From Rhizoclosmatium globosum (lineage: Eukaryota; Chytridiomycota; Chytridiomycetes; Chytridiales; Chytriomycetaceae), in contig MCGO01000017.1 in the NCBI GenBank assembly GCA_002104985.1, positions 496,001-560,000 on the forward strand: DNA of 64,000 bases. Reading direction: 5' to 3'. Under the pieces are notes generated by a model. It saw nothing but the letters and a program-made list of their open reading frames with translations. It made no database searches and was not told the origin of the DNA. Below are positions 1 to 64,000 of this stretch, piece after piece (positions within the stretch are counted from its first letter, which is position 1; every line of letters starts with the position of its first letter). The translations under genes and the position numbers were made by a program.

Positions 1-660
1 TTGAGTGTGTTGTGGTGACTAGTGTACTCACGTTTACACAGATATGCCAGCACCTTCAAAATCTACGAAGAGTATCAAAAACAACTACGAGGGAAAGCTC
101 TGCAAATTTGGAGACGAATGGAGGTAAGTTGAGTGTGTTGTGGTGACTAGTGTACTCACGTTTTTACACAGATATGCCAGCACCTTCGAAATCTACGAAG
201 AGTATCAAAACAACTACAAGGGAAAGCTGTGCGAGTTTGGAGGCGAATGGAGGTAAGTTGAGTGTGTTGTGGTGACTAGTGTACTCACGTTTTACACAGA
301 ATTGCCAGCACCTTCGAAATCTACGGAGAGTATCAAAACAACTACGAGGGAAAGCTCTGCAAATTTGGAGGCGAATGGAGGTAAGTTGAGTGTGTTGTGG
401 TGACTAGTGTACTCACGTTTTACACAGATATGCCAGCACCTTCGAAATCTACGAAGAGTATCAAAACAACTACAAGGGAAAGCTCTGCAAATTTGGAGAC
501 GAATGGAGGTGAGTTGAGTGTGTTGTGGTGACTAGTGTACTCACCTTTTACACAGATATGCCAGCACCTTGAAAATCTACGAAGAGTATCAAAACAACTA
601 CAAGGGAAAGCTCTGCAAATTTGGAGACGAATGGAGGTGAGTTCAGTGTGTTGCTTTTGG
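1..660 (+). repeat. Tandem array of five exon-intron units, period about 128 bp
   Basis: Five near-identical units follow one another. Each can be read as a 46-48 nt intron starting GTAAGTTGAG (GTGAGTTGAG in later copies) and ending TTTACACAG, followed by an 81-nt exon. The exon is 27 codons with the same phase at both ends (AG before the donor, A after the acceptor, joined as Arg), so any number of copies splices in frame. The peptide begins YASTFEIYEEYQNN and ends LCKFGDEW; I do not recognise the family. Copies differ by a few substitutions and small indels, which break frame in some. Decayed single copies recur at about 8340-8540, 9530-9690 and 10675-10740. The array runs off the left edge, so the parent gene is not seen. 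Reading it as exons is inference from splice signals and frame; a non-coding minisatellite is the alternative. Confidence 0.7.
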
Positions 661-780
661 CAATGTGTGTAAGCATAGTTGATGCTACACAGGAAGTGAC
701 TTAAATGTTCTTCAGCATGAAATAATTGAAGGTTTATTTTTTTGATTAAATAAACACCTTTTTATGGTTTTCTGTTATTG

Positions 781-3700
781 CTATGATGTTGCAGTGGAAG
801 GCAAAGGAGGTGGATGATTTTGTTGCTGAACACGTCGTACTCGATTTTCACTGTTGTCTTCTGTATCCATGGATTCATTCATGCTTATGACTGCGTCTTT
901 ATTTGTTGAAGTAGGGTGGATCCGAGGAACACGAATAGAGTCAAAAGACGTTGCTGTATCTTCAAAACTTGTGAATATTGATGATGTTGATGGGAAGTAT
1001 GGCACGGATGAAGCAATGGTTTGATTTGTTGGCTGTTCAGTATCACTTTTTATGCGGCGAACTTTAGATGATGTTGAAGCTTTGGACTCAGGATCCAGAA
1101 ACTGTCCAACATCATTCCATTGTTTGCGGTAACTTATGTAGCTTTGATCATGGCGCAGATTTGTAATTACTCCCAAAGCAGCAGAACGGTTTAAAAACGG
1201 CAAGATACGAATATCTTGGAACCGATGAGGACGGGAACATCCCACAAACAACCCGTTCAGAGTTAAACTATTTGTCCAACTTGGATTTGGATTTAAATCA
1301 AGGATAACACGATTAAAAGTTTCTCCTTGTCCCTTGTGATAGGTTGAAGCTGAACAATGGTCAAAGCCACAAGACACTACTGAAACTGTGACATCACCTT
1401 CCAAATCCTTTCCAATTTTTACACTTAGTTTTCTTGAACTTTCCTTTGAGAATGAAGGGATGGGCAGTAAGATTTTTGAATTAGATAGTGATGGCATTCC
1501 TTGAGGCATCAAGTTTTGGTCAAGCTCAATAACTGAAAACCATGGAGGTATAATTGTGATTACATCACCAGGGGATGCATTAACAAGGCATGTTGCTAAA
1601 GTTTCTGGATTTTGTGGATATATACTATTGTACATGCACTGTGTCCCATTATTGAGCTTTGCAGCAGTGTTAAAGTTGTAATTTAAAGCAACAGGAGCTC
1701 CATGAACATATATACCCCAGAGACTTGGGAATTTTTCAGCCTCTTCATCTGATAGTTGGTGTACTAAAGGGTAAAGTTAGTATCTATATTTTAAGAAATG
1801 TTTGTACCTGTGTTGTCCCACAATGGTAATCTCCATCTAATGACTGCTTGACCCCTTGATAAAGCAAGTCGTTTTAGCAAAAGCCAGTTGTATGCATTCA
1901 CTGAAGAATTGACAGCAGAGAATAAACGTGCTGTATACCACATGGGATCCAAGAGGAAATCTTCAGGGCTAAGTACTCGAAAATGCTTGCACCGATGTGG
2001 ACAAGAAGCTGGACAATGTGAGTCTTCGGCTTCATGGTTTGATGGGAATGGTTTCAGAACATCAGAATCAATTTGAGAACAGTGTTCACAAGATGTTGCA
2101 AACATTGCATATGTGAATGGTATAGGATGATCTTCCGGCGAAGCAACAATTCTTAGAAAGCGTTGGAGTGGAGGATTGCTGCCAGCACGTTCATTGATGG
2201 TAAGTAAGTCACGAGTAAACATCCGAAACAGTTTTCCAGCTCTTGAATTTAAGAGTAAAGAATCCATTAGTGACGAACCAATGGCTTTCAGCTGTAGAAA
2301 ATCCCCTAGGCATATGGATGAGGAAAAACTAGCCTCAAAAAGTGCTTACCTAATATTAATATACAAATACCACCAAAAGGCAAAGCATTTCCTTTGATGC
2401 TCTGAAGTCGCTCATTTAATAGAACCAAATGAGCATCTGAAACTTGGGAAATTTCATCAATAATCAAAAATTTAACTTTTTGCAGGCGTTCGACACCAGC
2501 CATGTGTTTTTTGTTTCTTGCTGCATCTAGTGGTGCAAGAGCAGTTCCTGAGTAGTTTAGGTGAGCAAACGAATGAATTGTGAAACCAACTTTGTGTTGG
2601 TTGGTTGCAACTCCTTGAGCTGCAATAACAATGATGTTCCAGGGAAGAGAGATTCAAAAAGTGCAGCAATCTCACGACCCATAGTTGACTTTCCAGTTCC
2701 AGGTCCACCTTCAACAAAATGAAGTATTTGTGGCATTGGGTTTTTTTGAAACGAAATAGCCATCTATTAAATCCAGCTTGTTGCTGTGAATTTAATGTGA
2801 CATTTGTTTGATATGTTGAAGGAGGAGATTGTGCAGAATTAAGAGATGTAGTATTTAGAGATAGAGAGACTGTAGTAGTTGTTTCAGGTTCATTTGATGG
2901 TAACTTTCCAAACTAAAGCTAATTCCCAAGTTTCTTTTAATGTTGTTGTTGATTTCAGATTTGAAGACTGAGTTGCATAATCAATCCAATTGTCTTCATT
3001 TATGTTGTCAAATGCATTTGGTTCAACAGCAGCATTGGCGACAGAAAGAATTGGGGGCATGGCCTGATTCAACAAAGCAACACAGCCAATATTTCGCTCA
3101 ATCTGCTTTTGCTCTGCAGTGGACACTCGTGATCCATCAAAACGTTCACGCAGATTTTTCTATTCTTGCAAGCATATTTAAATCATCTGCTGTTGTTGGT
3201 TGATCTGATGGACCACGACTTCCTTCAAACGCTGATTGAGTAGCACCTCCATGATGAGTAGCTAAATAAGCCTTATATTCACTGAATGGAGTTGCAAGTT
3301 GACTATTATAGCGGCGAGAAGCAATGCGATGTTCAGAGTTTAAGTACTGCTGTTCATGCAAATTGATAATCATTCGCCTACGACCAGCTGATACTACATC
3401 AGTTTCTGCAGACAGATCATCAAAAAACTGCTGAAACCCATCAAAGTCAGCAGTATACTTGTTGAAGTCGTGGTTGAAGAGAGCAAGCATCACTATTCCA
3501 TAATGGTTTGCCTTTTTTACCCAAGACACTTGGTCCAAGTCATTTGAAGGCATTGGACCAGGGTGATGGGGAATATCATAACAATAAAGGGGATAGTTTG
3601 ACTGGGCAACATTCTAACAACCACATTCTCATGCTCAGGATGTGATTCCTGAAAGTTGATTCTAAGCGCTTTCTTACGGCCAGGTTTCTTGACAGCATCA

Positions 3701-6700
3701 GGATCCACGTTCACACTTTCAGCAGTCTCTTGAGCTTTTTCCTTAATTGTTTCAGTTAGACAGGCAAACTCAACCAAGTTAAAATCCTGCAGTAGATCCC
3801 CACGATGTTCATAATTTGTGTACTGCGACAACCTAATTGGTACCACACCACCATCTTCTTGACGTTGAAACGTGATATCAACATTTTCAGCATAACAGCT
3901 GGTAGAATCCATTTCTGTAACATATTTTTCAGTAACTACAGATAAATCATCATCAGCTGGGAGAGATGTTGCACCAAGACCTTCAAGTATTTCAAGAGGC
4001 TCTGCAAGCCAGACAAAACGAGTACCATGGGACATATTGAATTGATTTTGGCCATCAAGAAGTGAGAGTAGCAAAGATAATTGGTACTGTTTGACTTTAC
4101 TTTGATTTCCTATGATGCGAGTCAAAACACGAGCAGTCTGGCGGTGGGGGTTAATTGCAGAATCTGGAGCATTACTAGGGTATGACTTGGAAACCTCGAC
4201 AGCTTCTTGGATGAGAGTAAGTAATGAAGTAAGTTCAACACCATCTCCTTTGACAATGTAGTCACAGATATAAGCATCAAGACCCATAGCTTCTCGACCA
4301 ATAAGTTGGACATTTACATGGGCCAAAGTCGCAACATTCATAACATCATTTGTGGGAGCAAAATACGAGTTTTTTCCAACCTCAGTAAAAGTCCTCAAGA
4401 CATTTGAATTATTTGGAGCACGAGTGTGAATTTGAGCATCATCAAATGGAATGTTTGGTTGGAATACAATATTGCGCGGATCACAAGCAAAAGGGTTGGA
4501 TCTTTCTGAAGGAGGTTCAATGAAAACCATTGCCAACCCCAATCTATGACAAAGAGTACAATTAAAAAGTGGAGGGCACAGATATAAACTTAAAACTTAC
4601 ACTTTGGCAGAAGAAGAGGGACTGTTTTTTCCAATGACCATAGTTGCAATTTGGACAAATCCAGATTTTTCACACCAAAGCTGTATACGCATTCGGAAAC
4701 GACAAGTGTCAGTTGGTTTCTTTGCCCTCAAGTAACAAGAAAAGTTGTGATTGTAATGGTCGCATTCTTTTGATGCATGCCGACATGCACAAGTGCAAAA
4801 CAGGTTTGGTTCTGTAATTGGATGAGGGGGGGGCTTCTGCGAATAGAAGCTGAATGTGGTTGTGGGATTTTGGCTAACTCCCATTCTTCTGGTGAAAGAG
4901 AGAACCTGATTGTACTCTCAATGTATTGCCAATGTATTTGTTACGAGCAGGGTCATGAACAAGTGACAGGATAAACTCCCAAAGAGTTGGAGTACAGACT
5001 TTGTAATGACGGTGTTGGCTTCCAGACTTTGCTGTCTCTAGTGCATCAAACTCAGAGACAGTATTTCCCTGAGTTCCACGACGGCGCAATTGCCAGGGCC
5101 TCAGAGAAAGAGAATCAAAGTCTTTTTGAGCAGGAATAGCAAGCAAGCCCTCACGAACACCCTGATCCAGTAACCCAAAACTCTTTGCATATGCAAAGGG
5201 GTGACAATCTATCAAACGAACACTATTTAAGTAAGAATCAGGTATTTTGTCAAATGTTAAACCCTTTGGGTCATCCCAATTGTTGACAACTGGGAAGCAC
5301 AAACGATAGGTTAACAAGTGGCGATCCATGTGTGGGTTACATGTTACAAAGTACGACAATGTGGGTCCAAAGAAACGAAGAAGTGCTATCATTTGAGAGT
5401 ACGCCTTTTTGCTACGTTCTTCAGAGTACCAAACTTGTTCACCAGCAGAAGCAATGAGTGGACCAATTTCTGAAAGAAGAAGTTTAGCATCTTTAGACTT
5501 TGGATTCTTAATGGCGTTTTCCAAACGAGCTTCAACTCCTTCATTTAACAAACGTGTTAACTCTGCCATGGCAGCAGGTGTGTTACGCCACTTTTTACCA
5601 ACACCCGAAAAGTCTGAAGTTGAAGTTGAAGGTGGCCAAAGAAGAAACCAAATTCAGGATAGTCTGCAAATACGTTTGAAGCTTGATTGAGCATGTGGCG
5701 GATCTGAGAAATAGTTGGTGGACCAGTTCCAAAGGGCCAACCACAAAGAAAGAGGTGAAACATTGAACCATTCATCATTTTGTCCATCTCACCAAAATCT
5801 CCCATCAATTTTTTTTCTTGTTTTGCAATGAGGGGGGTTGTGTTTGATGGAACGGAGAGGGGATTTACAGACTGTGATGTTGGTTTAGAGGAGAAAATAG
5901 ATGTAGGAGTAGCTCCAGAGGAAGTTGGGACATCAATGCCAGGAAAGCTGTCATCATCGTCTTCGTTGTCTTCATCTTCTTCTATCATCTCAATATCTTG
6001 TTCCATCCCATCAACATCTTCTTCAGTGTCCATTGATTCTTCAGTTTCATCAACATCTTCTCCAAATTTTTCTGTTTGGATTGCTTGGAGAACTTTGGAA
6101 AAGATTGATTCGTCTTGTTCTGAAGATGCATCAAATGTTTCAACCAAGACAGGCTGCAATGGACCCAACAAGAATTCCTTGTCAGATGCTTCTGGAACTA
6201 GTATAGATGCAGATGGGGCACCTGGAACTGTAGCTGAAGCCATCCCTTCCATTGAAAGAGCATTTGGGTCAGCAACAACATTTGCTGTATCCAGCAACAC
6301 ATCCACCAAAGTTTCCACCCCATCAAAATGAGACTCCAAAACAAACTTTCCACGCATTTCAGGAGGGCCATAGTCAGAAAGGTGTTTTGCCCATATCACC
6401 AGTTCACTTTTGTCCAAGTGGAACACATGACGATAGCCATTTTTGATTTGAAGTCTCCCATTAGCATCATTTAACACCATGTTCCATCGGGATAGAAAGC
6501 CAACAAACATAATAGAAAAGTCGACAGTTTCAGCTGTTATTGCTGAAGCAGGAAAAACACAAGATTCTTTTGCAGCAAGATGACGTGTTGATTGCTCAAA
6601 AGCGGATGTTGGAACTGCCACTAGTGATTTTTGAGAACAAGGCGGTCACGGGTGTCCACAAGTTTCAAAATGCCAGATTGCAAATGCACAGTACTCAAAC

Positions 6701-7829
6701 AACGCACTCCGAGAAAGGAAAGTTTTGGAAGAGCTGTTATGTATGAAGGTTCAGAATACTGTTACAAAAACTGAAGACCTACAAGCACGATTTGCAGAGC
6801 CATAATCAATGCCTCCTGCTAGTGATAATGTTGGCACACTTCTTACTGATGGTTGCTTTTTGTTATCTTTGTCTTTCTTTGAAGGAACTTTTTTCAGACA
6901 GGAACGGTGGCAACCAGAGCAAAGAGCGGCTTTTGTGTTGAGTGTGATGGGCTCTGAAGAACAGGTCTTCAGCAAAAAATGCTCGTGCAATAAATAGAAC
7001 CGCCCGTCAAGGACAAAGTAAATCCGCACTGGATTATCGTCAGATAGTTTTGAAACAGACAAGTGATATAATTTTGCAAGAGGGAAGCTCAAAACAACTT
7101 CATCCTTTTTCAAGATGATGCGAACACCACAAGCAGCACATCCATAAAGAGGGAGATTTGGAGAAAAAACAGAGTCAAACTCTGTAATACAGGCTGTTTT
7201 TTCTTGATCAGAGATGGGAATAAAGGCGTCGTTTGGGTTTTTCTGATAGTCCAAGTTACTGTACCAATATGCACGTGCTGTCTGAGGATCATTGGTGTAG
7301 TCTGTTTTGCTAATTTGTTGGTGGCCTTTTTTAACCAAAATGTGTGACATTACCTTTAAACTTTTCAGGTAAAGCATTTAAGTCATCTTCATTCTCCTTT
7401 TCTCGTCGAGCTCGCTGTTGAATACGATCTTCTCTCTTGAGGCGATCTTTCTCACTTTCAGACATAATTGTTCGAGCAGACACACGGGACGAGGAGTTGA
7501 GCTCCTTGATTCCAGCCTTTGTGGTGGATGAGAGAGACTCACGAGCAGACACACGAGAAGAGGAGTCTTTTTGTCTTGCAGCTGTTGTTTTAGAGAGAGA
7601 TTGAAGACTGCGAGAACGTGCCCTCTTCATTGCGGATGCAGATTGAATAGGAGTAGTTGAAAGCAATTGATTGGCTGAAACACGTGAGCTAAAGCGGATT
7701 CCTTTTACTGTCTGAGATCCTAACTCTGAGAAACAGTGATCAGATCAAAAAACAATGCATCAAAGACAAACCAGCCACAATTCCATTACTTGTGTCCTTA
7801 TTTGACAACTCCATGGAATCAATCGTCAT
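781..7829 (-). CDS. Helitron-type Rep/Pif1 helicase (rolling-circle transposon protein), frameshifted
   Basis: Multi-exon transposase-helicase. From the N-terminus: a Ser/Arg-rich leader with three SSRVSA repeats (7829-7450); a zinc-binding DUF6570-like region with CAAC and CSGCHRSC (7200-6780); a Helitron-like N domain with TCNPHMDRH (near 5330); a Cys/His finger ending CRFRM (4800-4690); a Rep motif Y-x3-Y-x2-K in YICDYIVK (near 4260); then Pif1 helicase with Walker A GGPGTGKST (near 2695), Walker B LIIDEIS (near 2465), GDFLQL (2305-2285) and KGQGETFNRVILDL (near 1320). Spliceosomal introns restore the protein at 7771-7726, 4600-4544, 2349-2306 (joining ILIL to GDFLQL) and 1807-1764 (with TACTAAC). 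Frame slips remain near 6623, 5600 and 3600. No clear HUH motif is visible; HRH near 5010 is the only candidate. Element ends (5' TC, 3' CTRR hairpin) were not found. Family assignment is strong; activity is doubtful. Confidence 0.85.
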
Positions 7830-8334
7830 AAACATCTCTCTATCAGTTGCAAGCGACGAAGGGAAAGCAAGATGCGACTCTGAATCAGTGGTGTCAATGT
7901 GATAAATGTGAATGCATTCCCTAACCTTGTGAATCTACATTCATAGGAGTTACGATTGTTGCAGAAGTACTGCTTTGGATGGAGGCTAGAGAAGAGGTTA
8001 GAACAATGCAAAGACACACTTTGCCCCAAAGTGCTCACACGAGGCAGCGTCAACACAGCTTCAGATTGATCTGATCGATCTTCTCGACAATGTGGAGGAG
8101 CTGATCTTGCTCTTGTTGCGGATACAGTCTTCTTCTGTTTGGGGGCATGTTCTTGGTTGTCTAATTGGCTAAGAATTAATTCCACTACAATCAATTCATC
8201 AGATCACCAAAATCTTCCTAGCCATATGAAGATTTTGGATATGCTGCATATGCATTCCTCAATTATATAATAGAAAAGTTTATTTACACACACAAATCGT
8301 ATTTTTGAACTCAAATCATCTTTGATACTATGAG

Positions 8335-11300
8335 GAGATTAGATTCGACACAAAGTATCGATACAGCTACGAGGGAATGCTCTGCGGGTTTGGAGGATAA
8401 TAGAGGTAAGACGATTGTGTTGAGGTGACCGGTGTACTCATGCTTTACACAGATATGCCAGCAACGTCGAATTCAACGGAGAGGATCGAAACAACTATGA
8501 GGAAACGCTCTGCAAGTTTGGAGGTAAATGGAGGTAAGATGAGTGTATTGTGATGAAGTAAGTACTCAACTCCACATTCCCTTTGCCCTACAGCTCTTAT
8601 CGCCTTCAACTTTCAGCCGCATTCTTTCATAACAATAGAGAAAACCTGAGTAGAATTCAAGGGTCGCGCTGTGTCTGTGTCAATTGATTAGATTGGTCAG
8701 TTTGCGCACAACACAACTGTACCTCCAATCCTTGACGACGTTGGCCCACATTTCCTACACGCCTCCTTTGAATCCCATTCGATTGATTGCGCTTGATTTC
8801 AGTGTTGGGAAGGGCTTTTTGGTGGAGTCAGGTTTTGGATGTTTTTGCGAATGAATAGAAGTGCTCTTCCTCATCATAACTCTCGGTTTTTATTTGATGA
8901 AAAGCCTTTTGCTGGCCACCGTCAGAACCCAACGTGGGGATTTTCAGTAATTCGGAAAGACCATTTTCTTTACTTAAGGTATGTTCCAAAAACCCCTCCG
9001 CCGCCGCCTCAATAATCCATCTATTTCAAAACAAATTTGAGCAAAAGATGCAAATGCATATCACCATATTGCAATTCAAGATGGAGGGACAGACTTGATT
9101 TTTTGACGACATGGCGTCATTTGACGTAAACTGAGGTGGGGACAGACGGACAGACAAACTGAGCTTTGGTTAGGTCCTCGGATTGCTTTCCTTTATTTAT
9201 TTTATTACCGTTGAATTCTACATGTGGACTCCATAAGATAAGCAATGCATAAGGAAGTCCCTTGGATATCATTAGCTATACATTAGGAAATCCCTTGGAT
9301 GTCCATTGTTTCTTATGTTGTTCTGGAAGTATGAAATAGTATAACAGGACGACCAGTAATGAAGGCGAAAGTGAAAAGGAGAGGAATGCTGGAAGAAAAA
9401 GAAGAAATAGAAGTTGTACTTTCTACGAGTTTTACATCTATTACTTTCGCGATCCAAAACTACTGCGGCTGCCTTTCCTTTCTGTTTTAAGATTTGCTTG
9501 TGATAAATGTTTTGAATTTTACAAAGAGTACAATTAGGAAACGCTCTGCAAGTTTGGAGGAGAATGGAGGTAAGTTGAGTGTGTTGAGGTGACTAGTGCA
9601 CTCACGTTTACTCAGAGACGCCAGCACCGTCGAATCTACATAGAGTATCGACACAACTACGAGGAAACGATCTGCAAGTTTGGAGATGAATGGAGGTAAG
9701 ATGAGTGTGTTGTGATGAAATAAGTACTCAACTCCACATTCCCTTTGCCCCACCGCTCCTATCGTCTTCAACTTTCGGCCGCATTCAATCCTAATAATAG
9801 AGAAGGCCTGAGTAGAATTTAAGGGTCGCGCTGTGTCCGTGGCAATTGATTAGATTGGTCAGTTTGCGCACAACACAACCGTACCTCCAATCCTTGACGA
9901 CATTGGCCCACATTTCCTACACGCCTCTTTGAATCCCATTCAATCGATTGCGCTTGATATCTGTGTTGGGAAAGGCTTTTTGGTGGAGTCAGGTTTTGGA
10001 TGTTTTTGCGAATGAATAGAACTCTTTTCCCTTATGAGAAACATTGGTTTTTATTGGATAAACGTAATAGCAGCTTACTTCTCAAGAGCTGGACGATTTG
10101 ATAATTGCTCTAATCGCAAGAGCGAAATTCTTTTTTTAAGGTACGTCTCACAAACTCGGCCGCCGCCGCCTCCGAAATCGATCAAATAGCAAATAAAAAT
10201 GAAAGAAAAGTGCGCGCAATTGTCACCTACCTATGGTCCAAGATGGAGGGACGGACTTGGATTGTTGGAGATGGGAACGCGATTGGGGCAAAAGTGAGGA
10301 GGTTACGGACAGACGGACAGACAAACGAAGCTTTGGTTAGGTCTCGGATTTTTTTATTTCTTCTTCTATTACCATTGAATTCTACATGTGGACTCCATAG
10401 GACTTAGCGATACATTAGGGAGTTCCTTGAATATCTATTGTTTATTAGTTGTTCTGGAAGTATGAAAAGAACACGATTCCGTCGCGATCCACATCAACTG
10501 CAACTGCCTTTCTTTTCTGTTTTAAGATTCGCTTGTGATAGTCTTGGAGAATAGTGGTGTCCTGGAAATTAATGTAAGGCATCCAAGAAGTTTGGTCCTT
10601 AGGAAGGTTCTTCCATTGAACTAAGTATACATTCGCGCCGTCAATTTCTTGATGCTTGAGAATATCTGCTTTAAATTTTACAAAGAGTATCAATACGCCC
10701 ACGAGGAAACGCTCGGCAAGTTTGGAGGAGAATGGAGGTAAGTTGAGTGTGTTGTGATGAAGTAAGTACTCAACTCCACATTCCCTTCGCCCCACAGCTC
10801 CTATCGTCTTCAACTTTCGGCCGCATTCTTTCCTAATAATAGAGAAGGCCTGAGTAGAATTTAAGGGTCGCGCTGTGTCCGTGTCAATTGATTAGATTGG
10901 TCAGTTTGCGCACAACACAACCATACCTCCAATCCTTGACAATGTTGGCCCACATTTCCTACACGCCTCCTTTGAATCCCATTTGATCGATTGCGCTTGA
11001 TTTCAGTGTTGGGAAGGGCTTTTTGGTGGGTCAGGTTTTGGATATTTTTGCGAATGAATAGAAGTGCTCTTCCTCATCATAACTCTCGGTTTTTATTTGA
11101 TGAAAAGCTTTTCGTTGGCCACCGCCAGAACCCAACGTGGGGATTTTCAGTAATTCGCAAAGACCATTTTCTTTAGTTAAGGTATGTTCCAAAAACCCCT
11201 CCGCCGCCGCCTCAATAATCCATCAATTTCAAAATAAATTTGCGCAAAAGATGCAAATGAATATCACCATTTTATATTCAAGATGGAGGGACAGGCTTGA

Positions 11301-11360
11301 TTTTTTGGCGACATGGCGTCATTTGACGTAAAACTGAGGTGGGGACAGACAGGACAGACA
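8335..11360. repeat. Three degenerate direct repeats of about 1.0-1.2 kb
   Basis: The same ordered blocks occur three times. The anchor phrase AACTCCACATTCCC lies near 8570, 9730 and 10770, giving spacings of about 1160 and 1040 bp. Each copy starts with a decayed version of the 81-nt exon-like unit of the left-edge array plus its GTAAG donor. It then continues through shared blocks: a CGCATTCTTTC block, TTGGCCCACATTTCCTACAC, GTTGGGAAGGGCTTTTTGGT, a CCGCCGCCGCCTC block, and a final GGACAGACGGACAGACAAAC tract. Copies one and two end with GAATTCTACATGTGGACTCC. Differences are scattered substitutions and indels. No long conserved open frame runs through the repeats apart from the chromodomain relic. 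Together with 7830-8335, in which nothing was recognised, this fills the gap between the Helitron gene and the kinase gene. Confidence 0.75.
10480..10684 (-). pseudogene. Chromodomain relic, probably from a Ty3/gypsy-type element
   Basis: The minus strand encodes a chromodomain-like stretch: ADILKHQEIDG, then YLVQWKNLPKDQTSW, then a helix ILQDYHKRI followed by basic residues. The pattern of aliphatic start, YLVxWK, T-S-W and a C-terminal helix is that of chromodomains. In fungi such orphan chromodomains most often come from chromovirus integrase tails. No integrase, reverse transcriptase or LTR was found beside it. A shorter, more decayed version is embedded at about 9420-9520 in the preceding repeat copy, so the relic was duplicated with the 1.1-kb repeat. 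A host chromodomain fragment is possible. Confidence 0.55.
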
Positions 11361-11457
11361 AATTCCCAAAGGCGGCACCTAAATGAAGTCCGAGTACTCA
11401 TCCTCGGAAATTCCCAAAGGCGGCACCTAAATGAAGTCCGAGTACCTCATCCTCGGA
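11361..11457 (+). repeat. 48-bp direct duplication upstream of the kinase gene
   Basis: Two adjacent, almost identical 48-bp copies containing AAAGGCGGCACCTAAATG and GAAGTCCGAGTAC; the second has one extra C. They end about 50 bp before the kinase start codon at 11507, inside the likely promoter or 5' UTR. The duplication is directly visible. A regulatory role is only possible, not shown. Confidence 0.7.
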
Positions 11458-11506
11458 AATTTTCAATCCTCATTTCATCCAACAACACACCAACTCAACA
11501 AAGAGG

Positions 11507-14500
11507 ATGTCGTCGACCACACCGCCGCCGCCGCCACCGTCGCGCATTCCGCAAGCCACGGGTTCGAACCACCGCGGCGGACGAGTCGGGGCGCTTGTCG
11601 CGGCCTTCAACACGGCGGCCCAGTCGGATGAGTCGCCGCCAATCACCCGCCAAAAGCCAAAGCCGCAGAAGCTGACTAAAGAGTCGTACGCCACAACGGC
11701 GGAGTCATTTGCATTTCCGCGAGTGGCGCCTGGCTCGTCGTCCGCAACAACTGGTACTGGTACTGGTACTACTCGGGCTGTCGATATGGCGAGGTACTTG
11801 CGTCCCCCACTCTATCCCACGCTCCTAGCACATGCTAATGCCTTGTCGCCAGAGCAAAAACCGCTCCTGCGAAGCCGAAGCTGGCTGCCGCACTCTCGCG
11901 AACACATTGAAACCGTTTCGGATCTCAACATCAACAACAAACAGCCATACAAGTCCCCTTATTCATTCGGTCCCATCCCGCAAGGCAAAGGCCCTGCCTC
12001 TCCCACCTCTCCCAAACGCACCTCCATTGTCTCCAATGCACTTCTTCTGATGCCCCTCCTCCTTCTCTTGTCTCCTCCTCTGCTGGCAGCAACAACAAGA
12101 ATACCCCTGGCGCTGGTTACGTCAGTCCCTATGCGTACCGTCCTTCCTCTCGTCTCAGAAAAGAAGATGTCGTTTCGACGGATGATGCTGGTGCTCCCAT
12201 CGTTTTGACTTCAGACAATGTGAGGAGGAATGGCTCAAATTCTTCTTCTGGGGATGGTACCAGTACTGCCGTCGATCTGCAGTCTTCTTCTAAACGTGGA
12301 TCGCCTCGTTCTTCCAACGATGGGTCGGGTGTGTATATTTATTGATTGTTGGACGAAGCCGGAGTGTAGTGATTGAGAAGCGAGCAATGAGCGGAACTCG
12401 ATACTGTCAGGCGAATTATTGAGCGCAGCAAATAATATTTGGTGAAGCACTTGCGTGAGAGTCGCACGAGCGTAACCCTTGATCTTCAGCACGAAAGCAG
12501 AAGGAAATTCCGTCTCTCTTGAAGCTTATTTGTCTTCGTGAAGGAGAGAATGAGCGAAGCCTTTATTCAACGCAAACCCTCGAGTACTAACAAATTAAAA
12601 TAATAGAATCCTCAGCCGTCCCTCGGCGAGTACGTAAAGCTTCTTTGATTCTGTCTACTTCCATCACTCCTCAACAAAAGCCACAATGGCGGTACGCCGG
12701 TCCACAAACTACTTCCGCACCTGTTGCTGCGACTACAACATCAACTGCTCCACGTGTTCTATACAAAGCCGTGTCCACTGTGAAACCACGTGCAACATCA
12801 CCAACTCCTGTCAAATCACCCTCTACTGGAACTGCTTACACTAGTACCGTTTCTGGAATCACATCACGGCAAAAATCACCATCGCAGCACGTAACCAGCT
12901 GGCCAAAACAAATTCGGCAGGCGGAGCCACTGCACAGCGACCTGGAAGCAGTGTTGGCACCAACAATAGCAAGAAACTTAACATGACACCTACAACAATC
13001 CGCGTTCCATCCAAGAAAGGAGCGACTCAAGATGGTCGGGCGACCCGCTTGGGCGATCTGTTATCACACCAGCACCAACTCCACTCCCCCCACCAATGGG
13101 CAAGAGTCCAAGCGGTACAGCGATGCAAAGAACCAAGAGTTCCAAGACTACTGTTCGTATTGGGCCTGCAACTGGTGCCAAGAAAGTGTCTCCTGCGACT
13201 ATTGCCGCAAAGGAAGTACTTGAAGAGGCTGTTGCTGCTGCTTTGTCGACTTCTTCTGTTGATATTCCTACGGTAATTACACCAGCCAAGACGGAAGATT
13301 CTGTTGCGATTCCTGTTGCACCTGTGGCTGTCGAAGAAAGTCATTTCTGAGAAAGTTGAAGTAACAGCGATTGCGGTTGTAAAGAAGAACAGGATATTGT
13401 CAGCTCTGTGGTTGAAGATGTTGCGTCCAAAGCCTGTGGATCAAGTCCAAGAAGTGTTTCCGTTGATTCAATTAGCGTCCTGCGATTGAGCTTCTGCGAT
13501 GGAAGTCGATGTTGTGGAGAAAGTGACTGAAGAAACTGTTTTGTTCAAGAGACTGTTGAAATTTGATATCCCTGTTCCTGTAGTGGAGGAGTCGGTTGTG
13601 ATCAAGACTGACGATGTGATGCCTGCGAAACAGTTGCTGTTCCAGAGCCGTTTGTTGATAAATGGACGTTTTGGTTGAAGAGGAGGAACCAGAGGAAGAA
13701 GTCAAACCGGTGGTAGTGGAGACTGTTCCGTTGTTGAGGAGTCCGTTTCAGTTCCTACTATTATTACAGATGATGTGCCTGCCGAAGCTGTCACTGTTCC
13801 TGAGCCATTCGTCGACAAAATGGAAGTGTTGATGGAAGAAGATGAAGACGAAGTGGCAGTCGATGTTCCTGCACCTGTAGCTGACGTGACCGTTTCTGCC
13901 GATGTTTCCACCGTTGACACTATTGTTCCGCCAGTGGAAGAGAAATCTGGATTGGGACTACGAATGGATGCACTTATGGAAGAGGACGAAGAAGATGAAA
14001 GCGACACTCCTCGCGTTGATGTTATTCGACCTTCCAACGACAGAATGATGAACGATGAATCTATGGATTTGAGTGACTCGACTGGTGTCCTGAGGAACGT
14101 GTTTCATTGCAGGAGTTAATGGTTGACCAACAGAAGGCGGAAGAACAGACTATTCCTGTGGAGCGAGTCTCACTTCAAGACTTGATGGAGGAAGACGAGG
14201 AGATGACGGAGCAAACTGTTCCTGTTCCATCTACTAGTTCTTTAGATCACTTCCTTACTGAGCGTCATGTGCCAGTGGAACGCATTACTCTTGAGCAACT
14301 TATGACAAGTCATGAAATTATGAGCACCACCTCATCTGGAATGACTAGCGCCAACACCGAAATGATGTTGACTCCCACGCCTCCAACACCTCCTCCCGCC
14401 ATCCCCAGCATCACCGATTGCAAGCCATTCTTTATTCAAGACTTAAGCTTGTACGAACAGTTGGAACTGGTTCTTTTGGTCGTGTCCATCTTGCACACCA

Positions 14501-15586
14501 CGTTGCCTCAAACACATATGTTGCCCTCAAGGTTCTACGAAAACACGACGTGGTGAAGTTGAAGCAAGTTGAACACACACTTGACGAAAAGCGAATCTTA
14601 GAAGCTCTGAGTAACGGATGTCCATTCCTGGTACACTTGTATGGAAGTTTCATGGACAACGAGCACTTGTATCTTGTGCTTGAATATATCCAGGGTGGTG
14701 AACTGTTTACATACCTGCGAAATATGGATAAGCTGGATAACGAGGCTGCCAAGTTCTATGCGGCTGAAGTTGTGCTTGCTTTTGAGTATTTGCACAGTGC
14801 AGATGTGGTGTATCGAGACTTGAAGCCGGAGAACTTGGTGAGTACTTGAAAGATGCAAATCGTAGTGATGCTATTGTTCTTTGAACAGCTTATTGACACG
14901 AATGGACATATCCGAGTGACAGACTTTGGTTTCGCCAAACACCTGAACGGAAATCTGACACATACACTGTGTGGAACACCAGATTACTTGGCGCCTGAAG
15001 TGGTTAGTGTTCCTGAAGGAGTTACGTTTCTCGTTTTTTACGTTCTCCCTTTACATTTGTATATGGGGTTTACTGACTCTCCATTACTGTCTTTAGATTC
15101 AATCCCGAGGTTATGGCAAAGCAGTCGACTGGTGGGCTCTTGGAATCCTGATTTATGAAATGATCGCGGGCCATCCACCTTTCTTTGACGACGATCCGTT
15201 CAGGCTTTACGAAAAGATTGTGGCATGTCGGTTGGCTTTCCCGCCGTTCATGCATCCTTTAGCCAAAGACTTGATTCGACGATTACTCACACCTGATTTG
15301 TCACGGCGGTATGGAAACTTGCGGGATGGAGCCTTGGACATCAAGTTGCATCCTTGGTTCCAAGGTGTTGATTGGGATGCTATGTGGGAGTTGAAGGTGG
15401 AGGCGCCGTATATTCCTGATGTGAAGGGAGACCATGATACATCACATGTGAGTTTTATTGTTGTTTCGTTTTTATGTATTTGGTGGCTGACTTCTTTATC
15501 CACAGTTTGACGAATACGAGGAAGATTATCCACCATATGGACGCAACGTTCCTGATATATACAGAGACAAATTCAAAGACTTTTAA
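11507..15586 (+). CDS. cAMP-dependent protein kinase catalytic subunit with long disordered N-terminus
   Basis: AGC-family Ser/Thr kinase of the cAMP pathway. The catalytic core starts near 14445 with [16 protein letters not shown] (glycine loop), then VALKVLRK (Lys), [18 protein letters not shown] (catalytic loop), TDFGFAKH (DFG), [12 protein letters not shown] (activation loop Thr) and [12 protein letters not shown]. It ends with [12 protein letters not shown] and a terminal KDF, typical of PKA-C tails. Introns at 14838-14888, 15003-15096 and 15448-15505 are well supported. Upstream, 11507-14440 encodes about 900 codons of Pro/Ser/Thr-rich then acidic, repeat-like sequence (for example [12 protein letters not shown] and [10 protein letters not shown]), far longer than most fungal PKA N-termini. 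It contains several frame slips and an intron at 12329-12606. One slip at about 14448 separates FFIQDL from KLVRTVGTG, where one missing A would restore continuity. Joining the disordered part to the kinase is inference from continuity. Confidence 0.85.
12329..12606 (+). repeat. Introner-like repeat, copy D, forming a 278-nt intron in the PKA gene
   Basis: The intron starts GTGTGTATAT and ends TAATAG, with a perfect TACTAAC branch site about 20 nt before the acceptor. Both flanks are phase 1 (SNDGSG to ESSAVP). The interior carries GAAGCGAGCAATGAGCGGAA followed by CTCGATACTGTCAGGCGAAT, closely matching copy B inside another gene, then CGCACGAGCGTAAC and ATGAGCGAAGCC. It is in the sense orientation and is the most diverged of the four copies. 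Confidence 0.65.
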
Positions 15587-15745
15587 TTTCATAGCCTTAC
15601 CTTTCTCTTTTTCCATTGCTTTCTTGGGCCTATTTGTTTTTGATTTTTCTTGCACTTTTCCCTTATTAGTTTCGCTTTTCCTGTTTTTAGAAATGAATAT
15701 GTTACATTGTATACATTGATTGGTTTGTTTTTGAAGTTCATCAAA

Positions 15746-18700
15746 ATGATGATTTGGCAGTTGGGTCTTTTCTGCCTCATCGCAGCAGCACACGGCCAAA
15801 CCAAGGTTGAATACAAGAATCCAACTGACAGCAAATCGTATCAAGTGGATGCATTGAAGTCGCAAGGTTTGTTGTCAGTTATAGTCTATTCATGTTTCGT
15901 TGACAGCTAATCAAACAAAGACCAAACGTCGCTCCTCAACGAAAAGGCTTCGCTGGCTATTCTCCCAGCTTCAAACACAACTATTGTTAACATCGTGGAG
16001 ACAGTGGCAATCAAGAACGGGTGAGCAAAGCCAACAAACGAGATCGTCTGACATAACTAACCCACTGGTATCACAGAACTTCCTTCTTTATCGCTGGCAC
16101 AGTTTCTGGTGGTGCATTCACAGTACACCCTCAAGCAGATGTGCCAATCCATGAGCTTCCAGGTATTTCTAACCACATGCATCTCCATACCCGCTAATGA
16201 AATTACAGACCAAACTACCAGCGCTGGTTTCCTTGTCCTCGCATCAACGAAAGACGGCATCCTATCCCCAGCGTGGATCCAAACCTTGCACCATCTCCGT
16301 ACAACGGCACAAAAGCCTCGCTCTTTATTTCAGACGTTAAGCCAATTGGAACAGACGGATCCGTGATTGTAACGGGATCATTTGTTGGGTCACACTTGGT
16401 GCTGCAGACTGGAACATCAACAAACCGCAAGTGCAGGCCAAAAAAGTGGATAACCAGAAAGTGGATACTAAAACTACGAATGAAGGCATCAAAGCGGCGG
16501 ACGGTAGTAAGTCGGAAACTAGCAAGGTGGCCGATGGAAAGAAGAGTGGGGAAATCACATCTGCAGCGGATGTTAAACCAGAGGATGCCAAGAAAGTGGA
16601 TGAAAAAGCAACCGCAGTTAGTAAGCCAGATGGAGCGCCGCGCAAGAAGATGTGAAGTCTGAGACAATGTGGATGTCGTGAAGAGCGCTAAACTGGAGGA
16701 ACGAGACGCTGCTGCCCCTACCACAGCTTCGGTAGTTGTAAACGGCAAAAAAGGTGTGACTACATTTGTTGGAAAAGTTCGCGTTACCGGAGAATGGGAA
16801 TGGGCAATCGGATTTGAGACAGTCGGAAGTGATTTGCTGAATGGGGTCACTGCAAATTCAGCAACACAAAAGGAGGGTGTGGCTGCTGGGAAAACTGATG
16901 CAGAAAAGTCTGCAGCCGTTGACAAGGAAAGGGCTCTGCGTCCAATTCTGCAAGTCAAAGCCAGTATCTGACAGCAAGAAGCCAGGCCAACCAGATGATT
17001 CAGGAAAATCCAAGGATTCGGCCGCGAAACAACAAGAAGCTGTTGGTGAAGCCTTCAAAGCCGAAGCTGAAGCTGGCGAAAGTGCTGCGAACAAAAAAGT
17101 CGAAGGTGGGAAAGGTTCTTCAAGTCCAAAGAAGGCTGTGGATGGACAGGGGAAAGGTGTCAATGAGCCTGCGGTAGCTCCTGGAAAGGATGCCGCTTCC
17201 AAGGAAGCTATCGACGCTGCCAAGGAACATGAAGCAGTTGGCGAAGCGTTTAAGGCCGAAGCGGAAGAAAAAGTAGCAGACAAGAAAGGAAAAGGCTCTA
17301 AGGAAACTATTCCAAAAGTTCCTACAGTAGAGGTGCCAGGTGATAGCGCTGTCCCAGATGCGTCCAACAAGGACATTGCAGCTGCCAAGAAACACGAAGC
17401 CGTGGGAGAAGCATTCAAGGCCGAAGCTGAAGGGAAGACGGGTGCTGCCGTAAATGATAAAAGTGGAAATGGAGCGGACAAGAAAGTAACAGACGGAAGT
17501 AAGGGCAAATCCGAATCATTCTCAGGAAAAGTTGGAGAACTCGTTGATGCCAAAGATGCTTCTGCCAAACAAGACAAGGACAAAAATACTGCTTCAAAAT
17601 CATTGAAGGTCGAAACTACCGTAAAGGCGTCAGAGTCTACGAAAGGGACAGGTGGAAAGGTTGAGAAACCATCAAAAGCCAATGGGGAAGCGATTGGGGA
17701 CATTGAAGGCGAGGAAGAAGTCTATGGCGAAGAAGATGTATCTGATGAGGCTGTGGCTAAATCTAAAGCAGAAGGATATGTTTCCGTCCCGAAGAATGGG
17801 GGTCTTTACGAACGCAAACGGCGAGCAGAAGCAGAAGTCAACCTGGGGTCACTGCGTCATCAAAGTTTGGCATCAACCTTCCCACTAAGATTTCTGTAGA
17901 CGCTGAAAATATTTGGGTTGCTGGATCATTCTCTGGGTCTCTTGACGTCGGATTGGGAACTGCGCTTCAAAGGTTTGTTTTCTGCTTTGTGTTCCACGGT
18001 TTCCTGATTATTTTGCCATGTTGTAGTGTGTCAAACGTTTTTGATGGATACGTCCTTAAGCTTTCAGGAAAGAATGGTGAAGCCATCGCTTCATTTGCTG
18101 ACTTTGCAGGTGTTATAAGCCAAAAGCGAAATCGTCTAGTTATGGTCTTCCTGGTCACCTCTCTTCAACATGATACCTGCCCTAAACAATCTAAATCGGT
18201 CATTCTTGTTGGTCAGAGTTACGCAACTGATGTTCTCACCTCCAGTGGATTAAGAAAGAAGGTTGTGACATCACACATTTTGAGAATCGTTGCAAAGGGG
18301 CAGAAGACTTTCGACGCAGCACAGAGTCCATCAAGGTTGTTGGTGTCTTCACTGACTTGCCAAAACTTGCAAGAGTCAATGGCTGATGTTCCCTCTGCTT
18401 TCAACGTTGTTCCGTTAGGCGCTAATGCTGCAGGAAAATGCTCGTACTATTCAAGTGGGGCTTTAATTAAGCAAACAATGATTGGGAAGATGGAAACGCT
18501 TCCTTTCGCTGACTCGAGAAGGATTACACATCGTTTGTTGGCGTGATGACTGAAGACTTTATTCTCCCAGCAAAAGAGAAGGAAGTTCCGCTCCCAACTT
18601 TTGTGGATCACTCAGTAATCCGCCCTGCTTCCATTGCGGCCTTCTCATCAGATGTTGTTTATGTTGCCGGTCATTGACCAACACCAAGCAAAGGTATTTA

Positions 18701-20214
18701 ACCAAACTGGTTTCACAAGCATTAACATTTATCGTCAGCAAAACTCTGGTTGATGGAATCAAATTCGACAAGAAGACCCCTTTCAACTACTTACTCAGCA
18801 TCCTACCTGCCTCGAAACAAGTAAGTTAAGTTAATTTCAGATGAAAAAAGCTGATGTCTTCAACAGGCTACTTCTAAATCTGCGATTCCACACCCGACAA
18901 ACTTGGAGTCAGGCCTTTTGCCAGTTGAGATTGGAGCAACCTGTTGATTCGAACTGCTTCTACTGATGCATTGATTGCTTTTGGAGGTTAAATGCCTTCA
19001 GAGGGACTGCTAAAGCTACCGATGAACTCGCATAGAGGTGCTTGGATGGGAGTTCTGAACTTGAAGGGTGTCACAGCCTATGCTGATGAATTTGCATCGG
19101 CTGGGGACAAATCTGTCGTGTCTGGAGCCAAAGCTGGAGAAAATGTTGATGGCGAAAGTGACGAAACATACGGTGACAAGAAAGCTACTTCAGATGGAGG
19201 GAAGAAGGCTGTTGTTTCAGAAAAGGCAAAGGCTATAATTGCGACTGTCGCCGCTGTTGCGCCTACTCCAGCAGCAACTGCAAAGGCGTCTGTTGATGAA
19301 CCCAAGAAAGAATCAATGTATGAAGACGAGCCCGAAGAGCCTGCCTCAGATGTTGTGGAAGTTCCTGACTCCGTGAAACCACTTCCTAAACCTGATGTTA
19401 AAGCGGAGGATAAGAAGCCAACGTACCAGCTCCTAAAGTTGAAGATGTCAAAAAGCCTGCCCCAGATGAGAAGAAGCCGTTTGTCCCACCTCCGCCTCCA
19501 CCACAAGACGATAAGAAGCCATTTAATCCGGTCTCTCCACCAGACGCTGAATACGAAGAAGATATTATAGAGGATGACACCACTCCAAAGAAGAACATCT
19601 TTGAAGAAGCTGTCGCAGGTGATGATGTGAAAGCTGCTGAGTCCGATGAAGCCTCATACATAGGCTCTGGTGTTTATGTGGTATGTTTCTTGAGTTTTTG
19701 TAGTCAGTCTAATCATTCGTGTTAAGTTCGCTATTATCGCTGCCTTTGCTGCTGTAGGGGTCTTCCTCTTCTGCTCAGCGAAAAAGCTCAAAGTGGGGCC
19801 GGCCTCATCACCATTCGAATATATTATGAACGGAATCACGCTGATCTTCAATCCATCCCACAAGGGAAGTACCAGCCGACAATGCGAAGTGAAGATGATG
19901 ACGAATCCTTGATTGGAATGCAAGCCAAGGATGTTTCAAACTTTCAGCCACACCATACCGTTGGAACCGTTGAGCCTATTGCTAAGCCTGGAATCAACAT
20001 TCTTGCACCTGTGAAACGAAAGACATCATTGGGTGTCAGTCCAGAAACATCAATCCCGATTGAATCTAAGTCTGTGGACCACAATGCTGCAAATGACGGA
20101 GGGTGGGACTGGGAGGGAGACGATTTTGGTGAACCGTCTGTTGCAGGACAACCAAGGAAGTCCAAGGATGGACGTGTAGGAAAAGACTCCAATGATTGGG
20201 GAGATGATTTTTAA
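15746..20214 (+). CDS. Single-pass membrane protein with beta-propeller-like repeats and low-complexity linkers
   Basis: The start was chosen at MMIWQLGLFCLIAAAHGQ, a clear signal peptide. The ectodomain contains several stretches of the form VxGSFxGxxxLG (for example VAGSFSGSLDVGLGTAL and VTGSFVGSHL) like the strands of SBBP-type beta-propellers. Between them is a Lys/Ala/Glu-rich linker (about 16990-17700) with three copies of a motif EAVGEAFKAEAE. A second Pro/acidic linker follows (19100-19640). A hydrophobic segment near 19720-19775 (AIIAAFAAVGVFLFC) is the probable membrane anchor, followed by a cytosolic tail ending DDDESLIG...DWEGDDFGEP...DSNDWGDDF. Introns (for example around 17970-18025 and 19681-19727) and several frame slips interrupt it. 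The stop lies 23 nt from the stop of the convergent chitin synthase. Probably a cell-surface protein; function unknown. Confidence 0.6.
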
Positions 20215-20237
20215 GGAACTTTTATTTACTTCAATTC

Positions 20238-23200
20238 TTAAAATAAACGCTTTGCTTCAGACGTTGGATGGAGATACTTTGTTACGCTGTTTGCGTACTC
20301 TTGCTCAGAAGCTGCCCACTTTTTCAATGGAATCATTGACGGGTCAAACTGTCAGTTAGAAATTTAGGATATATGGATAAGGAGCATTATCTTACGTTTT
20401 CCTCGGCGTATTCATATACTCTTGCTCCACTTTCGTCCACAACAATACGAGTATTTCCCTAAAAAGAGTTAGCAAAAAGTTAATATCTGTACTCGGATTC
20501 TTACCCAAGAGAAGTCATCAAAATGCCAGAAGCTATAAATTGGCAAGTAAAACGAGTAAATTGGGATAGCCAGCAAGTACAAAACCATCCAGCCAAGATG
20601 TTGAAACTCTCCTTTCAGCATAAAGATAACGAGCTGTACTCCATATATAGCTGCAATCATAATAAGCGAGAACAATGGCGCACCATGTGATTCGTCCGAG
20701 ATTGATGAGTAGATCAAGTATCCAAAGTACACAAGAGCTGTATCCAAGAGATTAGCAATAACATAACAAATAGTTAACAAACCTGAGGGTTGTGCCAAAG
20801 TCGAAAATAAATCAATAAATACCACCACTCGCATAGAAAGTAAACAGCAACCACAAGCTGTGGAAGCAACATGAGCTCAAACAACGTATGGACAGTTGAA
20901 TTGATCCATCTGCGACGTTGACTGACAAACACATTCCATGATGCAGGGGCTTGGGTTTTACACTTTGCGTCTGGAGAAAACGCGAGTTTATGGCCTGGGA
21001 AGTGCTTCATCATGAGTGTAGTCAAGTATCGATCTTCTCCAAATGCAACAGGTTTTTGAGATGAAGAGTGTTGACTTGGTTGATGGAGAAATCACGGATC
21101 ACATCGTTCGAAATCAGGTATGCTGTCTTGTTTGATGATCGAATACGAAACATTGAAAAGCAGCCACTGTTGGTGAAGAGCATATTAGCATATGATGACA
21201 CGAAGTATTTAGTGGGGATAACTTACGGCAAACAAGTGACAGACCCGAACACGGATTCAAACTGCTTCGACAAGTGATGAGAAATAAAGTACTCGTAGAC
21301 TTGAATCATGGTCACCCAGGACTCCATCTCGTTTCCACTTGCGTTTCGCCACACAACTCCAACAACCTATTCATTCAAAAGTTAGACACGGATGCTAATA
21401 ATGTTAATCATACCCTCGAATCTCGAATCATACAAGCGACTAATCTGTTGATGGAATCTCTGTAGATTTCGGTGTCGGCGTCGATCCACAAAATGTACTC
21501 AAACCAACTTGGATCGATTTGCAATCCGTAACGAAAATGGCGGACGAGTTCCAGTTCCATCGGGTTCATTTCCAAATCCAAGTGAACGCGATTAAGGAAT
21601 TTCATGATCAGGAGCTGCGAGTCTCGTTTTCCTCTAATGTCTGACTTTAGTACAAGGATTTTCTTCATTTAAGTTACGAACCTGTTGCCGGGTCGGTTCG
21701 TCTCACTGGGTACCAACTTTCGACACAACGATATATGGCATGCGCTTGCTTTGAATCGCATAGTATCCAGAATATACTTTTGCCATGTTCAATTGTTTCA
21801 TTCCATCGCCCAAAGACTGGACCAGCAGAGCTTCTGGCTCTTCACCTTCCCAGCCAAGAACATCCAAAACAATTTTTGGAGTTGGTTTATCGTTTCCAGA
21901 GCCAACGATCATTCTATGAAGCTAATCAGTTTGCATTATACTAATCAACAACTATAATTACCCATCGGCAATAACGAACAACACTTTCCGTGTGTCCAGA
22001 TATGATGACATCAAAACCGACTCAAAGGTACGTTGAAGACTTTCTTTTCCTTCGTGTAGCAAGGAACTTGAACCAGCACGAATCTATCGTGATTTTCGGG
22101 GTTACTTCTCCTCGTGCATTGAAGTGCGGTCAAAAACTTATGACAAGTTTAGAATACTGTCTTCAAACGTAAGGCTAACCTTCAATCCGATAATCAAGAC
22201 AAGAATCGAGCTCGCCGAAAGCATGATATAGTTTGAAATCAGGCACTGTTTATCCAGTCGATGGTCGACAACACCGGTCAGGAATAAACCATTCATACAG
22301 CCAACATAGTCTGACCACTTTTGATGGCCCTCAAGTTTACGTACTTGCTCCATAAACGACGTTGCGTCGACACCACTCGCCTGCAGAAATAGTAAATATC
22401 CTCCAATCATAATGAGTGGAAAAACTCACCCCGAGCTGATCAACGATTTTCCCAATATTCGAGCCAAGGAATTTATTGAATGCTCCCGGTGAGTAGTAAG
22501 CTGACATATCATACACGTTCCATACGCGACAATCAGTCGGTTGTTGATGGGATCAGAACTCAGAAACGATTGAATCCAGCTGGCGTCACGAGCGACCATT
22601 CCCTTTCGCATATACGATACTGATTGCACGTAGTCAATTGGCTTATTGGTCGATCCATCGTTTCCTTGATGAGGGAACCAGACTTTGAAACCTTCTTTTG
22701 GAATATTTCGGACAACATTGTCGAATCCAGCTGGTTGCGGTAATTTACAGTAATTTGACCAGACTGTTGTCTTGTAAAACATCGCCGATACGTCGTGACC
22801 GAGAACAGTCTGTGTAGGAAATGATGCGAGTAAATCTTAAACGTCATCAAAAAGTAAGCACACCTGTTTCATGGCAGCCTGACTTAAGAAAGCTTGGTTG
22901 TCCACATGGTCTTTGACAATGTCTCGAATTTGGTAGTACGCTCCAAACATCGATACGATTGGATTGTTCAAGTCAGTCATCCCATCAATTTCGCCCTGTG
23001 ACAAAACCTTTTGAAGTGGGCAAAGTATACGGCCGAGTCCAATAATGAGAAACAGGACGATTCCACAGACTGTCGCTGAAATGATGCAGAGCTAATTGAT
23101 ATGTTAGAGCATTTGACTCAGAAACTGCGTAGTTTAACTCACCGTAACTTTTCCCTCCAAGCAATTTGTACATCTTTTCGTTTCATCTGACCACAGACGC

Positions 23201-25983
23201 GTAAAAACAAGCTTGGAATCCACCATGTCAAGGCCCAAGTCAAACACAACCACTTTCTTCGCAACTTGGTCATCGGAGGAATCACTTGTGCAACCTGTGC
23301 TTTTGAGTGGCAACTTTTACTTCAACCAGGTGCTCCGCGCGGCGAGACTTTCCATTCTACCCTAAACTTCCGGAAGACCAAAAAATTTTATCCAGGGGAG
23401 CTCACTATTATTAGGGGGAGGGGGGGGGACGCCCCCCCCTTCCTTCCCCCCTAAAAACCCCCCTCGAACCCCCCCTTTTGGACAATGGTTGTGATGTTGG
23501 CCTTATTATTATGTGTACTCTAAATGCATTATTGGGATGTCGGAATTGCTATGCTGTCAACCAGTTCCGTAGCTCCTCCAGCAGAGAGTGGACCCAAGGA
23601 TCTCAAGTGTACCGGTTCGAGTCACAGTGAGGTCAGTAAGAAGTTTTAATCAAGTCATGTGAGGAAGGAGATGGAAGAAGATAGGTGGAGATGGAAGAAG
23701 TTCCGGAAGATTCGGAGGGGGAAGACCTTCTTCGTCGAAGAATCGTCAGGAACATCTCCATTCACAGACTCCATATTGACTTCATCGATCGGCATAATTT
23801 TCGCTGACTCAAAGCGCTTGATATCAATGAGGCCCAGGTGCGCTTCCAATTCACGCCACGCAGATTCGGATAAAAAGACGTGCTTACTTCCAATTGCCAG
23901 ATCCATGTTATAGTACCCGAACGCCAGCGCCACAGATGAGCAAACAGCTACGCTTCCTGCTTCCGGCGATATTGAGTCAGTATCATTAGCGCAAGGACCG
24001 TATCTTTCCGCAAAGTCTCGATGGGTATAATAGGCGGTAAAGATGGGTCCAAGTGAATGACACATCTCCACCAGATTCAAATCTCGAACTTGACGCGCGA
24101 CAACGAGAGGATCCAAGCGAAGGGGATTGATCGGATCATCGGAGATGCGAATGTGTGCAATAACCCACATTTTGGTATCTTGAAGCGATTCCGCCAAGTC
24201 AGAGAGTGTGTGAATCAAATATGACGAAATGGCGACTGCAGAATCCGATCGATTGATATTTAACATCTGGAATGTACCTGAGTCAAACGAAATGTCAGCA
24301 GCTTCAAAATTCGCACCAAGTCGTGAAGGACTTGGTTTCCAGTATCATTGAGGCCACCAATCCGGCTGCAGAATATAATGTCGCGTTTTCTGAGTCCGAA
24401 AAGCGAAACAATAAGTTCTTCCTTTCATGCGGAATCCGAGTTGTGACCGGTGACGTTGACTCCAGAAACTCGTCATCAAAATCGCGAGACCCTTGCGCTT
24501 TTTCATTCATGAGACGTGTATGAAGTCCAAGTGCTTCAAGAAAGTCGTTCTCTGTTTGGACTACCAAGGCACTTGGAGAGTCTGATCGTTCCCACCTCCA
24601 TATGTTTGCGATTCCTTCAGCCTGAAAATGTTGATGGTTACACTTGCTTCCCAGCAATCTGTTGCAAAGTATCGGCAGTATATTTGATGAGCAAGTCGCG
24701 AAAGCCTCGTTCATTGACAGTCGATAGAGAGACTCCAGGAAAGTCAACGATTTGGATATAATTTGTATATCCAACAACCTCTTCCATACACACTTTCTTG
24801 TTGATTCGAGCAACAAGCCAATTGATTATGCTGTTTACATAGCATGCATCAAAGCGTCCCGGCGGTGTGCAGCTTCGGTGACTGACAGTATTACAGAGTA
24901 ACTATTCGCGACAGTATCAGATTCAGGAATGAAGCGATTAACGAGAATTTCTTGAAGATTCGTTGGATTGATGTCAAATAAGCGGGAAAGTGGTATTAGA
25001 GACGCTTCTGGGTCTTTGATATGACAGGGAACATCAGAGGATTCAATAAAGACCAGATTACTCAGATGCAATATCACTGCAAGCACAGTAAATAATTCAT
25101 CTAAATGACGCTGTTTGAAGCCGAATTCAGCCAAGTCCTTGAGCAGGGCTTTGAATGTCGCCTTGTTTGCTTCATCATTCCGATTCACACGCTTCGCGAA
25201 CGACGAAGCGCCCACCAATGTCGAGTGAGTCAACTCAAAGTGCTGATTCTGAGCAAAGTGAAAAGCCGTGCGTTGGTCCTGCAAAAGAAACGCGAGAAAC
25301 AAGTCAAAGACGGTCGGAGTCGATTCGTTCGAGAGACCCGGAACTGGAACAAGAACTGTCTTTGCGCCAACGAGACTTCCTTTCGAGGAAAACTGGAGCT
25401 CAAACGACGTTCCAAACAGCGAAAAGGGACTGCTGGATCCTGCTTTTGATGTCCTTGGCCTCGCATTCACAAATGGTTCAACAATGCAATGGATCACTTG
25501 GATGCGGCTCAACGTCTTTGAGGAGGTCGGGGCGGAGAAATGGCGACAAGGTGCGTAAGAATGCTCTGGTGGGTCGTTAATTTGCCACTGCCAGACTCGC
25601 CCCTGTCATTTGAGATTAGAATCAAGTTAAAACGTTTAGTAGAACTTACAATAGAAGAATACTTTGATCTTCTTTCCTTGCACGACATGAACATATGCGT
25701 TCTCCACAATCTGCAAGAAATGCTCAGCTGAAGAATTCCATTCCCCTTCAGAAGAAGGTTCCATTTCGAGTCTACCAGTAAATACATTCGCGCGTCGTCG
25801 GCTGACTGCTTCGCGATTCTCCATATCGCGTCCCGGATTTACGGAAACGTAAATGCGACTACCGATACAAGTATGTGTGATTCCCTTCGATAGACGACCT
25901 GCAAGAGTGGAAGTAATCGATGCAGTATTTACTACTGGCGCTGATCCGTCGGCTTCGTTAGAAACGGCTGCAACTGCATTCAT
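20238..25983 (-). CDS. Chitin synthase with N-terminal myosin motor domain (class V/VII type)
   Basis: Polymerises chitin from UDP-GlcNAc at the plasma membrane; the motor domain delivers or tethers it at growth sites. The start is [13 protein letters not shown] at 25983. The motor includes P-loop [10 protein letters not shown] (near 25590), followed by an FGTSFELQF region and myosin helices down to about 23655. The synthase part begins near 23290 with [23 protein letters not shown] and multiple membrane segments. It then has [11 protein letters not shown] (near 21490), GEDRYLTT (near 21040) and the QRRRW catalytic motif (near 20915), and ends at [19 protein letters not shown]. At least six short introns can be placed. 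One frame slip sits at the P-loop exon junction. A 350-nt spacer with G/C homopolymer runs separates motor and synthase parts, so two genes cannot be excluded, but order and strand fit the fused fungal class. The start lies 186 nt from the divergent ribokinase start. Confidence 0.85.
23395..23485. other. G-run / C-run palindromic tract between motor and synthase parts
   Basis: A short block holds runs of 5, 9 and then 8 or more G or C. A GGGGGAGGGGGGGGG stretch is followed immediately by ACGCCCCCCC and further C-runs of 6-7. The two halves can pair as a hairpin, and either strand has four or more G-runs compatible with a quadruplex. It lies in the 23290-23655 spacer, which otherwise shows no recognisable protein. 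Homopolymer lengths may be unreliable. Confidence 0.6.
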
Positions 25984-26169
25984 TGATAAATCTGGTCCAA
26001 ATCAGCTTGGAATACGCTTCCCGCGAACGACGCTGTGGTCTTGGCTTGGCTGACGTTCCTGCCAGGCTTCATATTAATGAATGTCTTTTTTGAGAAAGGC
26101 GTGGGAAAGTTGCAGGGAAAGTGGAGAGTGTGGGAACTGAAAGTTCGATGGAGCATTGAAAAGTTCAAC

Positions 26170-27209
26170 ATGAAAGTCCTTTGTTTTGGATCTCTGAACA
26201 TTGACAAGGTCTTTTCTGTACCAACAATCGTTCAAAGAGGAGAAGACGATTGCGTCAACAGGCTACGCAGAGTATCCAGGAGGAAAGGGCGAATCAGGCT
26301 GTTGCGCTAGCTCGAGCAGCGCCCTCTGACCTCGCAATCCACCATGGTACGTTAAAGTGCAGACAATATTGTGCATTGAGGGAAGACTGTGGTCTGTCAT
26401 GGAAGTCACTGACTTCAATTCAACACAGCGGGACAAGTCGGCACAGACGGCAAAATGGCTCATCGACTTGTTGAACCAGAACAATATCAACACATCCGCT
26501 GTTTAGTGTCTCAAAACAGAAAGCACGGGCTGCGCTTTGATCCAAAAGGACTTTCCGGAGATAATGCAATCATCCTTCTACCTGCAGCAAACTGCAAGAT
26601 TCCATTGCAACATATTGATGAAACGTTATCTAAATTCGATGCGGGTGATTGGCTTCTCGTTCAGAACGAAATCAACAACATCAACGACATCATTCGGAAG
26701 GCGAAGGCTCGTGGTATGCAGGTCGCATTTAATCCTGCTCCATGTCCTCCGATTATTCTCTCGTATTCTTTGGAGTGCGTTGATGTATTGGTGTTGAACG
26801 AAGGAGAAGCCGAAATGTTGTATTCTGCAATCACTCAAAAGAAGGCTGCACCAGGTCTGTCTCTGTCTCCATCATTATCAACGACTTATGAATCGATTCC
26901 CAAAATTTGGAGGCTGTGATTATCACCTTGGGAGAAGAGGGTGCTTCTGCTCTCCAGCGAGGCTCTGAAATCACGAATATTCCTGCATTGCGTGATTGTC
27001 GCGTTGTAGATACTACGGGAGCAGGTGACACATTTGTGGGCTTCTTTTTGGCCACATTTGCGTCGTTACAACAGAAGAAGGAAGGTGGCGCTTTCAAGAA
27101 CGCGCTCAAAGTTGCAGCTATTGCATCTGGAATGACTTGTGAAACTCATGGCGCTACTCCGTCTATTCCACTGATGAAGGATGTGCAAAAGAGAATGTTG
27201 CAACAATAA
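26170..27209 (+). CDS. Ribokinase (PfkB family)
   Basis: Phosphorylates D-ribose to ribose-5-phosphate in the cytosol, feeding the pentose phosphate and nucleotide pathways. The start MKVLCFGSLNIDKVF is the usual beta-strand of PfkB kinases. The N-terminal signature PGGKG followed by NQAVALARAA is split by a two-base slip near 26290. An intron at 26347-26428 joins to GQVGTDGKWLIDLL. Downstream are NPAPCPP, LNEGEAE, and the C-terminal PfkB signature DTTGAGDTFVGFF with the catalytic Asp, then AAIASG and a GATPSIP motif typical of ribokinase rather than adenosine kinase. Length is about 310 residues, normal for the family. It shares a 186-nt divergent promoter region with the chitin synthase gene. 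Confidence 0.88.
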
Positions 27210-27248
27210 TAGCAATAATACATCTTGTTTTTTTCTCTTATTTATGAA

Positions 27249-28532
27249 ATGGCTTCCTTGTCACGCAATCTTGCGATCTATATCCATTGGCCTTTCTGCT
27301 TAAAGCGTGCCCATATTGCTCATTTAATAAGCTCAAGTCTCCAGTCAAGGTCAATGATCGAAAAACTGCACATGAGAGACTCACTGCTGCCATCGTTAAA
27401 GACCTCCAGCAACTCAATCAAAAGCCTCGATTCACTCTCAACCTATACAGCAACGAGCATTCACTTTGGAGGCGGCACACCATCGTTGGTACCAATACTT
27501 AATCGCCGATAGTTTCGAAACAACTGACCAGCTTGACAGATGCCTCCAGACTCAGTCAAATCCCATAAACACAGTCAAAGAATCCATAAATGTTTCCCCT
27601 GTGCTTCAAATCGCTTTAGAAGGGAACCCATCGAGTCTAACTGAACCATCCCTCCATGCATTCAAAGACGCCGGCGTGAACAGGCTTTCCATCGGATACA
27701 ATCATTCCGAGACTCTCATCTTTCCTTTTTGGGAAGAGACCATTCCGGGGCAAATGCGTGGTCTACTTTGAAAACTGCGTACACAGTATTCAGTGATGAA
27801 CGCGATACTGTATCTTGCGACCTTATGTTCGGACTACCCAACCAGACACCAAAAGAGTGGAAAGACGATTTGACATCTGTGCTGGAATCTATCCCCTCTA
27901 CTCAGTTGAAAACATGTCTTTATATCAATTGACGTATGAAACCTGGCACACCGCTTTGGAAATCCGCGAAACGAAGTGGATTTGATGTTGAATCTACTGC
28001 CGATTCCACTGCTGAAATGTATGAAACGGCTGTTGATTTACTTCACACAAAGTCGGGTTTGAAGCATTATGAAGTTTCGAATTACGCTATACCTGGTCAC
28101 GAGAGTGTTCATAATCTTGCGTATTGGAGGGGTTGGGATTATATTGGTGTTGGGCCTGGGCTCATGGCAGGATATCTGACTTGACAAAACAAAACGCGTC
28201 GCCGGACGTCAAAGTATCCTCAACTCGAAACATATATACGAAAATGTGAGGAATTAGGTCATGGCACTCAGGTGTCGAAACAGTTGGAGAAGCAGACCAT
28301 GATTAAGGAGTTGATTGTTCTGGGTCTGCGAATCAAAGAAGGGGTTTCATTTACAACGGCTCAAGAGCTTGCTTTTGGAGATAGCGTGAAGCAATCTCTT
28401 GATTGGGATGCAGTGAAGCGGCATTGCGAAATGGGATTTCTGGAATATGATGAAAGACGCGAAATCCTAAAACCTACAGAACGCGGTCTCTCTGTGATTG
28501 ATACTATTCTTGCCGATGTGATAAAACAATAA
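27249..28532 (+). CDS. HemW/RSAD1-like radical SAM protein (coproporphyrinogen III oxidase-like)
   Basis: Radical SAM enzyme of the HemN/HemW family; HemW binds heme and is mitochondrial in eukaryotes (RSAD1). The start [17 protein letters not shown] leads into the [4Fe-4S] motif C-x3-C-x2-C (C, then ACPYCSFN), which is split by a single-base slip near 27300. The SAM-binding FGGGTPSL follows in one frame. Then come [29 protein letters not shown], a YETGTPLWK-like stretch, HYEVSNYA and [16 protein letters not shown], all in HemW order. The C-terminal HemN domain ends the protein near 28530. There are several frame slips (near 27440, 27770 and 27920). It starts 39 nt after the ribokinase stop, so transcripts may overlap. 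The HemW call rests on order and motifs; true CPO activity is less likely. Confidence 0.82.
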
Positions 28533-28656
28533 TTCAGTGGTTTATTCTTAATAACTTATGAACAGATCAAGACATCAGCAGCCTCCCAACTGAAAGACAG
28601 CAGAAATACTAGAAGACACTGAAATCTGGGAACTTTCGACCGGAGTAGAAGCATCA

Positions 28657-29448
28657 CTACCACCAGAAAGGAGCGGCAGCCACTTTCATTTCAAAGATTG
28701 GTGAAGCAGAACCTTGTTGAGGATTCAAGTCAATCTTTGTAGCTCCCTGAACACAAAGCTTGAGTTGAGCCGCCACATTTTTGCGCCTGATTAAGTGCAT
28801 CTTGCACCGCATTAGCAGTAGCTTGTTTTTGGCCCTTTGCAGCTTCGCAAAATTAATACTCAGTATACTTTCCAAGGAATAAAAAAACTAAAATGACTCA
28901 CTATTATCATCATCGCAGAGAACGAAATAGAACCAATGCTACTCGCACCGTTACGAACAACAGCGTCAATAGCGCGTCCAGAAGCTTTCGGGTCCGTTTC
29001 AACGAAATTGTGACTTGAGACTGGTATCCCACGAACCTGTCAAAACAAATCACCCTGTCATTTATCGGCGACTGGCTGAAGTACGAAATAATCAATGCAT
29101 ACGTTTGCTTATTGTTGTCGTAGTTGTATGAGGCAGAGGTAAATGCTGTCGGTGTTGATTTTGGTCGCGTTGAGCGGTGGAGGGCGGCGAGGACGGATGT
29201 TGCGTTTACAGCGGTGGATTGGGTTGCTTCCAAGGCGGTGGTTGAGTGGCGCTGATGGTGATGACGATGTGGGCAACGTCGGCGTTTAAGTTCACAGAGC
29301 CTGTTTGAAAACGCGGTATGAGGAGGTGGTAATCAGTTTGTTGGGGTTGATTTCGTACCTGTTCCTGTGACGGAAAGGACAGTGCTGATTGCGGTGGAAG
29401 CTAGGGCTGTAGATACAAAGCGAAGAGTGTGAGGAGGTGGGTGAGCAT
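28657..29448 (-). CDS. SIMPL (DUF541) domain protein, probably secreted
   Basis: The start at 29448 gives a short hydrophobic leader (MLTHLLTLFA, then VSTALASTAISTVLSVTGTG after one slip), followed by GSVNLNADVAHIVI, the usual first strand of SIMPL domains. Further matches are ATQSTAVNATSVLAAL, YNYDNNKQT, FVGYQSQVTISLK, then DPKASGRAIDAVVRNGA and SSIGSISFS in a second frame. It ends with AAPFWW at 28657. Introns can be placed near 29369, 29240, 29080 and 28910. SIMPL proteins are oligomeric, periplasmic or secreted in bacteria and of unclear role in eukaryotes. The assignment is by pattern and is fairly strong; no function is proposed. 29449-29682 holds no recognised gene. Confidence 0.7.
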
Positions 29449-29682
29449 AATGATTCTTGTTGAAGTTTTTTGACAGTCGCTGCGTAAGTCGGAAGTCTTT
29501 ATTCACTCTTGTCGGTTGAAGTTGAACATTTGTTTTGACAACGAGGAATTGTCATGCAGAACTGTAATTAAACAGAAACTGAGAATCTGAAATCTTGGCT
29601 TGAGTATTGAAGTTAGAGCCATGAAACATTCAATTGATAATTAAAACCAAAAGTTTTATGCAAATATAATAATATGGCGGGA

Positions 29683-31781
29683 TCATGCAAACTCCACGAG
29701 CAAAACACCTTGCAAGTGATCATAGACACTTTCACAATCCTTCAAACTACCAGTGTACCCACTAACCCTCAAAGCCACTCCTCCAGCAACAGGCACACTG
29801 TCACTTGTTTCGTCACCCTCATCGTCCTCAATCTCAGATTCCTCCAAATCAACTTCCTCAAACAACGAATCACGATCCAGTTCCTTCGCCTCCTTCTGCT
29901 TTTTCTTGATTAAACCACCACTGCTCCGTTCTCGATCAAGCCTCATCCAAACACTCCACGCTTCACGATGATATTCTGCAAGACGGTCTTTTCGTTGTGT
30001 GAAGGAACATCGAGCATCAAGAGAATGTCGACTCTGTGTGCTACTTTATCGAGCTTTGTGATGGCTGCTGTGAGTGCAGTTTGGCCGGGTGTTGTGTTTT
30101 CAGCTGGGTTTGGGGAGAGGAGTGTGATGATGACTTGTTGAATGCTTTTTGACGTAAATGTGATTAGATTCAGGGACGGTCAGACAATATTGACAGTTAC
30201 CCCACACACGCATCTCCTCGGGACATGACAAGTAATTTCGTACGGCACAGGAATCAAAACAGGATTCAAGGGGACTTGCAATATTTGAAGGTACTGTCGT
30301 GTTCAAAACTACTCCATTTGATTTTGATCCCATGGCACTCATGACTTCATCTTCAAATCTCATGAGTTCCATCCAACGACCACGGGAATACATGCTGGGA
30401 CTTCGTTTCACTCTGCCAAGTAAATCGCCATGGAATGTTTTACTGACACCTAAACGGATGCATTCGACTGTGCAACCAGAGTTTCCGAAAAAAAGTCCGC
30501 AGTTTTCTGTAAAGAGAACTTGGGGGGGATGATGTTTCTTTGTGTTTGGCTGTGTTGTTGATGCAAAATGGTTTCGTTTTGGAGTGTACTGGATTGAGCG
30601 CGGCAGGGGTGTTGATTGCTGTGATTTGAAAGTGTTTAATAGATGTGATACTAGCAGAATAGAGTATCAGCTTTGGCTGACGCAATTGAATTCCATTCGC
30701 TATTCTATAGGCTTTCCCTAACGAGAACGACCTCCGCTCGTGGCCTCAGTGCCCAATTCTCTTCCCAGAGACTGTTCACTGCACTCACTATTCCGTAAGC
30801 GTCGTCTGACTCCACTCGTGATCTCGCTACGCACTCATACTGTCACTTCATTTAAAAGGAACTATATGGTACCTTTCTGGAAGGAGTCCTGCTGTACAGC
30901 GAACCCAGAGGAGCAGAATCTGATGGAGAATCCAAAGAAGAAGGAGTAATAGATAGATCAGGAAAGAAGAGAGATATCTCATTGATGTGTTCAACAGGAA
31001 TCACAAGGAATGAGGAAGTGGAACTAGTGGCAGTGCCAACGGCTGAAAGCATAGCAGTTGGTTTATGAAGCGAGCCAAAGTTCCAAGGGCGTAATTGAAT
31101 GAGAGAGGTGGCAGCATCGGTAGAGTATTCGTTGTCAATGAGGAAACGGCCAGTCCAACGTCCAAGAGCAGCACCAGGGGCAGTGGGCCAGGACAGGTCC
31201 AGGGAGACAGAGCTTCGAGACAGGGCATGGTACGCACAGTCTCGCCACATGCGGCTGACTCGAGAGAGACGCTGAATGGCAGGTGGCTGGATGTAGCCCA
31301 GGACAGCAGCAAGGATGTGTGGCGAAGAGAGGACCGAGGAGGTAAGCGAGGAAGAGCGGGGCAGAATCAGAATCGAGCCCTCCCTCCGAGGCTGTCGCAC
31401 AGTGATTGGCTGAGCAGGAATCGGATACGGGTAGTACTCGTCTGTGCCCGGGCCCAGGCCCAGGTCAAACTGATCAGAGCGGGAATGGGAAGGCGCCATC
31501 GCCGCCCTGAGCCCCGGATTCCGCTCAAACAGAATTGGATCAATCTCGTCGTAGTCGTAGGCGGCCTCGGGACTCCAGCACGGAAACACAATTGAACTTG
31601 TCTTTCGCAGCAAACCAACGAACGTCTCATCGGCCTCGTCCAAGTCGCCTAAACCACTGCCACTGCCACGTGTCACTTTCTCGTACACTCGCACTTTCGA
31701 CGGGCGTCCGCTGCGGCCGCCAACGAGAACAACCTTGGTCGACCCGAGGGTTTCTTCAACGAGACTCTCTTCAAAGTTCAT
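29683..31781 (-). CDS. F-box-like protein with uncharacterised C-terminus
   Basis: The start MNFEESLVEETLG at 31781 gives about 300 uninterrupted residues. A disordered first half is followed by an F-box-like helix bundle near 31330-31240 (SPHILAAVLGYIQPPAIQRL then SRVSRMWRDCAYHAL), expected to bind Skp1 in an SCF ubiquitin ligase. A WTGRFLIDNE...PWNFGSLHKP segment comes next. An intron at 30872-30705 is filled by an introner-like repeat. After it, coding potential continues through frame slips (QPKLILYSAS, ENCGLFFGNSGCTVECIRLG, RGRWMELMRFEDEV) to an acidic tail and LQGVLLVEFA at 29683. No family was recognised for the C-terminal part, and it could belong to a second gene. Confidence 0.55.
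30705..30872 (-). repeat. Introner-like repeat, copy A, in the F-box gene
   Basis: On the minus strand a GTACCAT donor follows TPSRK and the acceptor is CCTATAG, giving 168 nt. The interior contains GTAGCGAGATCACGAGTGGA, then AATAGTGAGTGCAGTGAAC, and GAGGCCACGAGCGGAGGTC; the same blocks in the same order and sense orientation occur in copy B. The donor is less certain because the downstream frame is off by one base. Confidence 0.6.
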
Positions 31782-31988
31782 GTTCACTGACTCAGACGAG
31801 ATGCCAACGGCGGCGTGGGCATAGGCTCCACTCGGGCAGGCCGGGGCTGCGGGTACGGGTCAAACGATAGCATTTCAAAGAGCGTTTCTTGGAGGAAGTG
31901 AGTGACACACAAGGTTCGACTGAAAATCCAAATCAAGTGCGCTGAACACCAACTGGATTGATTTTATTCCTCGTTTTTAGTTCCCATT

Positions 31989-33239
31989 TTATTCCAATAA
32001 TCGTCTGAATTCAGGACGGATCGCCCACTGCGGGCAGCTTAGCAGTTCTTTCTTCTCTTCAACAGTGAGAATAATGCGTGGATCCTCCAACAAACATGTG
32101 AGATTCTCTACGTTTTTCACGTATTGTAAAACCAAAACGCACTGTCAGTTGGATCCAAATATTCCAACAAAATTTTGACAACACTTGCTTCTGCATACCT
32201 GGATGCTTTGATCAGAAAGTCACACGATGGCTGTACTCGAGAGTCTTCCAAAAGCGCTTTTACGAGCTCGATATCCCCATAGATACAAGATTGTTCAAAG
32301 TAATCTCCAAGTGTTGGATCCACGCGGCCATCTTCAAGTAAAAGTTTGACAACTCCAACGTGAGAATGTTTAACAGCTATTGCGAATGCGTATTCGTCAT
32401 CGGCACAAGGGTCCACACCAGGAATCTTTAGCAATATATCCACGACATCAACATGCCCTCTACTTGCCGCGAGTTGCAGTGCAAGGCTGTCGCGAGCTGA
32501 AGGATCAACACCAGGAACTGCAACAACCTCTTGATAATATGACCGCGCCCATATCTTGCAGAATATATAAAAGCAGCATTCTCTTCATCTGCAGCATTTG
32601 TTCGGCATCCAACAAGAGTCTCTCAACCACACCCACATGTCCAAACCGTGCAGCATTCCGTAAAGCCACATTCAAAGGAACAGACGATTCCAACAATAAG
32701 TCAGAACGACTCAATACCAAATCAACAACATCCGTCCATCCAGCGCGAGAAGCCCACACAAGTGCTCGATGGTTCTGAACATTCACGTTCACGCCATCTG
32801 TGAATAAGACTTGCATCACCTTGAAAGCTCGGTGCGGAGATAAATTCCATCGTAGCGACCACATTAAGTTGCGAGGATTGTTGTCCCAGTATCGGCCTAC
32901 ACCTTCCCATTCATCAGAGGCAAGGATAGTTCCATAGATAGCAGCTTGGTAGGACAATGGTAGATGCGGCCAATGATGCTTTCCAAAGAGTTTCACGTCC
33001 TTGAGAAACTGCCAGATGGGATATCCTGCCCATGTGGAAGCGCCTTGTATCAGCTTGGCCTTGAACTGCCAGTGGTACGAAACATGCTTTTTGGCGAAAG
33101 AGAGGTGATCGAGGACTTGTTTCAGGTGTTTGGTTGCAAGTCCAATTTGAGCTAGTTCCGAGTCGATTGGGACTTGGATTAGGATGGCTTGAATAAGTTC
33201 GATGGGAAGCGATTCAATCATTATTCTTGAATCTCTCAT
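31989..33239 (-). CDS. F-box protein with ankyrin repeats
   Basis: The start MRDSRIMIESLPIELIQAIL at 33239 is an F-box helix pattern. A linker with many aromatic residues follows. Ankyrin repeats then run from about 32800, recognisable as RALVWASRAGWTDVVDLVL, NVALRNAARFGHVGVVERLL, LAASRGHVDVVDILL, FAIAVKHSHVGVVKLLLEDG, SCIYGDIELVKALLED and LIKASRYAEASVVKILLEY. The probable C-terminus, after a slip near 32115, is NLTCLLEDPRI...WAIRPEFRRLLE, stopping at 31989. Two further slips lie near 32590 and 32500. The likely role is substrate binding in an SCF ubiquitin ligase; the substrate is unknown. Confidence 0.78.
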
Positions 33240-33342
33240 TGAACAACAAAACCCAACAACACCAAATATGTAATAAAAGGTATACACAACCCAACAATGA
33301 AATAAGACAAATGTTAACACATACAACAAAAAAAAATGAAAT

Positions 33343-36300
33343 CTAATTCGAAATCTCCCTCTTTCGTGAAGGTGATCTACGTCTAGTAGGCGCAGCCGCC
33401 GCCTGTCCATCCCCATCTTCACCCCTATCTCCTCGACGTCTTCTTTCCCTGCTACCCGCCCTCTCCCCAACATCGCTCCCGCTTGCATTCGCGTCACTCA
33501 TCTTTCTTGCCATCCATTGTTGTCGCCGTTCTTCCAAACTAGAACCGGGCTTCCAACTACTCCAACAGGACTCCCAGGTCCTCCTCCCTCTCCCTTCATT
33601 TCAGCCCATTTCTTTCTTCGCTCAGCACTGCGTTCCGCTGCACCTGCTGACGTAAATGATTCGGCATCGCTTGAAGGTTGCCGTGTCATGGATGGCGGTT
33701 CCACGGATTAGGTGTGTCTGCTGCATTTGCGTTGGCAGGTTTCTTGCCAAATAGCCAACCGAGTACAGTCTTCTTTTCGCCGTTTGCACCTGCTTGCTGC
33801 TGTTGCTGTTGCTGCTGCTGCTGCGGAGGTGCTTGAGATGATTGTGGTCCTGGCGATTGCTGTACTTGAGGGGACTGCTCGCTTGATGCAACTTGCGCAG
33901 GTGCTGGAGTGGGTGTAGGTGGCAGTGGAAGGTGAAGTTGGTGACGCAAGAGTAGTAGGATCGCGTGGTCCAGGTGTATTGGATCGTCGAATCGCTGTTC
34001 CAGCTTGAGAAACTACAGTGGTAACCTTCTTGAGCGAAGAACTTGACGCCATTGCTTTCATAATACGTCCAGAAGTAGTGGTCGCCTGTGGGGTTTGCTG
34101 CGGTGTTGCCTGATTTTGAGGTGTTTGCGGAGTCTGTGGTGAGGATGGTGTTTGAGGAGATGGTGGTGCAGGTGAGTCAAATCTGTCTGATTGCTGGCCA
34201 GCAGCAGGTGGGTCAGACGCGTTTGACTTTGCCGAGGGTGGACCGACAGGTGAAACGACACTGGGAGGAGAAGGAAGTGGTGTTGTAGATGCGGGAAGAG
34301 GTGTAGTCGATGAAGGAACAGGAGTTGTAGGAGGAACGGGAGTTGTTGTTTGCGGAGATTCTTTGTTATCCTTATTTCCACCTCCGTTCCACAATCGTTT
34401 CAAAAATCCTTGCTTTTGCACAGGGGACCCATCAGATGCATTGCCTTGTTCATCTCCGCTTGGCAAAGGACCCGGCGACTCCTTAACTGACTTTTCGGAG
34501 GGATTCTTGGTCATGACCAATCCACCAGGAACAACAGGCAACTGTTTCTGGATGTTTGAATGCAATAAGTACGAAACCTTCACTGAACAGTAAATTCAGA
34601 CTCACCTCATCAGCTTCCTTCACACTTTTAACACTCTTTGCGAAGAACTCTTGGCCAGAGGAACACCGCCTGATGGTGGTGATGTGGCTTCCTTAACAGG
34701 CCCCTTTCCGGCAGAAGATGAAGGACTTGATGCAAAAGCATCAGACGCTTTCGAGCGAACAAGGCAGCCAACATATTCGGTTTCGCCTCCTTTTCAAGAA
34801 ATCAGTTTGAACAACGACATTAAAAATTCAATCAAACTCTACCTTCACAGAAGGCTCCTTTTCCTTCTCTCTCGCCTCTCTCCGCTCAAAGCCTCATCCG
34901 CAACTTCAACCCGCTCCTCAATAAACCAATTCTTCTCTTCAAGAGCCTTCAACTTCCTAAACACACGTTCCCATCCTTCCCAACCGCTCGTACAAACTTT
35001 TTTCTTCTCAGAGCCGCAAAGAACGCGTTCAACTCGTCGTCTCGGCTTCAAGCATCCGCCACATGTCCTCCATCATACTCTTTTTGAGGGAAATCGCCAT
35101 GGAGTGCACTTTGGAGAAGGCTGCACGAGATTTGCGCTTGTGGTCTGTGGTTGTGATGAGGAGACTTGCTTGCTTTTCAAGGTCGTCAAAGAGGGTCTTA
35201 GTTGACGTCCGTTGCCGCTACCGCCAAAGTGGGACTGATTTGGGGGCGTTCGGGGCAGTGGTTGGGGTGGATGGGTCGAGGAGGAGTGTGTCTTCGAGGG
35301 CTTCGGTTTCGGCTTCGAGGGCGTCCCATAAGTTTTGCTTCTCTTTCTTCATTTGATCGCGTTGGACGACGGAGGGGATATACTTTTTCGCGGCCCTGGT
35401 GTTTTGAAGTGATTTTTCTTTTGGTGAGAGAACGGGAGGTGGTGGAAGAGATCGTTCGCGTGGACTAATAGGAGACTTTGTGGAACGTGGGCGGCGTGAA
35501 GATGTAGTTCGTTTGGTCGCGACTGATTCGGGCTCACTCTCTGATTCTGCTTGAGGGATTTGAAGTGGCGCTGGAGCCGGAGCTGGAGTAACTGGAGTAG
35601 GTGGAGGTGATGGTTCCTTTTCTGGCTGTGGTGGTGCGTTCGCAGCTTCCAGTTTCTTGGCGGCGCTTGCCCAATTAAACTTCTTTACAACGACAGGAGG
35701 TGGAATTGGAGCCTCTGGAGTAGAATGCGGCCGCCCGCTTGCAATCATGCTATTGAGATTACTGATTGTGGCGCTATCAACCAGAAGTGAAGACTGACGA
35801 GGTTTGCGTTGCTTTCGGCGTGATTCATCATCAGCGTCGATAGCGGGTGGTGGTGGTGCACGATTTCCAGGCCGACCTCCGCTTTCTGGTCCACGAGGAG
35901 GACGAGGGCGTGCGATTGGAGCCGGAGGCGACAAGGAAGCACCACGAGATGAAGTACGTGTTCCTCGCGAGCTAGTTGATTCCATCGAAAGGGGTCGAGG
36001 AGCAGGTTTCTGCTGCTTTCCACGTGGTTTAGATTGAGATCGAGCAGGTCGTCGTTCAGGGCTTGATTCTCGTGACGAAGGTCCAGCATTCGCCAAAGCA
36101 TAAGCTAACGCTTCAGCAGCCTGCTTTTCGCGTTCAATCTTTCTTTGCTTCTCCAAAGCTTCCTGCCTCTCCATTTCTTCTTGCTCTTCGAGCTCCAACC
36201 TCTGTCTCTCCAAATCGCGTTGAATTTCCAGCTCCTTGAGTCGTTCGGCCTCTCGTTGCTGTTTCTCAATCTCTTTTTGTCTTTCCATTTCTCTTCGTTC

Positions 36301-38304
36301 TGCCTCTTGCTGCTTTCTCTTCTGCTCCTCCTATTCATTACAATTAGATACCATTACGGCGGAATACGTATTACAACATACCACAGCAGCCTTCTTCTCC
36401 GCCAACTTCTTTTCCATGTCCCACACCTCCAAATCACTACTATTTCTCTTGACTGACCCCCGCCTCTTTGCATTCGCACCTTTTCCCTCCAGCTTGGCCA
36501 TTACGTCCGCAGAAGCACCTCCCATTTCATCATCATCATTATTGTCCGCAGAGTCCTTTTCGTCATCATCGGAATCAACAACCCGTTTTTGCTTTTGAGG
36601 AGCACTACCCGGCTTCCTACTCGCCCATCCTTTCACGTTTGCCGTTGGTGGTGGTGCAGGAGTCTTTGCTTTGACGGGGGATTTGATGGACTTGGCGGAA
36701 ACAGGTTCAGGTTCTGAGTATCCATCGTCTGATCCAGAGTCCTCTTCTGCACTGCTGTTATCAAGAACGGCTGGACGAGGTGGAACGCGGCGTTCTACTT
36801 TAATTGGTGCATTGCCACCTCCACGTGGGCTTCCCAATTTCGCTGCAGATGTAGGATTGGATCGGGGACTGCGGGCAGGTGCATCACTATCGTCAGAATC
36901 TGAATTGATGGGGCGTCGGGCTGATTTTGGTGATGCCTGTTGTTTTGGGGAGCGTGGGGATTCCTACAATTTCCATTAGACCGATGGCATTTCTCTTCAG
37001 GAGTGATGCAACTTCGTCTGACGGCGTTAAGATACGCTCGAGGCCTCGACTCACTTCACTTCGCGAAAAACCGTTCGCTCCGCTCACTATCTATCCAACC
37101 AGTTTCGCCTGAAGGCATCGAGTTCCGCTCGTGACCTCGCTTCACACTTCGCTTCGCGAAAGATCGTTCGCTTCGGCTCACCCTTTTGATGTTCGCTCCA
37201 CTCACTATCGAGACTACCTTCCCCTTGAAGGAATTGACCTCCGCTCGTGGCCTCGCTTCACAGAACCTTCGCTCACACAACGACACACACCTCTTCCGAA
37301 ACATCAGAATCTTCTTGGTATGAGGAAACCCGTTGAGTCTTCTTTGCCGAGGAAGAAGAAGCGGGAAGAGTAGAAGAAGGAATAGCGGAGACAGGTTGAT
37401 ATTTAGCATGTTGAGGCTGTTTCCATTTTGAAGTTGCTGTAGTTGTTGTTGCAGGTGCCTTTTTTGAAGAGGAAGCAGGTGAGGAGAGAGAGGTGGGAGA
37501 GGTAGGGAGGTGGGAGAGATTGGCGAATTGACATCTTCTTCATCTGAGTCATCGTAATAACTAACGGGTTTGGGCTTCTGTTGATGTTTGGTAGTTGGAG
37601 ATGTAATTGGTTTTGAAGATTTGGCTGATGATTGAACGGGAGGAGGGGCACGACGAGGAGGAGGAGCGGGATCATCGTCGCTGACATCTGAATCATCGTC
37701 ATCTGAATCAGCAGCGTACTTCCGTTGTTGTGGCTTTGATGATTTCGAAGGTTGTGGGGCTGGGGCAGCCGGTCTCTTTGACTGTTGTTGTTGGCCGGGG
37801 AGCCCTATCGCCTGACGAGTAATTGTCTGAGAAGTCGTCTTTGTCGATTGTTTGTGGTTGAGTAGCGGGTTTCTTTGTTGGCAGTTGCCGTCTCTGCGGC
37901 GGGTCTCTGCTTCTGCTTCTGCTTCTGGATCTGGATGCGTCTGAGGAAGCGTCTCTCGCGGGAACAGGTCTCTTCTGCGACTGCGAGTGCGAGTGCGACT
38001 GCGAACGAGGCGGCGGCGGCGGGTCCGAGTTGTCCTCTGAGTCATCGCCAGTGCCCGTGCTTCCAATCGTTGATCTGAGTTGGCCCAGGGGAATAGCGCC
38101 CTTTGGCACCTTTGTGTCCTTGGTGATGATTGGCCCGCTGATGACGAGTTCGCGGTCCTTGGCCTTGCTCTTCTTCTTCGGAAGCAGCTTCTTTAGGGCG
38201 GCCGCGGCGGACTTTGGGCTCTTTGACGCCGGTGGTGGTGGTGGTGAGTCGCTGGCGTCGGAGTCGGGCGGCGACGAGGGCGGTCGGCGCTGCTGCTTCT
38301 TCAT
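33343..38304 (-). CDS. Large intrinsically disordered protein with a coiled-coil segment
   Basis: The start MKKQQRRPPSSPPDSDASDS at 38304 opens a protein of more than 1,400 codons that is mostly Pro, Ser, Gln and charged residues. A Glu/Arg/Lys-rich coiled coil lies at about 36340-36100 (EAERLKELEIQRDLERQRLE). A second helical patch is near 35000 (KLKALEEKNWFIEERVEVA). A run of ten Gln is near 33810, preceding KKTVLGWLFGKKP, and the protein ends in an Arg-rich tail (RRRSPSRKREISN). Exons join cleanly across introns at 37290-36964 (contains an introner-like repeat), 36388-36339 and 34605-34542 (EADE to LPVVPGG). Several frame slips are present. No domain family was recognised. It could be two genes, but the 34605-34542 intron argues for continuity. 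Confidence 0.6.
36964..37290 (-). repeat. Introner-like repeat, copy B, a 327-nt intron in the disordered-protein gene
   Basis: The minus-strand intron starts GTGTGTGTCG right after DSDVSEE and ends AATTGTAG before ESPRSPKQQ; both junctions are phase 0. A CTAAT branch-like site precedes the acceptor. The interior is about two and a half copies of one unit containing GAAGCGAGGCCACGAGCGGA, ATAGTGAGTGGAGCGAAC and TTTCGCGAAGCGAAGTGTG. It is the longest and most regular copy in the window. Confidence 0.75.
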
Positions 38305-38641
38305 TGCGGCGATTGGTGAAGGTGGGTGGTGATTTGGTTGGTTGGTTGAGATGGGTGCAGGGAGAAATTGGTTGTCTTCCTTCGAGAACTGAAAAGAGAC
38401 ACATCTGACGGGGTCAAACGCCTCTTCTTGATCTGGTACTTATACCGTATTCCTCTGAATTAGCTGCTTTTATTTTCTTTACTGTCTCCACTCTCACCTA
38501 ACATACACAAATACTGTGATGTCACATTAATTCCAGATCCTAGTCCATATCTTGGCCGTATGTCACAATAATTAACTAATCTTTGGTTATTTTTATTAAA
38601 ATTTTGAGTTTATCTACTTTTTTTCAAAAGGAATGTGATAA
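38305..38641. promoter_or_regulatory. Divergent intergenic region
   Basis: 337 bp between the divergent starts of the disordered-protein gene (minus) and the F-box/LRR gene (plus). The half nearest the F-box/LRR gene (38440-38641) is AT-rich with long A and T tracts. It probably holds both promoters; no specific site was recognised. Confidence 0.4.
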
Positions 38642-40215
38642 ATGGCTGAGTTAGACCGATCTTTCCGCCGCCTCTCTTTCTCGAATCCTGTTCCTCCAGT
38701 GCCCCGATCTCATCAAGAATGCAATGACGAAGGAGTAGCACTGATGGAGACTTCAGCAACTGGTCTTTCCACAACGAATCAACTCAACTCCAACCACCAC
38801 CTTGACCAACCCATTCCCAACTGCATCCTTCCCGCCCACATTCTCTTCCTCATCTTCAGCCACATTCATCCATCTTCAGTCCTTCGCTTTCGTCGTGTCT
38901 CCCGCTCTCTCAACTCTTTGTTGATGTCTCCCGCCTTTGCATCTTCCTGCCTCGTTCGTTTCGTCACACCGCAGTCAATGTCTGGCCTCAAGGCTCTCAT
39001 GCTCAAGCAACGAAAACGTATTAAGGCTGTGGATCCTCTAGGCCCAATTCCAGAGTTTGATTCGTTTACAAGTTGAGTTCCCAGAGTGTAAAAGGTCACT
39101 GGCGGAGTTCCTATCATCCGGTGAAGCTGATTCGGACAGTGAACGAAGCGGACAGTGAGCGAAGTGAACATCAAAATAGTGATCGAAGCGATCGGGGTTT
39201 CGCGCAGCGAAGTGTGAAGCGAGGCGGAGCCTTGTAAATAGTGAGCGAAGCGAACATTCTTTCGAGAAGCTAGTCATTAGTTTAGAGCACTATTGCACAA
39301 TTGGAGATTATCAATCCTAAAGAATCTCATACACGCGTATTATTTACAACCAACTCTATCTGCAGGAATCTGGTTCCTGTTTCCACAAACATTCCAAACC
39401 ACATACCTCACGTTAGAACACTCCCTCCTCACACAACAAAAAATATCATGGCCCTCCCAAAACCTACACGGCCTTTTACCCACCACCCTCTCCCTATGCA
39501 CATCCCTCACCACCCTCGACCTCTCCGAAAACAACCTCCACGGCCCAATACCAAACACCTTCAGCGCCCTCAAAAACCTCCGTGAACTTCGTCTGTCATC
39601 AAACCCACTCACAGGGCCTATTCCATCATCCCTCGGATCCTTACACCGCCTCCAAACCCTTTTCATCTCCCTGACAAACATCACAGGCCCACTACCTCCC
39701 TCCCTCGGGTCCCTCACGTCTCTCCAGAAACTATATATTTGCGCAAATGTTCGTCTTGTTTCGGAGATTCCGAGGGAATACGGCGCGTTGAGGGAGTGTC
39801 GCGAGTTTGTGGTTAGTGGGAATAGGTTGTTTGGGGAAGTGCCTGTGGAGCTTGCTGATATGACACACTTGCATACGTTGAGAGTGGTATGAATAGGTTG
39901 GTGGGTGGTGTACCCGCACAAGTTGTGGACGTTGTGGAAGCGAATGGAGGGGTTGTTGATTCACGAGGTTGTTGGAATATGTTGGAGGTCAATAAAACTC
40001 TCTTCTTGCATTCAACAGTTTCAACTCAAAAACGATTTGGTGTTTTTATAAGTTTCATGTGCATTCAGCCGTCCAACGATTTATTTGAAACTATGTTTAA
40101 TCCCTATGTTTTCACATTGTACACCCTTATTTCTAACTGTTCTTTTCCAGACTACAGCCAGCAAATCAAAACCTTGGCTTTTCGGATTACTCTCATTAAC
40201 ATTGAAATTAAGTAA
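38642..40215 (+). CDS. F-box protein with leucine-rich repeats
   Basis: The start MAELDRSFRRLSFSNP is followed by an F-box near 38820 (CILPAHILFLIFSHIHPSSV then LRFRRVSRSLNSLL). After a slip near 39072 and an intron at 39139-39280 (an introner-like repeat, both sides phase 0, KLIRT to FRALLHNW), plant-like LRRs run from about 39440: LCTSLTTLDLSENNLHGPIP, LKNLRELRLSSNPLTGPIP, LHRLQTLFISLTNITGPLP and LTSLQKLYICANVRLVSEIP. After a slip at 39890 it continues with NRLVGGVPAQV. The true stop after about 39990 is uncertain; the end given is the last in-frame stop. It probably recognises substrate for an SCF ligase. A related gene begins at the right edge of the window. Confidence 0.72.
39139..39280 (+). 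repeat. Introner-like repeat, copy C, in the F-box/LRR gene
   Basis: A 142-nt intron with donor GTGAACGAAG and acceptor TCATTAG, phase 0 on both sides. The interior contains AGTGAGCGAAGTGAAC, TTTCGCGCAGCGAAGTGTG, AAGCGAGGCGGAGCC and AATAGTGAGCGAAGCGAAC, the same blocks as copy B in the same orientation relative to transcription. An alternative donor GTGAGCGAAG lies 16 nt further in. Confidence 0.65.
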
Positions 40216-40393
40216 GCATAAATAGTCAAATCGAGAAAAAGGCGTGTTATTAAGATTCCTTACAAAGAAATCATTATCAGCATTGGATAGAAGTGGCATC
40301 ACATCTGCGTAGTTTGGTGGCTATAAAAGAGTTTTGTTTTCTTCTTCGTGATCCATTTGTTTTGTTCTTTTCATTATTGTTTCGAAAGTTGGT

Positions 40394-43300
40394 ATGCTTG
40401 GGACAACGAAGGTGTTTGAGGACATTCGGGTGCCGGACATTGACGACCGCAAGTACCGGATGCTCACGCTGGCGAATGGACTCGATGTTCTTCTTGTTTC
40501 TGATGCTGAAACGGACCGGTCTTCGGCAGCAATGGATGTGAATGTTGGATACCTCGTGAGTCCCTGGTCCTGTCAACTTCATTTCGCAAACTCAATTACT
40601 GTGGCTTAGTATGATCCAGATGATGCACCGGGCCTGGCGCACTTTCTCGAGCATTTGGTGAGTGTTTGTTCGTTCGAGTCTGGTAAACTAAACAATCAAG
40701 TGCGCAGTTGTTTCTCGGAACCGAAAAGTATCCAAGGGAGAACGAATACTCTCAGTTCCTTTCAGATGTCGGTGGAGGCTATTCGAATGCGTTTACAGCC
40801 GGAGAGAACACAAACTACTACTTTGAAGTCTCATCAAACTGCCTTGAAGGCGCCTTGGACCGCTTCTCTCAATTCTTTACATGTCCTCTCTTTGACGAGA
40901 GTTGTACTGACAGAGAACTGAATGCAGTGCACTCGGAACACACAAAGAATCTGCAGGAGGATGATTGGAGGATTCAGCAGCTGGAACAAGATCTTTCCAA
41001 AGAAGGCCACGTCTATCGAAAGTTTGGAACGGGTAATCTGGACACCTTGAAGAATATTCCTGAATCAAAAGGGCTGAAAACCAGGGAGATGTGCATCGAG
41101 TTCTATCAAACGTACTATTCATCCAACATTATGAAGTTATGCATTCTGGTTAGTTTTCATATGATAATTAAGTCGATTATTTAATATTAATTAGGGTAAA
41201 GAAAGCCTAGACCAATTGCAAATGTGGGCTGAATCAATGTTCAGTGGAATCGTCAACAAAAACATCATCCCTCGAAAGTTTCACGACCATCCATTAGGCG
41301 CCAACGAACTCGGGAAGCTTATTCGTGTGAAGCCCGTCAAAGATACTCAAATGTTGACCCTCTCATTTCCTTGGCCCGACACCACCAACATTTACAAAAA
41401 GTCTCCCAACAAGTACATATGCCACCTTATCGGACACGAAAGTGAAGGATCAATTTTGTCTCTTTTGAAACATCAAGGGCTTGCGTCAGATCTGAGCTGC
41501 TTTCCAAGCCATGGAGCAAGTGGTTTCGACTTTTTCAAAGTTCAGGTATTCCTGTCTGACAAAGGGCTGGAACAATGGGAGAGCGTTGTACTCGTAATCT
41601 TTCAGTATATTCAGATGCTTAAGGAAACAGATGCTCTTGACTGGGTTTATGAAGAAAACTCCATAATGTCAACCCTGGCATTCAAATATCAAGAAAAGAG
41701 CGATGTATCCAGCTATTGTTCAGGACTTGCTGCAAGTATGCACGATTATGATAAAGCGGATGTGTTGTGTGGTGCATACTTGATGGACGACTTTGATGCA
41801 ACTCTCATCAAAAGTATGATCGATTTGCTTCGCGCTGATTCGTGCAGAATTATGCTTGTTGCACCTTCAGCCATCAAGTCAGAGGAGCCCAAGGTTGCTC
41901 TATGGTATGGAACCGAATATCAAGTGGAACCATTCCCAACATCTCTGGTTGATTCATTATCGACGCTGGTATGCAACGCAGATCTGACAATTCCACAAGT
42001 GAATCCTTTCATTCCACACAAGTTTTACATTGAGCCTTCAGAGAGCATTGTTCACGAGCATCCTCGAATCATCAAAGACACACCAACGACGCGGTTATGG
42101 CACCTGTTGGATACAAAATACAAAGTTCCTCGTACAAGTGTGACATTATTTATCAAATCACCCGTCGCGTATGCTTCTCCACGATTCGCGGTGCTTACTC
42201 ACTTGTACTGCGATCTTGTGACAGACGCATTGAATCAGCAAAGTTATTTAGCGGAGATGGCTGATTTGTACTTTGGCCTGGACGTGACTGTTGAGGGGAT
42301 TATTCTCAGTATTGGTGGTTACTCGGACAAATTGGGAGTATTTATGGCAACAGTGGTGCAGGCGATGACTTCGTTGGTTGTAATTCCGGAACGCTTCAAG
42401 TTTGTTAAAGAGGAGGTGAGGGTCATATCTGAATTTAGGAATGACTTATTCTTCATTTTGCAGCTTTCAAGGCATTACACAAACTTTGAAAGTGAAAATC
42501 CTGACCAACACGCGTCATACTTTGTTACTTGGATGCTTCAAGAAAAATTGTGGACGGATGCTGAAAAGCTTCAAGAAATCGTTCATATATCCCCGTAGAT
42601 ATTGTCAACTTCTATCCAACTCTTTTGAACCCCGTTCACATCGAAGCCTTTGTTCACGGTACTTTCGATAAAGCGGCATCACTGGACCTGCTTGCAATGG
42701 TGGAGGATACTCTCGGAAAATCATCATCCCTCAGACCTGTCCCCGTTTATGCTCGATACAACACTGTTCGAACGCACATGCTGCCATTCCAATCCTCATT
42801 GACGTATCGCCGTCTCCTACCAAACGCCGAAAATTTAAACAACGCCGTTGAAGTATACATCCAATTTGGCGAATCAAATCGCGATAACGTTGCCAAAGCT
42901 CTATTATTGAACCAAATCATCAGTGAGCCTTGTTTTGATATCTTACGAACAAAGGAACAGCTTGGATACGTCGCATGGTGTGGGCCTCGGTTCGCAACTG
43001 GAGTGTGTGGGTTTTTGGTTCATGTTCAGTCAGAGAAGCATCCTGTCTTTGTTGAAGGTCGAATTCTTTCCTTTTTGGAGAATGCGCGTGGAATTATTGC
43101 GACACTCTCTGACGACGAGTAAGTTTATTGGACTCTTTGGAAGAAAGTGCTGACAAAGTTTAGATTCCAGAGACACTGCACAACACTATGTTCCAAGATC
43201 ATGCAAAAGCACAAGTATTTGATGGCGAGCACTGAATACTATTGGGAAAAGATTTCGAATGGATCCTATGATTTTACACGTCGTGAACAAAACGCGGAAA

Positions 43301-43605
43301 CTGTGATGACATTAACGCAAGCAGATATGCTTCAATTCTACGACTCGTTTGTAGCTATCAATAGTTCGAGTCGTAGCAAATTAAGCGTACAAATTTGGAG
43401 TTCTCAGGGAATCAAGTCCGCCGAAAACGTTATTACGAGCGATTTGAAGAATATCTGCAGTAGCGATGAAAAGAGTGGTGAAGATATGATGGATGTTGAT
43501 ACTGTGTTGACTGATGATGGAAGTGTTGCTGAGATGAGGAATCAATGGTTATTGGGTCGTAGTGGCTATCCAATGGCAGATATTCGAACATTTTACTCTT
43601 TTTGA
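40394..43605 (+). CDS. Insulin-degrading enzyme-type zinc metalloprotease (M16A, insulysin)
   Basis: Clan ME peptidase that degrades short peptides inside the cell or its organelles. The start [17 protein letters not shown] is followed by the inverted zinc motif HFLEH in [18 protein letters not shown] (near 40640-40725), then [19 protein letters not shown] and the distal Glu region in [14 protein letters not shown]. Exons join across introns at 40556-40609, 40658-40707, 41149-41194, 42416-42463 and 43119-43163. The middle and C-terminal M16 modules are present ([16 protein letters not shown] near 42950, [15 protein letters not shown] near 43215). The final residues [10 protein letters not shown] end at 43605. 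One slip near 42590 interrupts [18 protein letters not shown]. Total length of about 1,000 codons is normal for the family. Confidence 0.9.
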
Positions 43606-43680
43606 GCTATATAAATTGATCCTCAATTCTATTCTGAAAAGCTTATCTTCAATTGAAACATATAATTTTATTCGTAGCTC

Positions 43681-44500
43681 TCATTTCACACACTTGACGA
43701 GGGCTTCCATCTCTGCCAAAGTTGAGGTACCAATGTTTTTCAACACTTCCTTCAACGCCGAATCGTAGACATAGAAGTCCACAGTTCCAGCCGAAAGGGT
43801 AGGCACTGCATGCTTGTTATAAAACAAACGCATGCTGGGAGAAATGGTACGTTTGGTCAAGCAGTTCCGAACGGAGAGTGTCAAGGTGTCCCTGTTCACA
43901 CATCGATACAGATCCCTGGTTGGAATACACCACAACCTTGACTGTACGTCATACACAACAAAGTACACACCCTTGCGACCATCGACCACCAATTGATAAA
44001 GCCGATACTCTGAATTTCCGGCTACCTGCTCCGTTCGGTTTCTTCCGTCTCACTTGTCAAGTCACGGCTTTCTTAAAACTCCAGTTTCTTCTTCAAAGCA
44101 CCAGCAGATTCAACGTTTCCAACATCTCCAGCGTCGTCTTCAGAGTCATCTTCTTTGCCACCACCCCCAGAGATCGCACTGTGAATCGGGCTGTCTGACT
44201 CCTCGTGTCCAAATTGATTTTCGTCTGCTGGCAAGGATGCTTCGCGAAAAGATGCAGGGAAGATAGCTGCCATGTTCACTGTTCCCGGCGGATATTGTTT
44301 TGGAGGAAGGGGTTTGCGGGTTTCAAGCCAAAACGATTCACAAAGTCATCCCCGTCTTCGTCGTCATCAACATCGGTCTTCCCCATATTGTTTTCGAATA
44401 CCGCAAGACGTTTGAGCAGAAGATTATTCTCCGCGACAAGGCCCTTGTTATCCGTTCGAAGGCCTTGAATCTGGGCCCGAAGTGCCTCTATCAATTCCAT
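43681..44500 (-). CDS. Unrecognised protein: coiled coil, acidic linker, beta-rich C-terminal domain
   Basis: The start MELIEALRAQIQGLRTDNKG at 44500 is the first clear ATG; an open frame continues further upstream (EDLTEKSHAGIFSF), so the true start may lie up to about 44690. The first part is a heptad-like coiled coil (LVAENNLLLKRLAVFE). Next is an acidic segment, then after a slip near 44290 VNMAAIFPASFREASLP and a Gly/acidic stretch. After further slips near 44060 a globular part starts (EYRLYQLVVDGRKGVYFVVY, RDTLTLSVRNCLTKRTI) and ends ALVKCVK. The family is not recognised. It is convergent with the protease gene, with 75 bp between stops. Confidence 0.5.
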
Positions 44501-44763
44501 ATCAGAGTCACCAGACGCCGTTCCAGCATTAAGTACTAGTTCTTCCTGATAAGCTTCGAACTTCAAAAAGCTAAATATACCTGCATGACTCTTCTCTGTT
44601 AAATCTTCGTGCAGATGTTGGGAAGGATGCTCAAATTTCGCACGAAAGAAAAGTAAACAATCGCAACCCCTCCACGAAAACTTAAGCAACTCTGATTTTC
44701 AAATAGAGAGAAGACATAGAAAATCAACAATCATTCAAAATTCAATTCAATTGTATAACATAG

Positions 44764-47700
44764 TGAAAGTAGACGTCAGTACTGTGAGTAAGAGTTAGTA
44801 ATTGAGTCGCGTCCAAGCCAACAATCAAACCCACACGCAGCAACGACGTCTCCAGCGACTATTCCCAATCCACTAGATTCCACGCATTGATTCGATTGTA
44901 GTAGGTGGTAGGAGACGTCAGTGCTGCGAGTAAGAGTTAAGTAATTGAGTCGCGTCCAAGCCAACAATCAAACCCACACGCAGCAACGACGTCTCCAGCG
45001 ACTATTCCCAATCCACTAGATTCCATGCATTGATTCGATTGTAGTAGGTGGTAGGAGACGTAGTGCTGCGAGTAAGAGTTAGTAATTGAGTCGCGTCCAA
45101 GCAAGAATCAAACCCACACGCAGCAACGACGTCTACAGCGACTACACCAATCCACTAGATTCCACGCATTGATTCGATTGTAGTAGGTGGTAGGAGACGT
45201 TAGTGCTGCGAGTAAGAGTTAGTAATTGAGTCGCGTCCAAGCCAAGAATCAAACCCATACGCAGCAACGACGTCTCCAGCGACTATTCCCAATCCACTAG
45301 ATTCCATGCATTGATTCGATTGTAGTAGGTGGTAGGAGACGTCAGTGCTGCGAGTAAGAGTTAGTAATTGAGTCGCGTCCAAGCCAAGAATTAAACCCAC
45401 ACGCAGCAACGACGTCTCCAGCGACTATTCCCAATCCACTAGATTCCATGCATTGATTCGATTGTAGTAGGTGGTAGGAGACGTCAGTGCTGCGAGTAAG
45501 AGTTAGTAATTGAGTCGCGTCCAAGCCAAGAATTAAACCCACACGCAGCAACGACGTCTCCAGCGACTATTCCCAATCCACTAGATTCCATGCATTGATT
45601 CGATTGTAGTAGGTGGTAGGAGACGTCAGTGCTGCGAGTAAGAGTTAGTAATTGAGTCGCGTCCAAGCCAAGAATCAAACCCACACGCAGCAACGACGTC
45701 TACAGCGACTATTCCCACTCCACTAGATTCCACGCATTGATTCGATTGTAGTAGGTGGTAGGAGACGTCAGTGCTGCGAGTAAGAGTTAGTAATTGAGTC
45801 GCGTCCAAGCCAACAATCAAACCCACACGCAGCAACGACGTCTCCGGCGACTATTCCCACTCCACTAGATTCCACGCATTGATTCGATTGTAGTAGGTGG
45901 TAGGAGACGTCAGTGCTGCGAGTAAGAGTTAGTAATTGAGTCGCGTTCAAGCAAGAATCAAACCCACACGCAGCAACGACGTCTACAGCGACTATTCCCA
46001 TCCACTAGATTCCACGCATTGATTCGATTGTAGTAGGTGGTAGGAGACGTAGTGCTGCGAGTAAGAGTTAGTAATTGAGTCGCGTCCAAGCCAACAATCA
46101 AACCCACACGCAGCAACGACGTCTCCGGCGACTATTCCCACTCCACTAGATTCCACGCATTGATTCGATTGTAGTAGGTGGTAGGAGACGTCAGTGCTGC
46201 GAGTAAGAGTTAGTAATTGAGTCGCGTCCAAGCCAACAATCAAACCCACACGCAGCAACGACGTCTCCGGCGACTATTCCCACTCCACTAGATTCCACGC
46301 ATTGATTCGATTGTAGTAGGTGGTAGGAGACGTCAGTGCTGCGAGTAAGAGTTAGTAATTGAGTCGCGTCCAAGCCAACAATCAAACCCACACGCAGCAA
46401 CGACGTCTCCGGCGACTATTCCCACTCCACTAGATTCCACGCATTGATTCGATTGTAGTAGGTGGTAGGAGACGTCAGTGCTGCGAGTAAGAGTTAGTAA
46501 TTGAGTCGCGTCCAAGCCAAGAATAAACCCACACGCAGCAACGACGTCTCCAGCGACTATTCCCAATCCACTAGATTCCACGCATTGATTCGATTGTAGT
46601 AGGTGGTAGGAGACGTCAGTGCTGTGATTAAGAGTTAGTAATTGAGTCGCGTCCAAGCCTGAATCAAACCCACACGCAGCAACGACGTCTCCAGCGACTA
46701 TTCCCACTCCACTAGATTCCACGCATTGATTCGATTGTAGTAGGTGGTAGGAGACGTCAGTGCTGCGAGTAAGAGTTAGTAATTGAGTCGCGTCCAAGCC
46801 AAGAATAAACCCACACGCAGCAACGACGTCTCCAGCGACTTTCCACTCCACTAGATTCCACGCATTGATTCGATTGTAGTAGGTGGTAGGAGACGTCAGT
46901 GCTGCGAGTAAGAGTTAGTAATTGAGTCGCGTCCAAGCCATGAATCAAACCCACACGCAGCAACGACGTCTCCAGCGACTATTCCCACTCCACTAGATTC
47001 CACGCATTGATTCGATTGTAGTAGGTGGTAGGAGACGTCAGTGCTGCGAGTAAGAGTTAGTAATTGAGTCGCGTCCAAGCCATGAATAAACCCACACGCA
47101 GCAACGACGTCTCCAGCGACTATTCCCACTCCACTAGATTCCACGCATTGATTCGATTGTAGTAGGTGGTAGGAGACGTCAGTGCTGCGAGTAAGAGTTA
47201 GTAATTGAGTCGCGTCCAAGCCAAGAATCAAACCCACACGCAGCAACGACGTCTCCAGCGACTATTCCCACTCCACTAGATTCCACGCATTGATTCGATT
47301 GTAGTAGGTGTAGGAGACGTCAGTGCTGCGAGTAAGAGTTAGTAATTGAGTCGCGTCCAAGCCAAGAATCAAACCCACACGCAGCAACGACGTCTCCGCG
47401 ACTATTCCCACTCCACTAGATTCCACGCATTGATTCGATTGTAGTAGGTGGTAGGAGACGTCAGTGCTGCGAGTAAGAGTTAGTAATTGAGTCGCGTCCA
47501 AGCCAACAATCAAACCCACACGCAGCAACGACGTCTCCGGCGACTATTCCCACTCCACTAGATTCCACGCATTGATTCGATTGTAGTAGGTGGTAGGAGA
47601 CGTCAGTGCTGCGAGTAAGAGTTAGTAATTGAGTCGCGTCCAAGCCAACAATCAAACCCACACGCAGCAACGACGTCTCCGGCGACTATTCCCATCCACT

Positions 47701-50700
47701 AGATTCCACGCATTGATTCGATTGTAGTAGGTGGTAGGAGACGTCAGTGCTGCGAGTAAGAGTTAGTAATTGAGTCGCGTCCAAGACAAGAATTAAACCC
47801 ACACGCAGCAACGACGTCTCCGGCGACTATTCCCACTCCACTAGATTCCACGCATTGATTCGATTGTAGTAGGTGGTAGGAGACGTCAGTGCTGCGAGTA
47901 AGAGTTAGTAATTGAGTCGCGTCCAAGCCAACAATCAAACCCACACGCAGCAACGACGTCTCCGGCGACTATTCCCACTCCACTAGATTCCACGCATTGA
48001 TTCGATTGTAGTAGGTGGTAGGAGACGTCAGTGCTGCGAGTAAGAGTTAGTAATTGAGTCGCGTCCAAGCCAACAATCAAACCCACACGCAGCAACGACG
48101 TCTCCAGCGACTATTCCCATCCACTAGATTCCACGCATTGATTCGATTGTAGTAGGTGGTAGGAGACGTCAGTGCTGCGAGTAAGAGTTAGTAATTGAGT
48201 CGCGTCCAAGCCATGAATCAAACCCACACGCAGCAACGACGTCTCCAGCGACTATTCCCACTCCACTAGATTCCACGCATTGATTCGATTGTAGTAGGTG
48301 GTAGGAGACGTCAGTGCTGCGAGTAAGAGTTAGTAATTGAGTCGCGTCCAAGCCAACAATCAAACCCACACGCAGCAACGACGTCTCCGGCGACTATTCC
48401 CACTCCACTAGATTCCACGCATTGATTCGATTGTAGTAGGTGGTAGGAGACGTCAGTGCTGCGAGTAAGAGTTAGTAATTGAGTCGCGTCCAAGACAAGA
48501 ATAAACCCACACGCAGCAACGACGTCTCCGGCGACTATTCCCACTCCACTAGATTCCACGCATTGATTCGATTGTAGTAGGTGGTAGGAGACGTCAGTGC
48601 TGCGAGTAAGAGTTAGTAATTGAGTCGCGTCCAAGACAAGAATTAAACCCACACGCAGCAACGACGTCTCCGGCGACTATTCCCATCCACTAGATTCCAC
48701 GCATTGATTCGATTGTAGTAGGTGGTAGGAGACGTCAGTGCTGCGAGTAAGAGTTAGTAATTGAGTCGCGTCCAAGCCAACAATCAAACCCACACGCAGC
48801 AACGACGTCTCCGGCGACTATTCCCACTCCACTAGATTCCACGCATTGATTCGATTGTAGTAGGTGGTAGGAGACGTCAGTGCTGCGAGTAAGAGTTAGT
48901 AATTGAGTCGCGTCCAAGCCAACAATCAAACCCACACGCAGCAACGACGTCTCCAGCGACTATTCCCACTCCACTAGATTCCACGCATTGATTCGATTGT
49001 AGTAGGTGGTAGGAGACGTCAGTGCTGCGAGTAAGAGTTAGTAATTGAGTCGCGTCCAAGCCAATGAATCAAACCCACACGCAGCAACGACGTCTACAGC
49101 GACTATTCCCACTCCACTAGATTCCACGCATTGATTCGATTGTAGTAGGTGGTAGGAGACGTCAGTGCTGCGAGTAAGAGTTAGTAATTGAGTCGCGTCC
49201 AAGCCAACAATCAAACCCACACGCAGCAACGACGTCTCCGGCGACTATTCCCACTCCACTAGATTCCACGCATTGATTCGATTGTAGTAGGTGGTAGGAG
49301 ACGTCAGTGCTGCGAGTAAGAGTTAGTAATTGAGTCGTGTCCAAGACAAGAATAAACCCACACGCAGCAACGACGTCTCCGGCGACTATTCCCACTCCAC
49401 TAGATTCCACGCATTGATTCGATTGTAGTAGGTGGTAGGAGACGTCAGTGCTGCGAGTAAGAGTTAGTAATTGAGTCGCGTCCAAGCCATGAATCAAACC
49501 CACACGCAGCAACGACGTCTACAGCGACTATTCCCACTCCACTAGATTCCACGCATTGATTCGATTGTAGTAGGTGGTAGGAGACGTCAGTGCTGCGAGT
49601 AAGAGTTAGTAATTGAGTCGCGTCCAAGCCAACAATCAAACCCACACGCAGCAACGACGTCTCCAGCGACTATTCCCACTCCACTAGATTCCACGCATTG
49701 ATTCGATTGTAGTAGGTGGTAGGAGACGTCAGTGCTGCGAGTAAGAGTTAGTAATTGAGTCGCGTCCAAGCCAACAATCAAACCCACACGCAGCAACGAC
49801 GTCTCCGGCGACTATTCCCACTCCACTAGATTCCACGCATTGATTCGATTGTAGTAGGTGGTATGAGACGTCAGTGCTGCGAGTAAGAGTTAGTAATTGA
49901 GTCGCGTCCAAGACAAGAATTAAACCCACACGGCAGCAACGACGTCTCCGGCGACTATTCCCAATCCACTAGATTCCACGCATTGATTCGATTGTAGTAG
50001 GTGGTATGAGACGTCAGTGCTGCGAGTAAGAGTTAGTAATTGAGTCGCGTCCAAGCCAACAATCAAACCCACACGCAGCAACGACGTCTCCAGCGACTAT
50101 TCCCACTCCACTAGATTCCACGCATTGATTCGATTGTAGTAGGTGGTAGGAGACGTCAGTGCTGCGAGTAAGAGTTAGTAATTGAGTCGCGTCCAAGCCA
50201 ACAATCAAACCCACACGCAGCAACGACGTCTCCGGCGACTATTCCCACTCCACTAGATTCCACGCATTGATTCGATTGTAGTAGGTGGTATGAGACGTCA
50301 GTGCTGCGAGTAAGAGTTAGTAATTGAGTCGCGTCCAAGACAAGAATTAAACCCACACGGAGCAACGACGTCTCCGGCGACTATTCCCACTCCACTAGAT
50401 TCCACGCATTGATTCGATTGTAGTAGGTGGTATGAGACGTCAGTGCTGCGAGTAAAGAGTTAGTAATTGAGTCGCGTCCAAGCCAACAATCAACCACACG
50501 CAGCAACGACGTCTCCGGCGACTATTCCCAATCCACTAGATTCCACGCATTGATTCGATTGTAGTAGGTGGTAGGAGACGTCAGTGCTGCGAGTAAGAGT
50601 TAGTAATTGAGTCGCGTCCAAGCCAACAATCAAACCCACACGCAGCAACGACGTCTCCAGCGACTATTCCCATCCACTAGATTCCACGCATTGATTCGAT

Positions 50701-50875
50701 TGTAGTAGGTGGTAGGAGACGTCAGTGCTGCGAGTAAGAGTTAGTAATTGAGTCGCGTCCAGCCAAGATCAAACCCATACGCAGCAACGACGTCTCCGGC
50801 GACTATTCCCACCACTAGTTCCACGCATTGATTCGATTGTAGTAGGTGCCAGGAGACGTCAGTGCTGCGAATGAG
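44764..50875. repeat. 142-bp satellite array, about 43 units
   Basis: A continuous 6.1-kb head-to-tail array with a period of 142 bp. Each unit contains GGAGACGTCAGTGCTGCG and, about 50 bp later, CGCAGCAACGACGTCTCC, which are imperfect reverse complements (16 of 18 positions), so each unit can form a hairpin. Unit variants cluster: CAATCCACTAGATTCCATG forms dominate near the left end and CACTCCACTAGATTCCACG forms dominate further right. A recurrent 1-2 base deletion (CCCATCCAC) appears in scattered units. The minus-strand open frames of about 69 residues shift frame every unit (142 is not a multiple of 3) and are not credible genes. The array begins just upstream of the 44.5-kb gene and ends about 370 bp before the CEP164-like start; the terminal units are the most diverged. 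Confidence 0.95.
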
Positions 50876-51245
50876 AATTGTTGAGTCTGAAACGAACAAG
50901 TCTGAGTCCTCGTGCAACTGTCCTTCGAAGGTTTTGAGTGGCGCGTTCAATGTTCTACAGCAAGGGCGCTTTCCATTTGGAGGGTCTCTTGCGTCTTCTT
51001 CAAACGCCTGTGCTGCAGGAGTCGCCACACAGCATTCGGACAGACGAAAAAATGAAAAGGGACTGGCGCAGAGGCAGATCAATCATGAATCTGTCCAGGA
51101 TCCAAAGCTGTTTTCTTTTTGATGGAATTAAACGCAGAAACAAAGATGAAGTCGATGTTGAAATTGTCTTAGTTTTGTTTGACAAAACAAACACTCTTGA
51201 TCGCTTTCATAAGGTACTTGCGCCTTCGCACTACTTGCTTCGAAT

Positions 51246-54200
51246 ATGTCTGGACAGCAAATTGTGGCTCGAAGAAGAGTAAGTTCTTTTTGGAACAGCA
51301 GGTTGTAATTTGATGTCAGGTTCGACGAAAACTATGAACCCACTGAGATGGTGATCATCATTTCGATAACCAATCTGTCGAATCTTTCGTGTTGATCAAC
51401 TTCACTTAATAGAGGTTCTTGAGTATGCGCGCTTTCTTGGTATGGATGAAGAACATGACAAGCATTTATTCTGGATTGCGCGCGAATCATTGAAAGCCCC
51501 TCTTCCGGCAGACTGGAAACCATGGTACCTTAACTTCTCTATTTGGTTTGAGCTAAAGTGGTCTTTTGTTTGACAGCCAATCTGACGAAGGAAACATCTA
51601 CTACTTCAACTTTAAGACTGGAGAGAGTATCTGGGATCACCCTTGTGACGAACATTACAGACAGCTTTATGAACGAGAGAAAAAGAAGGCGGAGGGTGGG
51701 GCTGAGGTTGGTTGGTTATTTTCTTGATTTGACAACTAAAACCCAACCAGAAGAAGTCAACAGGAAAGCAGAAGGAAGCCGGAATCGAAAGAATCAAAGA
51801 CTGCTCGAAGCTCGCGTGAATCTGTATGGATCATAATATGAATGTGTGAATATCACTAACCTTGACCCACCCAGTCAAAGTCTCCACGACCGCAGAGTGC
51901 AATTTTGAAAACCCAAATACCTGAGCTCCAAACCGCCGTCCCTGTCTCTATCTCCTCGAAAACCTTTGACTCCCCTCCAACCTCTTGGCGCTTTGAAACC
52001 CTTTGATTCTATTGCACCCCTTGGCGGTCCTCTAAAACCAACCGCGTCTGAAAAACCATCTTTTTAGCACCATCGTCTCTAGGTGGAATTAAAGGGCCTG
52101 GAGCTTCAAAACTCTCAACAAATCCGAAATATCAAGTTCTCTCTCTCATGAAATACTTACAGACAAATCCGATAAGAGTGATGTCTTGGAAGTTGACCTT
52201 GATGATGACGAAGATGATGATGACGATGACAATTTCTTCACTCCCATCAAAAAAGACACGAAACGGAAATGTCGAGACCAAAGCACAACCAAAGACGAAG
52301 TAACGTCATTCAATAGCCAATCGCAGCTGGCCCTTAACTCTCGATATCAGCGAAACGAGTCTGTTATTGACTCTATGGGATGAAGGAATGGTTAAACCAA
52401 AACTGAAGCCGTTTGCAGCAGAATTAAATAGTGATAGCAGTAGCATACAAGAACTGAACGCGTCTCGCTCGAAAAACCAAAGAGGAACGTCCGTGATTGA
52501 ACCAAAAGTAGAATCTATCAAGAAGATTGACTCTGATTCAGACCCCTCTATTTCAGAAGACCCTGTTTCTCCCTTCATCAAACCAGCTACCTCTCTCAAC
52601 GTGAAAAACGACGCGGATCCTATTTCACGAGTTTTAAACAGACTTTCTGACAATGAATCTGATGTGGACAGTAGTGATATAGACAGAAGCAAAAGGAAGG
52701 AGATAAAATCACAGACTGACGATGAGGGTGATATTATTAGTGACTTTGAGGATGAAGATGGACTTTCGTCTCTTGCTCTCCCTGGATTGGACGCGCCGAA
52801 AACCAGAAGCCACGTAAAAAAACCAACTGTAACATCTGATGTTGCGACAGACGAATCGAGCAAAGTGTCCGACTTCAGCTCGATTCAACCTTCAACAAAG
52901 AAAGACGGTGGTGCTCGACCAGCTACTACCGTTGAATCAGTAGTAGCCACGAACGAGCCAAACGTGAAACCTACAGCTCTCAAGGATGGCCTATCTTCAA
53001 CTTCAAAATTGGCTTCAGGAGATTTGAAAAGTATCTCGAATATTCCAAGTATCTCCAGCTTGTATGATAAGTATGGAGCCGGCCCAGAGCGCCCTCCTTC
53101 GTCCAACAAAACCTCAACGCGACGCTTCAAAGTCTCCTATTCCTCGATCAACCTCAAACTTGGATCAATCTAAGCAGCTCGACACGAAAGTGACGTCGTT
53201 AACGGTTGACGTTGTGAATCCACGCGATCATTTGGATAGCCATGACCATTACGTTGAATATGAAGTCGTTTCGACGGTATGCACCAGCTTACTTTGAATA
53301 CCTTTCACTGACTGTTGGACATTCAATAGGCCAATATACCTGGCTTTGATGCAAAAGGTGACGTTCGACGTCGCTACAAAGACTTTGCAGCTTTTCGAAA
53401 TGACCTTACACATGAATTTCCTGGTCGTGACTTTCCTGAACTTCCACCAGCGACGACTGTCCAGTTCAGTAAAGATAAAGAAGTCATTGAGAAGCGTCGA
53501 GTACTGTTCTCAAAGTTTTTGAAAGAGTGAGTGAAATTACTGTTTAGAGGAAGCTGACCTCAAAACAGTATTGCCGACGATGACTATCTTCATACCCGAG
53601 CCAAGGCCCTGCGAAAGTTTTTCCAAGAAGCAACGTATGTTCCAGCCGAAAAACTACCTACGCATCTCAATGTCGACCATGTTAAATACACGGCATTGGA
53701 GGTTGACGTTTTGAGACCGCAAATACAGTACGACGGTGTAGAAAGCTACGTTGACTATGAGATCACCTCAATCGTGAGTTTTCAGAATAACCGACGCTTG
53801 TTTGTTCTTACCCCTTTAACATAGTCAAAATTCCGAATTTTGACGACAAGGGCAATGTTCGAAGGTCTTACAGAGACTTTGAGGCGTTCCGGAATGATTT
53901 GTCGCACGAGTTTTCCTAATCGAGATTTTCCAAATTTGCCACTGGAAGACGCAGTCAAGTTCAGCAAGTCACCTGAGTTTAACGAGACGTGTCGTATACT
54001 TTTTGCACAGTTCTTAAGAAGTATGTAAAAGGAGGAGTCGTGAGGCGCGCCTAATCATTATTTAGAATTGCCGAGGATCATTATCTACACACTCGCTCCA
54101 AGGCGTTGCAAAAGTTCTTGCATGATAAGCAGTATCAACCCACGAACGAGATTCCAAGACCAAGAGGACGAAACATCGACGCGGCTGTTCTGTCACCAAA

Positions 54201-57098
54201 CACCATGACGAAAACAAATCTAGTGCTACACAGAATGCTATATTGGGATCCAGTTCTCCCTTGAAGCCAACATCCGTCTCAAATGCGAACCTTCTCAAAG
54301 TTGCAACTTCAAGTGAAGAAGATACACAATCAGCTTCGTCTCACAACGACCTCATTTCACCGAAAGTGAAGCAGGTCCTTGGTCTCCCGGAAGAAAAGCA
54401 TCATGTCGAAGTTCAAGGATTGAATGCACGTACTGCTTCACAAGCTTCATTGAAGGCCAGGCACTTGTTGGGTCTTCCAACTGGAACTTCCACGGATCCT
54501 CATTCTCCGAGCGGACAATCGCCTGGCGGTACCTCACCGACAGTCCAAAAAGAGAAACTTCATGCCTTACGGGCCGATCTTGAAGCTGAGTGGGATAAGA
54601 TCGAAGCTCAAGAACGTGCAAAACATGAAACTGATGTGAAAGAGATCAAAAAGCGTATAAGCAAAAACTGGAAGCAGCGGAGGAAGCAGAAGAGGAGAAA
54701 CTACGAAAGTTGATAAAAGAAGTAAAGGCTGAGAATACCAGAAGTCTGGAAGTTCTTCGAGAAGGAAACGAGGCGGCTATTCAAAGACTTCGCTTGGATT
54801 TTGCTGAAGAGGAGCTTCAGATTAAAGCTGATGGGGAGAAGCGTCTCGCTTCGTTCCGAGCAACTGATGTTGAACAACGTGAAAAGTTTATTGCAGCCCA
54901 GGCGGCAGAGTTTGAGTCATACCAAGAAGAATTGAAGAGCAAATATCGTAGCCGACGAATGCAACTCGAATCTGAAGAGCAAGAAAGATACAACTCTCAC
55001 GCTCGTGATATCCAATCCAAACATGAAGCTCAACTCGCTGTTCTAAAAGAAAAGTTGAAGGAAACTCAGGAGCAGACATTGGCTTCGAATTTGACAAACT
55101 TGTCAGAACTGGAACGAATCAAATACGAAAAACGAGCAAGAATCTATTCGACAAAAGTATGAGATTCAACTGGCGGAGCTGAAATCAAAAGAGCAGCGTA
55201 AATTTGAGTCTCTAAGAATGGAAGTTGAGTCTTCAACTGAGGCGAAGCTACATGAAATCAAAGAAGCAGCCCGCAAAACGCATCACAGAAGAACGAGAAG
55301 CCTCCGAAAAATTGATTGCCGCAGCGGAACAAGACGCAAAAACCAAAGAATCACTTGAAAAATCGCGCATCAAATGGAACACAGTCGTCAACTCGGACCG
55401 ACTTCGTCTTGAATTGGACTCCGAACTGAGAAAAACAGATATAGAGCTTCGACAACAATACACTCTTGACCTAGAAACATTGAAACTGTCAAGTCTCAAA
55501 GAAGCCGACGAAAACAGCGAAGAATCACGAACGACCACGCGCGAATGATTTCCATGCTTGAAGCTGATTACGCACGTAAAATTGATGATATTAAGACAAA
55601 GCTTTACATGGGTGAAAAGGAGGAAGAGTTGCGTGTCATTATGGAGACAGAACAAGAGTTGGAACAACGCCGACAAAAAGTGATTTCTCAACAACGCGAG
55701 GTTGCACAATTGGAAACGAGAAGTTGAATATGCAAGACAACGTGTGTCACTTGAAAAGATGCTCTGGCTCAAATGGAACGTGGCGTCACAACTGCAATGG
55801 CCCGAGAAAAGGGAGCTTACCGTGCTGGATTGGAACAAAAGCATACTTCGCCAATATCTGATTTACCTCCGTCAATACCACGAAAGCATGACGAAAGTGA
55901 TGCCCACCATCAACATCAACATGGAAATCATCATGCAACGCCACACGCTGCTGCTCGCTCAATGATGCTTCAAGAAAGTGATTTAGATGCTCTGAGCACT
56001 AACGAAAATATGACTGTCCCAACTGTGTCCACTCCGAAACTCAAAAATCACAGTTACAAGAACTTCACCACTGAAAAGATTGATCGTCTTGTGGATGCTG
56101 CGTTTGGAGTATCCCCGAAGAAGAAAGCGTTTCCTGTCAAACTCAAGTACGAGAGTGATGACGAAACTCATCTGATTTGTGAGTTGCTTTCTTATTCAAA
56201 TCAGTTATTAACTATTCCGCAGGGACATTGAGGAACTTCCATCGAGGAGTATGAGTCCGATTTCTCGAATTCAGAGACAGTTGGAGCTGAACGCACGAGA
56301 TATTAGACGGGCGCAAAAGGCAAAGAAGAAGAGGGCGTCTGGCAAGGGATCTGATTCAGGATTCAGTGAAGTACGACAATCAATTTCCACAAACTATCGA
56401 GCTTACTTTGAATATAGTTGGAAGAACTTACCAAGGAATTGGCGCAGAAATCCTCATCCCTACAAGCTCAATTAGTTGCCGCCAGAGCCGAAGCAAATCT
56501 AAACAAACAACTGGCTCTAAATCTTTCAAAAGCTGAGAAGGTGTGTATCTCCAATTTCCCTAGACGTTAAACTTAGGTGTTAACTTTTTGGACAGGATCC
56601 AAAACAAGAACCTCAACCAACACCATACCACATTCATTCTCCCTACACGCTCAAAACTTCACATTACCACTACCCAAAGCTCCAATGATGCTTCCATCAA
56701 CTGTTCAAGAGCTGGGACACGCAACTCTCGAATATGCTGGGAAGAGCCCGCGTTTCCAAAGACATTGTGAACCGAGAACTCGCGTCAATCCCCAAGTCTC
56801 CAAAACCGAAGTCATCGCCCCACAAAAGTTGACGGCTATATCAGTCCATTTACAGGCAATGCATCAATCTATCGGAGCAAAGACGGAAACGTTTGGAAGA
56901 TTACATCAAAGTAGGCCACCATCACCAAGCCATATGCGGCCAAGAAGTGCATTGGCTGGCGGCACTGGATTAAGTCAATGGGAAGAGAGCCATAATAGCT
57001 CAGAGGCGAAGCTTGTGCAACGGAAGGCTTGGTTAGAACGGTTCATTATGAGAAAAATAGATTTTAAGCCAAGTTGGCTTTACAATAAACGTTTATGA
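51246..57098 (+). CDS. CEP164-like ciliary distal-appendage protein with WW, tandem PX and coiled coils
   Basis: The start MSGQQIV, then [13 protein letters not shown] (one extra base near 51265), mirrors the CEP164 N-terminus. The exon 51417-51523 gives [32 protein letters not shown]. After an intron comes the WW domain [20 protein letters not shown] plus [14 protein letters not shown], the CEP164 signature. A linker with [20 protein letters not shown] resembles the CEP164 Pro/Leu-rich region, then an acidic region. Two PX-like domains follow (53240-53665, 53745-54150), each with an R-x-Y-[KR]-D-F motif (RRYKDF, RSYRDF), FP..DFP.LP and a YLHTR segment. They share intron positions, indicating an internal duplication. 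From 54540 to about 55960 there is long Glu/Lys/Arg-rich coiled coil, then a C-terminal region ending PSWLYNKRL. Several slips are present. CEP164 anchors basal bodies to membrane; PX domains usually bind phosphoinositides. One gene is inferred from continuity. Confidence 0.75.
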
Positions 57099-57471
57099 GT
57101 TTTGATAGATATAATCCAGTTGGAAAGTTGTGCAAATGAAACCTTGTTTGGGTCGAAACGGATTTTTGACCATGTTTCATACTAAAAGTATCGATTGTAC
57201 TGAATTAATTAGACTCATTTGTTTCTTGAAATTTCGATGAGCGCAACTTTTCACAACTGATTAAACGTGAGCCAATGATTGCCCAAACTTGGTTTCGTCA
57301 AAAAAAATTTCTTTCCCACATCAAGTGCTCAGTCAAAAATACGTTACACTGTCCATCTGACAGAGTATTATGCAAACACATGCCACTCTCAAAGGCTTCA
57401 CGTCAAAAGAATCATGGAAATCGAGTTCTTGTCTGTGCGTCGCCGCCAACATAAAATGCAAAAATCAAAGC
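57099..57471. other. Intergenic region, nothing recognised
   Basis: 373 bp between the CEP164-like stop and the tRNA. AT-rich; no conserved frame or repeat seen. Confidence 0.5.
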
Positions 57472-57543
57472 CTCCCATACGGGGAATCGAACCCCGACCG
57501 CCGCCGTGAAAGGGCGGAATCCTGACCGTTGGACTATATGGGA
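57472..57543 (-). tRNA. tRNA-Glu (anticodon TTC)
   Basis: On the minus strand a complete 72-nt cloverleaf folds. The acceptor stem TCCCATA pairs with TATGGGA. The D arm contains AGTCCAACGGTCAGGAT. The anticodon stem CCGCC/GGCGG encloses the loop CTTTCAC with anticodon TTC. The T arm GGGGTTCGAATCCCC is perfect, and the discriminator is G. There is no intron, and no CCA is encoded, as expected for a nuclear gene. A T-rich tract in transcript sense, within about 35 bp downstream (minus strand, near 57440 and lower), is weak. Confidence 0.95.
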
Positions 57544-58009
57544 TTTAAAGTCGCAAAACGGTTTATAAATATAAAGTCTATTTTTACTCCAAAAAGGAGC
57601 TCCGTGAACTCAATAATGACCGTCCTATTTATTTACATGTTGCATGAAAGACTGCATTATTTTACAGTCATAACTGAGTTGTGATAAGAGATTGTGTAGT
57701 TGCTACCCTAGTCAGAACGTCAGAGGTGCAGTTCAAACTTGAGTATTGGGATAGCTGTTGAGAAGAAATTTGGAACGTTATCTCCTTGACTATCGTCGAG
57801 AACGACGATGTATGACACCACTCTCACTGACACAAACGTACATCAAGATCTATTTATTGATGAAATAATTGCATCAGATTGGGCTGCACGGGTATCACTC
57901 CTGATAAAAACCCTAATTCTCCGATTGGAGGAGCAAGTTGAGAGCAAGCACAGACACAACAACGTGCGACTCCAATTTTTTGCTTCCCCTTAATTTCGAC
58001 AAAAAACAA
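57544..58009. other. Intergenic region upstream of surface-protein cluster
   Basis: 466 bp with no recognised gene; a short open frame here has no family resemblance. It contains the probable promoter of the first cysteine-rich gene. Confidence 0.45.
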
Positions 58010-59399
58010 ATGAGAGCCTCAACCGTTGTTGCCGCCATCGCTCTTCTTGCCTCTACCGCCTTTTCCAACACATTCGTTGTGGATATGACTTCCAAGACGC
58101 CAACAGCAAATGTGGAGCTTACTGTGGTGTTGACTCGAACGTCTGTAACGCTACTGGCGAGAAGTGTTTCAAGGACTTGACCTATGAGTGCCCATGGGTT
58201 GATAATGGAGCTGCGTCGGTTGGAGGTGTTCCAGTTCCTGCTGTGACAACTGTTGCCGCTGCTGCTGGTGGTGCCGGTGGTTCTGCAGGTGGTTCTGCAG
58301 GTGGTGCTGCTGGTGGTGCTGCTGCTACTACTCAGGTTGCTGGTGCTGGTAACGTTCCAGCCCCAGCTGCTACCACCGCTGCTGGTGCCGGATCCAACAC
58401 CGGATCTAACTCTGGTAACACTGGATCTAACACTGGATCTAACAACGGAGCCAACTCTGGATCTAACGGAAGTTCTGGATCTGCCACTGCTACTTCTGCT
58501 AGCAACGGTCCAATCTCCGCTGACGATGCTGCCAAAGAAGCCGCCAAGGTTTTTGCCGATGCTCCAGCTTGTTTGACCACCTGTGTTGCTGGTTTGGCCA
58601 ACTCTACCACTATTGATGCAAAGGTTGTCACTGGTCTCTGTGTCTCCCAATCACAGGTCTCCGCTGAAGCTCAGAACTCGACCATTGCTTTTGTTACTCA
58701 GTGTCTCCAAACCACTTGTTCCGCTGCCGATCTTCAGACTGCTGCCAGTGCCCTTGTCTCGAGCGCTCCAAAATTGACTGCCATTTGCCAGGTATGACTC
58801 ATGAGTAATTTCTTTACTTAACATATCAATGATGTCGGTTCGGTGAATTCATACGCGATAGCTGTTGTGGAAGATCTGTTATGTAGGGCTGTGTTGGACA
58901 CTCAGCAAATTGGTTGGGGAGAGCAGATTTGGACTTCACATCCGCAACAGAGCGACGTCGTTGAAATGCCAAAGACGCGAGACATCTGACAGAACTGTCA
59001 CCTGTCGCAACTATCAGCAACAACCTTCCTCGCACTTGCCTCAAAAACTTTCAAAATTTGAATGCAATCAATAAGCTAATCACATCTCCAAATTACTTAC
59101 AGGCTCTTAACGGCGGTGCTCTTCCATCTGGTGCCACTGCAACTGGAGGAGCTAACGGTGCTACTGCTTCTGGAGCTGCCGGAGCCAAGGCCACCACCAC
59201 TGCCGGTTCGTCTACCACTAACACTGACAACAAGCCAGAGGCCATTCCATGGAACAACATGGTTTTCATCATCGCCTTGCTCGCCGTCTTGCTCGCCTTC
59301 GCTGCCTTCATTATCTTGATGTTGTGCTGCTGCCACCTCCGCAAGAAGAAGAAGGAGCAGCGCCCCGCAGCCCCAGCCCCAGCAACCACTTACGTTTAA
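58010..59399 (+). CDS. Cysteine-rich single-pass surface protein 1
   Basis: The signal peptide MRASTVVAAIALLASTAFS is followed, after a one-base slip near 58080, by a Cys module: CGYDFQDANSKCGAYC, then VDSNVCNATGEKCF and YEC. Next is a Gly/Ala/Ser/Asn-rich low-complexity stalk. A second Cys module follows near 58560-58795 (ACLTTC ... LCVSQ ... QCLQTTC ... AIC; spacing C-x3-C, C, C-x4-C, C). An intron at 58792-59102 (phase 0, ICQ to ALNGGALPSG) leads to a short stalk, a transmembrane helix (FIIALLAVLLAFAAFIILML) and a basic tail CCCHLRKKKKEQR. It is the first of three tandem genes with the same second module. Probably a wall or zoospore surface protein; the first module resembles small chitin- or carbohydrate-binding Cys knots, but that is inference. 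Confidence 0.75.
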
Positions 59400-59609
59400 A
59401 CAAAACAGCAGAGTTTTGTGTTGGAGTGAATGGATGTGAACGTGGTATAATTTGTGTTTTCCCCCTACCCCTCATCTTCCCAGTACCTTTCTCGTTACTT
59501 CCTCATGTCTAGATAAACCAAAAATAAAGCCTCTTTGTGTAGTATTTCTTTTTTTGGTGTCTCGTTTTAAGATCCGTAATTAAAAATTCCAATTTGGATT
59601 GATTCAAAG

Positions 59610-60311
59610 ATGGTTGTAGCCATGCTTCTCTTGGTTGCCGCCGCCACGAGTGCACTGCCGATTTCACCAACATCGCCATTTGGAAGCATCTTGTCGTCCC
59701 TGCCGTCCTGTGCGGGTGATTGTGTATCAGCGGACTATGGATCAGCGCTGTCGTTCTGCACGGCGAATGCGCGGGCGACGTCGTTGGACTTTAGTGTTTG
59801 GGGCGACTGTTTCCGGGCGAATTGCGGCAGCGGCGATGCGGAGGCAGCGATTGGATTGGTGACGGCGAAGGCGGCGGACGTTGTTGTCAAGTGCGACGAG
59901 ATTGAACGAGGCATTTTTGCGGTGGCAGCTGAAACAAGTGGCGTGCTGACTACTCTGACTAATTGGGCGGAAGTGGCGACGGAGAGTGAGACTGTGGTTG
60001 ATCTACCAAGTGTCAGTGCAAGTGCAACGACTGGCACTGCCTCGGCCCGCGATCAACCTCAATTCACATTCACTGCATCGCCTGCTTCTGTAGCAACTTC
60101 TATTGCATACGTCTCATTGACACAGTCGTCATCCTCAAGCGGCTCTTCATCGGATGGATCTGGTTTGTTTCCATCAAAGGAGAATTCTCAATACTATCCT
60201 GCAGTCTGGACTGTAGCTCTGATTGCTGTACTTGGTTTCATATTTCTGGCTTGTCTCTATCGATGCGTCAAACCTTGGCTCAGCAGGAAACCTTCCGATG
60301 ATTCCGCTTGA
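59610..60311 (+). CDS. Cysteine-rich single-pass surface protein 2
   Basis: An uninterrupted 233-residue protein with signal peptide MVVAMLLLVAAATSALP. Its only Cys module (SCAGDC ... FCTANA ... DCFRANC ... KCDE) repeats the C-x3-C, C, C-x4-C, C pattern of its upstream neighbour. A Ser/Thr-rich stalk is followed by a transmembrane helix (WTVALIAVLGFIFLACL) and a short tail with KPWLSRKPSDDSA. It lacks the N-terminal CG-type module of its neighbours. High GC at codon third positions relative to the rest of the window is noticeable. A CFEM-like relation is possible, but Cys spacing does not match the canonical eight-Cys CFEM. Confidence 0.78.
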   Translation: MVVAMLLLVAAATSALPISPTSPFGSILSSLPSCAGDCVSADYGSALSFCTANARATSLDFSVWGDCFRANCGSGDAEAAIGLVTAKAADVVVKCDEIERGIFAVAAETSGVLTTLTNWAEVATESETVVDLPSVSASATTGTASARDQPQFTFTASPASVATSIAYVSLTQSSSSSGSSSDGSGLFPSKENSQYYPAVWTVALIAVLGFIFLACLYRCVKPWLSRKPSDDSA

Positions 60312-60378
60312 TATCCTCTCTATTTATCAATTCCTCTATACACTTCGAATAAACTAAAATGACCTCTTTTTCTCAATA

Positions 60379-61176
60379 ATGAGACTAACAAATATTTGTG
60401 ATTTGATGTTGGTTCATCTCCTTCTTGTGCTTCTAACCCACGCTGTCTTGGCACAATCCACGACACGATGCGGGATAACCTGGACTGAAGCCAACTCGAC
60501 ATGTGGCAAGAGTTGCAGTGATGTTGATGCACCGTGTCTGCCTGGTCTTTCGTGTTTCACTGGTCTTGACGTTGGATCCTGTCTTCCAGCTTTCCCGGTT
60601 TCTCTTCCTTCTCTCACTCAGACAATTCAAATTGTACCACCAATTGTGACAGCTCCATCAAAGCCAAGTGAACCATTGGTGACTTCAGCCACAAGTTCCG
60701 TTTCAGCGACTGCATCAACCACAGCTGAATCGGACCTAGCTTCTCTCCTGACCCAGGCACCTTCTTGTGCTCTATCGTGTCTCCTGAATGACTCAAATGC
60801 CCTCTCCCACTCAGATCTCATTTCGTTTTGCACTTCCTCATTGAACCAAACACAATCATCTCCTCTTTCAACCTGTCTTACATCAAAATGCGCGACATCC
60901 TCAGAATCCACAGAGTCTATATCTTTCTTTACGAGCCACTCCTCAACTATTCTCGCCGATTGCCGTTTGATTACCTCAACGTCAGGTGCAGCCGCTCCTA
61001 TTGAACCAACCCAACAATCCAAGGACCCACACTCTTCACAAACATCCGATTCCTCTGAGCGCATTGCTTCTACTGCTATTCCTGGAAGTAATGGCGGCCT
61101 TTCATTTCCTGCCAAGGAACATCGCAAAAATTTGCCTCGATCGAAACCTGAACAGGTGGTTAATGGTTTACCGTGA
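60379..61176 (+). CDS. Cysteine-rich secreted or surface protein 3
   Basis: A 265-residue open frame with a hydrophobic leader (DLMLVHLLLVLLTHAVLAQ). The first module RCGITWTEANSTCGKSC, then DAPCLPGLSCFTG and GSC, matches the first module of protein 1. A Ser/Thr/Pro stalk follows, then the second module (SCALSC ... FCTSSL ... TCLTSKC ... DC). No transmembrane helix is seen before the stop at 61176, unlike the two upstream genes; the reading KEHRKNLPRSKPEQVV suggests a lost frame or a missing last exon. It starts 67 bp after the stop of protein 2, in the same direction, consistent with tandem duplication. Confidence 0.72.
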   Translation: MRLTNICDLMLVHLLLVLLTHAVLAQSTTRCGITWTEANSTCGKSCSDVDAPCLPGLSCFTGLDVGSCLPAFPVSLPSLTQTIQIVPPIVTAPSKPSEPLVTSATSSVSATASTTAESDLASLLTQAPSCALSCLLNDSNALSHSDLISFCTSSLNQTQSSPLSTCLTSKCATSSESTESISFFTSHSSTILADCRLITSTSGAAAPIEPTQQSKDPHSSQTSDSSERIASTAIPGSNGGLSFPAKEHRKNLPRSKPEQVVNGLP

Positions 61177-63323
61177 CTTTTTGTTGTTGTATATGACAGA
61201 CCTCAAATGTAGATATGTCAGGGATCGAAATGGTTGTGAGAATTGGATGCAAATTCGCCATATTATCCAGTAGCGGTTTGGTATCAAGCCATGATGAGTA
61301 AGACGTACAGGAATTGTCAATGAAAAGGTGTGTAATCGAGATTACAAATAGTCAGCATATACGGCACCAAAACGGTGTCGTATGGACTTGAACGATCCTC
61401 GCCAGGATTCGACAAACAATAATTCTTCATCCTACTAACTTCTTTCTGTGATAGATGGTAGTTAATAAAAGAAATAGCTGGCATCAAATTATTGTACATA
61501 ACATCACATTTTGTCCATCGCATACTACAGGTGCCGATTACCCTCCCTTCTGTCAAAAGACTACAAATTATCATATAATAATCAATTCATTTATTTTGAA
61601 TAATCCCAGCAGATACAGCAATCAAATGATTCTTCCAATAATTCAAGAATGTATCGGTACAAGGATCGCTCTACAACAACTCACCACACACAATATGCTC
61701 TGAATCCAGCCCCAATGCCGGCGGTGCTCGTTCGATACTCGTTCGTCAAGGGGGTGTGATGCCAACTGTTCCACCAACAGCCGGTATTCAGTAAATGGGG
61801 TTTGAGCGTGATTAATTGATGCACAAAGCGAAACGACTTACAGCTTATCACCTGAAACCCATTTTCTGCCTTGACGGGACTCGCATTCTTGGATCTGTGT
61901 AATGGGTGACGACTCATAAACTCAACTCATCTCGCCTATTCTCCAGAATTTAGGTCCGTATCGTTTCGAAAGCCACTGCACAAGACGACTATTACACTGG
62001 ATTGAGTGAAAGGTGAGCACGGTGCTGCACGTAAAAATGCAACTCACCTCGTTTTCATTCCAGATTGCGAGTCCATTCCCAAAGCATTGTATCAACTTCG
62101 CTTGCACAAAATGACAGCTGTGCTGGATCTGTAGCAAGAGTGAGTACTTTTTTAGACAATATAAACCTAACTCACCTCTTTTCCCTCCAAATTCACGTCC
62201 ATTCCTTCCGTATCGTTCCGAAAGCCGTATGTTCCAAATAACGGACGCACTGGATCGGTGTAACAGGTGAGTACTTTAGTCCACACTACGAACTCAACTT
62301 GCTCTCATAACGATTGAAGGAACGAACGACGAAGGGGCTGAATGTGCAGGTTAAAATGAAAACAGCGAATTCGTACCTTTGCCTCTGAGTTGACGGCCAA
62401 TGCTGCACTAAGGCAGGATTTAAGATGACGAGCAGAACAGAGTCAAATCAGCCATCAACGATGAGGGAAAAAGAAAAAAAAAATAAGTAAAGATTGCATT
62501 AGCGCAAGACTAACCCAAGGTTGATTGGAATCATCGTTGATCAAAGGGTTGGATTGGAGCGGACTCAAACGTCAAGACGAGACGTACCGTCTCTAAAATG
62601 CAGATACTAAGGTTAACAAAAAGATGCATCACCGAGACAGGGAGAGGAAGTTGGTTGCGAACCGCCGATTCTCCACAACCCAAGACGACTCACTTGTTCT
62701 GGCAGCTGTGGCTATGGTCGGGCGAAAGCGCTAGCTGGCCAATTTGCAATGCTGGTTGATTGATGAATTTTGATGGAAAAAAGGCAAAGAGAAAGGCAGC
62801 GATACCACTTTTCTGCTAAGTATTTGACACAAGTCCCATATTTAGGCCAGGCTTTCAAACAGTGGATACAAAATAAAGCATTTAGATTGTTTGACAGATA
62901 TCTATAATAAATGAGACGCCTTTAAAAGGCCCCGTTTGTCCACATGTTGTTCGTTTAGGCTGCAATTTGATTATCAACCCAGTCTCAAGCGCTAATTATT
63001 TTATATTGCGCCAGTTTCATAACGTAATTGTCACAACTAATTCAAAGTTAAATCTCGACTTATGTGTGTGTGTTACGACAAAAAGCAGATATAGTATCTG
63101 TTACTATTCTGGCATAATATTTACGACGCTTATTGGTAAAAGAAACAATGTTAGTGTCTCACAATATACGGTAAACATCTGGCACCATATTTTGTTGATG
63201 TTCGACTATTACAAATGGCAAGTCCGCTTTGAAATACGCCGCCACCAAAACTCAACCGTAAAACAATAGCATGACGTCAGCATTTATTATTAATCAAATT
63301 TCAAGCTTTCAATACGGCACCAA
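61177..63323. other. Non-coding stretch with no credible gene
   Basis: 2.1 kb with only short unrelated open frames. It contains the decayed exon-intron-like array at 61915-62275; the rest (61177-61900 and 62300-63300) is AT-rich and shows no recognised gene, RNA or transposon. Confidence 0.5.
61915..62275 (+). repeat. Three decayed exon-intron-like units, period about 120 bp
   Basis: Three diverged units share the order: acceptor-like tract (TATTCTCCAG, TTTCATTCCAG, TTTCCCTCCAA), a block with GTCCATTCC and CGTATCGTTCCGAAAGCC variants, ACTGGAT...GTGTAACAG-like end, and a donor-like GTGAGTAC or GTGAGCAC. In-between segments of about 50 nt contain AACTCACCT. The layout parallels the left-edge array but sequence and peptide differ, and stops interrupt all frames. 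Probably a dead repeat-exon gene. Confidence 0.45.
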
Positions 63324-63339
63324 TTGAGTATCGATCCTC

Positions 63340-63533
63340 ATAGGGTCAAATTTTGCGATGAATCTGATCAAAAGTTTCCTATTATCTGGACCATCTTTCT
63401 TGCCGTCTTTTTCGCGATTCTTGTCCTCTGTTGTTTTGGTCGGTGTCTACGGTCTTACTATGAACACCATCGTGTACCAGTCCGTGTTGTTCCTGGAGAA
63501 CTCAAAGAATCTCATTACATTCAGGCCTCTTGA
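63340..63533 (+). pseudogene. Possible orphan transmembrane exon of a surface-protein gene
   Basis: A short frame encodes KFPIIWTIFLAVFFAILVLC, then CFGRCLRSYY and a tail ending KESHYIQAS. A single helix followed by Cys and basic residues is the same layout as the C-termini of surface proteins 1 and 2. No upstream ectodomain was found. It could be a displaced or remnant last exon of protein 3 or of a lost fourth member; it could also be chance. Confidence 0.35.
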
Positions 63534-63720
63534 ACTTGTTTGTTCAAACTTACGTATTTTATTCCGTTTTGAATTTTGATATAATTATAAAAACTGCCTC
63601 ATCTACATTTGGTGTGCCATAAAGAAGGATTCTTTGCCATCCCCCCAAAACTTTCTCCACCCCCTAAACACAATTTCTTACTTAAAAGAAACTCTTTGAA
63701 ACGATATACTCGAGATATCA

Positions 63721-64000
63721 ATGTCCAACAACTCCGCACTCCAATCAAAAGCCCCAACAGAAATCGTTCAAGCAATTTTTGAACACATCCATCCAACCAA
63801 AGTCCTCTACTTGAAACGCCTCTGTCGACATGTGAATGAATGTCTTAGTGATCCCCACTTCGCCGTCCTGAATATCCGCCGCCATATCAAATCAGTCACA
63901 AGAATCGAGTCCTTCAGTCCAACAAAGACGGACAAATCATGGTTCCATTGGCCGTATTCATACCAAGACGCACACATCAAAGCAACAATGTCATCTCTTG
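63721..64000 (+). CDS. F-box protein, N-terminal part, cut by window edge
   Basis: The start MSNNSALQSKAPTEIVQAIF begins an F-box (EHIHPTKVLYLKRLCRHVNE) and stays open to the window end. The layout (F-box with HIHP near the N-terminus) matches the F-box/LRR gene at 38642, so LRRs may follow beyond the edge. Confidence 0.65.
   Translation, partial: MSNNSALQSKAPTEIVQAIFEHIHPTKVLYLKRLCRHVNECLSDPHFAVLNIRRHIKSVTRIESFSPTKTDKSWFHWPYSYQDAHIKATMSSL

Follow-up and report, generated by a model that had tools for sequence, protein, structure and literature searches.

Chytrids are zoosporic fungi, and a 64,000-nt stretch of the genome of the chytrid Rhizoclosmatium globosum (the window) raises the question of whether repeats lying inside long introns have made those introns or merely live in them. 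The original prediction took the former view, reading four related repeats in four window introns as introners, mobile elements that make new introns. We found the four repeats in place, all in the sense direction, and the stretches and shared blocks with GT..AG limits exist as described. The introns were also unusually long, as claimed, compared with a median of 52 nt for 35 control introns (collected with our own filter of 40 to 75 nt).

Since the gene finder needed heavy intron penalties, splice limits were taken from reading frames, alleles, and Pfam domains. Frame reading left two of the predicted introns unchanged. The first, at 12329-12606 (+ strand, phase 1), holds an old, diverged repeat copy and runs from GTGTGT to AATAG, with the branch site TACTAAC and a repeat profile match at 12366-12501 (+); its allele on the second haplotype contig, C58, is 98% alike, and the upstream open reading frame (ORF) of the gene gave no Pfam match. 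An alternative acceptor at 12615 is possible for this intron and was ranked first automatically, with 12606 second. The other, at 36964-37290 (- strand, phase 0), contains about three repeat units, with a profile match at 37007-37273, and its allele on C58 carries a different donor-side sequence and a rearranged array.

The remaining two introns were corrected with hand-read frames and alignment to the second haplotype contig. In the gene of an F-box-like protein, the predicted intron at 30705-30872 became 30619-30872 (- strand, 254 nt; profile match at 30697-30849, - strand), as the acceptor at 30705 leads to an in-frame stop while CACAG|CAATC gives a join from phase 0 to phase 0. The upstream exon is an ORF at 30873-31781 (- strand) with a Pfam F-box-like match (E 0.0006) below the curated cut-off, and chytrid homologues align with the joined protein on both sides of the junction. 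The predicted 39139-39280 was replaced by 39121-39365 (+ strand, 245 nt, phase 1), an intron with a repeat copy preceding a leucine-rich repeat (LRR) exon (Pfam LRR domain in the ORF at 39281-39889, + strand). Donor 39121 with acceptor 39365 is workable in both haplotypes, whereas donor 39139 joined to the same acceptor gives a TGA in the other haplotype; moreover, the haplotypes differ by 10 nt in length, which argues that 39281-39365 is noncoding. In both haplotypes the reading frame of the upstream exon is broken near 39066, and this gene model is therefore less certain. With the corrected limits, the phases of the four introns are 1, 0, 0, and 1 and each agrees across its join, where three same-phase joins out of four had been predicted. 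For three of the four introns of the window, and for the P4-ATPase intron described below, automatic splice-limit ranking placed other limits first and thus lends no independent support to the hand reading; it chose the same acceptor (39365) with a different donor for 39121-39365, and ranked neither 30619-30872 nor 36964-37290 first.

Across the 56.9-Mb assembly, the 15-base motif GTGAGCGNAGCGAAC had 216 exact matches (117 + 99) and the pattern read backwards had none, which rules out chance likeness; an assembly artefact is ruled out by the spread of copies over many contigs and haplotypes. At all 22 motif-chosen sites, coding sequence was read beside the repeat on the repeat's own strand, and on both sides in 20 of them, many of these readings being backed by Pfam matches; three of the sites read (L037-L039) were judged from the automatic splice-limit ranking plus one later reading. 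In a strand-blind coding test, 38 of 43 loci came out on the same strand as the repeat, and in one set of eight loci the longest open frame lay on the opposite strand in two (L061 and L063). As predicted, no copy was antisense or outside an intron among the loci that could be judged. A match to an intron of another gene was found for 24 of 28 introns, and none at E 1e-6 for c12, c30, L036, and L043. Repeats coding in the sense direction were rejected, since stop codons interrupt the sense translations of the arrays that were read, and since the protein families matched by the joined products lack such repeats. In antisense, the longest open frame spans 329 amino acids. These data indicated a family that is spread genome-wide and that, at the loci judged, lies inside introns in sense.

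Splice joins were evaluated by scanning the joined proteins, and 16 of 23 had a Pfam domain that spanned the junction. These domains were an HMG box, two kinases, an RBM39 linker, MCM_N, DEAD (by 5 residues), Tim44, MitMem_reg, patatin, Trs120, CN_hydrolase, PP2C, E1-E2 ATPase, CDC20 WD40, Mgm101, and Syja_N. The other seven joins had no domain over the junction, either with a domain elsewhere (L032, L043, L058, and L010) or with no Pfam match (L056, L057, and L045); the curated introns L010 and L032 were absent from the first intron set of the block comparison and were added later. Location, sense, and splice joins are direct observations.

We then compared the limits of the repeat with the splice sites. 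In all 23 introns whose 3' end is known (three allele copies included), likeness began near the donor and ended 43 to 176 nt short of the acceptor. Scores for 13 young copies averaged 48.0 at positions +10 to +69 versus 12.5 for shuffled sequences, and 12.8 versus 12.6 over the last 60 nt, so that unlike 3' ends were seen directly. The 5' gap was 0 to 15 nt in young copies except L055 (54 nt), where roughly 50 nt of different intronic sequence lie ahead of the element. Approximate matching put the shared start some 6 to 48 nt past the donor in 14 young loci (6 to 16 nt in 12 of them), and the start of the young subfamily is constant, TACGAGTGAG. The introns of the MCM4, Dbp5-like, and eIF3f-like genes have cores identical at up to 139 of 141 positions, yet 9 to 10 donor-side letters differ. 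Removal of the similarity block (10-443 of 486) from the L057 intron leaves 52 nt, the control median; the two unshared ends of the other young introns sum to 69 to 173 nt (L046, in which the acceptor was not reached, being left out), and L057 is the only one with a remainder of normal length. Likeness to another intron extended to the first intron base in the young introns L022, L024, L046, and L059, in which, judging from sequence, a donor may have been carried.

Tentatively, we favor the explanation that a sense-only, noncoding repeat inserted next to the 5' splice site of short introns that already existed, and then underwent tandem growth and local homogenization. Its target would be the interval that separates the 5' splice site from the branch site in short spliceosomal introns, with entry in sense only; the repeat would bring no acceptor and, in the closest copies at least, no donor, leaving the host intron's splice sites in use. 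We infer that the host introns are older than the repeat.

The claim that the elements make the introns was not supported, given where likeness ends, the shuffled-like 3' termini, and the lack of a general target duplication: matches between intron start and exon start averaged 2.6 of 9 versus 2.4 in controls (24 introns, permutation 0.86). With no excess over controls or permutations in these 24 introns, a DNA-transposon introner with target duplication as a general rule was rejected. An older origin of the same kind, in which elements made the introns, the ends diverged under splicing constraint, and conversion and tandem growth homogenized the interiors, is a somewhat less probable alternative. 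Introners classically show sense-only, intron-only placement; GT is the start of exon 2 in 7 of 24 introns with the element versus 1 of 35 controls; and L014 matches at 8 of 9 positions between intron start and exon start, in the near-repeat GTACGATAC/GTATGATAC, although so high a match occurred in 12% of permutations. Also in line are the four young introns in which likeness extends to the very first base, and the P4-ATPase intron at DG|ETN, which has no counterpart in eight paralogue matches (about five loci; two matches with internal stops). Paralogues lacking this intron are compatible with intron creation and count against insertion into an existing intron. On the other side, the 13 young copies show no relation to one another over their last 60 nt though the interiors of some pairs are up to 99% alike, general target duplication is missing, and no inverted likeness was detected at E 1e-3 between the 28 introns or within one, except for a palindrome in L036, short inverted ends being below the reach of this search.

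Tandem and allelic length change and local likeness were likewise observed directly. The element consists of units of about 100 nt (the young subfamily has a 36-nt unit at its 5' end) and forms tandem arrays with periods of 88 to 188 nt whose length differs between haplotypes by about -203 to +72 nt. Copies on the same chromosome were 0.967 alike versus 0.855 for others (permutation p 0.0002), introns of different genes within one chromosome carried copies of the younger subfamily that were 94 to 99% alike, and likeness between loci equaled or exceeded that between alleles. Under the favored explanation, the repeat would grow and shrink inside the intron through tandem duplication, and copies in neighboring genes would be held alike via local copying or gene conversion, a copying step that we infer. 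No empty allele was found among 14 arrays read in at least two haplotypes and 13 judged by gap length, a result that also suits introners of old origin; no insertion event was observed because every located allele carries the repeat. The arrays, the strong likeness of neighbors, the locus-to-locus likeness, and the haplotype length changes would also be expected of an intronic satellite, that is, a sequence that some introns had already contained and that spread by tandem expansion and ectopic gene conversion, with no mobile element, and kept its sense since conversion pairs introns of the same direction. We consider this improbable, as conversion requires a homologous seed in the recipient intron but the intron ends are unrelated, and the constant start of the young subfamily resembles an element end. 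A structured or functional RNA element under selection in introns (snoRNA-like or a splicing-helper hairpin), suggested by the sense-only placement and by hairpin-like words seen by eye in the units, was rejected as very improbable, since the first 300 nt of 26 introns showed no folding stability beyond that of shuffled sequences (mean z 0.05) and Rfam at gathering threshold on five loci returned three tRNAs and nothing at the repeats.

Returning to insertion into existing introns, its sense and donor-proximal position would probably reflect one of two processes, insertion guided by nascent transcripts or selective loss of other insertions. A more specific version, which we regard as rather doubtful, is a mobile element homing to existing spliceosomal introns in sense only and immediately downstream of the 5' splice site, with the nascent transcript or the splicing machinery as its presumed guide, and spreading without breaking proteins or making introns.

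Secondary insertions of transposable elements and satellites in introns share with this family a likeness limited to part of the intron. Strict sense, donor-proximal position, and the absence of intergenic copies, as in the chytrid sample, are unusual for them. A sample free of intergenic copies is hard to explain by secondary insertion and chance, which counts against the favored explanation. Such insertions and satellites are removed by the introner pipeline. Introners (Gozashti et al. 2022; PMC9860276) resemble the chytrid family in occupying introns of many unrelated genes with recent copies and in occurring in an aquatic lineage; the chytrid repeat differs in likeness that stops short of the 3' splice site, no carried acceptor, no general target duplication, and tandem arrays in introns. 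The introner reading is supported as to one family in sense in long introns of many unrelated genes with recent spread, but not as to intron making. Collemare et al. (2015; PMC4457414) describe introner-like elements of Dothideomycetes as fungal and intron-bound, some 98 to 99% alike, but there the element is the whole, near-identical intron, whereas only the interior is common in the chytrid repeat, which belongs to another phylum. Another report (PMC12403724) states that ascomycete introner-like families have neither terminal inverted repeats nor target site duplications, and its [D1,2] stwintrons of Xylariales are also intronic sequences nested near another intron's donor and propagated in fungi. 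In these, the donor is split between nucleotides 1 and 2 and two spliceable introns are removed in consecutive splicing reactions, whereas the chytrid insert, known from DNA sequence, sits past the donor (about 6 to 48 nt in the 14 young loci).

The origin and lengthening of introns is an open question, and a direct comparison should be feasible because related chytrids have protein records. A family with the outward signs of introners and seemingly untouched host splice sites separates making introns from living in introns, and warns that sense-only, intron-only repeats alone do not prove intron gain. Should insertion prove to be targeted to the 5' splice site, this family would offer a clean system for DNA directed by splicing or transcription.

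The four repeat stretches with common blocks and GT..AG limits were all found as the original prediction had described them; for the exact limits, frames read by hand together with a differing haplotype (contig C58) upheld two introns, at 12329-12606 (plus strand, phase 1) and 36964-37290 (minus strand, phase 0), and corrected two, to 30619-30872 (minus strand, phase 0) and 39121-39365 (plus strand, phase 1). An automatic ranking of splice limits placed different boundaries first for three of these introns. The F-box-like protein joined over 30619-30872 has homologues in other chytrids that align at either side of the junction, and the model at 39121-39365 is the weakest of the four, because its frame is broken near 39066 in both haplotypes. 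Paralogues of the gene around 11900-12490 lie at C79:479554-480141 and C9:141564-142154, with a 96% match ending mid-repeat of the 12329 intron.

The window corresponds to bases 496001-560000 of contig 79 (C79) in a eukaryotic assembly of 56.9 Mb and 420 contigs, and one of its genes gave six protein matches, from Siphonaria sp. JEL0065 (placed in Chytriomycetaceae, Chytridiomycota), Obelidium mucronatum, Physocladia obscura and Chytriomyces, which places the source among the chytrids near these genera. Several haplotypes are present in the assembly: intron copies on C68 and C79 are 100% alike, C58 and C79 show 90-98.5% likeness across aligned pieces, and loci elsewhere occur on two or three contigs each, mostly 93-97% alike. 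The window region has a second copy on C68 (identical where compared) and a third on C58, possibly reflecting a polyploid genome or a mixture. It also holds other repeats, namely a 142-bp unit in about 42 tandem copies from 44736 to an estimated end at ~50800, a 128-bp array entering from upstream (window 1-653, and 7973-10000 of the next upstream piece) with diverged copies at 8360-10778, and one stretch in three copies spaced ~1.1 kb apart at 8470-11273.

The motif GTGAGCGNAGCGAAC had 216 matches in the genome and its reversed control none; among the 100 matches listed we counted about 72 places, alleles unmerged. Queried with the longest copy in the window, a similarity search scored 30 candidates and yielded at least 48 matches. 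Many copies form tandem arrays with a period of 88-188 nt (profile consensus unit, ~100 nt); one array measures 0.65 kb in locus L010, where a 126-bp satellite of 17 copies (1-2191) lies near the repeat-bearing gene, and another 1.0 kb in L007. Arrays often occur in outward-pointing pairs 1-2 kb apart (L007, L008, L019 and window 36964/39139), seemingly in divergent genes. Antisense frames across arrays are open over long runs in L047 (up to 329 aa, flanks included), L018, L013, L057 and L048.

Placement within genes, in the gene's sense, was borne out by several comparisons. At 22 of 22 motif-list sites, taken in list order with gaps, minus places sampled earlier and some others, and including L039 and L043, two alleles of the same locus, coding sequence was read beside the repeat on its strand, and at 20 on both flanks. 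Support for coding neighbours was strong for kinases, an HMG box, dynamin, a Sac1-type phosphatase and a carboxypeptidase, came from frames only in, e.g., L033, L037, L045 and L061, and was weak in L063; L035 has a named domain upstream only (NDUFB8), and a short-period repeat (reading SECSEC...) fills 843-1227 after that exon, with the allele on C410 ~203 nt shorter. A strand-blind coding test on the loci collected up to then, 15 of 58 clusters having been removed beforehand as allele copies, chose the repeat's strand in 38 of 43 loci, on both flanks in 30. Of the five exceptions (L059, L055, L042, L033 and L014), two were put in sense by CDC20 and patatin domains, a third by downstream zinc fingers and the remaining two by frames. 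Of 23 splice joins compared with Pfam, 16 carry a domain that spans the junction. The 5' module of the young copies begins within a gene, on the coding strand, in every place read, these being 21 of 25 candidates (all except C171, C389:18843, C141 and C146:329125); in L046, L047 and L054 the acceptor lies beyond the piece examined. Among the places read, a minority of the ~216 motif sites, every copy that could be judged was genic and in sense, with none intergenic or antisense. Overall, this intron repeat is genuine, widespread and sense-oriented.

When 28 introns, including three allele rows, were compared all against all and allele pairs were not scored as matches, 24 matched an intron of another gene at E 1e-6. 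In the young subfamily likeness begins 0-15 nt from the donor (54 in L055), and in all 23 introns with a known 3' end it stops 43-176 nt short of the acceptor. Pairwise scores among 13 young copies averaged 48.0 at +10..+69 versus 12.5 when shuffled, and 12.8 versus 12.6 over the last 60 nt. The closest copies share letters from TACGAGTGAG or ACGAGTGAG onward and differ in the donor-side letters before, and at 12 of the 14 young loci measured (L015 left out) the distance between donor and module start is ~6-16 nt. The joined proteins run uninterrupted, so the unshared intron ends are not exon-derived; most simply, they would be remains of an older intron. We therefore tentatively favour entry of the repeat into already existing short introns beside the 5' splice site, though this reading falls somewhat short of an even chance, because four young introns (L022, L024, L046 and L059) match to the first intron base and a remainder of ordinary intron length is left in L057 alone, where the 52 nt outside the shared block equal the median of 35 ordinary short introns used as controls; in the other young introns the two unshared ends sum to 69-173 nt (L046 left out). 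The same two observations speak for old introners with homogenised interiors, which we consider unlikely yet a serious competitor; an intronic satellite driven by conversion is less probable still.

Fungal introner-like elements are described in PMC4457414 as near-identical copies of spliceosomal introns, and stwintrons, in PMC12403724, as splitting the donor. In PMC9860276, introners are required to show likeness reaching near both splice boundaries, which shuts out secondary insertions, whereas the chytrid family lacks such likeness at the 3' end. The predicted introner identity fits the family's placement and orientation but fails in this one tested defining feature, and for that reason we do not file the family as introners. 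PMC8476143, which mentions both introners and chytrids, gives no account of a chytrid introner in its relevant passages, and the literature searched, covering few subscription papers, yielded no description of a comparable chytrid family.

As to target duplication, identity between intron start and exon start was 2.6/9 versus 2.4/9 in controls, not higher (permutation, 0.86); the near-match GTACGATAC/GTATGATAC in L014 reaches a maximum attained in 12% of permutations. Exon 2 begins with GT in 7 of 24 element introns versus 1 of 35 controls. A search for inverted likeness at E 1e-3, insensitive to short inverted ends, found none but one palindrome. An inverted repeat, ATTGTGTCAT..ATGACACAAT, lies immediately ahead of the branch site in the MCM4 intron (L048, 680-730). 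Eight paralogue matches of the P4-ATPase (about five loci; two with internal stops) cross DG|ETN unbroken, suggesting that the intron there was acquired later, whatever the route.

No allele without the element was found among the located alleles, comprising 14 arrays read in at least two haplotypes and 13 judged by flank-gap length (L040 and 12 of 17 flank pairs); a second copy was absent for eight of nine genes in the first allele comparison and for five of the 17 flank pairs in the second. Allele lengths differ by about -203 nt (L035), -122 (L012) and up to +72 (L058). In the 107-nt cores (L024 has none), with the C161 and C163 loci grouped with C389 as its alleles (by exon likeness for three genes and spacing for the fourth), the seven same-chromosome pairs were 0.94-0.99 alike, with a mean of 0.967 versus 0.855 across the 84 remaining pairs (permutation p 0.0002). 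On C161, the Dbp5-type copy matches the eIF3f-type copy on C389 at 138/141 positions, versus 133/142 with its own allele. Thus, spread or conversion has been local and recent at the DNA level, and the family is recently shuffled.
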